59,818 nucleotides of DNA from Allosalinactinospora lopnorensis (lineage in GTDB: Bacteria > Actinomycetota > Actinomycetes > Streptosporangiales > Streptosporangiaceae): the NCBI RefSeq assembly GCF_000981225.1, contig NZ_LAJC01000031.1:1-59818 (forward strand), read 5' to 3'. The notes under the pieces were generated by a model that did not search any database, had not been told where the DNA came from, and saw nothing but the letters and a program-made list of their open reading frames with translations. Below, in pieces: positions 1-59,818 of the stretch; within the stretch, counting starts at the first letter, position 1, and every line of letters begins with the position of its first letter. A program made the translations under genes and the position numbers.

Positions 1-2713
1 CGTAGGGGCGTTTCCCGGTGGCGATCTCCTCGTTCAGCCGCAGCAGCCGGGCCGCGAGTTCCGCATGGTCCTGGGCGATCGACACCGGCCAGCCGTAGGC
101 CACGGCAACCGCCCGGTCCAGCTCCAGATGGAGTTTCCGCAGGTCGGCATAGGCGCCCTCGTCCACCTGGTTGTACAACTCGGTGAGCCCGATCCCCTCG
201 GCCAGGCAGATCCCCTGGCGGCGGCCGATGACCGCCCGGCTCGCCTCGGCGATGCGCTCGTACTGCTCGTCCGAAACCGGATCGGGCCAGGGGAAGGTCA
301 GGAAAGCTTTCGACGGCGAATAGCGAAGGTCGGCCTTGAGCGTGCCAGAGGTGGCCCACGCCCACGCCGTATGAGCGGCCGAGCTCAGGACCCCCATGGA
401 GTAGTCGTCGTCGAGGGCGAATACCACCGTTAGGTCGCTAGGGCAGGTAGACGAGTCTTGCCAAGAGAAAACCGCGCGCTTCGCCATCCGCGCGGTAGCG
501 ATATAGCGCTCTAGACCGCTCAGAGCGTTGCGCATACCTACGGCCTTTTCTCCGAAGAGCCACCAATTTTCTCGGCGTGCCCGTCGAGGATTGGTGTCCC
601 GTTTCGGTTTTACGCGTTCTCGTACGATCTTCTCCGCCGCGGGATATTTCCTGGCTTCTTCGAGTGGTCGCAGACCGAAGTCGATGATCCATCTGCGGGC
701 GTGCTGCCGGGGGTCGTCGGTGATGTCATCGCCGATGAGGTAGGGGCGGACGACGTCGGAGTACTGGGCTTCGGGACGCTGGAGCAGACGTTCGGCTTCC
801 TCCTGCTCCAGGATGAAGCCGTCCCCCACCGGAATCGGTCCCTGGAAGGCCCGGTTCCTGTTGGCGGCGAGGGGCAGGGCCGTGTCGGTGGACCTCTCCC
901 ATGCCCGAAGCTGTGAGGAGATTCCGGAGACCGGCTCGCCGTCCAGCAGGAACTCCGTGGGGGGTTCCTCCGGTTCCTTGATCCAGTTGGCGATGCTCAC
1001 GTGAACCTTGGCCTCGCCCGGCCACACCTGGCTGGAGACCGCGTCGGTGATCACCCCGCCGTTCTCCGTCACATACCCGAGGCTCGCCTCCCGCGCCGAG
1101 GGTTGCCGGATCGAGTTCGTTCCGATCAGCCCCGCGCGCTGCCCCGGCTTCAGGTGGTCGTGGCTCTTGCGGAACCAGTAGACGCAGAAGTCCTTGAGCC
1201 CGACCCCGAACGTCGTCTTGAGGAACTTCAGGTACTCGTCTTTCAGTTCGCGGCGCAGGTTCTGGGAACCGAGGAACGGCGGGTTGCCGATGACGCAGTC
1301 CACCTCGGGCCAATCCGCCTTCAGCGCGTCCCGGTCGCGCAGCGTCGTGAGGTTGACCAGCGGAAGAAACGATTCGGCGCGCTCGAACTCGACCGCGACC
1401 TGGCGGTGCCCCATCCACAGGGTGAGCTGGGCGACCTGCACGGCGGTCCGCAGCAGGTCGATGCCATACAGGTTGCCCAGCGGGTAGAACGGAAGCGCGT
1501 CACCGGGGATGGGGTGGCCGTCCTTCTTGGCCAGCGCGCACAGTTTCTCCTTGAGCGCGTGCTCCAGTCCGCGCAGCTCCCGGTAGGCGACGTAGAGGAA
1601 GTTGCCGGAGCCGCACGCCGGATCGAGCACGCGGAAATCGCAGAGTTCCTGCAACAGCAGGTGGCATTCCCGGAACGTCGTCGCGGCGTCGATGCGCACC
1701 CGCCACGGCCGCACGATCGTGGGCCGGACGATCTTCATGATGTCGGCCTCGTGAGTGTAGTGCGCGCCCAGTGCACCGCGCTTCTCCCCGAGGAAGCTCT
1801 CCACCAGCGAACCGAAGATGGTCGGATTGACCTTGTGCCACTCGTACTCACCGGCCTCCAGAAGAAGATCGATCTCCTCCTCGGTAAGGTCGATCACAGC
1901 GGGCTTGCTGAAAAGCTCGCCGTTAACGTAGGCCGTGCCCTTCAGCACACCGTGGCGCAGATGCGGATCCTCCTGGTTCAGCGACCACAGCAGGCCGCCC
2001 AGGAGCGCTGGGGCGAAGGCCCTGCGCCGCTTGGCCTCCCGCAGGATCTGCAGGCTCGGGTACCCCGAGATCATGTTGAAACGCTCGGCGAAGAACAGCC
2101 ACACCATCTGCAGCAGGAAGTCCTGCACCACTTCCGGTCGCGCCGCCTCCCTCGTCATCAGGGAGTGGTTCACCCGCCCGATCAGTTCGGCCGCGTTTCG
2201 GGTGAGTTCGCGGCCGGCGATGTGGAACAGCGCCTCATCGTCGGCGTTGGTGAGAAACAGCAGTTTCTCGTAGTGGTCGGGAAGTTCGGACAGCGTGAGA
2301 TCGGCGCGCGGCCGGGTGGGGAACCGGCCCGGTTCCCAGATCTCGAACCGGTGGAACGAGCAGAGGACTACGTACCGGGTGGCGGGGCTGTCGCTGGCGG
2401 GGTCGGAGGACTCCCGCCAGTAGGCCAGCGCCTGCTTCCGGTGCCTCTCCAGGCGGTCGGTCTCGCCCGGCGCCTTCATCTCCACGATGAGCAGGTCGCG
2501 CCAGCGCAGGTCCATGATCCCTTCCGAGGACTTATTGTCCTCGAAGACCGCACCGGCCGATTTGCGGTCGCCGCCGTAGGCCTCGAACAGCTCGTTGAGG
2601 AACGTCTGCGCCTCGCTGCGCTCGCTGCCGGAGTAGTCCTGCCAGCGTTTGACGAACTTGGCGAGGCGCGACTGGATCTCCGGGCCGCTGAGCACACTGC
2701 CGACCGGTGCCAT
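1..2713 (-). CDS. MmeI-like type IIL restriction-modification enzyme (fused nuclease and N6-adenine methyltransferase), 3' end cut by window edge
   Basis: The frame stays open for 904 codons to base 1, so the C-terminus lies outside the window. MmeI, the family model, is about 919 aa, so little is missing. From the N-terminus there is a PD-(D/E)xK nuclease signature with D68 followed by E78-M-K80, nearly the same spacing and numbering as MmeI. Next come SAM-binding motif I, LDPACGSGNF at about 363-372, and the amino-methyltransferase motif IV NPPF at 477-480. A target-recognition region follows at about 620-830. Start: ATG 2713 with AGGAAG nine bases upstream. Family knowledge says such enzymes cut and methylate from one polypeptide. 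Cleavage activity is inferred from the intact nuclease triad. A 90-aa gene ends 46 bases upstream on the same strand. Confidence 0.85.
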   Translation of the reverse strand, partial: MAPVGSVLSGPEIQSRLAKFVKRWQDYSGSERSEAQTFLNELFEAYGGDRKSAGAVFEDNKSSEGIMDLRWRDLLIVEMKAPGETDRLERHRKQALAYWRESSDPASDSPATRYVVLCSFHRFEIWEPGRFPTRPRADLTLSELPDHYEKLLFLTNADDEALFHIAGRELTRNAAELIGRVNHSLMTREAARPEVVQDFLLQMVWLFFAERFNMISGYPSLQILREAKRRRAFAPALLGGLLWSLNQEDPHLRHGVLKGTAYVNGELFSKPAVIDLTEEEIDLLLEAGEYEWHKVNPTIFGSLVESFLGEKRGALGAHYTHEADIMKIVRPTIVRPWRVRIDAATTFRECHLLLQELCDFRVLDPACGSGNFLYVAYRELRGLEHALKEKLCALAKKDGHPIPGDALPFYPLGNLYGIDLLRTAVQVAQLTLWMGHRQVAVEFERAESFLPLVNLTTLRDRDALKADWPEVDCVIGNPPFLGSQNLRRELKDEYLKFLKTTFGVGLKDFCVYWFRKSHDHLKPGQRAGLIGTNSIRQPSAREASLGYVTENGGVITDAVSSQVWPGEAKVHVSIANWIKEPEEPPTEFLLDGEPVSGISSQLRAWERSTDTALPLAANRNRAFQGPIPVGDGFILEQEEAERLLQRPEAQYSDVVRPYLIGDDITDDPRQHARRWIIDFGLRPLEEARKYPAAEKIVRERVKPKRDTNPRRARRENWWLFGEKAVGMRNALSGLERYIATARMAKRAVFSWQDSSTCPSDLTVVFALDDDYSMGVLSSAAHTAWAWATSGTLKADLRYSPSKAFLTFPWPDPVSDEQYERIAEASRAVIGRRQGICLAEGIGLTELYNQVDEGAYADLRKLHLELDRAVAVAYGWPVSIAQDHAELAARLLRLNEEIATGKRPY

Positions 2714-2759
2714 GGGCGATCACTTCCTGGCGTGAGGTGGGGGTGGGGGAGTGAGACCG

Positions 2760-3032
2760 TCAGTAGAACAGCTTGGGTTCTTTGCTTTCGCCGAAGAGCC
2801 CTTCCTGGAAAAGGTGCTCGCGTGTCTTGCGGAGCTCGCTCGCGGCGTGCTCCAGCACCTGGTGCAGCTGTTCGGTCTCGGGCTCATCGGCGGTCGCCCG
2901 GGTTCCCTCGTCGGCGGTCCTGATGAGCTGTTCCAGGTTGGTGAGCAGGGTGGACACGCACCGCATCCCCGCCTCGCGGGCGGGGTTCTCAGCGGGTTCG
3001 TGGCCCGATCCACCGGGATTCGACTCAGACAT
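2760..3032 (-). CDS. Small acidic protein encoded just upstream of the restriction-modification gene
   Basis: A 90-aa acidic, probably helical protein that I do not recognise. It is rich in Glu and Ala, with a likely amphipathic helix at about 25-80 (TLLTNLEQLIRTA, then LHQVLEHAASELRKTREHL) and no Cys cluster, membrane segment or known DNA-binding motif. It ends 46 bases before the MmeI-like gene on the same strand, so the two are probably co-transcribed. Its position suggests an accessory factor for the enzyme, such as a controller, inhibitor or multimerisation partner, but the sequence shows no motif for any of these. Codon usage is as GC-rich as that of its neighbours. Confidence 0.6.
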   Translation of the reverse strand: MSESNPGGSGHEPAENPAREAGMRCVSTLLTNLEQLIRTADEGTRATADEPETEQLHQVLEHAASELRKTREHLFQEGLFGESKEPKLFY

Positions 3033-3144
3033 GGCGCTCCGATCTGCTGAGTGCCGCTGCGGACTCGGGGGCGAAAGGTTCCCGCCCCCGACCGAGCTTA
3101 ACGACCGGCGCCGACGGTCCAGGGCCTTTCCCGATGGTCCTGCC

Positions 3145-3333
3145 TTACAGTTCGTTGTTCCGTACCGATCCGAGGAAGGCCCGCCATGCGGTGCTGTCGA
3201 AGGTGAGGGTAGTTCCTTGGGGGTGGGCGGAGTCGCGGACGTCCACGTTCTTATGCGCTATCCGCGTCTCTACGCAGTTGTTGCTTGCTCCGGAGCTGTA
3301 GCCGCTCTTGAACCAGCTCGTGGCACGTCTCAT
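3145..3333 (-). CDS. DUF397 domain protein
   Basis: A 62-aa protein with the DUF397 pattern: an N-terminal W-x-KS-x-YS segment (TSWFKSGYSSGASNNCVE), a central VDVRDS and a C-terminal W-x-AFLGSV. Proteins of this family are nearly always encoded beside an XRE/DUF5753 regulator in filamentous actinomycetes and modulate it, as in the whiJ and bldB-type loci of Streptomyces. Here its ATG overlaps the stop of the upstream regulator gene in an ATGA, so translation is coupled and the pair probably acts as a unit. The biochemical role of DUF397 is not established; an antidote or co-regulator role is inference from the family. Confidence 0.85.
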   Translation of the reverse strand: MRRATSWFKSGYSSGASNNCVETRIAHKNVDVRDSAHPQGTTLTFDSTAWRAFLGSVRNNEL

Positions 3334-4199
3334 GCCCAGTTCTCCTTCAGGTGCCGGACCAGCAGATCACGGGATTCCTCCGCGCTCAGTGCCAGCTCGG
3401 ACGATCGACGAAATGCTTGTAGCAGCGCCCCGGTGTCCGCCTCGCGGTCATGGTAAGTACAGGGGCCGAAAACCACTGACGCGCAGCCGATCCGAGGGGC
3501 GTTCTCGAACTCCAGGACGAGGATGCCGCCGCCCAGCAGGGGATTGTCTCTAATAGTCGCTGGCATCACCTGGAGGGTGAGGGTCGGTTTGCTCTCGACC
3601 AGTTGGAGCATGTGCAGGATCTGCCCGCGCATCACGGAAGGGCCGCCGACCTCGTGATGGAGCGCGTCCTCGGTGAAGACGAAGGAGAGCCGCTTAGGTG
3701 TGTCGGTCTCCATCACCCGGCGCTGCTGCTCCTGGCGGAACTCGATCCGGGCTGTTACCTCCCGCTCCGATGCCTCCCACCACACACCGTTACAGGCGCG
3801 GATCACCGCTCGCATGTAGTCGGGTGATTGCAGGAGGCCGGGGATGATGCCGCTTTCGTAGGAGCAGATCGCGACCGCGTCGGCCTCCAGGTCCGCCAGG
3901 CGCTGGAACGAGCCGGGAAGATTGTCGGTGTAGGAGCGGCGGGGGCGGCGCCTACGGGCTTCCGTGCCGAGTGCCAGTACGGCCTCGCGATCATGCTGGT
4001 TGACTTCGAGGAAGTCGAGCAGCGCCGCCAACTCGTCCGTGCTGAACGAACCCGCGCCGACCTCGACCCGGCTCAACCGGGTCTGGTCCTTGCCGACAGC
4101 CCGAGCGGCGTCCGCCTGCGACTTGCCCGCATCTTCCCGCAGCCGCTTGAGCATCAAGCCAAGCTGACGGCGGGCCACGGTCGGCTTACCGGTGCTCAT
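3330..4199 (-). CDS. XRE-family helix-turn-helix regulator with DUF5753 domain
   Basis: A 289-aa regulator. The N-terminal HTH at about 10-65 reads LGLMLKRLREDAGKSQADAA, then VGKDQTRLSRVEVG, typical of lambda-repressor-like proteins. The rest is the DUF5753 ligand-like domain of WhiJ-type regulators, with conserved EADAVAICSYESGIIPGLLQ. Start: ATG 4199 with GGAGG nine bases upstream; the frame remains open to 4256 but without a comparable ribosome-binding site. It overlaps its DUF397 partner by four bases. An AT-rich inverted-repeat region with two GCATATGC boxes lies 60-100 bases upstream and is the likely autoregulatory operator. Such pairs usually affect development or antibiotic production in Streptomyces; the target here is unknown. 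Confidence 0.9.
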   Translation of the reverse strand: MSTGKPTVARRQLGLMLKRLREDAGKSQADAARAVGKDQTRLSRVEVGAGSFSTDELAALLDFLEVNQHDREAVLALGTEARRRRPRRSYTDNLPGSFQRLADLEADAVAICSYESGIIPGLLQSPDYMRAVIRACNGVWWEASEREVTARIEFRQEQQRRVMETDTPKRLSFVFTEDALHHEVGGPSVMRGQILHMLQLVESKPTLTLQVMPATIRDNPLLGGGILVLEFENAPRIGCASVVFGPCTYHDREADTGALLQAFRRSSELALSAEESRDLLVRHLKENWA

Positions 4200-4260
4200 T
4201 CTGTGCGGCCTCCGGTGGACGTCCAAGGACATGTTACTGACAGGAATCGATGACAAAAAA

Positions 4261-4298
4261 GCATATGCTCATTACTCTCTTAAGAAGTAAGCATATGC
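4261..4298. promoter_or_regulatory. AT-rich inverted-repeat operator between the XRE regulator and a divergent small gene
   Basis: Two identical GCATATGC octamers stand at 4261-4268 and 4291-4298. Between them TTACT (4272-4276) and AGTAA (4286-4290) form an inverted repeat around a CTTAAG centre. The segment is strikingly AT-rich for this genome and lies in the only divergent intergenic gap of the block. Binding by the neighbouring XRE protein is inference. Confidence 0.55.
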
Positions 4299-4354
4299 CC
4301 CTTGAGTCGGTGTCTGTTGTCGCGCCGACCCTATCGCTGTAAGCGAGGTGCCCC

Positions 4355-4582
4355 ATGTACGACCACCGGTTGCGGACCTGCGCCATGATCGCCATCCCGC
4401 ACGAGACCAGTGTCAGGTGGCTGGTCGGCCAGTGCGGGGAGGAGGTGGAACTGTCCTTCGGCGCCGATAGCAGCGCCATCCTGGACATCAGCTACGAGAT
4501 GCTCGCCCCGATCATCTCCGCCCTCACCCGGGCGCGCACCGCAGCGGCCGAGGCCCGTGCCGGGGAGGGGCTTCCCGGGTAG
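4355..4582 (+). CDS. Small hypothetical protein divergent from the XRE regulator
   Basis: A 75-aa protein of unknown function, beginning MYDHRLRTCAMIAIPHETSV and ending in an Ala/Arg/Glu-rich helix. The middle (CGEEVELSFGADSSAILDIS) looks like a short beta-rich segment. GAGGTG precedes the ATG by five bases, and third positions are GC-rich as in real genes. It is read divergently from the XRE/DUF397 pair across the AT-rich operator and is closed by a strong hairpin at 4615-4647, so it is probably a one-gene transcript under the same control. Small genes beside XRE-DUF397 pairs are common in actinomycetes, but I recognise no family here. Confidence 0.55.
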   Translation: MYDHRLRTCAMIAIPHETSVRWLVGQCGEEVELSFGADSSAILDISYEMLAPIISALTRARTAAAEARAGEGLPG

Positions 4583-4614
4583 GCGCAGAACCGTCCCGGC
4601 TCACCCCCGCACCC

Positions 4615-4647
4615 GGTACCGGCCCCGCCTGCGGCGGGGCCGGTACC
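4615..4647 (+). terminator. Perfect 15-bp stem hairpin before apt
   Basis: GGTACCGGCCCCGCC (4615-4629), a TGC loop and its exact complement (4633-4647). There is no T tract, as is usual for actinobacterial terminators. It separates the accessory block from apt. Confidence 0.65.
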
Positions 4648-4714
4648 GTCGTCTCGTCCGAGTCTTCGAGCCGCCGTCCCCGCGTGCGGCCCAGCCGAGA
4701 AGAACGAAGAGGCC

Positions 4715-5245
4715 ATGTCCGCTGATCTGACCGAACTGATCGGACGGCACGTCCGCGACATCCCCGACTTCCCCCGCCCCGGTGTGCTCTTCAAGGACAT
4801 CACCCCGCTCCTGGACGCCCCCGAGGCGTTCCAGGCCGTGGTGGACGCCATAGCGGCGCACCACGAACACAGCGGCGTCGACCGCGTCGTCGGCCTGGAG
4901 GCGCGCGGCTTCCTGCTGGCCGCCCCCGTCGCCCTGCGTCTCGGCGCGGGGATGGTTCCGGTGCGCAAAGAAGGGAAACTGCCCGCGAAAACGCTGAGCG
5001 AGTCCTATGATCTGGAGTACGGCACAGCGACGGTCGAGGTGCACGCCGACGCGATCACCGCGGGTGACCGCGTGCTCGTCGTCGACGACGTGCTCGCCAC
5101 CGGCGGCACCGCGCGGGCCGCGATGGAGTTGGTCCGCAGGGCGGGTGGTACCGTCGTTGGACTCTCGGTTCTGATGGAACTCGTGTTCCTCCAGGGCCGC
5201 CAGAAGCTGTCCGATGTGGAGTTGCACGCCCTTTCCGCGGTCTGA
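4715..5245 (+). CDS. apt: Adenine phosphoribosyltransferase
   Basis: A 176-aa cytoplasmic purine-salvage enzyme that converts adenine and PRPP to AMP and pyrophosphate. The PRPP-binding motif VLVVDDVLATGGTA is at about 120-133, the adenine-side signature GLEARGFLL at about 60-68, and the FKDITPLL segment of Apt at about 26-33. Length matches the family. It precedes rel, the usual actinobacterial order (secD-secF-apt-rel). Here the sec genes are not visible upstream; a restriction-modification and regulator block takes their place inside the window. Confidence 0.96.
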   Translation: MSADLTELIGRHVRDIPDFPRPGVLFKDITPLLDAPEAFQAVVDAIAAHHEHSGVDRVVGLEARGFLLAAPVALRLGAGMVPVRKEGKLPAKTLSESYDLEYGTATVEVHADAITAGDRVLVVDDVLATGGTARAAMELVRRAGGTVVGLSVLMELVFLQGRQKLSDVELHALSAV

Positions 5246-5489
5246 GCCCTGGCCCGGGCCCACCTGTATCCGCGGACGAACCGTTGCTCCGCCCTGCTCC
5301 TGCGGAGGCTCCGTCCACCGGAGGTACGCGCATCCGAAGGTATCCGGCCGCGCGGGCATAACGATACTGTAACGATGCGTTGGAATAAGTGAGCTGATCG
5401 CTCACGACTGCAGACGTCCACCGGCGGGCCGGGTGGCGACGACGTCCCCGGCACACCCCGCCGGGGCGAGTCGCGGGGGAGGAATGGGC

Positions 5490-8036
5490 ATGCCACGTGA
5501 AGCGGTTTCGACCGGTGCGGTACCCGAGCGTCCCGAGCCGCCGGCCCCCGTACCCGAGCATCCCGGCGCTGAGGCGGACCGGCCCGATCACGGTCACGCC
5601 GGGCGCGGGTGGGAAGAACACGGCCAGGAAGACCAGCAGCGAAGACCAGGCTCTCAAGGGGAAGCACGAGGGGAGAAAGCGGATGAGGCGGTGCGCCCCG
5701 GACAGGCGGTCCAGGGGCGACCGGAGTCCGCGGCGCCCTCTGGCCCGGAACCCGCGGACGAGACACGTGCCGAGCCGCCGCCCGGCCCGTCATCTACCGT
5801 GCGAGTACGCCGCCGCCTCGCGCGACTCGGCGCCCAGCGGGGGGTGACCATGAACCCGGTTCTCGAACCACTGATCAAGACCGTCAGGGCGACGCACCCC
5901 AAAGCCGACGTCCGCCTCATCGAACGCGCCTACGAGGTCGCCGCCCACCACCACCGCGACCAGAAGCGCAAGAGCGGCGACCCCTACATCACGCACCCTC
6001 TCGCGGTGGCGACGATCCTCGCCGAGCTGGGGATGCAGGAGCCCACGCTGGCCGCCGCGCTGCTGCACGACACGGTCGAGGACACCAGCTACAAACTGGA
6101 CCAGCTGCGCACCGACTTCGGGGACGAGATCGCCGAGCTCGTCGACGGCGTCACCAAACTGGACAAGGTCAAGTACGGCGAGGCGACCCAGGCCGAGACC
6201 GTGCGCAAGATGGTCGTGGCGATGTCGCGCGACATCAAGGTGCTGGTCATCAAGCTGTGCGACCGACTGCACAACATGCGTACGCTGCGCTACCTCCCGC
6301 AGGCCAAACGGGAGAAGAAGGCGCGCGAGACGCTGGAGATCTTCGCCCCCCTGGCCCACCGCCTGGGCATGAACACCATCAAGTGGGAGCTGGAGGACCT
6401 CGCGTTCGCCACGCTCTACCCGAAGCGGTTCGACGAGATCGCCCGGCTGGTCTCCGAACGGGCTCCGCGCCGCGACGTCTACCTGCAGGACGTGCTCGAG
6501 GCCGTCTCCGCCGACCTGCGCGAAGCCAAGATCAAGGCGACGGTGCGCGGCCGACCCAAGCACTACTACTCGATCTACCAGAAGATGATCGCCCGCAACT
6601 GCGGCTTCGACGAGATCTACGACCTCGTCGCCGTCCGGGTCCTGGTCGACAGCGTCCGCGACTGCTATGCGGCGCTGGGCACCATCCACGCGCGGTGGAA
6701 TCCGGTGCCGGGCCGGTTCAAGGACTACATCGCGATGCCGAAGTTCAACATGTACCAGTCGCTGCACACGACGGTCATCGGACCTTCGGGGAACCCGGTC
6801 GAGCTGCAGATCCGCACCCGGGCGATGCACCGCCGCGCCGAGTACGGCATCGCGGCCCACTGGAAGTACAAAGAGGACCGCGGCAACGGGGGCAAGGAGA
6901 GCGGCGGAAAGTCCAAGAACGGCGCCGGCGACATGGCCTGGCTGCGCCAGCTCATCGACTGGCAGCAGGAGACCAAGGACCCGGGGGAGTTCCTGGAGTC
7001 GCTCCGCTTCGACCTGTCGGTGCAGGAGGTCTTCGTCTTCACCCCGCAGGGCGACGTCATCTCGCTGCCGCAGGGCGCCACAACGGTGGACTTCGCCTAC
7101 GCGGTGCACACCGAGGTCGGACACCGAACGGTGGGCGCGCGCGTCAACGGGCGCCTGGTGCCGCTGGAGAGCGAGCTGCACAACGGCGAGACGGTCGAGA
7201 TCCTCACGGCGAAGACCTCCGACGCCGGGCCCAGCCACGACTGGCTCAACTTCGTCAAGAGCGCGCGGGCGCGCAACAAGATCCGGCAGTGGTTCACCAA
7301 GGAGCGCCGCGAGGCGGCGATCGAGCGGGGCAAGGACGCCATCGCCCGCGTCATGCGCAAGCAGGAGCTCCCCATCAAACGCCTCTTCAGCGGCGAAGCG
7401 CTGATCGCCCTCGCGCGCGACCTCCGCTACAACGACGTCGACTCGCTGTACGCGGCCGTTGGCGAGGGGCACATCGGCGCGCAGAACATCGTGCAGAAGC
7501 TGGTCGGTTCGCTCGGGGGCATCGAGAGCGCCGAAGAGGACATCGCCGAGTCGTCCCTGCCCACGCGCCGGGCGCCGCGGCAGCGCCCGGCGGGCAACCC
7601 CGGCGTCGTCGTCGAGGGAGAGGCCGACGTCTGGGTGCGGCTGTCGAAGTGCTGCACGCCGGTGCCCGGTGACTCCATCGTCGGCTTCGTCACCCGGGGA
7701 AACGGTGTCTCGGTGCACCGCAGTGACTGTGTGAACACCCGCTCCCTGGATTCCGAGCGCATGGTCCACGTGGAATGGCAGCCCACCGAGGACTCCATGT
7801 TCCTGGTCGCCCTGCAGGTCGAGGCCCTCGACCGCTCACGGCTGCTGTCCGACATCACCCGGGTGTTGTCCGACCAGCACGTCAACATCCTCTCGGCGAC
7901 CGTGCAGACCAGCCGGGACCGGGTCGCGTTGAGCCGGTTCACCTTCGAGATGGCCGACCCCACGCATCTGGGCCACGTGCTGAAGGCCGTCCGCGGTGTC
8001 GACGGGGTCTATGACGTCTACCGGATGAAGAACTGA
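5490..8036 (+). CDS. rel: Bifunctional (p)ppGpp synthetase/hydrolase (Rel)
   Basis: An 848-aa stringent-response enzyme. A Pro/Glu/Arg-rich, probably disordered leader of about 120 residues precedes the HD hydrolase domain (LLHDTVED at about 192-199). The synthetase domain follows, with [14 protein letters not shown] near 350, the RFKD stretch near 408 that marks bifunctional Rel enzymes, and [10 protein letters not shown]. The regulatory half holds TGS ([14 protein letters not shown] near 515), a conserved-Cys region ([15 protein letters not shown]) and a C-terminal ACT domain. Start: ATG 5490 follows GGAGG by seven bases; the frame is open to GTG 5433 without a better site. Both hydrolase and synthetase motifs look intact, so both activities are expected. 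Confidence 0.95.
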
Positions 8037-8084
8037 GGCGTTTCGGGTTATGCCGGCGGTGCCACAACACCGAGACTGAGTGCT

Positions 8085-8441
8085 ATGAGGAAGTTCTCGC
8101 TGGACGCGCTGGCGCGCAACCACCTGGAGCAGGCGTCGAAGGCATCCTCCGGCCGCAGCTCATCGACGGTCTTCGGCGGGCACGAGCACATCCTCCGGCA
8201 GACGCTGATCGCGCTGACCCGCGGCAACTCGCTGTCCCCACACCCCAACCCCGGCGAGGCCACCCTCATCGTCGTGCGCGGCCGGGTGCGGCTGGTCGCC
8301 GGAGAGGATGAGTGGGAGGCGCGCTCCGGGGACATGCTGATCCTCCCCCAAGAGGACCACAGCCTTGAGGCGGTGGAGGACGCGGCCGTGCTCCTCAACG
8401 TCGTGATGCCGGGACCGGGGGCCGGGCGGGGCGAGGCCTGA
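8085..8441 (+). CDS. Cupin-domain protein
   Basis: A 118-aa single-domain cupin. The conserved barrel motifs are degenerate: SPHPNPGEATLIVVRGRVRL for motif 1 and GDMLILPQEDHSLEAVEDAA for motif 2. One motif-1 His (SPHP) and one motif-2 His are retained, so metal binding is possible but not certain. The family often binds small ligands or metals; no substrate can be assigned. It follows rel after 48 bases and may be transcribed with it, and it converges on the DUF349 gene. The ribosome-binding site before ATG 8085 is weak (GAG). Confidence 0.75.
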   Translation: MRKFSLDALARNHLEQASKASSGRSSSTVFGGHEHILRQTLIALTRGNSLSPHPNPGEATLIVVRGRVRLVAGEDEWEARSGDMLILPQEDHSLEAVEDAAVLLNVVMPGPGAGRGEA

Positions 8442-8492
8442 AGGCCCGCCCGCACCGCGGCGGCCGGAGGACCCCCTCTTGGCGGCGCCCGC

Positions 8493-9725
8493 TCAGCTCA
8501 TCTCGTTCAGCGCCTTCTCGGCCTCGTCGAGCCAGGCGCGGCGCGCGCTGATCGCCTCCTCGAACTCGTGGACCTTCCGGTCGTTGCCGGCGGAACGCGC
8601 CTTCTCCAGCTTGTCCTCCAGTTGACCGATGGAGTCGCGCAGCCGGGCCACGGTGTCCGAGGCGCGGGCCCGCGCCTCGGGGTTGCTGCGCTGCCACTCC
8701 TGCTCCTCGGCCTTGCGCACCGACTCCTCAAGCCGGCGGAACGCGCCTTCGAGCTGGTCGCGGGAGTCACGCGGCAGCGGCCCGGCGTCCTCCCATGCCT
8801 CCTGGTAATGGCGTAGCCGGGCGCGGGCCTCGCGGGGGTCCTTGATTCCCGAGAGCTCGTCGCGGGCCTCCTGCAGGATCTGCTCCTTGGCCTCGGCGTT
8901 GCTGCGCAGTTCGGCGTCGCGTTCGGCGAACACCGCGTTGCGGGCCTGGAAGAACTGGTCCTGGGCGGCCTTGAAACGGGCCCACAGCCTGTCCTCGCTC
9001 GTGCGGTCGGCGCGGCCGGCCGCCTTCCATTGCTGCATGAGATCGCGGTACCGGCCGGACGTGGGGCCCCAGTCGGTGGAGTCGGCCAGGGTCTCGGCCT
9101 CGGAGACGATCTTCTCCTTCTCCTGGCGGATCTGCTCACGCTGCTGGTCCAGCCCCGCGAAGTAGGCCTTGCGGCGCTTGGAGAAGGCGTTGCGGGCAGC
9201 GGACATGCGCTTCCACAGCGCCTGCTCGGTGGCGCGGTCGGCGCGGGGTGCGGCCTTCCACTCGTCGATGAGCTGGCGCATGCGCTCGCCGCCGGATTTC
9301 CAGTGGGTGGTCTCCTCGGCGACCCGTTCGGCCTCGGCGGCGATCCGCTCCTTGATGTCCCGGGCCTCGTGGCGGGCCTGCTCCTGTGCCTGCTTCTGCT
9401 CGGCCCTGCGTTCCTCGGCCCGCTCGGTGAGCGTGTTGAGCCGACGGGAGAGCGCCTCGAGGTCGCCCACCACGTTGGCCTCCCCTACGGCCGTGCGCAG
9501 CTTCTCGATGCTGGCCAGCGCATGGGAGGCGGAAAGGTCGGTGTTGGTCAGCCGCTTCTCCAGCAGCTCGACCTCGGTCACCAGGGCGTCGTACTTGCGG
9601 CGGAAGAACGCGAGGGCCTCCTCGGGCGCGCCGGCCTGCCACGAGCCGACGACACGCTCGCCCTCGCTCGTGCGCACGTAGACCGTGCCGTCGTCGTCTA
9701 CGCGGCCCCAGGGGTCCGTGGTCAC
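8493..9725 (-). CDS. DUF349 coiled-coil protein
   Basis: A 410-aa highly charged helical protein. The N-terminus has a short beta segment (DPWGRVDDDGTVYVRTSEGE, then VVGSWQAG). From about residue 100 three DUF349 helical repeats follow, each carrying a Trp-centred motif (RQLIDEWKAAPRADRATEQ, DLMQQWKAAGRADRTSED, RLRHYQEAWEDAGPLPRDSR). A predicted coiled coil runs to the end. Start: GTG 9725 with AGGAGG five bases upstream. Actinobacteria often keep this gene near rel. The molecular function is unknown. It is convergent with the cupin gene. Confidence 0.88.
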   Translation of the reverse strand: MTTDPWGRVDDDGTVYVRTSEGERVVGSWQAGAPEEALAFFRRKYDALVTEVELLEKRLTNTDLSASHALASIEKLRTAVGEANVVGDLEALSRRLNTLTERAEERRAEQKQAQEQARHEARDIKERIAAEAERVAEETTHWKSGGERMRQLIDEWKAAPRADRATEQALWKRMSAARNAFSKRRKAYFAGLDQQREQIRQEKEKIVSEAETLADSTDWGPTSGRYRDLMQQWKAAGRADRTSEDRLWARFKAAQDQFFQARNAVFAERDAELRSNAEAKEQILQEARDELSGIKDPREARARLRHYQEAWEDAGPLPRDSRDQLEGAFRRLEESVRKAEEQEWQRSNPEARARASDTVARLRDSIGQLEDKLEKARSAGNDRKVHEFEEAISARRAWLDEAEKALNEMS

Positions 9726-10314
9726 CGTGTCCTCCTGCGGTAACGAGCCTGGCACCGGTTGCCAGGTTCCGATTGTCGCGACAGTGAATCCCGGTCACAC
9801 GGTGCACGTGGTGAGGGAACTGTCGTAACTAGTCACGATATCCGTAACCATGCGCCGGATACCGATGTATTGTGCCTGATGCCGTCCATTGTCGCTCCTC
9901 AGTGGGTATACCCGACGGTCATGCCCGATGGGCGGGGCATGGGCCGCAGCGCCGCACCGGCTGTCTGGAACCGTTTTGGACAGCCGATATGCAGGGACGT
10001 CGACCGGGGCAACCGACCTGACGACGACCAATGACGACCAATATGGCACTATCAGGTCGTTTGGCAAAGGCGTGCGGGGGGCGCGGTGATCGAATGGTGA
10101 TGAAATGACCGGATCACCAGGGGATAGGGCCGCGCCGAAGAGGTGAGCGGCGGCCGACCGGTTCTCCCGGACCGCCGGACGACCAGCGGCGAAGGGAGAT
10201 GCCGCGGTGCGGTCGCACGCCCCTTCCCGGCATCGGTAGGCTCTTCCGGGGACCTGCTGTCATGGCGGTCCTTCCCGCGCCCGTCCCGATACGGAATCGA
10301 GGTCAGCTCGCACC
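9726..10314. other. 589-bp gene-free interval between the DUF349 gene and the MBL hydrolase
   Basis: I find no convincing gene on either strand: the short open frames lack codon bias and ribosome-binding sites. It contains two GACGACCAAT copies near 10021-10040 and must hold the divergent promoters for DUF349 and the hydrolase. In many actinobacteria a peptidyl-prolyl isomerase gene (ppiB) lies at this position; I see no remnant of one. Confidence 0.6.
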
Positions 10315-10998
10315 GTGCTCATCGCCGCTTTTCCCGCCGGACCGCTCGCCGCGAACTGCTATGTGGCCGCTCCGGAGGCGGGCGCGGAGTGCGTTGTCGT
10401 CGATCCCGGACAGGACGCCGCCCAGGGGGTGGCGGAACTGCTGGGGGAGCACGATCTCACGCTCTCGGCGGTGCTGCTCACGCACGGCCACTTCGACCAC
10501 GTCTGGTCCGCCACGGAGCTGTCCGAGACCTACGGCGTGCCCGTGTGCGTCCATCCCGGGGATCGGGCGCTGCTCACAGACCCCGCCAAAGGGCTCGATC
10601 CCGGTCTGGCCGGGCAACTGTCCGCGCTGCTGGGCGAGGTCGACATGGTCGAACCGCCCCGACTGGAGGAGCTCGCCGGCGGGGAGAAGCTGTCCTACGC
10701 CGGGCTGGAGTTCGCGGTGGAGCACGTGCCGGGGCATACGCCCGGTTCGGTCGCCTACGCGCTGGCCGCGGGGGAGGACCATCCCCAGGTGCTGTTCACC
10801 GGCGATCTGCTGTTCGCCGGATCGATCGGCCGCACCGACTTCCCCGGCGGCGACCACCCCGCCATCCTGCGCAGCCTGGAACAGGTCTGCCGCGACCACC
10901 CCGACGACACCGCGGTCCTTCCCGGCCATGGGCCGCAGACCACCATTGGCCGCGAGCGCGCCGACAACCCGTTCCTGAGGGAGACCCCGGACCGTTGA
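10315..10998 (+). CDS. MBL-fold metallo-hydrolase (glyoxalase II-like)
   Basis: A 227-aa zinc hydrolase of the metallo-beta-lactamase fold. The metal motif THGHFDH is at 56-62, and further ligands are His141 (HVPGHTPGSV), Asp164 (FTGDLLF) and His205 (LPGHGP). This matches the hydroxyacylglutathione-hydrolase-like subgroup found beside rel and hisS in actinobacteria, such as the Rv2581c type. The physiological substrate is unknown; a thioester hydrolase role is suggested by the family. Start: GTG 10315. It is followed by aspS after 269 bases, with no hisS between them. Confidence 0.88.
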   Translation: MLIAAFPAGPLAANCYVAAPEAGAECVVVDPGQDAAQGVAELLGEHDLTLSAVLLTHGHFDHVWSATELSETYGVPVCVHPGDRALLTDPAKGLDPGLAGQLSALLGEVDMVEPPRLEELAGGEKLSYAGLEFAVEHVPGHTPGSVAYALAAGEDHPQVLFTGDLLFAGSIGRTDFPGGDHPAILRSLEQVCRDHPDDTAVLPGHGPQTTIGRERADNPFLRETPDR

Positions 10999-11267
10999 CC
11001 GGGACCCGGTGTCGAAACACCGGGCGCGGCCCCGCGGTCGCGGGTGCCCGCCGGTTCGGCCGCCCTCCCGGTGAGTGCGCGGAGGCGGTGGATCGCCGCT
11101 GATGAGGCCCGCACGATCCCCCGTGGCGGGCGCGGGCCGGATGGCCACCCGCATTGGCGGTAGGATTTCACTAGCCTGTTGGGCTTGGCCGCGGCATCCC
11201 TCCCCAGGTCAACCTCTGGTTCTTGGATTTTTCTGTCAGCCGCGTAGTTAGTGATACTTGGTAGCTC

Positions 11268-13040
11268 ATGCATCGTTATCGGACTCATACCTGCGGACAG
11301 CTCACGAGCGACGACGTAGAGGCACGTGTTCGTCTCTCCGGGTGGGTGCACAACCGTCGCAATCTCGGCGGTCTGCTGTTCGTCGACCTCCGGGACCACT
11401 ACGGGGTCGTCCAGCTGCTCGCCCGGCCCGAGTCTCCGGTGTTCGAGCAGCTCGCGCGCATCCCCAAGGAGACCGTTATCAGCGTCGACGGCACCGTTGT
11501 CGCGCGCAGTGAGGAGAACGTCAACCCGGAGCTGGCCACAGGGGAGATCGAGGTCGAGGCCGCCGAGGTCGAGGTCCTCGGAACGTGCGAGGAGCTGCCG
11601 TTCCCGGTCTTCCCGGAGGACTCCACCTCCGAGGAGCGGCGGCTGACCTACCGTTTCCTCGACCTGCGCCGCGAGCGCATGCACCGCAACGTTCTGCTGC
11701 GTTCCCAGGTGATCGCCTCGATCCGGCGCAAGATGACCGATCTCGGATTCAATGAGTTCCAGACCCCCATCCTGACGAGTTCCAGTCCTGAGGGCGCTCG
11801 GGACTTCCTCGTCCCGTCGCGGCTGCACCCGGGCAAGTTCTTCGCTCTGCCGCAGGCCCCCCAGCAGTTCAAGCAGATGCTCATGGTGGCCGGTTTCGAC
11901 CGCTACTTCCAGATCGCGCCGTGCTTCCGGGACGAGGACAGCCGCGCGGACCGGTCACCCGGCGAGTTCTACCAGCTCGACGTCGAGATGAGCTTCGTCG
12001 AGCAGGACGAGGTCTTCGAGGTCATTGAGAAGCTGATGACGGACGTCTTCACAGAGTTCGCCCCGGACCGCGAGGTCACGTCGCCGTACCCGCGCATCGC
12101 CTACCGGGACGCACTCACCTGGTACGGCACGGACAAGCCGGACCTGCGTGTGCCGCTGAGGATGGTCGACGTCACCGAACTCTTCGGCAAGACCGACTTC
12201 AAGGCGTTCGCCGGAAAGCGGGTGCGGGCGCTCGCGGTTCCGGGCATCGCGGAAAAGCCGCGGTCGTTCTTCGACGGTATCGGCGATGCCGCGGTCGATC
12301 TCGGGGCGAAGGGGCTCGCCTGGCTGAAGGTCGGCGAGGACCGCCGGCTCAGCGGGCCGATCGCGAAGTTCGTCGGGGACATCGCCGAGGACCTGCTCGC
12401 CGAGACGGGCGGCGACGCCGGCAGCGGGCTGTTCTTCTGCGCGAGTGAGGACGAGGCCGAGATCAACCGGATCATGGCGCCGTTGCGGGTGGAGGTCGGT
12501 AAGCGTGCCGACCTTTTCGAGGAGAGGGCCTACCGGTTCTGCTGGATCGTCGACTTCCCCATGTACGAGTTCACCGAGGAAAGCGGGATCGAGTTCAGCC
12601 ACAACCCGTTCTCCATGCCCCAGGGAGGGCTCAAAGCGCTGGAGAACAAGGACCCTCTCGACATCCTCGCCTGGCAGTACGACATTGTCTGCAACGGGGT
12701 CGAACTTTCCTCCGGCGCCATCCGTAATCACTCGCCGGAGATCATGTACAAGGCGTTCGACATCGCCGGGTACAGCAAAGCGGAGGTGGAGGCGAAGTTC
12801 GGCGGGATGCTGCGCGCATTGAAGTACGGGGCCCCGCCGCACGGCGGTATCGCTCCGGGGATCGACCGGATCGTCATGCTCCTCGCCGACGAGCCCAACA
12901 TCCGGGAGACCATCGCCTTCCCGCTGAACCAGAACGCAGAGGACCTGATGATGGGAGCCCCTGCTCCCGTTGCGAACCACCAGCTTTCCGACGTCCACAT
13001 CCGTGTTGCGCTCCCGCCTGAGGAGAAGAAACGGCAGTGA
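11268..13040 (+). CDS. aspS: Aspartyl-tRNA synthetase
   Basis: A 590-aa bacterial-type class II synthetase. An N-terminal OB-fold anticodon-binding domain (about 1-105) carries [17 protein letters not shown]. Motif 2 is [20 protein letters not shown] (about 223-242), a GAD insertion domain lies at about 310-410, and motif 3 is [13 protein letters not shown] near 550. Length is that of the bacterial D-type enzyme. Bacterial enzymes of this type can also charge tRNA-Asn where GatCAB is present; specificity cannot be told from sequence here. I looked for a T-box in the 269-base leader and found none. Confidence 0.97.
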
Positions 13041-13580
13041 GGTCCGGCTGTTCCGGAGCCGCCGCGCCGCGGTGGTGATGACGGCCCGCGAAGGCGCCCG
13101 TACGGCCTTTGCGGGCACCTGCCCGGGTGCGGGTCGGTCAATGGGGGCGGTGCCGAGCGGGCGTTCGAAGAACGCGCGCTTTTGCAACCCCATGCAACTC
13201 CAAAGCTGGGCAAACACCGCCAAAAGGATGATTTTTCGCACTTCTCGCCGTTACGGGGTGCCCTATCGTGGGTGATGGTCCCTGAGAGGTGGACGGGAAA
13301 GCCGTCACATCGGAGTAACGATTCCGGCGAATGCTATCCGGAAGGGGCCGAGGATTCGCTTTGATTGCCCTTAACCTGGCCGCCTTTCGCATTGATGATG
13401 GCGAAAGCCCGGTCCGGTCAGAGGGGAAGCGGTCCATCGGGGAGGAGTGGGAAGGTGTGGACATCTGGCCACCACCTGCTCGAACAAGCGATCCGCCGTT
13501 AAACTAGGCCGAATCGGATGTTCAGGGGAGAGCCGCGAACGCGGAATGAACATCCGGGACGACACAGGGATGATCTATAC
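13041..13580. other. 540-bp intergenic region after aspS
   Basis: No convincing gene. A 7-bp hairpin with arms CTTTCGC (13384-13390) and GCGAAAG (13401-13407) could terminate aspS transcription. TAAACT at 13500-13505 resembles a -10 box for the phosphatase gene, which would leave only a short leader before ATG 13518. Nothing else stands out. Confidence 0.5.
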
Positions 13581-15602
13581 GTGAACGGCTCTACCGGCCC
13601 AACTGACGGCTTCGCCGGTTCCGCGGCAACGCCCGACGTCGCCCGGAGCGATATGGGGGATCGCGACGGCGAAGCGTTTCGTCATGCGCCGACCGCGATG
13701 CTCGCCGCCGACCGCACCGGCGGCATCCTCGTGGTCAACCACGCCTTCAGCGAGTTCGCCGGACGAACGCAGACCGAAGTGATCGGACGCCCCTGGCCGG
13801 AACTGCTGGCCGAGGGCGATGTCGAGCACGGTTGGGATCTGCACCGGGGCACGCTCATGGGCGGATGGGTCAGTGAGCGCAGCCTGAACCTGCGTGTTCC
13901 GGAGGCCGGGGTCCGCCGCGTGGTGGTCGAGCCACGCGCGCTCCCCGGCGGCACCGATGGGGAGGCCGCGGGCGTCGTGGTGCTGCTGCGCGCGCCCCTG
14001 CGCGACGAAGAGACCCTGCGGGCCATCACCGAGCTACGCACCGAGAACGCCGACACCGCCCTGTGGACCCTCGACCTGCGTACCGGGCGGCTGAGTGAGC
14101 TGTTCGGCCCCTCTCCATTGGGGCGGCTGCTCGCCGGGGAGGCCGGAACCCTGGAGGAGTGCCTGTCGCGGGTGCACCGCGACGACATCGCGCGGCTGCG
14201 CGACGCCATGGAGACCTCCTCCCAGGGGCGCGACTACGAACAGCAGTTCCGGATGTTCGACCAGGTGGGCGACGAACGCTGGTTGCGCGCCCGTGCCCGC
14301 TACCTCGGAGGGGAGAAGCCCCGCCTCGTCGGGTTCATCGACGACGTGACCGACCGCGTCCAGCTCGTCCGCCGCCTGGCCGACCGGCGCAGGATCGAGG
14401 CCGCGCAGGGCCGGCAGGTCACCGAACTCGCCGCGAAGCTCGTCTCGGCCACGACCATCGACGAGGTCACCGGGCTGCTCGCCGAGGACTTCGTCCCGAT
14501 CTTCGGCGGGACCAGCGCCATCGTGATGCTGGTCGAGGACGGGGTGCTGCGGGCGGCGCCCTCCACGGTGGAACGCACCGGCACCACGGCGATGATCGAC
14601 GGCCGCGACGCCACCGATGTCAGCTTCCCCATGGGAGCGGTCGCCCAGGACCGCCAGCCCCGGTTCTTCGAGAGCCGCGCGGAGGTACTGGAGCGCTTTC
14701 CCGCGGTACACGACCTGCTGCGCCGTACCACCGCCCAGTCATGGGCGACCGTCCCGATCTTCGGCGACCGCCGGGTCGCACTGGGGGTCTGGCAGGTCGC
14801 CTGGGACCAGTCGCACCACGCCACCCCCGACGAGCGCGCCCTCATGCTCACGCTGGCCGGGCTGGCCGGGCAGGCACTGCAGCGCGTCAGCCGCCAGCAG
14901 GCCGAACTGGAGCTCGCCGATGCCATGCAGCGCCGCATGCTCCCCCCGCAGCTGCCGGATTTCGACGACATCAACGTCGCCGCCCGTTACCTGCCGGCCC
15001 GGGCCGGCTGGCGGGTGTGCGGCGATTTCTACGACGTTATCCGGCTGCCCGACCGGCGGGTCGGCCTGCTGGTAGGTGACGTGCAGGGGCACGGTGTCGA
15101 GGCCGCCGCCGCCATGGGGCAGATCCGTGTCGCCTTCCGGGCCTACGCGACGAACCAGGTCGACCCTGGTGTCGTCCTGGCGGAGACCAACCGGCTGCTC
15201 ACCGAGACCGGCGAGATCGTCTTCGCCACATGCGGCTACCTCGTGCTCGACCTCGACAGCGGTGAGATGCAGGCCGCGTGGGCAGGGCAGCCGCCGGCGC
15301 TCATCGCTACGAGCGAGGCGTTCGACATCTGGCAGCCCGAGACCGGGCCGCCGGTGGGCGTCGACTCCGACAGCAAGTACCCGGTCACCACGCGCCGCCT
15401 GGTCGCCGACGAGACCCTGCTCATGTGCTCCGATGGTCTGGTCGAGAGTTCCCGGGTCTACATGGACGACGGCCTGCAGCGGGTGGGCCAGGCGCTGCGC
15501 GCGATGGCCACCAACGTCAACGCCGCCGCCACCTCGCTGGCCTCCCTGACCCCGGCCGGCCGCGGTGACGACATCGCCTTCCTCATCGCCCGCATGGTCT
15601 GA
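13581..15602 (+). CDS. PAS-GAF-SpoIIE (PP2C-type) serine phosphatase
   Basis: A soluble 673-aa signalling phosphatase of the RsbU/SpoIIE type. A PAS domain (about 30-130; [13 protein letters not shown]) is followed by a second PAS-like segment (about 150-260), a GAF domain (about 290-440) and a C-terminal PP2C-like SpoIIE domain opening with [15 protein letters not shown]. Metal-site motifs are present: [30 protein letters not shown] and GRGDDIAF. These enzymes dephosphorylate anti-anti-sigma factors; no anti-sigma or STAS gene is adjacent, so the partner must be elsewhere. GTG 13581 is chosen for an AGGGA ten bases upstream, but ATG 13518 or ATG 13653 are also possible. It has no membrane segments. 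Confidence 0.88.
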
Positions 15603-15672
15603 GCCGCATCGCGTCGCCCGGGCCGCGTCGCGGTGCAGTGGCCCGCCCCCCGGGGCGTCTAGGCTGGAAGGC

Positions 15673-16992
15673 GTGTCCGAAACACTGTTCGACGACGCCG
15701 GGGCCGAAGCCCAGCGTGCTCAGGAGCCGCTGGCGGTGCGTATGCGTCCGCGGACGCTCGACGAGGTCGCCGGGCAGCGTCACCTCCTCGGCGAGGGGAG
15801 CCCGTTGCGGCGCCTCGTCGAGGACGACGCCCCGATGTCGCTCTTCCTGTGGGGACCTCCGGGGACGGGCAAGACCACACTGGCCACCGTCGTGAGCCGG
15901 GTCACCAACCGGAAGTTCGTGGAGCTGTCCGCCGTCAGCGCGGGAGTGAAGGAGGTGCGCGCCGTCATCGAGGACGCCCGCCGGCTGATGGGCATGCGCG
16001 GCACCCGGACCCTGCTGTTCGTCGACGAGGTGCACCGCTTCAACAAGACCCAGCAGGACGCGCTGCTCCCGGCCGTGGAGAACCGCTGGGTCAGCTTCAT
16101 CGGCGCCACCACCGAGAATCCGTTCTTCTCCGTGGTGAGCCCGCTGCTGTCGCGCTCCCTGCTGCTCACCCTGGAGTCGCTCACCGACGACGACGTCCGC
16201 GCCGTACTCGCAGAGGCCCTCACCGACGAGCGCGGCCTGAACGGCCGTCACACCCTCAGCGGCGAGGCGGAGGAGCACCTCGTGCGGCTCGCCGGCGGCG
16301 ACGCGCGGCGCGTCCTGACCTACCTCGAAGCGGCAGCCCTGGTGGCAGGGGGCCGCGAGGAGATCACCGTCGCCGACGTCGAGCGGGCGGTCGACCGGCA
16401 CGCGGTGCGCTACGATCGCTCCGGCGACCAGCACTACGATGTCATCAGCGCGTTCATCAAGAGCATGCGCGGAAGCGACCCCGACGCCGCCCTGCACTAC
16501 CTGGCGCGGATGATCGAGGCAGGGGAGGACCCCCGGTTCATCGCCCGGCGGATCGTCGTGCACGCCAGCGAGGACGTCGGCATGGCCGATCCCAGCGCCC
16601 TGCAGGTGGCGGTGGCCGCGGCCCAGGCCGTCGAGCTGATCGGACTGCCCGAAGCGCGCATCAACCTGGCCCAGGCGGTCATCCACATCGCACTCGCCCC
16701 CAAGTCCAACGCGGTCATCAGTGCCATCGACGAGGCCGCGGGCGATGTCCGCGCGGGCAGGGCGGGCCCGGTCCCCCCGCACCTGCGCGATGGCCACTAC
16801 AAGGGGGCCGCGGAACTCGGGCACGGCGAGGGCTACAAGTACGCACACGACTATCCGGGCGGCGTCGCGCCCCAGCGGCACGCCCCGGACCAGATCGCCG
16901 GACGCGAGTACTACCGTCCCACCACACACGGCGCGGAGCGGCGCTACAGCGAGATCCTGGACCGCATCAAGGGCGTCCTGCGCGGCGACTGA
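15673..16992 (+). CDS. rarA: Replication-associated recombination protein A (RarA/MgsA AAA ATPase)
   Basis: A 439-aa clamp-loader-like AAA+ ATPase that acts at stalled replication forks. Walker A is [12 protein letters not shown] near residue 60, Walker [12 protein letters not shown] near 115, sensor 1 GATTENPFF, and the C-terminal MgsA tetramerisation region includes [10 protein letters not shown]. Start: GTG 15673 with GGAAGG just upstream; the upstream open part of the frame lacks conservation. The convergent kinase gene ends 24 bases downstream. In actinobacteria it often lies between aspS and alaS, as here. Confidence 0.95.
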
Positions 16993-16994
16993 TC

Positions 16995-17011
16995 CGCCCG
17001 TTCCGCGGGCG
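16995..17011. terminator. Short hairpin between convergent rarA and kinase genes
   Basis: CGCCCG (16995-17000), TTCCG loop, CGGGCG (17006-17011). It fills most of the 24-base gap between two convergent genes, so it may end both transcripts. Confidence 0.45.
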
Positions 17012-17016
17012 CACGG

Positions 17017-18561
17017 TCACCCATCGGGCGGTGCCGGGAAGACCTCGGTGACCCTGACGATCTCCCGCGGTTCGTCGCCGCCGGCGTCCTCGGCGAACTC
17101 CACCTCGGCGATCACCACGTCACCCCAGGCCAGGTAGTCGATGAACTCCTGGCCGGTCATCTCGAACGTGCCACGGTCGTTGTCGTCGATGTGCCCCGGC
17201 CCGGGCGTACAGAAGTTGGCGCAGAACACCTCGGCGTCCTCGGCGATGACCGCCTCCTCGCTCTCTCCGTCGTCAGCCTCCACCCACTGCGCGCTCCAGT
17301 CGCGGGGAGTGAGGAAAGCGGCGTGTTCCGGATCGAGCCCCTCGTCGACCGGTTCGACCCGCGTATAGACCCACGGGCCGTCCTCCGGGTTCTCCTGCTG
17401 TGTCGGGTCGAAGCGCACCGTCGGGGTGGGGTCTTCCTCCGGCCTGACCTCGGGCGACGGCGACGCCGCGGCCTGCTGCCCGGCATCGCTGCCGCCGGGC
17501 AGCGTCGCGGTGACCGCCGTCCACACCCCGCCGCTGACCAGAGCGAGTGCGAGCAGGGCGCCGCCCACGACAAGGGGGGCGCGGCTGAAGCGTCCGGGAT
17601 CGGGAGCGTCGAGCCGGACCAACCGGGGCAGCCGCGCCGGTTCCACGATGCCCTGCCACTCCCGCGCCAGCACCCGCGTCACGGCCGTGCCCTGCGGACC
17701 GCTGTCGCCGCCCTCGCTGGTGGTCTCCCAGATCGCGATGGTGGAACCGAGCAGCTCCCGCACCGTGGGCCGGTCGACGGGGTCCTTCTGCAGCGCGCGC
17801 TCCACCAGGGGGAGCAGCACGCCGGGCACACCGTCGAGAGCGGGCTCCTCCTCGCACACGCGCGCCGCGACCACATCGGGCTCGCCCAGCCCGAAAGGCA
17901 GCCGTCCGGTCGCGGCGAAGGCCACGACCGCGCCCCAGGCGAAGACGTCGGCCGCCGGTGTCGGCGGGTCGCCCCGATGCCGCTCGGGGCTCATCCACGC
18001 GGCGGAGTGCCGCAGGACGGACTCGTCCCCGGGCAGAGCGCAGTCGAGGATGCGCGGGCCGGAGCTGTTGAGCAGGATGTTGCTCGGTTTCAGATCGCCG
18101 TGCGCGACGTTCCTGGTGTGCAGCGCGGACAGCCCCTCGGCCAATCCGGCCGCGAGTGCGATGAGCCGCCCCTGCCCCAAGGCGCCGCGCCGCCGCGCGT
18201 ACTGGGCCAGGGGAATGCCTGAGACGTATCTCATGGCCAGCCACGGGGGCGTCGCGGAGGCATCGAAGGCGATCGGCGGGATGTAGCAGCGGCCGTCCAC
18301 CGCCGAAAGGGCGCGCAGCCGCCGGTCCAGTGCGGTCCGGGTGCGGTCGTCGGTGACCTGCTCGGGGTGCAGGGTCTTCACCGCGATGAGCGGGTCGGTG
18401 TCGACCGAAGGCGCGACCGCGGCGTAGACGGTTCCGGTGCGTCCCGAGCCGATGCGTCCGATGACGAGGTAAGTGCCTATTCGCCGGGGATCCTCGGAGG
18501 TGAGCGGGACGAGGTTCGGCGGTACCAGAACGGAGATTTCCTTCTGGGAACGTCGGCTCAT
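17017..18561 (-). CDS. Membrane Ser/Thr protein kinase with extracytoplasmic domain
   Basis: A 514-aa kinase. Gly-rich loop IGRIGSGRTGTVY is at 35-46, ATP-anchoring Lys62 in AVKTL, the catalytic loop HGDLKPSN at 154-161 (Gly instead of Arg in HRD), and SPE at 191-193. The metal-binding DFG is DCA at 173-175: Asp is kept, but Phe and Gly are lost. One membrane helix spans about 328-352, then an acidic 160-residue extracytoplasmic domain with Cys447 and Cys451 (FCANFC), which could form a disulfide. Start: ATG 18561 with AGGAC upstream. It is divergent from the DUF948-alaS operon and convergent with rarA. Catalytic Asp and Lys are retained, so activity is plausible. Confidence 0.9.
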   Translation of the reverse strand: MSRRSQKEISVLVPPNLVPLTSEDPRRIGTYLVIGRIGSGRTGTVYAAVAPSVDTDPLIAVKTLHPEQVTDDRTRTALDRRLRALSAVDGRCYIPPIAFDASATPPWLAMRYVSGIPLAQYARRRGALGQGRLIALAAGLAEGLSALHTRNVAHGDLKPSNILLNSSGPRILDCALPGDESVLRHSAAWMSPERHRGDPPTPAADVFAWGAVVAFAATGRLPFGLGEPDVVAARVCEEEPALDGVPGVLLPLVERALQKDPVDRPTVRELLGSTIAIWETTSEGGDSGPQGTAVTRVLAREWQGIVEPARLPRLVRLDAPDPGRFSRAPLVVGGALLALALVSGGVWTAVTATLPGGSDAGQQAAASPSPEVRPEEDPTPTVRFDPTQQENPEDGPWVYTRVEPVDEGLDPEHAAFLTPRDWSAQWVEADDGESEEAVIAEDAEVFCANFCTPGPGHIDDNDRGTFEMTGQEFIDYLAWGDVVIAEVEFAEDAGGDEPREIVRVTEVFPAPPDG

Positions 18562-18984
18562 TGGGGTCCTGTCTTCGCGTCGTGCTCGTTGGCCAAACGC
18601 ACCGCAGCCGCGTGCGCGCTCGCTCAGGTGGCTACCCGGATCCGATTCTCGGTCATCCGCCGATGTTCGTCGATGCTCGCGCACCTCCGGATCGGGTAAT
18701 CAAAAGGTATCGAGCATCCCCGTCCTACCGCTCCCCCCGTGTCCTGCCGGCCGGGGCGGGGATCCGCGGGACGCGCTGCGGGGTGCGGGGGTAACGACAC
18801 CGCTGGACGCGATAGGGTCGACCCTATTCGGATCTTCCGGTCCCGTCGGCCTGACGGCCAGAGGGACACCAGGGGAGACCGGCCACCCCCTCCGGCGCGG
18901 CCCCAGGCCGCCGGCAGGGGCGCTCGGCCCCTCCCGACCCCCCAGTTCGAAGATCGAACGACGCCAATCGTCTACGGAGCCCGC
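18562..18984. other. 423-bp divergent promoter region, kinase versus DUF948-alaS operon
   Basis: No gene seen. It holds a perfect 16-bp palindrome, ATAGGGTC then GACCCTAT (18812-18827), and a second inverted repeat GTTCGA-AGA-TCGAAC (18945-18959). Both are candidate regulator sites for one or both divergent transcripts. Confidence 0.5.
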
Positions 18985-19377
18985 ATGCTGACCGGAGGAG
19001 AGGTAGCCGCCCTCATCGCCGCGGTGGTCTGGACGGTCCTGGTCGCGTTTCTCTGCGTGACGCTCGTCAAGCTCACGCGGCTGTTGTCGGAGACCACGAA
19101 AGTCGTGTCGGAGTTCGGTGAGCGCACCAGACCGCTGCTGGAGGACGTCGCCTCCACTGTCGAGCGCACCGGGGCCTCACTCGACCGCGTCGAGGAGATC
19201 ACCGCCAACGTCGCCACGACCACAGAGGACGTGTCCACCATGACCGCGCTCACCCGCTCGGTGGTGACCGGCCCCCTGGTGAAGATGGCCTCCTTCTCCT
19301 ACGGGGTGGGCCGGGTCCTCGGCCAGCGGCGGGCTCTCGCCCTGGTGCGCAGCCGTCGGCGGAGGGAACGCCCGTGA
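18985..19377 (+). CDS. DUF948 membrane-anchored protein
   Basis: A 130-aa protein with one N-terminal membrane helix (about 5-30, VAALIAAVVWTVLVAFLCV) and a long cytoplasmic helical part with heptad-like Leu/Val spacing (LTRLLSETTKVVSEFGERTRPLLEDV split over 30-65). It ends in a basic tail. This is the DUF948 family, found upstream of alaS in many actinobacteria and distantly similar to general stress proteins of Firmicutes. Start: ATG 18985 with GGAG six bases upstream. It overlaps the next gene by four bases (GTGA). Function unknown; a role at the envelope is inferred from topology. Confidence 0.85.
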   Translation: MLTGGEVAALIAAVVWTVLVAFLCVTLVKLTRLLSETTKVVSEFGERTRPLLEDVASTVERTGASLDRVEEITANVATTTEDVSTMTALTRSVVTGPLVKMASFSYGVGRVLGQRRALALVRSRRRRERP

Positions 19378-19693
19378 CCGGCCGGTTGTTTTATCTGGTC
19401 GCAGGCGCGGCGCTCGGGGGGTATGTTGTCCACAAGCTCAACCGCACGGCACGTGCGTGGAGCCCTGGCGGTATCGCCGACCGCGTCGAGGGCCGCGTCG
19501 CCGGCTATCGCGCGGCACTCCGCGAGTTCAACGAGGACGTTCAGGACGCCATGGACCGCCGTGAGACCGAACTGCTCCGGCGCCACCACCCGGCGGGAGA
19601 GCAGCATGCCCTCGGCCACGGGGGAGGCCCGCCCGGCCACGTGACCGAAGCCCGCGGCATAATCGAAGCCAACGACCTGAAGGACGGCCGCTG

Positions 19694-19694
<1 letters not shown>
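19374..19694 (+). CDS. Small membrane-associated protein upstream of alaS (DUF6167-like)
   Basis: A 106-aa protein starting at GTG 19374 in a GTGA overlap with the DUF948 gene and ending in a TGATG overlap with alaS, so the three are translationally coupled. The N-terminus is a short hydrophobic helix ([19 protein letters not shown]) followed by an amphipathic helix ([12 protein letters not shown]) and a charged tail. It matches the conserved small gene that sits between DUF948 and alaS in streptomycetes and relatives. Function unknown. One membrane anchor with the rest cytoplasmic is the likely topology. Confidence 0.8.
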
Positions 19695-22372
<2,678 letters not shown>

Positions 22373-22385
22373 TTCCGAGGAACAC

Positions 22386-22410
22386 GTGTCGGCCAGCGGC
22401 TGGCCGGCAC
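22386..22410 (+). terminator. Hairpin between alaS and ruvX
   Basis: An 11-bp stem with one G-T wobble (GTGTCGGCCAG / CTGGCCGGCAC) and a CGG loop. No T tract follows. It may weaken read-through from alaS into ruvX-mltG-aroE rather than stop it. Confidence 0.45.
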
Positions 22411-22512
22411 GATCGGGGGCGCACTGAGACCGTTGCTTCATCGATGAAAAGGAAGCCCTGAGTTGACGCCACATATCGCCCACGCCGTTCCCCGTCCGGA
22501 GGAGCCCGCTCG

Positions 22513-22992
22513 TTGAGGCACGGCGTACGTCTCGCGGTGGATCCCGGCAAGACGCGTATCGGGGTCGCCGGCAGTGACCCCAGTGGCGTACTGGCCACTC
22601 CGATCGAGACGATCCGGCGCGGTAGAGACCATCTGGACCGCATCGCGGCGCTTATGCGCGAACACGAGGCGGTCGAGGTCATCGTCGGTTACCCCGCGTC
22701 TCTTTCGGGTGAGGAAGGGCCTGCGGCGCGCGGCGCGCGCTCCTTCGCCTGTGCCCTCGCCCGCAAGATCGCCCCGGTGCCGGTGCGGCTGGTCGACGAG
22801 CGACTGACCACCGTGACCGCGCAGAGCCAGCTGTACGAGGGGGCCTCCTTCGGCAAGCGAGGCGCGCGGGGCGGACAGGCGCGGCGCTCGGTCATCGACC
22901 AGGCCGCGGCGACGGTCCTGCTGCAGAGCGCACTCGACACGGAACGCCAGAGCGGCCGTCCCCCGGGAGAGATAGTGGGGGGAAGTGAATGA
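22513..22992 (+). CDS. ruvX: RuvX/YqgF-type nuclease
   Basis: A 159-aa RNase H-fold protein with the YqgF signature: VRLAVDPGKTRIGVAGSD at the N-terminus (catalytic Asp), VGYPASLSG, VRLVDERLTT (second acidic residue) and IDQAAATVLLQ at the end. In bacteria this enzyme acts in pre-16S rRNA 5' maturation and is also named a putative Holliday junction resolvase. The start appears to be TTG 22513, eight bases after GGAGGAG. It overlaps mltG by four bases (ATGA), the usual actinobacterial alaS-ruvX-mltG-aroE order. Confidence 0.92.
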   Translation: MRHGVRLAVDPGKTRIGVAGSDPSGVLATPIETIRRGRDHLDRIAALMREHEAVEVIVGYPASLSGEEGPAARGARSFACALARKIAPVPVRLVDERLTTVTAQSQLYEGASFGKRGARGGQARRSVIDQAAATVLLQSALDTERQSGRPPGEIVGGSE

Positions 22993-25118
22993 GCGACAAC
23001 GATCCCTACGCGGACCACCCCCACCGGGGCGGCTTCCGCACGCGGCGCGGGCAGTCCGTGCCCGGCGACGAGTACGGGCGGGAGCCCCACGCGGCCGGCT
23101 ATCCCGGGCAGGAGCACGCTCCGCCGGGGGCGGAGTACGGCCGACCGGAGCCGGGTTCCGGCCATGACCCGCTGACCGATCCTCGACCGCGGGGAGGCGC
23201 CCCCCGGAGCGGGGACTCCGACCCGCTGACCGATCCGAGGTGGAGCACATCGCAGCAGTATTCCGCCCGCTCGCGGGACCACCAGGAGTACACCGCCCCG
23301 CGGACCCGGCTCTCGCGAGAGGAGAGGGATCCGCTCACCGACCCGTGGCCGCGGTCCACCGGATCCCGCGATACCACCCCGGCGCCGGGGGACAGCGGGC
23401 AGTGGGACCGGCGGGCCGAACCCGGGGACTCCGGGACTCCGGTGCGGCCCTACACCGTCGGACGCTCCGGCTCCGCTCCGGGAGTGGAGCGCGGTGGTGC
23501 CAGAACCGTAGGGGAGGAGGAGCTCCTGGAACGGTCCCGGGGACGCCGTAGGAGGAACGGTCCCGCCCAGGAGGACGACGTGCCCGGCGAACGCGATGCC
23601 GGGGGCGATCGCTCTACGCGCCGTACGGCGGACCGGTCATCGGTCGAGCCGTCGGAGCAGGACCCCGCATTACCCCGTCGGCGTCGGCGGAGGGCTGCCG
23701 AGGAGCACGCGCCCGGTGGTGTCCACGGTCCGGAGGGGGACTTCTCCGATCCGGCGGAACCGGACGCGCCGGCATCGGCACGCGCCGCGAGGGGCGACGA
23801 CGAGAAGGCCCCGCGCCGCCGGCGTCGCCGTGCCGATCGTGATGACGCCGTCCCTCTGGGCGACTCCGGCGACGAGGAGCCCGCAGAGGAGCACGAAGCC
23901 TTCCTGCTGAGCGAAGACAGTGAGGAAGAGGAGGGCGGCGTGGACGACCGGGCGCGTACGCGCAAGGCACAGGGGCGTAAGGAACGGCGCCGCGGCGGCC
24001 GCACGTCCCGGAAGGAATCGGCTTCCAGCGCGCGTCGCGGTAGCAGCGGGGCGAAGAAAGGCGCACGCGGGAGCAAGGAGAGGAAGCTGCGCCGGACGAA
24101 GATGGCCATGGCGGCGACCGCCGGGGTGCTGGCGCTGGCGCTGGTCGCCGGCGGGATCGTCCTACGCTCCTATGTCTTCCCTCCAGACTACGACGGTGAG
24201 GGCAGCGGCGAGGTCGAGATCGCCATCCAGGACGGCCAGACCGGAGCCGAGGTCGGCCAGACCCTGGAGGACGAGGGGGTCGTCGCCAGCAGGCGGGCTT
24301 TCACCAATGCGCTGAGCGGAGCCGAGCTGACCCCCGGCACCTACATGCTGCGTTCGCAGATGAGCGCGGATACGGCCGTGGCCATGTTGCTCGACCCGGC
24401 CACACGCGTCGACAACCGGGTGACGATCCGCGAAGGCCTGCGTTCCAGCCAGATCCTGCAGGAGGTCGCCGAGAACACCGCCATCGAACTCGAGGACCTG
24501 CAGGAGGCGTACCAGGACACCGGGTCTCTCGCCCTGCCCGGGTACGCGGAGGAGGGGCCGGAGGGCTACCTCTACCCCGACACCTACACGATCGCGCCGG
24601 ACGCCCAGGCCGAGGACGTCCTCAAGATGATGGTGGATCGCTTCTACGACGCCGCCGAGGAGATCAATCTGGAGGGGCGGGCCCAGGAGCAGGGCATGAC
24701 ACCCAACGAGATCATGGCGAACGCCGCGATCATCCAGGCGGAGTCGGGCGGAGTCGACGACATGCCCAAGATCTCCCGGGTCGTCTACAACCGCCTCAAC
24801 GCGGACATGGAACTGGGCATGGACAGCACCTGCTTCTACGAGCTCAACGAGTACGGCATCGCGCTGACCAACGATCAGCTCCGCAAATGCGAGGAGAACG
24901 ACAGCGGTTACGCCACCTACGGAAGCAAGGGGCTTCCGGTGGGACCGTTCGTCAGTCCGGGGCAGGACGCGATCGAGGCGGCCCTTGAACCGGCCGACGG
25001 CGACTGGCTGTACTTCGTGGCCACTGACCCGGAGGCGGGGATTACCGAGTTCGCCGAAACCAACGAGGAGTTCCAGCAGCTCAAGCAGGAGTTCGAGCGG
25101 AACCGGAGTGACTCCTGA
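22989..25118 (+). CDS. mltG: Endolytic murein transglycosylase MltG with long disordered cytoplasmic tail
   Basis: A 709-aa YceG/MltG-family enzyme that cleaves nascent glycan strands and helps terminate peptidoglycan synthesis. The first 370 residues are charged and Pro/Gly/Arg-rich, probably cytoplasmic and disordered, with three DPLTDP motifs (60-65, 78-83, 114-119) and poly-Arg patches. One membrane helix lies near 372-395. The extracytoplasmic part has a LysM-like region and the YceG core with catalytic Glu in IIQAESGGVDD near 585, then SRVVYNRL and the end-region GLPVGPFVSPG. E. coli MltG is about 340 aa, so the tail is a large extension, as often in actinobacteria. It is coupled to ruvX and aroE. 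Confidence 0.92.
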   Translation: MSDNDPYADHPHRGGFRTRRGQSVPGDEYGREPHAAGYPGQEHAPPGAEYGRPEPGSGHDPLTDPRPRGGAPRSGDSDPLTDPRWSTSQQYSARSRDHQEYTAPRTRLSREERDPLTDPWPRSTGSRDTTPAPGDSGQWDRRAEPGDSGTPVRPYTVGRSGSAPGVERGGARTVGEEELLERSRGRRRRNGPAQEDDVPGERDAGGDRSTRRTADRSSVEPSEQDPALPRRRRRRAAEEHAPGGVHGPEGDFSDPAEPDAPASARAARGDDEKAPRRRRRRADRDDAVPLGDSGDEEPAEEHEAFLLSEDSEEEEGGVDDRARTRKAQGRKERRRGGRTSRKESASSARRGSSGAKKGARGSKERKLRRTKMAMAATAGVLALALVAGGIVLRSYVFPPDYDGEGSGEVEIAIQDGQTGAEVGQTLEDEGVVASRRAFTNALSGAELTPGTYMLRSQMSADTAVAMLLDPATRVDNRVTIREGLRSSQILQEVAENTAIELEDLQEAYQDTGSLALPGYAEEGPEGYLYPDTYTIAPDAQAEDVLKMMVDRFYDAAEEINLEGRAQEQGMTPNEIMANAAIIQAESGGVDDMPKISRVVYNRLNADMELGMDSTCFYELNEYGIALTNDQLRKCEENDSGYATYGSKGLPVGPFVSPGQDAIEAALEPADGDWLYFVATDPEAGITEFAETNEEFQQLKQEFERNRSDS

Positions 25119-25954
25119 TGCGCGCTGCCGTTCTGGGCTCCCCCATCGGGCACTCGCTTTCGCCGGTGCTGCACACCGCGGCCTATGCCGGGCTCGGCCT
25201 GACCGGGTGGCACTACGAACGTTTCGAGTGCGACGAGAGCGGGCTGGCCGCGTTCCTGAAGGGCTGTGACGACTCCTGGGCCGGACTCTCCTTGACGATG
25301 CCGCTGAAACGCGCGGCGATGACCCTGGCCGACCACGTCTGCGAGCCGGTCACGGAGGTCGGCGGGGCCAATACGCTCGTCTTCCGGGACGGCCGTCGGC
25401 ACGCCTACAACACCGATGTGGCCGGGATGGTGACCGCGTTGCGGGAGGCGGGGATCGGCGAGGTGCGTTCGGCCGTGATCGTGGGCGGCGGCGCCACCGC
25501 GGCCTCCGCCCTGGCCGCGTTGCGTGCTCTCGGCGCGACCGCGCCCGGGGCGATCACCGTCCTGGCCCGCGATCCGGCCCGCGCGGCCGGGGTGGTGCAG
25601 GCAGCCGAGCGAATGCGGTTGCGGATCGGTGTGGAGCCCCTGCGGAACATCAAGGAACACCTCGATGTGGACCTCGTCGTCAGCACGGTTCCGCGCGGGG
25701 CCGCCGACGCCTACACCTCCGACCTTGCCGCGAGCCGGGCGGCGCTGTTCGATGTCGTCTACAACCCGTGGCCGACCGTTCCGGCCGGCGCCGTCGCTGC
25801 GGCCGGGCGGACTGTTGTCGGGGGCTTTCCGATGCTGCTGCACCAGGCCGGACGGCAGGTGGAGCTGATGACCGGCGTTGAGCGGGCCCCGATCGAGGCG
25901 ATGCGTGCGGCGGGCGAGGCGGAGCTCCGCCGTCGCGCGGAATCCGGCGAATGA
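25118..25954 (+). CDS. aroE: Shikimate dehydrogenase
   Basis: A 278-aa NADP-linked enzyme that reduces 3-dehydroshikimate to shikimate. Substrate motifs are VLGSPIGHSLSPVLHTAAY (1-25) and LSLTMPLKRAA (the usual N in VTxPxK is replaced: SLTMPLK keeps the catalytic Lys). EVGGANTLVF and YNTDVAGM follow; the nucleotide motif is VGGGATAASAL. ATG 25118 overlaps the mltG stop (TGATG). Downstream there is no aroC/K/B; infC follows instead. Confidence 0.93.
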   Translation: MRAAVLGSPIGHSLSPVLHTAAYAGLGLTGWHYERFECDESGLAAFLKGCDDSWAGLSLTMPLKRAAMTLADHVCEPVTEVGGANTLVFRDGRRHAYNTDVAGMVTALREAGIGEVRSAVIVGGGATAASALAALRALGATAPGAITVLARDPARAAGVVQAAERMRLRIGVEPLRNIKEHLDVDLVVSTVPRGAADAYTSDLAASRAALFDVVYNPWPTVPAGAVAAAGRTVVGGFPMLLHQAGRQVELMTGVERAPIEAMRAAGEAELRRRAESGE

Positions 25955-26068
25955 GGCCTACTGGTAGTTTCCGGGAATAGCCTTCGCCGCGTCCGTGTTG
26001 AAGCAGCGACGGGGGGTGGTCCGGCCGGTGTGGCCGGATTTCCTGGTAGAGTAGTACTCCGAACTGAT

Positions 26069-26086
26069 CCGGCGCTTATGCGCCGG
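26069..26086 (+). promoter_or_regulatory. Hairpin in infC leader
   Basis: CCGGCGC (26069-26075), TTAT loop, GCGCCGG (26080-26086): a perfect stem-loop in the 5' leader, about 160 bases before the terminator-like structure. It may be a protein- or ribosome-sensing element; that is inference. Confidence 0.4.
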
Positions 26087-26247
26087 GCACGTAAGCGGAG
26101 GCGGATCCTCCCACCTGCCGGGGGCAGACCCGAGCAGGTTCCGGTAGACGACGTTGGACGTCGGCGGCGCCGGTCACGGCGTCCGGTGGCGGGTATTCCG
26201 GCGGGGAGACGTGTTCTCCGTCGCCGTCGTCGTACTCCGGTGGATCA

Positions 26248-26282
26248 CCCCGCTTGCACCCGCTGGCGGGGTTTTCGCTTTT
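26248..26282 (+). terminator. Candidate transcription attenuator upstream of infC
   Basis: CCCCGC (26248-26253) pairs with GCGGGG (26266-26271), and TTTTCGCTTTT follows directly. A U-rich tail is rare in this genome, and the element lies inside the infC leader rather than after a gene. GGCGGGG also occurs at 26200-26206 and could pair with 26248-26253 instead, giving an antiterminated form. Confidence 0.55.
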
Positions 26283-26349
26283 GGGGCCACAGGGAACCGG
26301 GCGACCCCCCGACGTACGAGTGATGACGACAATGCTAGGGAGGGGTCCC

Positions 26350-26946
26350 ATCAGCGCCGAGCCCCGCATCAATGACCGCATCCGGGTTTCCGAGGTCCGT
26401 CTCGTCGGTCCTAACGGGGAGCAGGTCGGTATCGTGCCCGTGCAGGACGCACTGCGCCTTGCCCAGGAGGCCGACCTCGACCTTGTCGAGGTCGCACCGA
26501 CCGCCCGCCCGCCGGTCGCCAAGCTGATGGACTACGGCAAGTACAAGTACGAGTCCGCGGTCAAGGCGCGCGAATCGCGCAAGAACCAGGCGAACACGAT
26601 CATCAAGGAGATCAAGCTCCGTCCCAAGATCGACCCGCACGACTACGAGACCAAGAAGGGTCACGTGGAGCGGTTCCTCAAGAGCGGAGACAAGGTCAAG
26701 GTGACGATCATGTTCCGCGGGCGTGAGCAGTCCCGCCCGGAACTGGGCTTCCGTCTGCTGCGCCAGTTGGCCGAGGACGTTCAGGAGCTTGGACAGGTCG
26801 AGTCTCAGCCCAAGCAGGACGGCCGCAACATGGTCATGGTGATCGGTCCGCACAAGCGCCGTTCCGATCACAAGGCCGAGGCCCGCGCCGCCGGAGGCAA
26901 GGGCAGCCGGCAGCAGCGCCACGAGGGAGCCGGACAGGGGAACTGA
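26350..26946 (+). CDS. infC: Translation initiation factor IF-3, probable AUC start
   Basis: A 198-aa initiation factor that keeps 30S subunits free and checks start codons. The N-terminal domain has [19 protein letters not shown] and [17 protein letters not shown]. The linker is [17 protein letters not shown], and the C-terminal domain has [19 protein letters not shown] and [18 protein letters not shown]. Actinobacterial IF-3 proteins begin at the ISAEPRIND stretch. The best ribosome-binding site (GGGAGGGG, 26338-26345) sits directly before ATC 26350; the in-frame ATGs at 26323 and 26332 lie before or within that site. A non-AUG start permits autoregulation, as E. coli infC does with AUU. 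rpmI and rplT follow. Confidence 0.93.
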
Positions 26947-27156
26947 TCCCCGGTCGATCCGGACGGCGGCGGCCTTCGACTGTGTCAGCGTCTGCCCGGT
27001 GACGAGCGGGAGAGTGTGCGGCATTGCCGCGCGGGTCTGACCCGCGGGGCGGGCATGGGTCGTGCGAAACGCGGCTCTGGGGTCTCTCGGGGCCGCACGA
27101 CCCGCGACAACACGTGCCGATCGCTTCGCGCAGTGGGAAGTGATCCTTTCGAAATC

Positions 27157-27179
27157 GCGCCACCGATTCTCGGTGGCGC
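27157..27179 (+). promoter_or_regulatory. Perfect 10-bp stem-loop 28 bases before rpmI
   Basis: GCGCCACCGA (27157-27166), TTC loop, TCGGTGGCGC (27170-27179). It lies in the 260-base infC-rpmI gap and could be a ribosomal-protein binding site, an RNA-processing site or a weak terminator. Confidence 0.45.
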
Positions 27180-27207
27180 GCCGAGTGAGTAGGAGACGAC
27201 GGCGACT

Positions 27208-27399
27208 ATGTCGAAGAACAAGACGCACAGTGGAGTCGGGAAGCGTTTCCGTGTGACCGGCTCCGGCAAGATCATGCGTCGCCGGGCCAACAAGAACCAC
27301 CTTCTCGAGCACAAGCCGAGCAAGCGCACCCGCCGTCTTACCGGCGAGGTCGAACTCGCCAAGGCCGACAGCAAGAAGATCAAGAGGCTGCTCCGCTGA
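27208..27399 (+). CDS. rpmI: 50S ribosomal protein L35
   Basis: A 63-aa basic ribosomal protein with the L35 signature [20 protein letters not shown] and [20 protein letters not shown]. Start ATG 27208; AGGAGA lies 12 bases upstream. It stands between infC and rplT in the standard bacterial order, though the gaps of about 260 and 200 bases on either side are long for this operon and carry hairpins. Confidence 0.97.
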
Positions 27400-27552
27400 A
27401 GCGGTTCGCCGACACGGCTCGTAGACGCCGTCCTCACCGATCGAATTCCGCCGGGTCGGGGCGCTCCGAAGGTGCCGGACACCGAGGAGCACCGGCGTCG
27501 CGGCGGACGAGTACGTCCGAACGGCCAACCGGGTGTTGCCGGATCAGGCCGA

Positions 27553-27578
27553 CCGGTAGCGCGATGACCGCCTACCGG
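27553..27578 (+). promoter_or_regulatory. Hairpin upstream of rplT
   Basis: CCGGTAG (27553-27559) and CTACCGG (27572-27578) form a 7-bp stem 20 bases before the rplT start. It could be an L20 autoregulatory target, as L20 represses its own operon in other bacteria; not shown here. Confidence 0.35.
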
Positions 27579-27598
27579 CAACCTACGAGGGAGTCACT

Positions 27599-27982
27599 GT
27601 GGCACGCGTGAAGCGGGCTCTCAACGCCAAGAAGAAACGCCGGGTCGTCCTCGAACGCGCCAGCGGGTACCGTGGCCAGCGGTCGCGCCTGTACCGCAAG
27701 GCCAAGGAGCAGATGCTCCACTCGATGACCTACTCCTACCGGGACCGCAAGGACCGGAAGGGCCAGTTCCGTCGGCTGTGGATCCAGCGCATCAACGCCG
27801 GGGCCCGCGCCAACGGGCTCACCTACAACCGTTTCATGCAGGGCCTGAAGGCGGCCGGTATCGAGGTCGACCGCCGCATGCTCGCCGAGCTCGCGGTCAA
27901 CGACGAGGCCGCCTTCGCCTCGCTCGTCGAGACCGCCAAGCAGGCGCTGCCCGCCCCCGCCTCCTCCCAGGCGACGGCCTGA
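27599..27982 (+). CDS. rplT: 50S ribosomal protein L20
   Basis: A 127-aa basic protein needed early in 50S assembly. It shows the L20 pattern [40 protein letters not shown] and [20 protein letters not shown]. Start GTG 27599, with GAGGGAG upstream. The C-terminal extension of about ten residues ([10 protein letters not shown]) is usual in actinobacteria. The methyltransferase gene starts 24 bases after its stop and is probably co-transcribed. Confidence 0.97.
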
Positions 27983-28006
27983 CGAGCTTCACCGAATCCA
28001 GACGCG

Positions 28007-28840
28007 ATGGCGGGCGACGAGTTCACGAGCATCCGATCACCCCGGATCAAGGGGGCTCGTCGGCTCGCCAAGCGCGCCTTCCGGCAGCGTGAGAAGCGCT
28101 TCCTCGCCGAAGGTCCGCAGGCTGTCCGGGAAGCGCTGGCCGCGCCCGCCAGAGTGCACGAGCTGTACGTCACCGGCGAGGCCGTACAGCGGAACGCCGA
28201 CCTCGTCGACGGCGCCTCCGCCTCGGGGATTCCGGTCCACCGGGTCACCTTGGAGGTCATGACCGAGCTCGCGCAGACGGTGACTCCCCAAGGGGTGATC
28301 GCCGTCTGCGACTTCGTCGACGTCCCGCTGGCCGAGGTCACCGGGGTCCGGCTGGCGGCCGTGCTCTCCCACGTGCGCGACCCCGGCAACGCGGGCACGG
28401 TGCTGCGCACCGCGGACGCGGCCGGAGCCGACGCCGTCGTCTTCACCGACGCATCGGTCGACCCCTATAACGGCAAGTGCGTGCGCGCCTCGGCGGGAAG
28501 CCTGTTCCACCTGCCGGTCGTCGTCGGCGTCCCGGTTCTCGATGCGCTCGACCAGCTCCGTTCCCATGGCGCGCGCGTCTTCGCCGCTGACGGTCGGGGC
28601 GACTGCGATCTGCACGCCGCCGCCGACACCGGGGTGCTCGACCACCGGGTGGCGTGGGTGTTCGGCAACGAGGCGTGGGGGCTGCCGGAGGAGACCGTGG
28701 CGGCCACCGACGGCGCGATCAGCGTTCCCATCTACGGTGCCGCCGAAAGCCTCAATCTCGCCACCGCCGCTGCTGTGTGTCTCTACACCACGGCTCGCCA
28801 GCAGCGGGCCACAACCGGATCCGGTACCGCCTCCCGGTGA
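28007..28840 (+). CDS. SpoU/TrmH-family RNA 2'-O-methyltransferase
   Basis: A 277-aa SPOUT enzyme. The N-terminal substrate-binding part (FLAEGPQAVREAL) is followed by the SpoU knot motifs: LSHVRDPGNAGTVLRTADAAGAD (motif 1, split near 125-147), FGNEAWGLPEE (motif 2) and ISVPIYGAAESLNLATAAAV (motif 3). It would methylate ribose in rRNA (RlmB-like) or tRNA; the exact nucleotide cannot be inferred. Its position after rplT is conserved in streptomycetes. Confidence 0.92.
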   Translation: MAGDEFTSIRSPRIKGARRLAKRAFRQREKRFLAEGPQAVREALAAPARVHELYVTGEAVQRNADLVDGASASGIPVHRVTLEVMTELAQTVTPQGVIAVCDFVDVPLAEVTGVRLAAVLSHVRDPGNAGTVLRTADAAGADAVVFTDASVDPYNGKCVRASAGSLFHLPVVVGVPVLDALDQLRSHGARVFAADGRGDCDLHAAADTGVLDHRVAWVFGNEAWGLPEETVAATDGAISVPIYGAAESLNLATAAAVCLYTTARQQRATTGSGTASR

Positions 28841-29275
28841 CCGCGTCCGCCGCGGTCTCCACGAGCGGTTATGCGCGAAAGGCGTAACAACCCGTAACTC
28901 GGGTAGAACGCGTTGTTGCCTATTTCGTGCCTGGTCAGCTCGGAGCCGGCTACGGAGTGTGCCGATCGTTCCGCGAGTTTCCGGCCTCGTGGGGTTGCTT
29001 GCCTACCCACAGTTGCCGATACGCTCAAGGTTCCTAAAGAGCGGGATGGTGTACCGGTCATGTCGGTCGCGCATAAGGAGGCTCCATTACGGCATGCTTG
29101 CGCGTAACAGGCGCGGGCATCGGGTAGTGACCTTCGGTGGCGTCGCAGGCACGGTGCGGCGGGCGGTCGGTGTGGCATGCGGTGAATGGCACGGCGGTAC
29201 GGCACCGTACCCGAACAGGCGAAAGCCGCTTTTCCAGCGGCGCCGAACGGTCACATAGGGCGTGGGGAGGCGGTC
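28841..29275. other. 435-bp intergenic region upstream of the PAS histidine kinase
   Basis: No convincing gene. TTGCCG (29008-29013) and TAAAGA 16 bases later resemble a promoter for the kinase. A GGTACGG-CA-CCGTACC stem lies near 29199-29214. A short open frame from ATG 29092 runs to 29258 but has no homology I recognise. Confidence 0.4.
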
Positions 29276-30367
29276 GTGGGTGGCGACCAGTCGGCGGTGA
29301 ACCGAGCGGAAAGCGCGAGCATGATGGGGGAAGTGCCGACGCTCTCCGCTGAGGACCTGCCCGATGGTGTGCTCGTCGCCGACCATCGCGGCAAGGTGGT
29401 CACCTTCAACAGGATGGCATCCCGGCTCATCCGCCTTTCCGCGGGGGTGGCACTGGGCCGCGATTTCCGCGACGTCCTGCCGCTGCATGACGCCGACGGC
29501 CGCGACTGGTGGAAGCACAGCGACCCCTACGGCGGGCTGCGGACCCGTACCCGGCAGCCCGAGCGGACCCTGTTCCTCGCCGATGGCCGCGAGATCCTGA
29601 TGGCCGCCCGCTATGTGCGGGACATCCCGTGCGGCGACGTCTGCCGGCTCGTGGTCACTCTGCGCGACGCCTCGTATCGCGCACGCGGCGAACGCAACCG
29701 CGCCGAGATCGTGTCCACGGTCGCGCACGAACTGCGGTCGCCCCTTACCAGCGTCAAAGGGTTCACAGCCACGCTGCTGGCCAAATGGGAGCGCCTCACC
29801 GAGAAGCAGAAGACCTTCATGCTTGAGACGGTCAATGCCGATGCCGACCGTGTCACGCGGCTGATCACCGAACTGCTCGACGTGTCGCGGATCGAAACCG
29901 GCCGTCTGGAGCTGCGCCGCCAGGTCGTCGACCTGCCCGAGTGCGCCCGCAGGGTCGTCTCCGGCCGGATCGCCGGGGGCGACCCCGAGGACCGCTTCCG
30001 GTTGGAGATGCACGGCCCGCTGCCCGAGATGTGGCTGGACGCCGACAAGCTCGAACAGATCATGGCGAACCTGGTGGAAAACGCCATGCGGCACGGCGCT
30101 GGTACTGTCACTATTGTGATTGAGCCGCACGAGGGAGGAGCAGCGGTGTCGGTGCGCGACGAAGGCAAGGGCATTGCCCCTGATGCCATTCCGCGCGTCT
30201 TCCGCCAGTTCTGGCGCACCAAGCGCCGTGGCGGCACCGGCCTGGGGCTGTTCATCGTCAAGGGCCTGATCGAGGCCCACGGCGGTGCGATCACGGTCGG
30301 GCGCGCCCCCAGCGGTGGTGCGGAGTTCCGATTTACCATGCCCGCCGGGGCCCCCGAGTTCGCCTGA
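29276..30367 (+). CDS. PAS-domain sensor histidine kinase
   Basis: A 363-aa soluble kinase. The PAS domain is at about 25-135 (DGVLVADHRGKVVTFNRMAS), the H-box STVAHELRSPLTSVKGF has the phosphoacceptor His151, and the HATPase_c domain shows the N-box IMANLVENAMRHG, VRDEGKGI (G1) and GTGLGLFIVKGL (G2). It has no membrane segment, so it should sense a cytoplasmic signal. Start: GTG 29276, five bases after GGGGAGG (29264-29270); the frame is open further upstream without a ribosome-binding site. No response regulator is adjacent, so it is an orphan here. A kinase between the SpoU gene and pheS is conserved in streptomycetes. Confidence 0.9.
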   Translation: MGGDQSAVNRAESASMMGEVPTLSAEDLPDGVLVADHRGKVVTFNRMASRLIRLSAGVALGRDFRDVLPLHDADGRDWWKHSDPYGGLRTRTRQPERTLFLADGREILMAARYVRDIPCGDVCRLVVTLRDASYRARGERNRAEIVSTVAHELRSPLTSVKGFTATLLAKWERLTEKQKTFMLETVNADADRVTRLITELLDVSRIETGRLELRRQVVDLPECARRVVSGRIAGGDPEDRFRLEMHGPLPEMWLDADKLEQIMANLVENAMRHGAGTVTIVIEPHEGGAAVSVRDEGKGIAPDAIPRVFRQFWRTKRRGGTGLGLFIVKGLIEAHGGAITVGRAPSGGAEFRFTMPAGAPEFA

Positions 30368-30492
30368 GCGGCGGGGCACCGGGAGCGGGCCTTTCCCAGC
30401 TTCCTTTCCTTGTCGGCTTGCGTCCGCCGCACCAGCGGCGGGCCGTAACGGCCGCTCCGCCGTGACGGGCGGGAGCGGCGAGGCAACCAACC

Positions 30493-31611
30493 ATGTCTGC
30501 ACCGAATAGTTCCTATGACCCGGTCGAGGTGACCCCCTTGCAGCCGGACGAGGTCGCCCGGATGCGGGAGGAGGCCCTCGCAGCCATCGCCGCGGCCGAT
30601 TCCCTGGAGAAGCTCAAAGAGGTCCGGATCGCGCACGCTGGTGACCGTTCGCCGCTGGCCCTGGCCAACCGGGAGATCGGCGCGCTCCCTCCGTCGGCCA
30701 GGGCCGAGGCGGGCAAGCGGGTCGGCGGCGCCCGGCGCGACGTCGCCGAAGCGCTCAAAGAGCGCCAGACGGTCCTGGAGGAGGAGCGTGACAACCGCGT
30801 CCTCGTCGAGGAGGCGGTCGACGTCACGCTGCCCTGGGACCGCGTCCCGCGGGGGGCGCGGCACCCGCTGACGACCGTCGCCGAGCGCATGACCGACATC
30901 TTCGTCGGCATGGGGTTCGAGGTGGCCGAGGGCCCTGAGACCGAGGCCGAATGGTTCAACTTCGACGCGCTGAACTTCCTCCCGGACCATCCGGCCCGCA
31001 CGATGCAGGACACGTTCTTCCTGGAGGCCCCCTCCGGGGGCGAGTCCGGCCTGGTGCTGCGTACGCACACCTCGCCGGTGCAGATCCGCGCGCTGCTCGA
31101 CCGGGAGCCCCCGGTCTATGTGGTGGCGCCGGGCAAGACCTTCCGCACCGACGAACTGGACGCCACGCACAGCCCGGTCTTCCACCAGCTGGAGGGACTG
31201 GTGGTGGACGAGGGCATCACCATGGCGCATCTGCGCGGTGCGATCGACGCCTTCGTGCACGGCATGTTCGGCGCGGACCTGCGGACCCGCTTCCGGCCGT
31301 CCTACTTCCCCTTCACCGAGCCGTCGGCCGAGGTGGACATGGAATGTTTCGTCTGCCGCGGCGCCTCGGTGGGCGACCCGGACGCCCCGTGCCGGACCTG
31401 CGGGTCCGAGGGGTGGATCGAGATCGGCGGCTGCGGTGTGGTGAATCCGCGTGTTCTCACCGCCGCCGGTGTGGACACCGGCCGCTACAGCGGCTGGGCG
31501 TTCGGCCTCGGCGTGGAGCGGACCCTGATGTTCGCCCACGGAGTGGAGGACATGCACGACATGGTCGAGGGCGACATCCGGTTCACCTCGGCGTTCGGGA
31601 TGGAGATCTGA
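30493..31611 (+). CDS. pheS: Phenylalanyl-tRNA synthetase alpha subunit
   Basis: A 372-aa catalytic subunit that forms an alpha2-beta2 enzyme with PheT. An N-terminal coiled coil (about 15-95) binds tRNA. Class II motifs follow: [41 protein letters not shown] (motif 2) and [13 protein letters not shown] (motif 3). A CxxC...CxxC pair (CFVCRG, CRTCGSE at about 286-306) could bind zinc, a trait of some bacterial PheS. Start ATG 30493. It ends in a TGATG overlap with pheT. Confidence 0.97.
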
Positions 31612-34136
31612 TGCGCGTCCCTGTTTCCTGGCTCCGGGAGTACGTTGACCTGCCGGTCGACGTCACAGGTCGGGGCCTCGCCGCCAGGTTGATCGACGCC
31701 GGCCTGGAGGTCGAGACCGTCGACGAGGCGGGGGCCGACATCACGGGCCCGGTCGTGCTCGGACGGGTCCTCGCCATCGAGGAGCTCAGCGAGTTCAAGA
31801 AGCCCATCCGCTACTGCCGAGTGGACGTCGGCACGGCCAACGGAACCGGCGAGCCGCAGGGAATCGTCTGCGGCGCTCGGAACTTCGCCGAGGGCGACCT
31901 GGTGGTGGTTGCGCTGCCCGGGGCCGAACTCTCCGGCGGCTTCGCGATCGGCTCCCGCACGACCTACGGCAGACTCTCCGAGGGGATGATCTGCTCGGCG
32001 ACGGAGCTGGGGCTGTGGGAGGACCACGAAGGCATCGTGGTGCTGCCCGAAGGCACCGGCCAGCCCGGTGCGGAGGCCGTCGGCCTGCTCGGCCTGCGCG
32101 AGGAGGTCCTCGATATCGCGGTCACCCCGGATCGCGGCTACGCGCTGTCGATGCGCGGTGTGGCCCGCGACGCCGCCGCTGTGTACGGGGTGGGGTTCCG
32201 CGATCCGGCGGAGGTCGCGGCCATCGGTACTCCCGGTGCGGGATACCCGGCGACGGTGGCCGACCCGGAGATCTGCTCGCGCTACGTGCTCCACGGTGTC
32301 TCCGGCTTCGACCCCGATGCCGCGACCCCGCTGTGGATGAAGCGCCGCCTGGCCCTGACCGGCGTCCGCCCCATCTCGCTGGCGGTCGACGTCACCAACT
32401 ACGTGATGATGGAGCTCGGCCAGCCGCTGCACGCGTGGGACCGCGGCAAGCTGCGCGGGCCGATCGAGGTCCGGTTGGCCCGCAAGGGCGAGAAGCTGGA
32501 GACGCTGGACCACGTCAAGCGCACGCTGGACCCGGACGACATCCTGATCACGGACGAATCGGGTCCCATCAACATCGCCGGGGTCATGGGCGGCCTCGAA
32601 ACCGAGATCGACATGACCACCATCGATGTGGTCATCGAGGCCGCGCATTTCACCGCCACGCACATCGCGCGCGCATCGCGGCGGCACCAGCTCTCCTCGG
32701 AGTCCTCGCGCCGTTTCGAGCGCGGCGTCGACACCGAGTTGCAGGTCGCCGCCGCCACGCGCGCGGTCGCGCTGCTGGCCGAGTTCGGCGGTGCGGTCGT
32801 CGACGGCGGGTACACCCACGTCGACCTCAGTACGGCCCGGGAGTCCATCGCCATCGACGCGGACCACCCGGCCCGCGTGGCGGGGGCGGACTACCCCGCG
32901 GGAACCTCGGCCCGCTGGCTCCGGGAGGTCGGGTGCGAGGTTACCGAGGAGGCCTCCGGTGAGACGCTTCGGGTCACCCCGCCGCAGTGGCGCCCCGATC
33001 TCACCGACCCGAACGATCTCGCCGAGGAGGTCATCCGGCTTGAGGGGTACGGGGCCATCCCCTCGGTCCCGCCGCGCGCACCGGCGGGCCGCGGGCTCAC
33101 GGACAGCCAGCGGACGCGGCGAGCGGTGGGGCGCGCGCTCGCGGGAGCGGGCTTCGTCGAGGTGCTCAGCTATCCGTTCCTCGGCGAGCGGGACTTCGAC
33201 GGTCTGCAGCTGGCAGCCGGCGACCAGCGGCGCAGCACGCTGAAGCTGGCCAACCCGCTCAACGACGACGAGCCGCTGCTGCGGACGACGCTGCTGCCGG
33301 GACTGCTGAGGACGCTCGTCCGCAACGTCGGCCGGGGGTTCTCCGACGTAGCCCTCTTCGAGATGGGACTGGTTTACCTGCCCAAGCCGGACGCCCCGGA
33401 GCATGCGCCGATGCCGCCGGTGGACCGCGGCCCCACCGCGGAGGAGCTCGCCGCTCTGGAGGCCGCCGTCCCGCACCAGCCGCGCCGGGTGGCGGCTGTG
33501 CTGGCCGGCGACCGGGAACCCGCCGGCTGGTGGGGCAGGGGGCGCCCGGCGATCTGGGCCGATGCCATCGAGGCCGCGCGCGAGGTGGGGCGGGCCGCCG
33601 GAGTGGAATTGGCGGTCCAGGCCGATCAGCGCGCTCCGTGGCATCCCGGACGCTGCGCCGCGCTGTATGTTGTCAACAACGTTGTTGACAACATGGATGG
33701 TGGCGCGTCCAGGACTCTCGTCGGACACGCCGGTGAGCTGCATCCGAGGGTCATCCAGGCGTACGGGCTGCCGGCCCGCACCGTCGCGATGGAGGTCGAG
33801 CTCGACCAGCTCGAAGAGGCGCGTTCCGGCCTCCGCGCGCCCGAGGTCTCCACCTACCCTGTGGCGGCCCAGGACGTGGCCCTGGTGGTCGAGGAGTCGG
33901 TGCCCTCGGGCGAGGTCGAGCAGGCCCTCCGGGCCGGGGCCGGCGAGCTGCTGGAAAGCCTCCGGCTGTTCGATGTCTACACCGGAGAGCAGGTGGGCGG
34001 GGGGCGCAAGTCCCTTGCCTACAACCTGCGCTTCCGGGCGGGCGACCGGACATTGACGGTCGAGGAGACCACTGCCGCGCGTGATGCGGCGGTCGCCGCC
34101 GCGGCCGAGCGTACCGGGGCGGTCCTCCGCGGCTAG
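31611..34136 (+). CDS. pheT: Phenylalanyl-tRNA synthetase beta subunit, with palindrome-encoded insertion
   Basis: An 841-aa beta subunit. An EMAP/OB tRNA-binding domain (about 40-155; [20 protein letters not shown]) leads to B3/B4 editing, the B5 region ([20 protein letters not shown] is within B3/B4), a degenerate synthetase core and the C-terminal ferredoxin-like anticodon domain (about 745-841, [16 protein letters not shown]). ATG 31611 overlaps the pheS stop. At residues 686-695 the DNA is a perfect 28-bp AT-rich palindrome encoding VVNNVVDNM between GRCAALY and [15 protein letters not shown]. Related PheT proteins go almost directly from the GRCA stretch to VGHAGELHP, so about ten residues look inserted. 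The frame is intact. Confidence 0.96.
33667..33694. repeat. Perfect 28-bp palindrome inside pheT
   Basis: ATGTTGTCAACAAC (33667-33680) followed by its exact reverse complement (33681-33694), with no loop. It is about 36 percent GC in a gene near 70 percent GC. It may be a regulator operator or a small palindromic element that entered the gene in frame. Confidence 0.85.
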
Positions 34137-34168
34137 ATTTCCGGGAGGTTGCCCCGGCGTACGGCGAG

Positions 34169-34206
34169 GGCCCTCGTTCCGCGGCAAAAGCCACGGAACG
34201 AGGGCC
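34169..34206 (+). terminator. Strong hairpin terminator after pheT
   Basis: GGCCCTCGTTCCG (34169-34181) pairs exactly with 34194-34206; inner GGC-AAAA-GCC extends the stem beyond one mismatch. It begins 33 bases after the pheT stop and is followed by GAGAAAAAACTTT. Confidence 0.75.
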
Positions 34207-34467
34207 GCGACGCGTCGCGAGGAGAAAAAACTTTCGACCGTTCTCCCAGGTGAGAGTAGGTTTCAAGACGGGCCTCCAGGGGGAAGGAGCATGATCCCTG
34301 TAAATCCGGGGACTATTTCTTGTTTCGTCTCTTGAACCCGGGCCCGGTGGGAACTTAGCCTGCAGTTACCTGCCGCGAACACGGGCTCCTAAGCCTTCGC
34401 GGAACAGCTGTTTCATTCGGCGTTTTTCTTGTTGCGTTCTCACGCACACTCGGCTCGGAGGTCGCTT
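34207..34467. other. Promoter region before the aminotransferase gene
   Basis: Together with the terminator this makes a 331-base gap. It contains a 14-bp palindrome (CGCGACG/CGTCGCG, near 34206-34219) and a 14-codon frame from ATG 34291 (MIPVNPGTISCFVS) preceded by GGAAGGAG, a possible but unproven leader peptide. No clear -35/-10 pair. Confidence 0.35.
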
Positions 34468-35775
34468 GTGACCGAAACAGTGGTTTCGTATGCGCGAAAA
34501 TCGATGGAGCAGCTGGAGCCCAGCCGCTTCTGGCATACGTTCTGCGACATGAATACCGTTGCCCAGGGGCCGAAGTTCGTGGTCTCCCGGGCCGAGGGAG
34601 CCTGGCTGTGGGACGACAGCGGTGACCGCTACCTCGATGGCACCGCCAGTCTCTGGTACTGCAATGTCGGCCATGGCCGCACTGAGATCGCCGACGCCGT
34701 TCACCGGCAGCTCAGCACGCTGGACGCCTATACCGTTTACGGGGATTTCGCCAACGCTCCCGCCCTGGAGCTCAGTGAGCGGTTGGCCTCCCACGCCCCG
34801 GTCGCCGACCCGCGGGTCATCCTTACCTGCGGGGGCGGCGAGTCCATCGACACCGCCGCCAAGCTCGCCCGCCAGTACTGGGCGGTACAGGGGCAGTCCG
34901 AGCGCGTCCATCTGATCAGCCGCACCGGCGGGTACCACGGCCTGCACGGGTTCGGGACCAGCATCATCGGCATGGAGCGGTTCCGCAGCGGCTACGGGCG
35001 GCTGATCGAGGACACCTCGGTGGTGCCGCACAACTCGCTCGAAGCGCTGGAAGAGGAGATCCTGCGCGTCGGGCCGGACCGCGTGGCCGCCTTCTTCGCC
35101 GAACCCGTCATCGGGGCCGGGGGGGTCCACGCCCCCGCCCCCGGTTACTTCGAGGGTGTGGCCGAGCTGTGCCGGCGGTACGGGATCCTCTTCGTCGTCG
35201 ACAGCGTCATCTGCGGGTTCGCGCGCATGGGCAACTGGTTCGGGATCGAGCGCTTCGGCGTGTGCCCCGACATGATCGTCTTCGCCAAGGGGGTCTCCAG
35301 CGGCTACCTCCCGCTCGGCGGGGTCATCGTGAGTGGGGCGATCGCCGAGCCGTTCTGGGACCGGCCCGGAAACCCGTTCGTCCACGGGACGACGTATGCC
35401 GGGCACCCCTCCTGCTGCGTGGCGGCCATGGCCAATCTGGACATCCTGGAGCGCGAGGACCTGTTCACCGTCTCCTTGGAGATCGAGACCCAACTCGACG
35501 CGGCGGTGCGCACCCTGGCCGATCACCCGCTGGTCGCCGAGGTCCGCTCCGGTGTCGGGGTGATGGCGGCCGTCGAGCTCACCGCGGAGGCTCTGGGGGA
35601 GCGCGGCATCACGACCGCGGAGATCTTCGCCGAGGCCCGGGCGCGTGGCGTGATCCTGCGGGCGATCCCCAATGCGCTGCTGATCTCACCGCCGCTGATC
35701 GTCACCTGGGAGCAGATCGACCACCTCGTCTCCACGCTGCGCTCAGCGCTGGACGCCGTGGCGCAGCGCCACTAG
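34468..35775 (+). CDS. Class III pyridoxal-phosphate aminotransferase
   Basis: A 435-aa fold-type I aminotransferase of the omega-amino-acid/diamine group. Motifs are GTASLWYCNVGHGR (about 55-68), GGESIDTAAKLAR, TGGYHGLHGF, the cofactor Asp in LFVVDSVICGF, and the Schiff-base Lys in VFAKGVSSGYLPLGG near 275. Such enzymes use putrescine, beta-alanine, 4-aminobutyrate or similar amines with pyruvate or 2-oxoglutarate. Start: GTG 34468 seven bases after CGGAGG. A MarR regulator and a PuuB-like oxidoreductase follow on the same strand, suggesting amine catabolism; the substrate is inference. Confidence 0.9.
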   Translation: MTETVVSYARKSMEQLEPSRFWHTFCDMNTVAQGPKFVVSRAEGAWLWDDSGDRYLDGTASLWYCNVGHGRTEIADAVHRQLSTLDAYTVYGDFANAPALELSERLASHAPVADPRVILTCGGGESIDTAAKLARQYWAVQGQSERVHLISRTGGYHGLHGFGTSIIGMERFRSGYGRLIEDTSVVPHNSLEALEEEILRVGPDRVAAFFAEPVIGAGGVHAPAPGYFEGVAELCRRYGILFVVDSVICGFARMGNWFGIERFGVCPDMIVFAKGVSSGYLPLGGVIVSGAIAEPFWDRPGNPFVHGTTYAGHPSCCVAAMANLDILEREDLFTVSLEIETQLDAAVRTLADHPLVAEVRSGVGVMAAVELTAEALGERGITTAEIFAEARARGVILRAIPNALLISPPLIVTWEQIDHLVSTLRSALDAVAQRH

Positions 35776-35901
35776 GAGCCGGGCACGAAAGGGAGCGACG
35801 GGGCTTGAAGGGAAGGGTCGGTGCCGCGGGACGGCGCCGGCCCTCTGCCGTTGGGCTGCGGCCTTCGCGGGACGGTCTCGGGGGCCCGCCGGTTTTTATC
35901 C

Positions 35902-35925
35902 AGCAAGATACTTCTTGCTAGTATC
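35902..35925. promoter_or_regulatory. Interleaved inverted repeats before the MarR gene (candidate operator)
   Basis: AGCAAG (35902-35907) with CTTGCT (35914-35919), and GATACT (35907-35912) with AGTATC (35920-35925). The AT-rich segment stands out and sits 32 bases before the MarR start, typical for MarR autoregulation. Confidence 0.6.
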
Positions 35926-35956
35926 GAAAGCCGGTTGATGAAGCGGGGCGGCGAGT

Positions 35957-36490
35957 ATGAGCGTTCAGGTCAATGGCGGGGAGAGCGTCGAGATCAGCGA
36001 CGACGATCTCATCACAGCGTGGGGTCTGTTCCACGAGGCGCTGAACACGACCGATCCGCTGCTGCTCCGCGGCATCGACCCCAGCGGGGACGACATGTCC
36101 GGCCCCTGGTTCGAGGTGCTGATCCGGCTGCAGCGTTCCCCCGACCACCGGCTGCCGATGAGTCGGCTCGCCCGCGAGGTTTCCCTGAGCAGCGGCGGTT
36201 TCACCAAACTGGCCGACCGGCTGGAGGCCAAGGGATATCTCAAACGCCAGGCCTGCCCCGCCGACCGGCGCGTCGTCTACGCCGCCCTCACCCCTGAGGG
36301 CCGGGAACTGGCCGAACACGCTCGTTCCCGGCACGTCGCCCTGCTGCGTGAACACGTGCTCGGCGTGCTCGGCCTCGACGGGGTCCACCGGCTCGCGGAG
36401 CTGGCCCGGACGCTGCGCGACAGCTCCACGCCGGCGGCCGGCCCGGAGAACGCGCGCCGAGCGGTCCCGGTACCAGGTAAGTTGACCTGA
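35957..36490 (+). CDS. MarR-family transcriptional regulator
   Basis: A 177-aa winged-helix regulator. The core reads WFEVLIRLQRSPDHRLPMSR, then LAREVSLSSGGFTKLADRLE (recognition helix) and GYLKRQACPADRRVVYAALT (wing, with the conserved DxR pair). MarR proteins bind as dimers to short palindromes and respond to small molecules. Start ATG 35957. An interleaved inverted-repeat site lies just upstream. It stands between the aminotransferase and the FAD oxidoreductase, so it probably controls them; the ligand could be an amine or its aldehyde product. Confidence 0.92.
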   Translation: MSVQVNGGESVEISDDDLITAWGLFHEALNTTDPLLLRGIDPSGDDMSGPWFEVLIRLQRSPDHRLPMSRLAREVSLSSGGFTKLADRLEAKGYLKRQACPADRRVVYAALTPEGRELAEHARSRHVALLREHVLGVLGLDGVHRLAELARTLRDSSTPAAGPENARRAVPVPGKLT

Positions 36491-36690
36491 GTCGAAGGGC
36501 GACGGGCCGGTGCGTCAAGCAATGGCCGGGTGCGGTGTGAAAAGCCCGGAGTGCGCCGGTTCGTGACCCCGGATACGCCCGCGAGAAAACGTCCGTGAAC
36601 CGGCGGTGCCATGCCGGAGGGCACGGGCGGCCGGATGGTCGCGGTGCGGGATGAGAGCGGCAGCGTCGGACCAGTCGGGGAGCCTTCCGG

Positions 36691-38133
36691 ATGAAACTCT
36701 TTGCCAGTGCCGCCGAAATGCGTGTCGTTCCCCGATCGACGGAATTTCGCAATGGGGGCATTTCCTTCTGGTACCGCGAGATCGGTTTTCCCGAGCGACG
36801 TTCCACTCTGTCCGGAACCGTCGATTACGACATCTGTATCGTCGGCGGCGGGTACACCGGACTGTGGACCGCCTATTATCTGAAGAAGGCCGACCCCGGG
36901 CTGCGCGTCGCGCTCCTGGAACGCGAATTCTCCGGATTCGGCGCTTCGGGACGCAACGGCGGTTGGCTGTCCGCGGAGTTCGCCGGCTCGCGCGAACGCT
37001 GCGCGCGGCTGCGCGGCAAGGGAGCGATGATCGCGCTGCAGCGCGCCATGATGAATTCCGTCGACGAGGTCATGGGTGTCGCCGAAGACGAGGGGATCGA
37101 CGCCGACATCGTCAAGGGGGGAATGCGCGTCGTCGCCACCAATCCGGCGCAGCGGACCCGTCTGCAGAACGAGGTCGCCTACCTGCAGGAATGGGGCTAC
37201 TGGCCAGAGGACGTCTACCTGCTGGAGCACTCGCACGCGCCGCGGCTGCAGGTGGACGGGGCGGTCGTCGCCGCGCACAGCCCGCACGCCGCCCGTGTCC
37301 AGCCGGCCAAGCTCGCCGTCGGGCTGGCGAAGGTGGTCGAGGGCTTGGGTGTGGACATCTTCGAGAACACCGCCGTCACCGCGATCCACCCGCGCAGCCC
37401 GACCACCCGGCCGATGGCGGTCACCGAGCACGGCGCGGTCCGCGCCGATCACGTCATCCGGGCCACCGAGGGGTTCACCGCGGACCTGTCCGGCCAGCGG
37501 CGCGAGTGGCTGCCGATGAACAGCTCCATGATCGTGACGGAGCCGCTCACGGCCGACATGTGGCGGCACATCGGCTGGGAGAGGCGCGAGGTCCTGGGGG
37601 ATGCGGCGCACGCCTACATCTACGCGCAGCGCACGGCCGATGACCGCATCGCGATCGGTGGACGGGGGATGCCCTACCGCTTCGGTTCGGCCCACGACAA
37701 CAACGGCACCACCCAGCCGCAGACCATAGCCGAGCTGTGGCGCGTGCTGGCGCGGTTGTTCCCGGTGGCCTCCGAGGTCCCGATCGTCCACGCCTGGTCC
37801 GGGGTGCTCGGCGTGCCGCGCGACTGGTGTCCCAGCGTCCACCTGGACCGCGACACCGGCCTGGGCTGGGCCGGCGGTTACGTGGGCAGCGGCGTCACCA
37901 CGTCCAACCTCGCCGGGCGGACCCTGCGCGACCTCGTGCTGGGGCGCGACTCCGAGCTGACCCGGCTGCCCTGGGTGGGCCGGCGGCCCCGGGGGTGGGA
38001 GCCCGAACCGCTGCGCTGGATCGGAACCCAGGTCGTTCACGGCCTCTACCGGACCGCCGATCGCCGCGAATCCGACCGGGTGTCGCACACCTCCCGTCTT
38101 GCGGGGATCGCCGGCAGAATCGCCGGCCGGTAG
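36691..38133 (+). CDS. FAD-dependent amine oxidoreductase (DAO family, PuuB-like)
   Basis: A 480-aa oxidoreductase of the D-amino-acid-oxidase superfamily. The dinucleotide motif is YDICIVGGGYTGLWTAYYLK near 45-64. FGASGRNGGW, typical of PuuB-like enzymes and glycine/sarcosine oxidase relatives, follows near 88, and the C-terminal FAD region has GWAGGYVGSGVTTSNLAGR. PuuB oxidises gamma-glutamylputrescine in E. coli. An N-terminal extension of about 35 residues precedes the core. With the class III aminotransferase two genes upstream it suggests polyamine or amine breakdown, though no glutamylpolyamine synthetase is in the window. Confidence 0.88.
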   Translation: MKLFASAAEMRVVPRSTEFRNGGISFWYREIGFPERRSTLSGTVDYDICIVGGGYTGLWTAYYLKKADPGLRVALLEREFSGFGASGRNGGWLSAEFAGSRERCARLRGKGAMIALQRAMMNSVDEVMGVAEDEGIDADIVKGGMRVVATNPAQRTRLQNEVAYLQEWGYWPEDVYLLEHSHAPRLQVDGAVVAAHSPHAARVQPAKLAVGLAKVVEGLGVDIFENTAVTAIHPRSPTTRPMAVTEHGAVRADHVIRATEGFTADLSGQRREWLPMNSSMIVTEPLTADMWRHIGWERREVLGDAAHAYIYAQRTADDRIAIGGRGMPYRFGSAHDNNGTTQPQTIAELWRVLARLFPVASEVPIVHAWSGVLGVPRDWCPSVHLDRDTGLGWAGGYVGSGVTTSNLAGRTLRDLVLGRDSELTRLPWVGRRPRGWEPEPLRWIGTQVVHGLYRTADRRESDRVSHTSRLAGIAGRIAGR

Positions 38134-38270
38134 CGAGGCCGCCCGCGGTGTGCCCGCCAAGCGGCGGGGAGCGGTGGCCCGGCATGCCCCTGCTGTGACG
38201 CGGTGTGCCTCCCGGACGGCGGCAAGGGGAGGGGCAACGGAACGGTGGGCGACGGCTTCACGTATATAGG

Positions 38271-38296
38271 TTGCATACTCTTGCATTAGAGTGCAT
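38271..38296 (+). promoter_or_regulatory. Three phased ARG-box half-sites before argC
   Basis: TTGCAT at 38271 and 38281 and GTGCAT at 38291 repeat at exactly ten-base spacing, one helical turn. ACTCT/AGAGT flank the middle copy. A TATATA at 38263-38268 may be the -10 box, so bound ArgR would block the promoter. Such TGCAT-based boxes are the known ArgR target type in actinomycetes. Confidence 0.7.
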
Positions 38297-38346
38297 GATG
38301 GTTCAAGTAGTGTTCCGCGTACGGGAGAGCACGGGGAGACGGAGCA

Positions 38347-39375
38347 ATGGGGTTCACGGCGGCCATCGCCGGCGCTAGCGGCTACGCGGGAGGTGAGCTG
38401 CTGCGCATCCTGATCTCGCACCCCAGCATCGAGATCGGGGCGCTCACAGCGGGCGGCAACGCCGGCACCCGCCTGGGCGAGCACCAGCCGCATCTCCTTC
38501 CGCTGGCCGACCGCGTCCTGACCGAGACCACCGCGGACACCCTCGCGGAGCACGACGTCGTCTTCCTGGCCCTGCCGCACGGCCAGTCCAAGGAGATCGC
38601 CGAGCGGCTCGGCGAGGGTGTGCTCGTCGTGGACTGCGGCGCCGACTTCCGGCTCTCCGACCCCGCTGCGTGGGAGAGGTTCTACGGTTCCCCGCACGCC
38701 GGTACCTGGCCGTACGGTCTGCCCGAACTGCCGGGGGGGCGCGAGGCGCTCGCCGCGGCCAGTCGCATCGCGGTGCCCGGGTGCCACGTCACGACGGCCA
38801 CGCTCGCGCTGCTCCCGGCGCTCGCCGAGGACCTGGTCCGGCCCGATGTCGTCGTGGTCGCGGTCACCGGGACCTCCGGCGCGGGGAAGGCGCCCAAGCC
38901 GCACCTGCTCGGCAGCGAGATCATGGGGTCGGTCGCTCCGTACGGCGTTGGCGGCACGCACCGGCACAACCCGGAGATCGTGCAGAACCTCTCCGCCATC
39001 GCCGGTACCGCCGTCACGCTGTCCTTCACCCCGGTGCTGGCCCCGATGCCCCGGGGGATCCTCGCCACGTGCTCCGCGCCGGTCAATCCCGGTGTCACGG
39101 AGGACCGGGTCAGAGACGCCTACCGACGACGACTCTCGGCCGAGCCCTTCGCGCGCCTGCTGCCAGAGGGGACGTGGCCGACCACCGCCATGACCTTGGG
39201 GGCCAACACCGCGTTGATCCAGGCCACGGTGGACGAGGCCGCGGGACGTCTGGTCGCGATCGCGGCCCTCGACAACCTGACCAAAGGCACTGCGGGCGGC
39301 GCCGTGCAGAGCGCGAACATCGCGCTCGGCCTGCCCGAGACCACTGGGCTGCCCGTGGCGGGCCTCGCTCCGTAG
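38347..39375 (+). CDS. argC: N-acetyl-gamma-glutamyl-phosphate reductase
   Basis: A 342-aa NADP enzyme for the third arginine step. The Rossmann motif is [14 protein letters not shown] (7-20), and the catalytic Cys146 lies in [30 protein letters not shown] and GTHRHNPEI follow. It is the first gene of argCJBDFRGH and follows three ARG-box half-sites. Start ATG 38347 with GGGGAGACGGAG just upstream. Confidence 0.96.
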
Positions 39376-39459
39376 AGCACCCCCGCGAGGCCGCCGCACG
39401 TCATTCTTGTCCGCCGATCCGCCCGGAACGGGAGGACGGCGCGAACGAAAGGTTCCACC

Positions 39460-40623
39460 GTGAGCGTCACCGCCCCCCTCGGATTCCGGGCCGCCGGAGT
39501 CAGCGCCGGCCTCAAGCCGGCCGGTGCCCGGGATGTCGCCGTCGTCGTCAACGACGGCCCGTCGCGCGCCGCCGCTGCCGTGTTCACCCGCAACCGGGTC
39601 AAAGCCGCCCCCGTCCTCTGGTCGGAGCAGGTCGTCAAAGGCGGCCGGGTGCGCGCCGTCGTCCTGAACTCCGGTGGCGCCAACGCCTGCACCGGCGCGC
39701 CCGGCTTCCAGGACACGCATGCCACCGCCGAGCGGGCCGGCGCGGCGCTGGAGGACTCCTCCGGCGAGGTCGTGGTCTGCTCCACGGGCCTCATCGGCGA
39801 GCGGCTGGCGATGCCGGAACTGCTGTCCGGGGTCGACGCCGCGATCGCCGCGGCCGCTCGGGACGGCGGGCTCGACGCGGCGGACGCCATCCGCACCACG
39901 GACAGCGTCGCCAAGATCGCCTTCAAACGGGAGTCCGGCAGCGGAGCCGGGTACACCGTCGGGGGGATGGCCAAAGGCGCCGGCATGCTCGCCCCGGCAC
40001 TGGCCACCATGCTCTCGGTCATCACGACCGATGCCGAGCTCACACCCGAGCAGTGCGACCGCGCGCTGCGCGCCGCGGCCGCCCGCACGTTCGACCGCAT
40101 CGACTCCGACGGCTGCCTCTCCACCAACGACACCGTTGTCCTGATGGCCAGCGGCGCCTCCGGTGCCGTACCCGACGAGGAGGAGTTCGGCGCGCTGCTC
40201 ACCGAGGTCTGCGACGACCTCGCCCGTCAGCTCATCGCCGACGCCGAGGGCGCCTCGAAGACCATCGCGATCGAGGTCGTCGGCGCGGCCGACGAGGACG
40301 ACGCCGTTACCGTGGCCCGGACGATCGCCCGCAACGCCCTGTTCAAGTGCGCGATCTACGGGCAGGATCCCAACTGGGGCAGAGTCCTCGCCGCCGTCGG
40401 AACCACCGACGCCGCGTTCGAACCCGAACAGCTCAATGTGGCCATCAACGGGGTGTGGGTCTGCCGCCGCGGCGCTGTCGGCGACGACCGCTCGAAGGTC
40501 GACTTGGGGCCGCGCGAGGTGACCGTTACCGTTGACCTCTCCGCCGGCAGTTCGGCCGCCACCGTGTGGACCACAGACCTGACGGTCGAGTACGTCCACG
40601 AGAACTCGGCCTACAGCACGTGA
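39460..40623 (+). CDS. argJ: Bifunctional glutamate N-acetyltransferase / ornithine acetyltransferase
   Basis: A 387-aa enzyme that recycles the acetyl group from N-acetylornithine to glutamate. It is made as one chain and cleaves itself at a conserved Thr; here Thr183 in [14 protein letters not shown]. Other motifs are [29 protein letters not shown] and [10 protein letters not shown]. Start GTG 39460. Whether it also does the CoA-dependent first step cannot be read from sequence. Confidence 0.96.
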
Positions 40624-40658
40624 GCACGCGTGAGTACAGCCCTGGAGAGGAGCCCGCG

Positions 40659-41575
40659 ATGCGGATGAGTGACGCGGAGAGCAAGGCCAACGCCCTCATC
40701 GAAGCACTCCCGTGGCTGAGCCGCTTCCACGGTAAGACGGTGGTGGTCAAGTACGGCGGCAACGCGATGACCGACCCTCGGCTCCAGTCCCGGTTCGCCG
40801 AGAACATCGTCTTCCTGCGCTACGCCGGACTGCGCCCTGTTGTCGTGCACGGCGGTGGACCGCAGATCACCGAACACCTCGATCGGCTCGGCGTGCAGAG
40901 CTCGTTCGCCGGCGGGCTGCGGGTCACGACCTCCGAGACCATGGACGTCGTCCGCATGGTTCTGGTCGGCCAGGTCAACCGGGAGATCGTCGGTCTGATC
41001 AACGCGCACGGCCCGTTCGCCGTCGGTATCTCCGGTGAGGACGCCCACCTGCTCACCGCCGAGCGCAAACCGGCCATGGTCGACGGCTCGCCCGTGGACA
41101 TCGGCCTGGTCGGCGAGGTCGTCGAGGTGCAACCGGGTGTGGTGCAGACGCTGCTGGACGACGGCCGGGTCCCGGTCGTCTCCGGCATCGCCCGTTCCGA
41201 TGAGGGCGTGTACAACGTCAACGCGGACACCGCGGCCGCGGCGATCGCGATCGCGCTGGACGCCGCGAAGCTCATCATGCTGACCGATGTCGAAGGGCTG
41301 TACGCCGACTACCCGGCCTGCGAGGAGCTGATCAGCATGCTCACCGCCAGCGAGCTGGAGGGGATGCTGCCCGAGCTGTCGTCGGGAATGGCGCCGAAGA
41401 TGGAGGCCTGCCTGCGCGCGGTGCGGTGCGGGGTCCCCCAGGCGCACATCCTCGACGGGCGCATCCCCGACTCCATGCTGCTGGAGGTGTTCACCAACGA
41501 GGGGATCGGAACGATGGTCGTGGCCGAGGCCGATGAGCCCACCGAGCCCGTCGACATCTACGAAGGCGAGGACAC

Positions 41576-41579
<4 letters not shown>
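40659..41579 (+). CDS. argB: N-acetylglutamate kinase
   Basis: A 306-aa amino-acid kinase that phosphorylates N-acetylglutamate, usually the arginine-feedback-inhibited step. It shows [10 protein letters not shown] near the start, [27 protein letters not shown], and GTMVVAEA at the end; the N-terminal helix ([20 protein letters not shown]) is the type linked to arginine-sensitive hexamers. Start ATG 40659 follows GGAGAGGAG by six bases; GTG 40620, overlapping the argJ stop, is the alternative. It overlaps argD by four bases. Confidence 0.95.
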
Positions 41580-44279
<2,700 letters not shown>

Positions 44280-44345
44280 ACACCGCGACCGGGCCCGGAA
44301 ACGAGAACAGCCGCAAAAACGACCACAGGCGCAGAAGTCCCCGGG

Positions 44346-44364
44346 CCGCCCGCCCACCGGGCGG
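44346..44364 (+). terminator. Small GC hairpin between argR and argG
   Basis: CCGCCCG (44346-44352), CCCAC loop, CGGGCGG (44358-44364). The 135-base gap is the longest within the cluster's second half, so it may reduce read-through into argG or stabilise the upstream mRNA. No TGCAT-type ARG box is visible in this gap. Confidence 0.35.
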
Positions 44365-44414
44365 GGACGAAGGCGCACCGGCACCTGACAGACCGAATTC
44401 AAGGAGAAACTCTC

Positions 44415-47146
<2,732 letters not shown>

Positions 47147-47197
47147 CTCCCGAGCCCGCGCACCGTGCGTGGACGCGTCCCGCACCACCGGGGCGGC

Positions 47198-47236
47198 GGC
47201 CGCGGCGCGGAGGCACAGCGCCTCCGCGCCGCGGCC
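47198..47236 (+). terminator. 17-bp GC-rich hairpin terminator after argH
   Basis: GGCCGCGGCGCGGAGGC (47198-47214) pairs exactly with 47220-47236 around ACAGC. It lies 52 bases after the argH stop and ends the arginine cluster. Confidence 0.8.
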
Positions 47237-47542
47237 CGTTGCGTTGTCCCACCCGATGGCCCGGAGCGCGGGCGGGCCCACCGGGATTTCGGTAAAAGCG
47301 CCTTCACGCTCCGGAGTGATGCTGTAGCGTCCGGAAACTGTGGGCACCATGGGTATCGTCCTCTGCACGAAGGGTACAGGGGGCGGGTCCCGTGTCATTC
47401 GGGGGAGTAACGACGGCTCGCGCGTCCATGCAATCGCGCTTCCGGGAAGTGGCGCCACTACGGTGTCTTCTCTCCGGTGGCCGAGGCGACCCCTCCGGAG
47501 ACCGTCCGGGGTGTCCACGGCCGTGTCCGTGGGAGGAACTGA
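47237..47542. other. Upstream region of the first conservon
   Basis: With the terminator this forms a 396-base gap. No gene is supported. GTGGGAGGAACTGA directly precedes the kinase start. CTCCGGAGTG and GTCCGGAAAC near 47310-47340 share a TCCGGA core, a possible protein site. Confidence 0.35.
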
Positions 47543-49807
47543 ATGGGCCAGTCGGGCGGCACCGATCGCAGCATCAGAGCGCAGCTCAACAGGATCGTAC
47601 TCATTCCCAGCGTCACCTTCCTGGTGCTGTTCGCGGTGTTGAGCACGGGGACGCTCACGCAGGCCGTCTCGCTGCGCGTGGCTACCGGCGACGGCCGGAG
47701 CAGCGTCCACCTCTACCACGCCGTCGCCGAGTTCCAGAAGGAGCGGCGGACGGCGGCCGAGTATCTCGGTTCACCTTCCGAAGAGACGTTGCAGGCGCTG
47801 CGGCGGCAGATCTCTGTCACCGACAACGCGGTACGGGAGATCGAAGCGCGCGGCGACGGTCTCCGCGGCCGTGGCGACGCCACCGCCGCCGAGGCGGCGA
47901 GCGGCTTCTTCGCCGCCCTCGACGGACGGAACGAATTACGCGATCACGTCATGTCCGGGGACTTCGACACCGGGACGGCGATCGCGGCCTACGACGGCAT
48001 CGTCGACCGCGGAATCCGGGTCTACGATGCTCTGGGCCGCCTCCTGGAGGACGGTCCGTCCGCCTCGGCCAGTGCCGACGCCGTCGACCTGATGCGCGCC
48101 CAGGACCACTTCACGCGCGCTGACGCGCTGCTGAGCGGGACGATCACGGTAGGGGAGCTGGCACCGGAGGAGCAGACGCGCTTCGCCGCTCTCATCGCCG
48201 ATCTCCGGCAGCGGATGGGAGCCATCGGCCCGTCCCTGCGCGGAGAGGCCGCGCGCGCTCACGAAGACCTGGTCGAAAGCGGGCATTGGGGGCGGCTGAA
48301 CGACCTGGCCGACGAGGTCGTCGAGTACGACCTCGCCGCGGACGCCGAGCGGGCCGACGGCGAGGACCAGGGCGCCGGGGAGCCGCCTCCGGCTCTCGAC
48401 CAGTGGCGGGCGGCCGCCGACGAAACGAACGCCGACATCACCGTGCTCACCGACTCCCAGGCCCACGAGGTCATCTCCGCCACTGACGCCGTGAGTGCGT
48501 GGATGTTCACCCTCGCCTTCGGCGGGGGCATCATCGCGCTCTTCGCGAGCACCGTCGCCTACGGCGCGGCCTCGAAGTCGGCGGCCCGGCTGACCCACCG
48601 GCTGGCACGGTTGCGTGCGGAGACCCTGGAGCTGTCCCGCGACGAGCTGCCCAGGATCGTGCGGCGGCTGGAGAACGGCGAACACGTCGATCCGGACACC
48701 GAAATGAGGCAGCTCGACCACGGGACCGACGAGGTGGGGCAGGTCGCCGACGCGTTCAATATCGCCCAGCGCACGGCAGTGGCCGCCGCGGTGAAGCAGG
48801 CGGAGGTCAGGGAGGGGGCCAACCGGGTCTTCCTGGGGATCGCGCACCGCAACCAGTCGCTGGTGCAGCGCCAACTCCGGCTGCTGGACCGGGTCGAGCG
48901 GGAAGAGGACGACCCCGATCTCCTGGAGAACCTCTTCCACCTCGACCACCTGGCCACACGAGGGCGCCGCAACGCCGAGAACCTGATCATCCTGGGCGGC
49001 CAGCAGCCCGGGCGCAAGTGGCGCAGTCCGATTCCGCTTGTGGACATCCTGCGCGGAGCGATCTCCGAGACCGAGGAGTACGCGCGGGTGAAGCTGCAGA
49101 CCGTTCCGGGCCTGTCGCTGTCGGGTTCCGTCGTCGCCGACGTCATCCACCTGCTGTCCGAACTCGTGGAGAACGCCACGGCGTTCTCGCCGCCCCACAC
49201 CAGCGTGCACATCCGCAGCGAGACCGTGCCCAAGGGTGTCGTTGTGGAGATCGAGGACCGCGGCCTCGGGATGAGCGAGCAGGATCTGGCCGGGGCCAAC
49301 CGCACGCTGAGCGAGGTGCCCGAGTTCGACGTGATGGCGCTGAACCAGGACGCCAGGCTGGGCCTGTTCGTGGTGGCGCGGCTCGCCGCGAAGCACCGCG
49401 TCCACGTCCAGATGTGCCCCTCGCCCTATGGAGGAACCCGCGCGATCGTCCTCGTCCCCTCGGGGCTGATCGCTTCGGGCGAGGCCCCGGCCCGCACACC
49501 GGCGGAGGTCAGGGCCGCCGAGTCGGAGTCGCCGCGCGAGGAGGGCCCTGGGGACCTGCTCGCCGCGCAGCGCATGCCCGGCCGCCCCCGGGTGGCCGAC
49601 CGGGCCGGCGGAGGAAGCCTCGACCGGAGCGAACCACCGGTCCGCGAGGAGTACACGGCGCCCGCTGGCCTGGCTCCTGATGGGGCGGGCGCTCGGGATG
49701 GCCGGCAGGAGGACTCCGTGACACCGCGCAATGAGTCCGCGCCGGCGGCGGAGCCTCCGCCGGGGAGAGACCCGGCCTGCCGCGGAGACGTCCCGGTGCC
49801 TCGATGA
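47543..49807 (+). CDS. Conservon sensor kinase-like protein (CvnA), nitrate-sensor type
   Basis: A 754-aa membrane protein. TM1 is at about 18-40 (IVLIPSVTFLVLFAVLS), followed by a nitrate/nitrite-sensing-type helical ectodomain (about 50-315), TM2 (about 318-345), a HAMP-like linker, a dimerisation region with HRNQSLVQRQLRLLDRVE and a HATPase_c domain (LLSELVENATAFSPP, IEDRGLGMSE, LGLFVVARLA). The H-box His is not obvious, as in other conservon kinases. The C-terminal 130 residues are Pro/Glu-rich. It heads a CvnA-B-C-D set. The conserved basic tail of CvnA is found not here but in the overlapping next frame. Confidence 0.9.
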   Translation: MGQSGGTDRSIRAQLNRIVLIPSVTFLVLFAVLSTGTLTQAVSLRVATGDGRSSVHLYHAVAEFQKERRTAAEYLGSPSEETLQALRRQISVTDNAVREIEARGDGLRGRGDATAAEAASGFFAALDGRNELRDHVMSGDFDTGTAIAAYDGIVDRGIRVYDALGRLLEDGPSASASADAVDLMRAQDHFTRADALLSGTITVGELAPEEQTRFAALIADLRQRMGAIGPSLRGEAARAHEDLVESGHWGRLNDLADEVVEYDLAADAERADGEDQGAGEPPPALDQWRAAADETNADITVLTDSQAHEVISATDAVSAWMFTLAFGGGIIALFASTVAYGAASKSAARLTHRLARLRAETLELSRDELPRIVRRLENGEHVDPDTEMRQLDHGTDEVGQVADAFNIAQRTAVAAAVKQAEVREGANRVFLGIAHRNQSLVQRQLRLLDRVEREEDDPDLLENLFHLDHLATRGRRNAENLIILGGQQPGRKWRSPIPLVDILRGAISETEEYARVKLQTVPGLSLSGSVVADVIHLLSELVENATAFSPPHTSVHIRSETVPKGVVVEIEDRGLGMSEQDLAGANRTLSEVPEFDVMALNQDARLGLFVVARLAAKHRVHVQMCPSPYGGTRAIVLVPSGLIASGEAPARTPAEVRAAESESPREEGPGDLLAAQRMPGRPRVADRAGGGSLDRSEPPVREEYTAPAGLAPDGAGARDGRQEDSVTPRNESAPAAEPPPGRDPACRGDVPVPR

Positions 49808-50295
49808 CCGGGATGAGCGGTGGTGTGGAGCCGCCGGTGTCGGCGGAGGGAGGAGACCGCCCTCCTCTGCCGAAGCGCCGCAGGCAGGCCAACCTCGCAC
49901 CGCAGCTCCGGAGCGACGGGGCGCACGAGGCTCCCGAGGGCGGCGCCCAGGAGCCCGCGCGTGCCCCTGAGGACGTCCGCCGGATGTTCAGCGCGTTCCA
50001 GAGCGGCACGCGGCGCGGACGTGAGAGGGAAGCCGGTCAGGAGAGCGGGACGAGCGAACGGCCGGGAGAGGACGGCTCCAGGGAGTCCGGGGAGAAGGCA
50101 GCGGAAGCGCCCCGGTGTCCGGGGGAGAACGGCGCCGAATGGCAGGTCGGCACGTTCATCGACGACGGAAACAACGCGGGGAAGCGCGATTGGAACGGCT
50201 CGGGCCCGCTCCCCGGGCGACCGGCGTACACGGCGGGTGTACGCGAGGGCCACGCAGACCGGCCGGCCGGCGATTACACGGGAGAGAGCGAGTAA
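49804..50295 (+). CDS. Detached C-terminal tail of CvnA as a coupled separate frame
   Basis: A 163-aa frame beginning in an ATGA overlap with the kinase and ending in a TAATG overlap with the roadblock gene. It is hydrophilic and disordered but contains LPKRRRQANLAPQLR (about 23-37) and PEDVRRMFSAFQSGTRRGR, the two conserved pieces normally found at the very C-terminus of CvnA kinases. Either the kinase gene has truly been split into two coupled genes, or a one-base indel near 49700-49800 interrupts one long gene. It has no catalytic domain; the tail may contact CvnB or CvnD. Confidence 0.7.
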   Translation: MTGMSGGVEPPVSAEGGDRPPLPKRRRQANLAPQLRSDGAHEAPEGGAQEPARAPEDVRRMFSAFQSGTRRGREREAGQESGTSERPGEDGSRESGEKAAEAPRCPGENGAEWQVGTFIDDGNNAGKRDWNGSGPLPGRPAYTAGVREGHADRPAGDYTGESE

Positions 50296-50723
50296 TGGTG
50301 GAGAAGAGCGACCTCACGGGCGACTTGAACTGGCTGCTCGACGACCTGGTCGATCGCGTCGTCGGTGCGGAGCACGCCATCGTGCTGTCCGCCGATGGGC
50401 TCCTGATCGGCCTGTCGCGGAACCTGACGGCCGAGGACGGCGAGCACCTCTCCGCGGTGGCCTCGGCGTTCCAGAGCCTGGCACGCGGCACCGGGCGGCA
50501 GTTCGGCGGCGGGGCGGTCCGTCAGACGGTTGTGGAGATGGAGCACGCCTACCTGTTCGTCACGGCGGCGGGCGCGGGCGCCTGCCTGGCCGTCCTGACC
50601 ACTGAGGACGCCGATGTGGGGCTCGTGGCCTACGAGATGAACATGCGCATCAAGCGCGTCGGGCAGTTCCTCACCTCCGCGCCGCGGCTCCCCGAGTCCA
50701 CCGCGATCGCGAGCGGTACGTGA
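50295..50723 (+). CDS. Roadblock/LC7 protein (CvnB)
   Basis: A 142-aa longin-like protein. LNWLLDDLVDRVVGAEHAIV, SADGLLIGLSRNL, QFGGGAVRQTVVEME and GLVAYEMNMRIKRVG fit the conservon roadblock family. Such proteins act as dimeric platforms or GAP-like partners for the small GTPase. It overlaps the preceding frame (TAATG) and the DUF742 gene (GTGA). Confidence 0.93.
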   Translation: MVEKSDLTGDLNWLLDDLVDRVVGAEHAIVLSADGLLIGLSRNLTAEDGEHLSAVASAFQSLARGTGRQFGGGAVRQTVVEMEHAYLFVTAAGAGACLAVLTTEDADVGLVAYEMNMRIKRVGQFLTSAPRLPESTAIASGT

Positions 50724-51238
50724 TCATGAAACATTCCCGAGACCAGCAACCGGCAGCGGGGTCCGAGGGAGCGCGCATCCGGCGCGACCCCCGGGCTCGC
50801 GACACGGTTGCGACCCAGGGGCTCCGCCGCCGGCAGGAGCGGCCCCCGGCGGACGGAGCCGCTTCCGGGGGCTCGAACGGTTCCGTGCCTCCGGACAGCG
50901 ACACCGGGCCGCTGGTGCGGCCCTACACCATGACCGGAGGCCGGACCCGCTCAAGCGGCACCGGGCTGGACATGATCAGCATCGTCATGGCGGCGCGCGA
51001 AGGCGCCGACTGGGACTCCCTGAAACCCGAGCAGGCGGCCATCCTCCGGCTGTGCCGCCGCCCCATCTCCGTCGCGGAGATCTCCGCTCAACTGGACGTC
51101 CCCATGACCGTGGTCAGGGTGCTGCTGGGCGACCTCATCGCCGAGGGCGACGTGATCGCCCGGGACCCCATGCCTGCGGCCGACCTTCCCGAAATGAACG
51201 TACTTCAGGCGGTACTCGATGGCATCCGCAGACTCTGA
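50720..51238 (+). CDS. DUF742 protein (CvnC)
   Basis: A 172-aa protein. A disordered basic N-terminus of about 60 residues is followed by LVRPYTMTGGRTR and a winged-helix-like DUF742 domain (LKPEQAAILRLCRRPISVAE, AQLDVPMTVVRVLLGDL, NVLQAVLDGIRRL). DUF742 is a constant conservon member and may bind DNA or the GTPase. GTG 50720 overlaps CvnB; ATG 50726 is also possible. It overlaps CvnD by 20 bases. Confidence 0.92.
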   Translation: MIMKHSRDQQPAAGSEGARIRRDPRARDTVATQGLRRRQERPPADGAASGGSNGSVPPDSDTGPLVRPYTMTGGRTRSSGTGLDMISIVMAAREGADWDSLKPEQAAILRLCRRPISVAEISAQLDVPMTVVRVLLGDLIAEGDVIARDPMPAADLPEMNVLQAVLDGIRRL

Positions 51239-51815
51239 CGGCGGCGCTGAAGCCGGTATCCCCACGGCGGTGAAGATCCTCGTCGCGGGAGGCTTCGGCG
51301 CCGGAAAGACGACCATGGTGGGCTCGGTCAGCGAGATCACCCCGCTCAACACCGAGGAGGTCATGACCGAGGCCAGCATGGGGGTCGACGACCTCGGCGG
51401 AGTCGAGGACAAGACCACCACGACGGTGGCCCTGGACTTCGGCCGGATCACCATCGGCAAGCGGGTGGTGCTCTACCTGTTCGGCACACCCGGGCAGGGC
51501 CGGTTCTGGTTCATGTGGGACGAACTCGCGGACGGAGCGCTGGGATCGGTGGTGCTCGCCGACACCCGGCGCCTGGAAACCTGTTTCCCGGCGGTGGACT
51601 TCTTCGAACGCCGGAACATCCCGTTCGTGGTGGCGGTCAACCGCTTCGACGGCGAATGCCCCTATACGGAGCAGGAGGTGCGCGAGGCCATCGACATCGG
51701 AGCAGAGGTCCCCGTCATCATGGCCGACGCCCGGGACCGCGGCTCGGGCAAATGCGTCCTGGTGGCCCTCGTCGAACACGTCATGCGGCGGCGCAGCCCC
51801 GCCATGTCGCCGTGA
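51219..51815 (+). CDS. Small GTPase (CvnD)
   Basis: A 198-aa Ras-like/MglA-like GTPase. The P-loop is AGGFGAGKTTM (about 23-33), a Thr-rich switch I (DKTTTTVALDFG), switch II FGTPGQGRFWFMWDEL in place of DTAGQE, and NRFD in place of NKxD for guanine specificity. ADARDRGSGK resembles the G5 region. It closes the conservon and its start lies within the DUF742 gene. Signal output in conservons is thought to pass through this GTPase. Confidence 0.94.
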   Translation: MASADSDGGAEAGIPTAVKILVAGGFGAGKTTMVGSVSEITPLNTEEVMTEASMGVDDLGGVEDKTTTTVALDFGRITIGKRVVLYLFGTPGQGRFWFMWDELADGALGSVVLADTRRLETCFPAVDFFERRNIPFVVAVNRFDGECPYTEQEVREAIDIGAEVPVIMADARDRGSGKCVLVALVEHVMRRRSPAMSP

Positions 51816-51927
51816 CCGCTACTATGCTCCGGCGGTACGTGATGACCGGTCGTGGAAGGGTTGCGTTTCACGATCGGAATCGAACAGAGGGCATGATCAT
51901 CGCCGACGAGTCGTTAGCATTTCTCGC

Positions 51928-52872
51928 GTGAACCCTGACAGTATGCAGAACCCGGACAGACTCCCCCCGCGCGACCTTCCGCGACGTCGCTCTGGCCGGC
52001 ACCGCAACCCACTGTCGTTCGACAGTTGGGTCGGCACGCCCACGCTTGTACTCGCTGTTCCCGGCGCCTCTCGGAGGGGTGCGCAGGATGGTGTGGACTC
52101 TGATGCCGAGCAGATCGGCATGGAGATGGTCAACCTCGTGCGTTCCTACCGACCAGAGGTCACGATCCGGTTCGGCTGCACCGAGGGAGAGGAACACCGT
52201 CTCGGCGACGCCCTCGCCGACCTCGCACCTGAGGAAGGGCGCCCCTTGACCGGGGTCGTGATTCCTCTGGTGACCGCCCCGCATCCGCCCACGGGCAGAG
52301 CGATCTCCGCCGCCGTGGACGAGACCGGTGCCGACGTCCGCGTGACCGACGGTCTGGGGCCGCACCCGATGCTCGCCGAAGTGCTGCACCTGCGCCTGGC
52401 CGAGGCCGGGTACGTGCGCGCCGACCGCATGCGGTTGATCAGCGTGGTCGCCCCCAGCACCAGCATGACCGACGGTGTCATCGTCGGTGCCGCGGGAGGC
52501 GAGGAGGCGGTGAACGTCGCCGGTGTTACCGCGGTACTGCTCGCCGCGCGGCTCGGCATCACCGTTCTGCCCGCCGATCTGGAGGACGAGGCAAGCCTGG
52601 AGGGCGCTCTCGCCCAGCTCAAGGAGGGCGGAGGCGTGCGGCCGGTGATCGCGCCGAGCGCACTCGGGCCCGAGTTCCCAGCCGAGCGGGTGACCGCGCT
52701 CGCGGAGAAGTACGGAGCCCGCGCCAGTGCGCCCCTCGGCGCGGGAAGCGTATTGGCCAAGATCGTGGCGCTGCGTTATGCCGAGGTACTGAATTCGCTG
52801 GGAATCGAGGAGCCGCCCACCGTCGAGGATCTGCCCGCACCCACGGGCTCCCGGCACCGCAGGGAGAGCTGA
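51928..52872 (+). CDS. CbiX/SirB-like chelatase-fold protein
   Basis: A 314-aa protein resembling the two-domain sirohydrochlorin chelatase-like proteins of actinomycetes: TPTLVLAVPGASRRG opens domain one, GVVIPLVTAPHPPTGRAIS and DGLGPHPMLAEVLHLRLAEA follow, and domain two has GGEEAVNVAGVTAVLLAARL. The first-strand His of true CbiX (HGS-type motif) is replaced by VPGAS, so metal chelation is doubtful; His residues in TAPHP and GPHPM remain. TAGCAT at 51915-51920 lies seven bases before GTG 51928, so the mRNA may be leaderless. A very strong terminator follows. It sits between two conservons. Confidence 0.7.
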   Translation: MNPDSMQNPDRLPPRDLPRRRSGRHRNPLSFDSWVGTPTLVLAVPGASRRGAQDGVDSDAEQIGMEMVNLVRSYRPEVTIRFGCTEGEEHRLGDALADLAPEEGRPLTGVVIPLVTAPHPPTGRAISAAVDETGADVRVTDGLGPHPMLAEVLHLRLAEAGYVRADRMRLISVVAPSTSMTDGVIVGAAGGEEAVNVAGVTAVLLAARLGITVLPADLEDEASLEGALAQLKEGGGVRPVIAPSALGPEFPAERVTALAEKYGARASAPLGAGSVLAKIVALRYAEVLNSLGIEEPPTVEDLPAPTGSRHRRES

Positions 52873-52884
52873 CCCGGTATCGCA

Positions 52885-52930
52885 CACACAGGTGAGGCGG
52901 CCCCGGACCCGGGGCCGCCTCACCTGTGTG
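52885..52930 (+). terminator. 20-bp perfect hairpin terminator
   Basis: The arm from CACACAGGTGAGGCGG (52885-52904) pairs perfectly with 52911-52930 around GGACCC. It begins 12 bases after the chelatase-like gene's stop. Confidence 0.85.
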
Positions 52931-53082
52931 CGGCCTCTCCCGCAGAAATAGGTGACCGATCGTAATTAATTCACCACATGGAGGCAGGGGAGTCCGGTAG
53001 CGTCGTTTCCCTCTGGGGCGCCGCGGTGCTCGTCCGCGAGAACCCGCGCCCGCCGTGCGCGTCCGGCCAGGTTGGGGGAACC

Positions 53083-55134
53083 ATGGGCAGAAAACGCGGA
53101 CCGGCAACGAGGCAGACCATCCGAAGGCAGTTGGCGCGGATGGTGCTGATCCCGAGTGTCAGCTTCCTTGTGCTGTGGGCGATCATGACCGCGACCGGCA
53201 CCTTCCAGGCCGGGACTCTGATGCTTTCGGTGGTCAACGGCCGTGACAGTGTTGCCGTGTTCGACTCCATCGCGGCTGAGCTGCGGGAGGAACGGAGGCT
53301 CACCCAGCTCTATCTGGGAGACCCTGATGCGGAGGGAGTCCGGGGCGAGCTGGAGGAGCAGCGCGAGAGCACCGACGATTCCCTCGGTACAGCCCGTGAA
53401 AGGGCGTCCACCTTGCGCTCCAGCGACGACGACGAGGTCCGCAGCAAGGCGCGCGCCTTCCTCGAGAACGGCGGGAAGCTGGACGGTCTGCGGGCGGAGG
53501 TGGGCGAAGGGGAGACCGACCGGGACTCCTCGCTGTTCGGCTACACCACGCTGATCGAGGACATCACCCTCCTCACCTCGTCGCTGCTGCGCGGCCTGGA
53601 CCACGGGGCGAGCCTCTCGGAGTCCGTGCTGGCCAGGGAACTGCTGGGCGCCCGTGAGGAGTACTCGCGGGCCGAAGCCCTCCTCGCCGGCGCCATCGCG
53701 GCGGACGGCCTCTCCTATCAGGAGACCGCGCATTTCACCTACCTCACCGCCTCCTACCGCGGCACCCTCACCGAGGCCCGGCAGGACATGAGCGGTGAGA
53801 TCCGCCGGCAGTACGAGGACATGATCGGGTCGGGGAACTGGGCCAAGACCGAGCAGCTCAGTAGGAGCGTCGTCACCCGTTCGCCCATACGCCAGCCCGA
53901 GGAGCCCGGGGACGCCGCCACCTGGAACTCCGAGATTCCGGTCAGTGGAAGCGAGTGGGAGGAGGCGGCCCAAGGGGCGACGCCCGCGTTCGACGATCTC
54001 GTCTCCGCCCAGGCGGAGCTCGCCACCGACACGGCCTGGGACGCCGCGCTGTGGCGGATCGCCGCCGGTTTCGCCGGCTGCGCGGTCACGTTGGTGGCCG
54101 GGATCGTCGCCATCGTCATCGCGACCCGTTCCTCACGCCGCCTCATCGGGCGGCTGTCCCGGCTGCGCAGTGAAGCCCTGAACCTGACCGAGACCAGGCT
54201 GCCCGGCATCGTCGCCCGGGCGCAGAGCGGTCGGCGGGTGGACGTGGCCGAAGAGCTGCCGGCGCTGTCCTTCGGTGCGGACGAGATCGGGCAGGTCGCC
54301 GATGCGTTCAACACCGCCCAACGTACCGCGGTCGGCGCGGCCGTGAAGCAGGCGGAGATCAGGAAGGGGGTCAACCGGGTGTTCCTCGGCATCGCCTACC
54401 GCAACCAAACCCTGGTGCAGTGCCAACTCCGCCTGCTCGACGAGATCGAAGACAACGAAGGAGACCTCGACAAGCTGCAGAAACTCTTCCGGCTGGACCA
54501 CCTGGCCACGCGCGCCCGCAGGTACGCCGACAACCTGATAATCCTCGGCGGGGCCTCGTCCGCCCGCCGCTGGCGCCGCCCGCTCCCGTTGGTGGACGTC
54601 TTGCGCGCGGCCGTTTCCGAGACCGAGGACTACGAGCGCGTCCGCCTCACCTCGGCTCCGCGGGTCTGGCTGCGGGGCCTGGCCGTTGCCGATGTCGTAC
54701 ACCTCATCGCCGAGCTCGTGGAGAACGCCGCCCAGTTCTCCCCGGCAGGTTCGCAGGTCGACCTGAATTGCGGGCCGGTCGCGGGCGGGATCGCGGTCGA
54801 CGTCGAGGATCGGGGCATCGGTATGACCGAGGAGGGGTACGCCTCGGCCGCGCGCACACTGGCCGAGGCCCCCGAGTTCGACGTGATGGCGCTGCCGGAC
54901 GAACCGCGCCTGGGATTGTTCGTCGTGGCCCGGTTGGCCGCCCGGCATGGTGTCAAGGTGCGGTTGTTCCCCTCGCCCTACGGAGGGACGCGGGCCACGG
55001 TGGTTCTGCCCCAGGAGCTGCTGGAGCCGGTGAGCACGGACGACGGCGACGTGACGGAGGAGATGATGGTGCTGCCGGGCCAGCGCCCCGCCGCCGTGCC
55101 CAGATCTCCCGGAGGTGGAACCGGTGATGGGTAG
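53083..55134 (+). CDS. Second conservon-type sensor kinase (CvnA-like)
   Basis: A 683-aa paralogue of the kinase 5 kb upstream, with the same plan: TM1 at about 18-42 (MVLIPSVSFLVLWAIMTATG), helical nitrate-sensor-like ectodomain, TM2 near 323-345, HAMP-like linker, AYRNQTLVQCQLRLLDEIED, and HATPase_c motifs LIAELVENAAQFSPAG, VEDRGIGMTEEG and LGLFVVARLAARHG. Start ATG 53083 with GGGGGA upstream. It lacks the basic C-terminal tail of standard CvnA. Only a broken DUF742 gene follows; roadblock and GTPase genes are absent, so it either uses partners of the other conservon or is decaying. Confidence 0.9.
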   Translation: MGRKRGPATRQTIRRQLARMVLIPSVSFLVLWAIMTATGTFQAGTLMLSVVNGRDSVAVFDSIAAELREERRLTQLYLGDPDAEGVRGELEEQRESTDDSLGTARERASTLRSSDDDEVRSKARAFLENGGKLDGLRAEVGEGETDRDSSLFGYTTLIEDITLLTSSLLRGLDHGASLSESVLARELLGAREEYSRAEALLAGAIAADGLSYQETAHFTYLTASYRGTLTEARQDMSGEIRRQYEDMIGSGNWAKTEQLSRSVVTRSPIRQPEEPGDAATWNSEIPVSGSEWEEAAQGATPAFDDLVSAQAELATDTAWDAALWRIAAGFAGCAVTLVAGIVAIVIATRSSRRLIGRLSRLRSEALNLTETRLPGIVARAQSGRRVDVAEELPALSFGADEIGQVADAFNTAQRTAVGAAVKQAEIRKGVNRVFLGIAYRNQTLVQCQLRLLDEIEDNEGDLDKLQKLFRLDHLATRARRYADNLIILGGASSARRWRRPLPLVDVLRAAVSETEDYERVRLTSAPRVWLRGLAVADVVHLIAELVENAAQFSPAGSQVDLNCGPVAGGIAVDVEDRGIGMTEEGYASAARTLAEAPEFDVMALPDEPRLGLFVVARLAARHGVKVRLFPSPYGGTRATVVLPQELLEPVSTDDGDVTEEMMVLPGQRPAAVPRSPGGGTGDG

Positions 55135-55674
55135 TGGAGGAGCGCACGAGAAGCCGGACGGGGCATCCCGCGAGACGCCCCGCGCGCGGACGGCGGAGCC
55201 GTTGAGGGCGGTGGAGGGCGACGGGCCGGAGGGTTTGCGGCGCGCAGCGTCTCCGTTGAGGGCGGTGGAGGGCGACGGGCCGGAGGGTTTGCGGCGCGCA
55301 GCGTCTCCGTTGAGGGCGGTGGAGGGCGACGGGCCGGGAAGCTGCTCCGCCCCTTCGCCGTCCAGATCGGGGACGAGGGAGAGAAGGGTGTTGCTCCCCT
55401 CCCAGAGCTGGAGCTGACGAGCCTGGTGACCGCCGCCCGCTCTCCGGAACCCCGGGACGTCCTGCGGCCGGAGCGGGAGAAGATCCTCGACCGTGCGCGC
55501 CGCCCGCACACCGTCGTCGAGCTCGCCGCCCACCTGGAACTGCCGATGAGCGTGACGAGGCTGCTCGCCTCCCGGATGGTCGCCGAGGGCGCCCTCGTGT
55601 TGTGCGTCCCCTCGAACGAGCCCAGCGAGGACGATCTCCTGCAGGCGGTCCTGACCGGGCTCCGTTCCCTGTGA
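55127..55674 (+). pseudogene. DUF742 gene (CvnC-like) interrupted by a frameshift and a 54-bp tandem repeat
   Basis: The ATG at 55127 follows GGAGGTGG by eight bases and overlaps the kinase stop. It reads MGSGGAHEKPDGASRE, then repeats of PLRAVEGDGPEGLRRAAS. At about 55335 the frame is lost: the DUF742 domain (LLRPFAVQIGDE, ELELTSLVTAARS, LAAHLELPMSVTRLLASRMV, DLLQAVLTGLRSL) continues in the next frame to 55674. That second frame has no usable start codon before GTG 55426. Adding one G in CCGGGAAG would restore GDGPGKLLRPF and one continuous gene. So it is a one-base deletion, a sequencing error, or programmed frameshifting. Confidence 0.75.
55201..55337 (+). repeat. 54-bp tandem repeat, two and a half copies
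   Basis: Units begin GTTGAGGGCGGTGGAGGGCG at 55201, 55255 and 55309; the first two are identical over 54 bp, and the third runs only about 28 bp. The unit length keeps frame and encodes an 18-residue repeat in the first frame of the broken DUF742 gene. Confidence 0.95.
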
Positions 55675-55716
55675 CCCGGCGCGTCCCGGAGGGAGCGCAC
55701 TGCTACCTTGCGGCGC

Positions 55717-56931
55717 GTGGGTATCGAACGGATCGGCATTGTGGGCGCGGGGATCGTCGGCCTGGCGCTGGCGCGGTGGGTCACGGTGAACCGGCCCGGC
55801 GCGCGGGTCACCGTGCTGGAGAAAGAGGATCGGGTCGCCGCCCATCAGACCGGGCACAACAGCGGTGTCGTGCACGCAGGGCTGTACTACCGGCCGGGCT
55901 CGCTCAAGGCCACGCTGTGCCGGCGCGGGGTAGGGCTGCTGCGCGAGTACTGCGCGGAGCGCGAGTTGCCCTACGAGGAGGTCGGCAAGATCCTCGTGGC
56001 CCGGAGCGCCGACGATTCCGCGCGGCTGGACGCCATCGAACGCCGGGCCGAGGCCAACGGAGTCCCGGGTGTGCGCCGGCTCGGTCCCGAAGGGCTGCGG
56101 GAGCTCGAACCGCGCGTCCAAGGAACCGGGGGACTGCATTCTCCGCATACGGCCGTCACCGATTTCATCGCGGTCGCGGAGTCCCTCGCCGACGATGTCC
56201 GCAGGGCGGGTGGCCGGGTCCTGCTCGACAGTCCCGTGATCGCGCTGGGCCAGGACGCCGATGGCGCCGAGGTGCTCACCGGTGATCCGCGGGGTGAGCG
56301 CGTGAAGCGGTGGTTCGACACCGTCGTCCTCTGCGGGGGGCTGTACAGCGACCGGCTGGCCCGCATGGCGGGGGCGGACACCGATCCGCGCATCGTCCCT
56401 TTCCGGGGGCAGTACCACGAGCTGGTCCCGGAGCGCCGGCACCTCGTGCGCGGCCTGATCTACCCTGTCCCGGACCCGCGGTACCCGTTCCTCGGCGTGC
56501 ATCTTACGCGGCACGTCCACGGAGAGGTCATGGCCGGCCCCAACGCCATCCTGGCCACCGCGCGAGAGGGGTACCGGGTCCGCGACGTTCTCCGGCGCGA
56601 CCTGGCCGAGACCCTGGCCTGGCCGGGACTCTGGCGGCTGGCCCGCGCCCACTGGACGGTGGGCGCCCGCGAAATGGTGGTGTCGGCTTCCCGCGCCGCC
56701 TTCGCGCGCGAAGCCCGCAGGCTGGTTCCCGAGATCACAGCGGAGGACCTGTGCTCTGCTCCGGCGGGAGTGCGCGCCCAGGCGCTTACCCGGGACGGGA
56801 CCCTTCTCGACGACTTCGCCATCGACACCCGGGGCCGGGTGGTCTGCGTCCGCAACGCCCCCTCCCCGGCGGCGACCTCCGCCCTGGCCATCGGCGAGTA
56901 CCTGGGCGAGAAGGTGCTGAGCACCCGCTGA
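55717..56931 (+). CDS. lhgO: L-2-hydroxyglutarate oxidase (LhgO family)
   Basis: A 404-aa FAD oxidoreductase that oxidises L-2-hydroxyglutarate, a metabolic by-product, to 2-oxoglutarate. FAD motif GIVGAGIVGLALAR is at the N-terminus; TGHNSGVVHAGLYYRPGS, the LhgO/L2HGDH signature, follows, then PFRGQYHEL and FLGVHLTRHVHGE. GTG 55717 is chosen because TGCTACCTT, an extended -10 box, ends seven bases before it, which points to a leaderless mRNA. TTG 55708 would overlap that box. It converges on the HNH gene with a shared terminator. Confidence 0.9.
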   Translation: MGIERIGIVGAGIVGLALARWVTVNRPGARVTVLEKEDRVAAHQTGHNSGVVHAGLYYRPGSLKATLCRRGVGLLREYCAERELPYEEVGKILVARSADDSARLDAIERRAEANGVPGVRRLGPEGLRELEPRVQGTGGLHSPHTAVTDFIAVAESLADDVRRAGGRVLLDSPVIALGQDADGAEVLTGDPRGERVKRWFDTVVLCGGLYSDRLARMAGADTDPRIVPFRGQYHELVPERRHLVRGLIYPVPDPRYPFLGVHLTRHVHGEVMAGPNAILATAREGYRVRDVLRRDLAETLAWPGLWRLARAHWTVGAREMVVSASRAAFAREARRLVPEITAEDLCSAPAGVRAQALTRDGTLLDDFAIDTRGRVVCVRNAPSPAATSALAIGEYLGEKVLSTR

Positions 56932-56958
56932 CGGGTCGCGCACTACGGGGCAGGTAAC

Positions 56959-56999
56959 GCGCACCGGCGCGCGGGCGGAACGCCCGCGCGCCGGTGCGC
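56959..56999. terminator. Bidirectional 19-bp hairpin between lhgO and the HNH gene
   Basis: GCGCACCGGCGCGCGGGCG (56959-56977), GAA loop, exact complement (56981-56999), placed in the 79-base gap between convergent genes. Confidence 0.85.
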
Positions 57000-57010
57000 C
57001 CGTCAGAGGG

Positions 57011-57655
57011 TCAGCAGGTGGAGTCGAGAAGCTCCTCCAGTTCCCCCTCCTCCGCGGGATCGATGGTGAGGTCCCATTCGTATTTCACGTTGATCCAGCT
57101 CCTCGTGTAGTCGCAGTGGATGCCGGTCTCGGTCGGCATCCACTCGGAGGGGTCCTTGTCGCCTTTGGAGCTGTTGCTGGACGGGCTCACCGCCCACAAC
57201 TGGGGGGTGTCGAGATCGTTGGCGAATTCCTCGCGCTGACTGGTGGACCAATCGCCGGCACCGGAGTCCCAGGCCTCCTTCAGCGGGACGAAATGGTCGA
57301 CGCTGGCCTGTGAGGGATCGTCGGTGACCTCACCGTCGAACGGGCTGGTCCAGGAGCCGGATGTGGGGTAGCAGTTGCCTCCCACCTCGACATTGTCGCC
57401 GTCGCGCTGCAGCACCATTTCGCGTGCGTTGCAGTTGCCCTCGACCGCCGACCAGTGGGGGAAGAGGTCGCGGCTGTAGCCGGGGACGTCCTCTTCGGAC
57501 GCCACGGTGAGACTGTCGAGCTGCGATCGGGCCTCCGCGAGGCTCGGCGGTGGGGGAGGGGCGGCCTGGACGGGGGAGGCCGAGCCCACCAACAGGGCGA
57601 ACATCCCCAATCCGGCGGTCGACGCACCGGCGAGACGGCGGGTGGTCACTGGCAT
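57011..57655 (-). CDS. Secreted HNH endonuclease family protein (DUF1524-like)
   Basis: A 214-aa exported protein. A signal peptide with RR near the start (MPVTTRRLAGASTAGLGM) and a hydrophobic core ends at VQA-AP near residue 31. The mature part carries the HNH-family signature: VDHFVPLKEAWDSGA (119-133, catalytic His121), NSSKGDKDPSEWMP (161-174) and CDYTRSWINVKYEW. Four Cys (75, 95, 181, 214) could form two disulfides. Such proteins are common extracellular nucleases of actinomycetes, used for nutrient recovery or competition. Start ATG 57655 with GGAGA upstream. A 40-bp palindrome lies about 90 bases upstream. Confidence 0.9.
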   Translation of the reverse strand: MPVTTRRLAGASTAGLGMFALLVGSASPVQAAPPPPPSLAEARSQLDSLTVASEEDVPGYSRDLFPHWSAVEGNCNAREMVLQRDGDNVEVGGNCYPTSGSWTSPFDGEVTDDPSQASVDHFVPLKEAWDSGAGDWSTSQREEFANDLDTPQLWAVSPSSNSSKGDKDPSEWMPTETGIHCDYTRSWINVKYEWDLTIDPAEEGELEELLDSTC

Positions 57656-57976
57656 ATGAGTCTCCAAGCAGAGCGGGTGCTTTCGGACTCTCCGAGAGTC
57701 GCCCACGCTTCGAGAGCGGGGGAATATGGGGCGGGTTAACAATTGATGACCGTCTCTGGCCGGATCCGGCCAGAGACGGTCATCCGGTGGAGCGCGGGGG
57801 CGGGCCGGCTTGGCGCATCCGGGGCCGGCGTTCCTGCGTACGGCGGGGAATCGGTGCGACACCGATCCGGGGCAGCGGATACCGTAGAGAAGGTTCAGCC
57901 GGTGAGCCGGATGTACCGAGGCCCCGGCGAGTCGCCGGACGGATCAGTCAGTAGTTCTCCCTACGGAAAGACCACA
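57656..57976. other. Divergent region between the HNH nuclease gene and tyrS
   Basis: Dominated by the 40-bp palindrome at 57745-57784. No gene is supported, although frames stay open through it. GATACCGT near 57878 may be a -10 box for tyrS. Confidence 0.45.
57745..57784. repeat. Perfect 40-bp palindrome
   Basis: The 20-base arm GATGACCGTCTCTGGCCGGA (57745-57764) is followed at once by its exact reverse complement (57765-57784), with no loop. It lies between two divergent genes, where a terminator for either is not expected. Confidence 0.9.
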
Positions 57977-59278
57977 GTGCCCGACATCATCGACGACCTC
58001 GAATGGCGAGGCCTCCTCTCGCAGACCACGGACCTTGATGAACTCCGCAAGGCACTCGCCGATGGCCCGGTCACCCTCTATTGCGGCTTCGATCCCACCG
58101 CGGGGAGCCTGCACGTAGGCCACCTCACCCAGATCCTGACGCTGGCGCGCTTCCAGCACGCCGGGCATCGCCCGATCGCGCTGGTCGGCGGCGGGACCGG
58201 TCTTATCGGCGATCCCAAGCCCGCCGCGGAGCGCGCGCTGAACTCGGCGGAGACCGTCGAGGAGTGGGGCCGGGTCCTCGGCCGCCAGCTCTCGGCGTTT
58301 CTGCGCTTCACTCCTGGAGGCGAGCGGCCAGGCCCGACGGACGCCATTCTCGACAACAACGCCGAATGGCTTGCCGCTATGAGCGCCATCGAGTTGCTGC
58401 GCGATGTCGGAAAGCACTTCAGCGTCAACCAGATGCTCGCCCGCGAGACGGTGAGGAGCCGGCTCGACGGCGAGGGAATGAGTTACACCGAGTTCAGCTA
58501 CGTGCTCCTGCAGGCGTACGACTTCGTCGAGCTCTACCGGCGGCACGGCTGCACACTGCAGATCGGCGGCAGCGACCAGTGGGGCAACATCACAGCAGGA
58601 CTCGACCTGATCCGCCGAATGGACGGGAACGCCCCGCACGGCCCGGCGCACTGCCTGACCACGAACCTGCTCACCAGGAGCGACGGGACGAAGTTCGGCA
58701 AGACCGAGACGGGCAGCGTGTGGCTCGATCCCGAACTGACCACGCCCTACGCCTTCTACCAGTTCTGGTTCAACGCCAACGACCGGGACATCGTCCGTTT
58801 CCTCAAGGTCTTCAGCTTCCGCTCCAAGGATGAGATCGAGGCCCTGGAGCGGCAGACCGAGGAACGTCCGGCCGCCCGGGCCGCCCAACGGGCGCTGGCG
58901 GAGGAACTGACCACGCTGGTGCACGGCGAGGAGGAGTGCCGCAAGGTCGTGGAGGCCAGCCGTGCCCTGTTCGGCCAGGCGGACCTGGGAGACCTCGACG
59001 CCGGCACGCTCAGCGCCGCGCTGGCGGAGGTACCGAAAGCGGAGTTGGCGGGCCCCGTCGACGAGCTGCCGCCAGTGGTCGACCTGCTCGCGGCCACCGG
59101 GCTGGTTCCGAGCAAGTCGGCGGCGCGCCGGGCGATCCAGGAGGGTGGCGCCTACCTGAACAACACGAAGGTCAGCGACGTCGAGGCCCGGGCGTCCGGG
59201 GAGGATCTGCTGCACGGGCGCTATCTTGTGCTGCGGCGAGGCAAGCGCAACATAGGTGGTGTCATCGTCACTGCGTAG
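57977..59278 (+). CDS. tyrS: Tyrosyl-tRNA synthetase
   Basis: A 433-aa class I synthetase of the bacterial TyrRS type. CGFDPTAGSLHVGHL holds the HIGH motif (HVGH 46-49), the KMSKS loop is KFGKT (SDGTKFGKTETGS), and QIGGSDQWGNI and the Tyr-binding YDFVELY are present. The C-terminal S4-like domain is SKSAARRAIQEGGAYLNNTK. Start GTG 57977 with GGAAAG seven bases upstream. No T-box was seen before it. A hairpin terminator follows at 59296. In mycobacteria tyrS is followed by an rRNA operon, which the promoter array downstream here also suggests. Confidence 0.96.
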   Translation: MPDIIDDLEWRGLLSQTTDLDELRKALADGPVTLYCGFDPTAGSLHVGHLTQILTLARFQHAGHRPIALVGGGTGLIGDPKPAAERALNSAETVEEWGRVLGRQLSAFLRFTPGGERPGPTDAILDNNAEWLAAMSAIELLRDVGKHFSVNQMLARETVRSRLDGEGMSYTEFSYVLLQAYDFVELYRRHGCTLQIGGSDQWGNITAGLDLIRRMDGNAPHGPAHCLTTNLLTRSDGTKFGKTETGSVWLDPELTTPYAFYQFWFNANDRDIVRFLKVFSFRSKDEIEALERQTEERPAARAAQRALAEELTTLVHGEEECRKVVEASRALFGQADLGDLDAGTLSAALAEVPKAELAGPVDELPPVVDLLAATGLVPSKSAARRAIQEGGAYLNNTKVSDVEARASGEDLLHGRYLVLRRGKRNIGGVIVTA

Positions 59279-59295
59279 CCGCGGCGGAGATTCCC

Positions 59296-59327
59296 GGTGC
59301 CCGCCCGGGAGCCGCAGGGCGGGCACC
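59296..59327 (+). terminator. Hairpin terminator after tyrS
   Basis: GGTGCCCGCCC (59296-59306) pairs with GGGCGGGCACC (59317-59327) around a 10-base loop, 17 bases after the tyrS stop. Confidence 0.75.
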
Positions 59328-59555
59328 ACGGCTCCAAAGGACGACGCGGGGCGAGAGGTCTCGTACGCTGCCGCGGATTCGTGTCCCCGAGCGTGTTTAA
59401 GCCGCATACCAGAGGGGCAGGTACACCCTTGCGAACGGAAGCTTGACGTACCGTACGGGTGTGGTGCGCGCCCGCGCGAGGTCAGGAGGCCAAGACCTGC
59501 GGAGCAGGCGCAACCGGCCAGTGGCTGGTGCAGACGCCGCGGAGTCCGGCCCGAT

Positions 59556-59584
59556 TTGACGCACCTGAACGTGGAACCTATCGT
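59556..59584 (+). promoter_or_regulatory. Promoter P1: TTGACG, 17 bp, TATCGT
   Basis: -35 TTGACG (59556-59561) and -10 TATCGT (59579-59584) at ideal spacing: a near-consensus housekeeping sigma promoter. Confidence 0.6.
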
Positions 59585-59680
59585 TATCCAGTCGGTGCGG
59601 GCTGGCGAGTGACTCAGAGGAACTCGAAACCGGACCGCACATCACCCCGAAGGTTACTGACCTGGGCGGCTGTCCGGGAC

Positions 59681-59689
59681 TGGTAATCT
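59681..59689 (+). promoter_or_regulatory. Promoter P2: extended -10 TGG-TAATCT
   Basis: TAATCT (59684-59689) with a TG one base upstream, an extended -10. The -35 is weak (CTGACC at 59657-59662, 21 bp away). Confidence 0.4.
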
Positions 59690-59761
59690 GGAATCTCGCG
59701 GTTCTCCTCCCGTGGGACTTTCGAGGGATTGGCTCGCCGAAACTTTTTCGGGAATGCCGAT

Positions 59762-59790
59762 TTGGCGCTCTCGGAGGGGATTGGTAAGCT
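59762..59790 (+). promoter_or_regulatory. Promoter P3: TTGGCG, 17 bp, TAAGCT
   Basis: -35 TTGGCG (59762-59767), 17-bp spacer, -10 TAAGCT (59785-59790) with an extended TGG. Only 28 bases remain before the window edge. Confidence 0.55.
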
Positions 59791-59818
59791 AAATGGAGAA
59801 ACCGTAAAAACGGTGACG

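Follow-up and report, generated by a model that had tools for sequence, protein, structure and literature searches.

The window analyzed here, a stretch of 59,818 nucleotides from Allosalinactinospora lopnorensis, carries between two outward-facing genes a run of 40 bases that is its own exact reverse complement (40/40 bp with a loop of 0, as computed on the window), and this raises the question of what such a structure might do at a place where neither neighbor ends. The mirror symmetry stops at 40 bp with unmirrored flanks, and given the base composition of the window (pairing probability of 0.288; p^20 x 59,818) a loopless palindrome of this size is expected by chance ca. 9e-7 times (about 1e-6) per window. 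The initial annotation had described a perfect 40-bp loopless palindrome between divergent genes and ruled it out as a terminator of its neighbors, and we confirmed both points, as the self-complementarity is exact and the two genes point away from it (Table 1). Located upstream of both genes, it is separated from the start of the HNH gene by 89 bp and from tyrS by 192 bp. With a probability of just under one half, we favor the reading that it is a lineage-specific, single-copy hairpin of the I-shaped terminator type that owes its origin or its perfect form to template switching and would serve as a two-way insulator between promoters; the palindrome itself appears ordinary in kind, unusual in place, and probably young.

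Table 1. Features at and around the palindrome and at the pheT locus, in positions of the window.
Feature	Position	Strand or setting	Basis or remark
HNH/GmrSD_C-type protein gene, 214 aa	57011-57655	-	Pfam PF07510 GmrSD_C, E=7.7e-10; ATG at 57655
tyrS, tyrosine--tRNA ligase	57977-59278	+	Pfam PF00579, E=1.3e-79, and S4/SYY C-terminal domains
Perfect 40-bp loopless palindrome	57745-57784	either strand	exact self-complementarity; folds
Putative tyrS promoter, GCGACA - 18 - TACCGT	57856-57885	+	promoter role suggested by conservation
Putative HNH promoter and leader region	57690-57744	-	adjoins left edge of palindrome; role putative
Hairpin, 19-bp stem, 3-nt loop	56959-56999	convergent LhgO-like(+)/HNH(-) spacer	terminator-like
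pheT	31611-34136	+	hosts 28-bp palindrome

The leftward neighbor carries a GmrSD_C domain, a family that we take to be of the HNH type, and its product is probably secreted, judging from a signal peptide read by eye at the N-terminus; the closest HNH proteins in named genomes are those of Streptomonospora and Nocardiopsis. On the other side, all eight aligned relatives share with the window the motif ATAC(C/G)GT ahead of tyrS, and we read TACCGT (57880-57885) as the probable -10 element of this gene. With the putative tyrS promoter to its right, the palindrome should be outside the tyrS mRNA. At its left edge, six of the eight aligned relatives show TGTT(C/T) on the minus strand, for which the window has TGTTA as counterpart (TTGTTA, 57737-57742), and the partly conserved block of 57690-57744 may represent a promoter of unusual type or else an operator. 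No TANNNT -10 was seen by eye on the minus strand of this block, and a sigma-70 consensus scan of 57600 to 58000 returned no site. Being located between two putative promoters, the palindrome would most likely be part of neither mRNA.

An operator, i.e., a dyad to which a regulator of the HNH gene binds, would be in line with the left edge directly adjoining the partly conserved block that precedes this gene, and also with a short and different dyad at about the same place in one relative (L081; TTCGGAT-N7-ATCCGAA). We nevertheless consider an operator improbable in view of the absence of a second site from the genome, of any common motif seen in the aligned HNH/tyrS spacers of eight relatives, and of regulators among the flanking genes. 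Moreover, perfect symmetry over 40 bp exceeds what a typical dimer site needs. By Pfam, a histidine-kinase-like and a DUF742 gene are located ca. 2 to 5 kb to the left, and the spacer between these two contains a tandem repeat of a 54-bp unit in 2.6 identical copies (55199-55337).

A palindrome of this size could also be the trace of a mobile or repeated element, and the initial annotation had listed a transposon scar and a fold-back element among its options. A 131-base query against the 5.89-Mb draft genome matched the palindrome locus and its own mirror only, and the genome-wide arm search that had been proposed as a check (19 bases with up to 3 mismatches) returned the two arms of the palindrome itself, compared to eight hits of a reversed-pattern control. 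The palindrome is single-copy in its genome, and its longest match to any other sampled hairpin is 11 bases long, which argues against a scar of either type; a dispersed repeat or transposon end, for which several related copies would be expected, is likewise not supported. We find it hardly credible that an assembly or sequencing artifact or a mobile-element scar created the palindrome: the assembly is indeed a draft of 220 contigs, but the palindrome is located away from the contig end, has unmirrored flanks beyond 40 bp, lacks any further genomic copy, and is matched by a homologous imperfect repeat in the relative G105 (see below).

As RNA, the palindrome is predicted to form a hairpin of 20 pairs with about -39 kcal/mol on either strand (-38.3 / -38.9; z of -5.2 / -4.3 compared to 30 versions of the spacer with shuffled mononucleotides), i.e., the stable, GC-rich hairpin clearly above chance that is typical of I-shaped terminators. 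The absence of a U-tract after the stem fits these terminators as well, with four T in the 10 flanking nucleotides on the minus side and one on the plus side, and a scan for U-tract terminators between 57600 and 58000 (at least 5 T in 8, loop of 3 to 8 required) gave no match. An Rfam scan of 57000 to 59818 returned just two matches with E values of 3.8 and 4.8, far under curated thresholds, the former being a hit of the palindrome to a microRNA model; neither T-boxes nor other riboswitches were found in this interval at E 5.

Termination by hairpins without a U-tract is disputed, with work by Ahmad in 2020 reportedly finding the U-tract dispensable for termination and work by Czyz in 2014 reportedly finding it required, as far as their titles tell. 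I-shaped terminators without poly-U are described in the accessible text of a mycobacterial review (PMC12288462), and that of a Term-seq study in Streptomyces clavuligerus lists 3' ends that are structured but have no U (353 of 535) in addition to bidirectional ends (PMC8269248). The palindrome resembles the I-shaped terminators of Mycobacterium and Streptomyces in its long GC-rich stem without U-tract, and it also resembles the hairpins behind genes in its own genome and in relatives. It differs from I-shaped terminators in its place between divergent genes instead of shortly behind a stop codon (both neighbors start at this spacer), in the lack of any loop, and in a terminating role that is predicted from its fold. 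Similarly, bidirectional terminators at convergent gene ends are symmetric and could act on both strands, as could the hairpin at 56959-56999 and the palindrome, but both neighbors of the latter run away from it so that the only RNA to reach it would be stray or antisense.

To learn how common such structures are, we surveyed perfect hairpins (arms of at least 13 bp, loops of at most 8) across 2,379,818 bases, comprising 1,259,818 from the own genome, 380,000 from the g7 relatives G105 and G006, 400,000 from G021, and 340,000 from G030; L164, a 12-kb stretch surrounding the locus in G105, was excluded. Genes were called with a simple custom caller based on codon usage. Among the 131 hairpins found, 67 are located between codirectional and 42 between convergent genes, while two are divergent, 16 intragenic (a class that depends on the caller), and four at the edge of a stretch. 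Loopless forms with arms of at least 15 bp account for 16 of these hairpins (nine codirectional, five convergent, one edge, one divergent), and the longest ones, with arms of up to 33 bp, all sit at convergent gene ends (66 bp in G105, 60 and 56 bp in the own genome). The longest of all, a perfect palindrome of 66 bp, spans 10288-10353 of the G105 locus L156.

Most codirectional hairpins have the end of the preceding gene nearer to them than the start of the following one (42/51; 23/26, 9/11, and 10/14), a figure that refers to the first 1.64 Mb, with G030 and the third own-genome sample outside the position, flank, and strand counts. For the 40 of these 51 that are at most 100 bp from the stop codon, the 10 nt after the stem contain on average 2.9 T on the sense side versus 2.0 on the other side. 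Hairpins at codirectional gene ends without a strong U-tract represent the pattern of I-shaped terminators known from mycobacteria and agree with the 3' ends without U in S. clavuligerus, and perfect loopless palindromes are a common gene-end, terminator-like form in this clade. A perfect loopless palindrome alone is therefore nothing exotic in these actinomycetes, and the initial argument that such a long one is unstable and hence either recent or selected is weakened, as this genome and its relatives contain further loopless palindromes with sizes of 44 to 66 bp. The available text of a survey of 118,019 genomes reports that bacterial perfect inverted repeats are strongly enriched behind genes, mostly with spacers of 4 to 5 bases (PMC13155455), which would make the loopless form the less usual one in general. 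Within the window, the longest perfect stem is a 22-bp one with a 2-nt loop located 13 bp behind a gene (52885-52930).

It is the place that sets the palindrome apart. Only two of 316 divergent spacers hold a hairpin of this survey, compared to ca. 30 of the 111 spacer hairpins expected there by spacer length (16.1 + 3.9 + 6.3 + 3.9), and for the own genome alone the palindrome is the one case observed versus 16.1 expected (binomial, 1.4e-7). The second case, at 1912-1955 of L194 in G030, depends on the gene caller, its right neighbor being a weakly scored call of 66 amino acids. A location in a divergent spacer is unusual for this clade, and the avoidance of such spacers by hairpins implies that its members do not routinely insulate divergent promoters in this way, which counts against an insulator.

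The gene order LhgO-like(+), HNH(-), tyrS(+) is found in several genera. We compared the best 16 of 29 relative loci (L077-L092), half of which (8/16) have a divergent tyrS within the flank, and thereby carried out the conservation check proposed with the initial annotation. None of these eight has a perfect inverted repeat in the HNH/tyrS spacer (arms above 8 bp, loops up to 12), and the palindrome lies outside the well-aligned blocks of this spacer. The suspected recency thus gains support, as a perfect form missing from all eight relatives with both HNH and tyrS in view looks young. Both observations likewise favor a neutral scar, i.e., a template-switch mutation in a little-constrained spacer with no selected role, which we regard as a serious possibility without preferring it. 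A scan of all 29 tyrS loci that ignored gene order (arms of at least 11 bp) detected a 12-bp stem upstream of tyrS in L020, where it is located behind a codirectional gene.

Among the relative loci examined, G105 (L077) encodes the closest HNH protein with 79% identity, and its spacer contains an imperfect repeat about the homologous center in which 12 of the first 17 positions are paired. Compared to the window, 11 of the 20 dyad positions are identical on both arms, and four further positions of L077 are A.C on the plus strand and thus G.U on the minus strand. The resulting fold (-30.7 kcal/mol, z of -2.5) is the most stable local one on the minus strand of this spacer. An operator-type dyad at the homologous center, which was examined in L077 and in the sister species G006 (L078), is imperfect in the former and absent from the latter, where no imperfect repeat was found at this center; for the other six relatives, perfect repeats and the best dyad anywhere in the spacer were listed. 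A pairing of 12/17 somewhere is reached by 53 of 1,000 shuffled L077 spacers and also by L078, L082, and L086 in their own spacers, so that the L077 repeat is suggestive and not firm. Based on the 11 shared positions, an imperfect repeat probably predates the perfect palindrome, which would suit a neutral scar. The same positions together with the four minus-strand G-U pairs of L077 hint at constraint, weakly so in light of the shuffles, and would, like the close match in form between the palindrome and resident gene-end hairpins, argue against such a scar.

In L077, the HNH-sense strand gives a more stable hairpin than the other one (-30.2 versus -18.3 kcal/mol), an asymmetry that would favor leftward RNA and would be expected of a leader hairpin, i.e., of an element for attenuation or stability within the long 5' UTR of an HNH mRNA started near the tyrS promoter. 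Such a start could be provided by the tyrS -10 element, which is symmetric in the window (TACCGTA) and could fire both ways; bidirectional promoters of E. coli with symmetric -10 elements are a precedent, according to the accessible text of PMC12825309. However, the last A that makes this element symmetric is missing from L077 and L078 (TACCGTG), no such palindrome accompanies the symmetric -10 of L080 and L087, and the partly conserved block between palindrome and HNH gene start suggests a promoter left of the palindrome. Strand asymmetry is also a weak guide: a calibration on 451 gene-end regions yielded 240 strong folds whose strands differ in energy, and the more stable strand was the sense one in 126 of these and in seven of the ten folds that differ by at least 8 kcal/mol between strands. 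We view a leader hairpin as very improbable, and an attempt to read the direction of transcription from the L077 G-U pairs or the strand asymmetry was dropped after this calibration.

The convergent spacer on the other side of the HNH gene, shared with a plus-strand neighbor that we presume to be LhgO-like (Pfam gives DAO), serves as an internal comparison. This spacer was given for 13 relatives, and in 10 of the 12 with an LhgO-like gene found it folds with -33.4 to -48.9 kcal/mol (unshuffled energies), including one strong fold in a spacer of 896 bp. As for the others, the fold of L092 reaches -30.1 kcal/mol, and L078, with a spacer of 14 bp, has none. Seven of the eight relatives with the divergent HNH/tyrS pair show the LhgO-like gene, and five of these reach -36 kcal/mol or lower. 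Judging from these folds, the hairpin at the LhgO-like/HNH gene end seems to be largely kept by position, whereas the palindrome is not. An insulator is harder to reconcile with a perfect form found in 0/8 relatives while the neighboring convergent hairpin is mostly kept.

With regard to the origin of the palindrome, the same 60-kb window holds a second loopless one, a perfect palindrome of 28 bp inside the coding sequence of pheT (33667-33694). Both g7 relatives (L221 and L223) have an identical left arm, ATGTTGTCAACAAC, but no right arm, and four other aligned relatives are shorter at this site with neither arm; the first set of pheT relatives comprised 11, including one g7 species. Compared to the g7 relatives, the pheT gene of the window has gained, in frame, the exact reverse complement of the adjacent 14 bases, and its net length differs from theirs by 9 and 12 bases. 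This is the pattern of fold-back template switching, with an ancestral left arm and a right arm that is a new copy. Each arm also resembles what we take to be a DnaA box (TTGTCAACA).

Through template switching, also known for quasi-palindrome mutations, stems may arise or become perfect in a single mutational event (PMC8794818; PMC7202029), and the pheT palindrome fits such products. For the palindrome between HNH and tyrS, in turn, the source arm is not assignable because its differences to L077 fall on both arms: counted from the center, positions 2, 8, and 10 differ on the left arm only, 15 and 18 on the right arm only, and 12, 16, 19, and 20 on both. Template switching on an older imperfect repeat would still be the simplest origin. 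The pheT palindrome, with its new second arm in a coding sequence where a terminator would make no sense, became established at a site where no terminator is wanted, which supports a neutral scar between HNH and tyrS and keeps this interpretation close behind the terminator-type hairpin.

Among the options initially offered, a terminator blocking antisense transcription is the one best supported, with a function that is presumed from the fold and the setting. Under this preferred reading of a two-way terminator-type hairpin, the 40-bp palindrome would have been created or perfected when template switching acted on an imperfect inverted repeat that was already present. Read-through or HNH-antisense RNA would enter it from the left, and divergent RNA from the tyrS promoter area with its symmetric -10 element would enter it from the right. 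In either direction, the RNA may form the 20-pair hairpin, upon which the polymerase would be stopped or the RNA trimmed, and the benefit, if any, would be that stray RNA is blocked and both HNH and tyrS are insulated.

If true, such a birth by template switching would mean that a single mutation can provide a ready-made two-way terminator, and if this origin were general, it would explain the rise and turnover of long perfect loopless stems and help to explain how GC-rich bacteria acquire I-shaped terminators. Among the papers listed in our literature searches, neither a title nor the beginning of an abstract connected template switching with how bacterial terminators are born; the word "terminator" is absent from the accessible text of PMC8794818 and occurs eight times in PMC7202029. 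The wider proposition that this lineage makes loopless palindromes noticeably often by template switching, that I-shaped terminators are born in this way, and that one of them was kept as an insulator seems doubtful to us. The tyrS side of the locus shows a further peculiarity, as the contig ends soon after this gene (59400-59818) and the tyrS match of several relatives is within ca. 2 kb of a contig end, for which a ribosomal RNA operon behind tyrS would fit.
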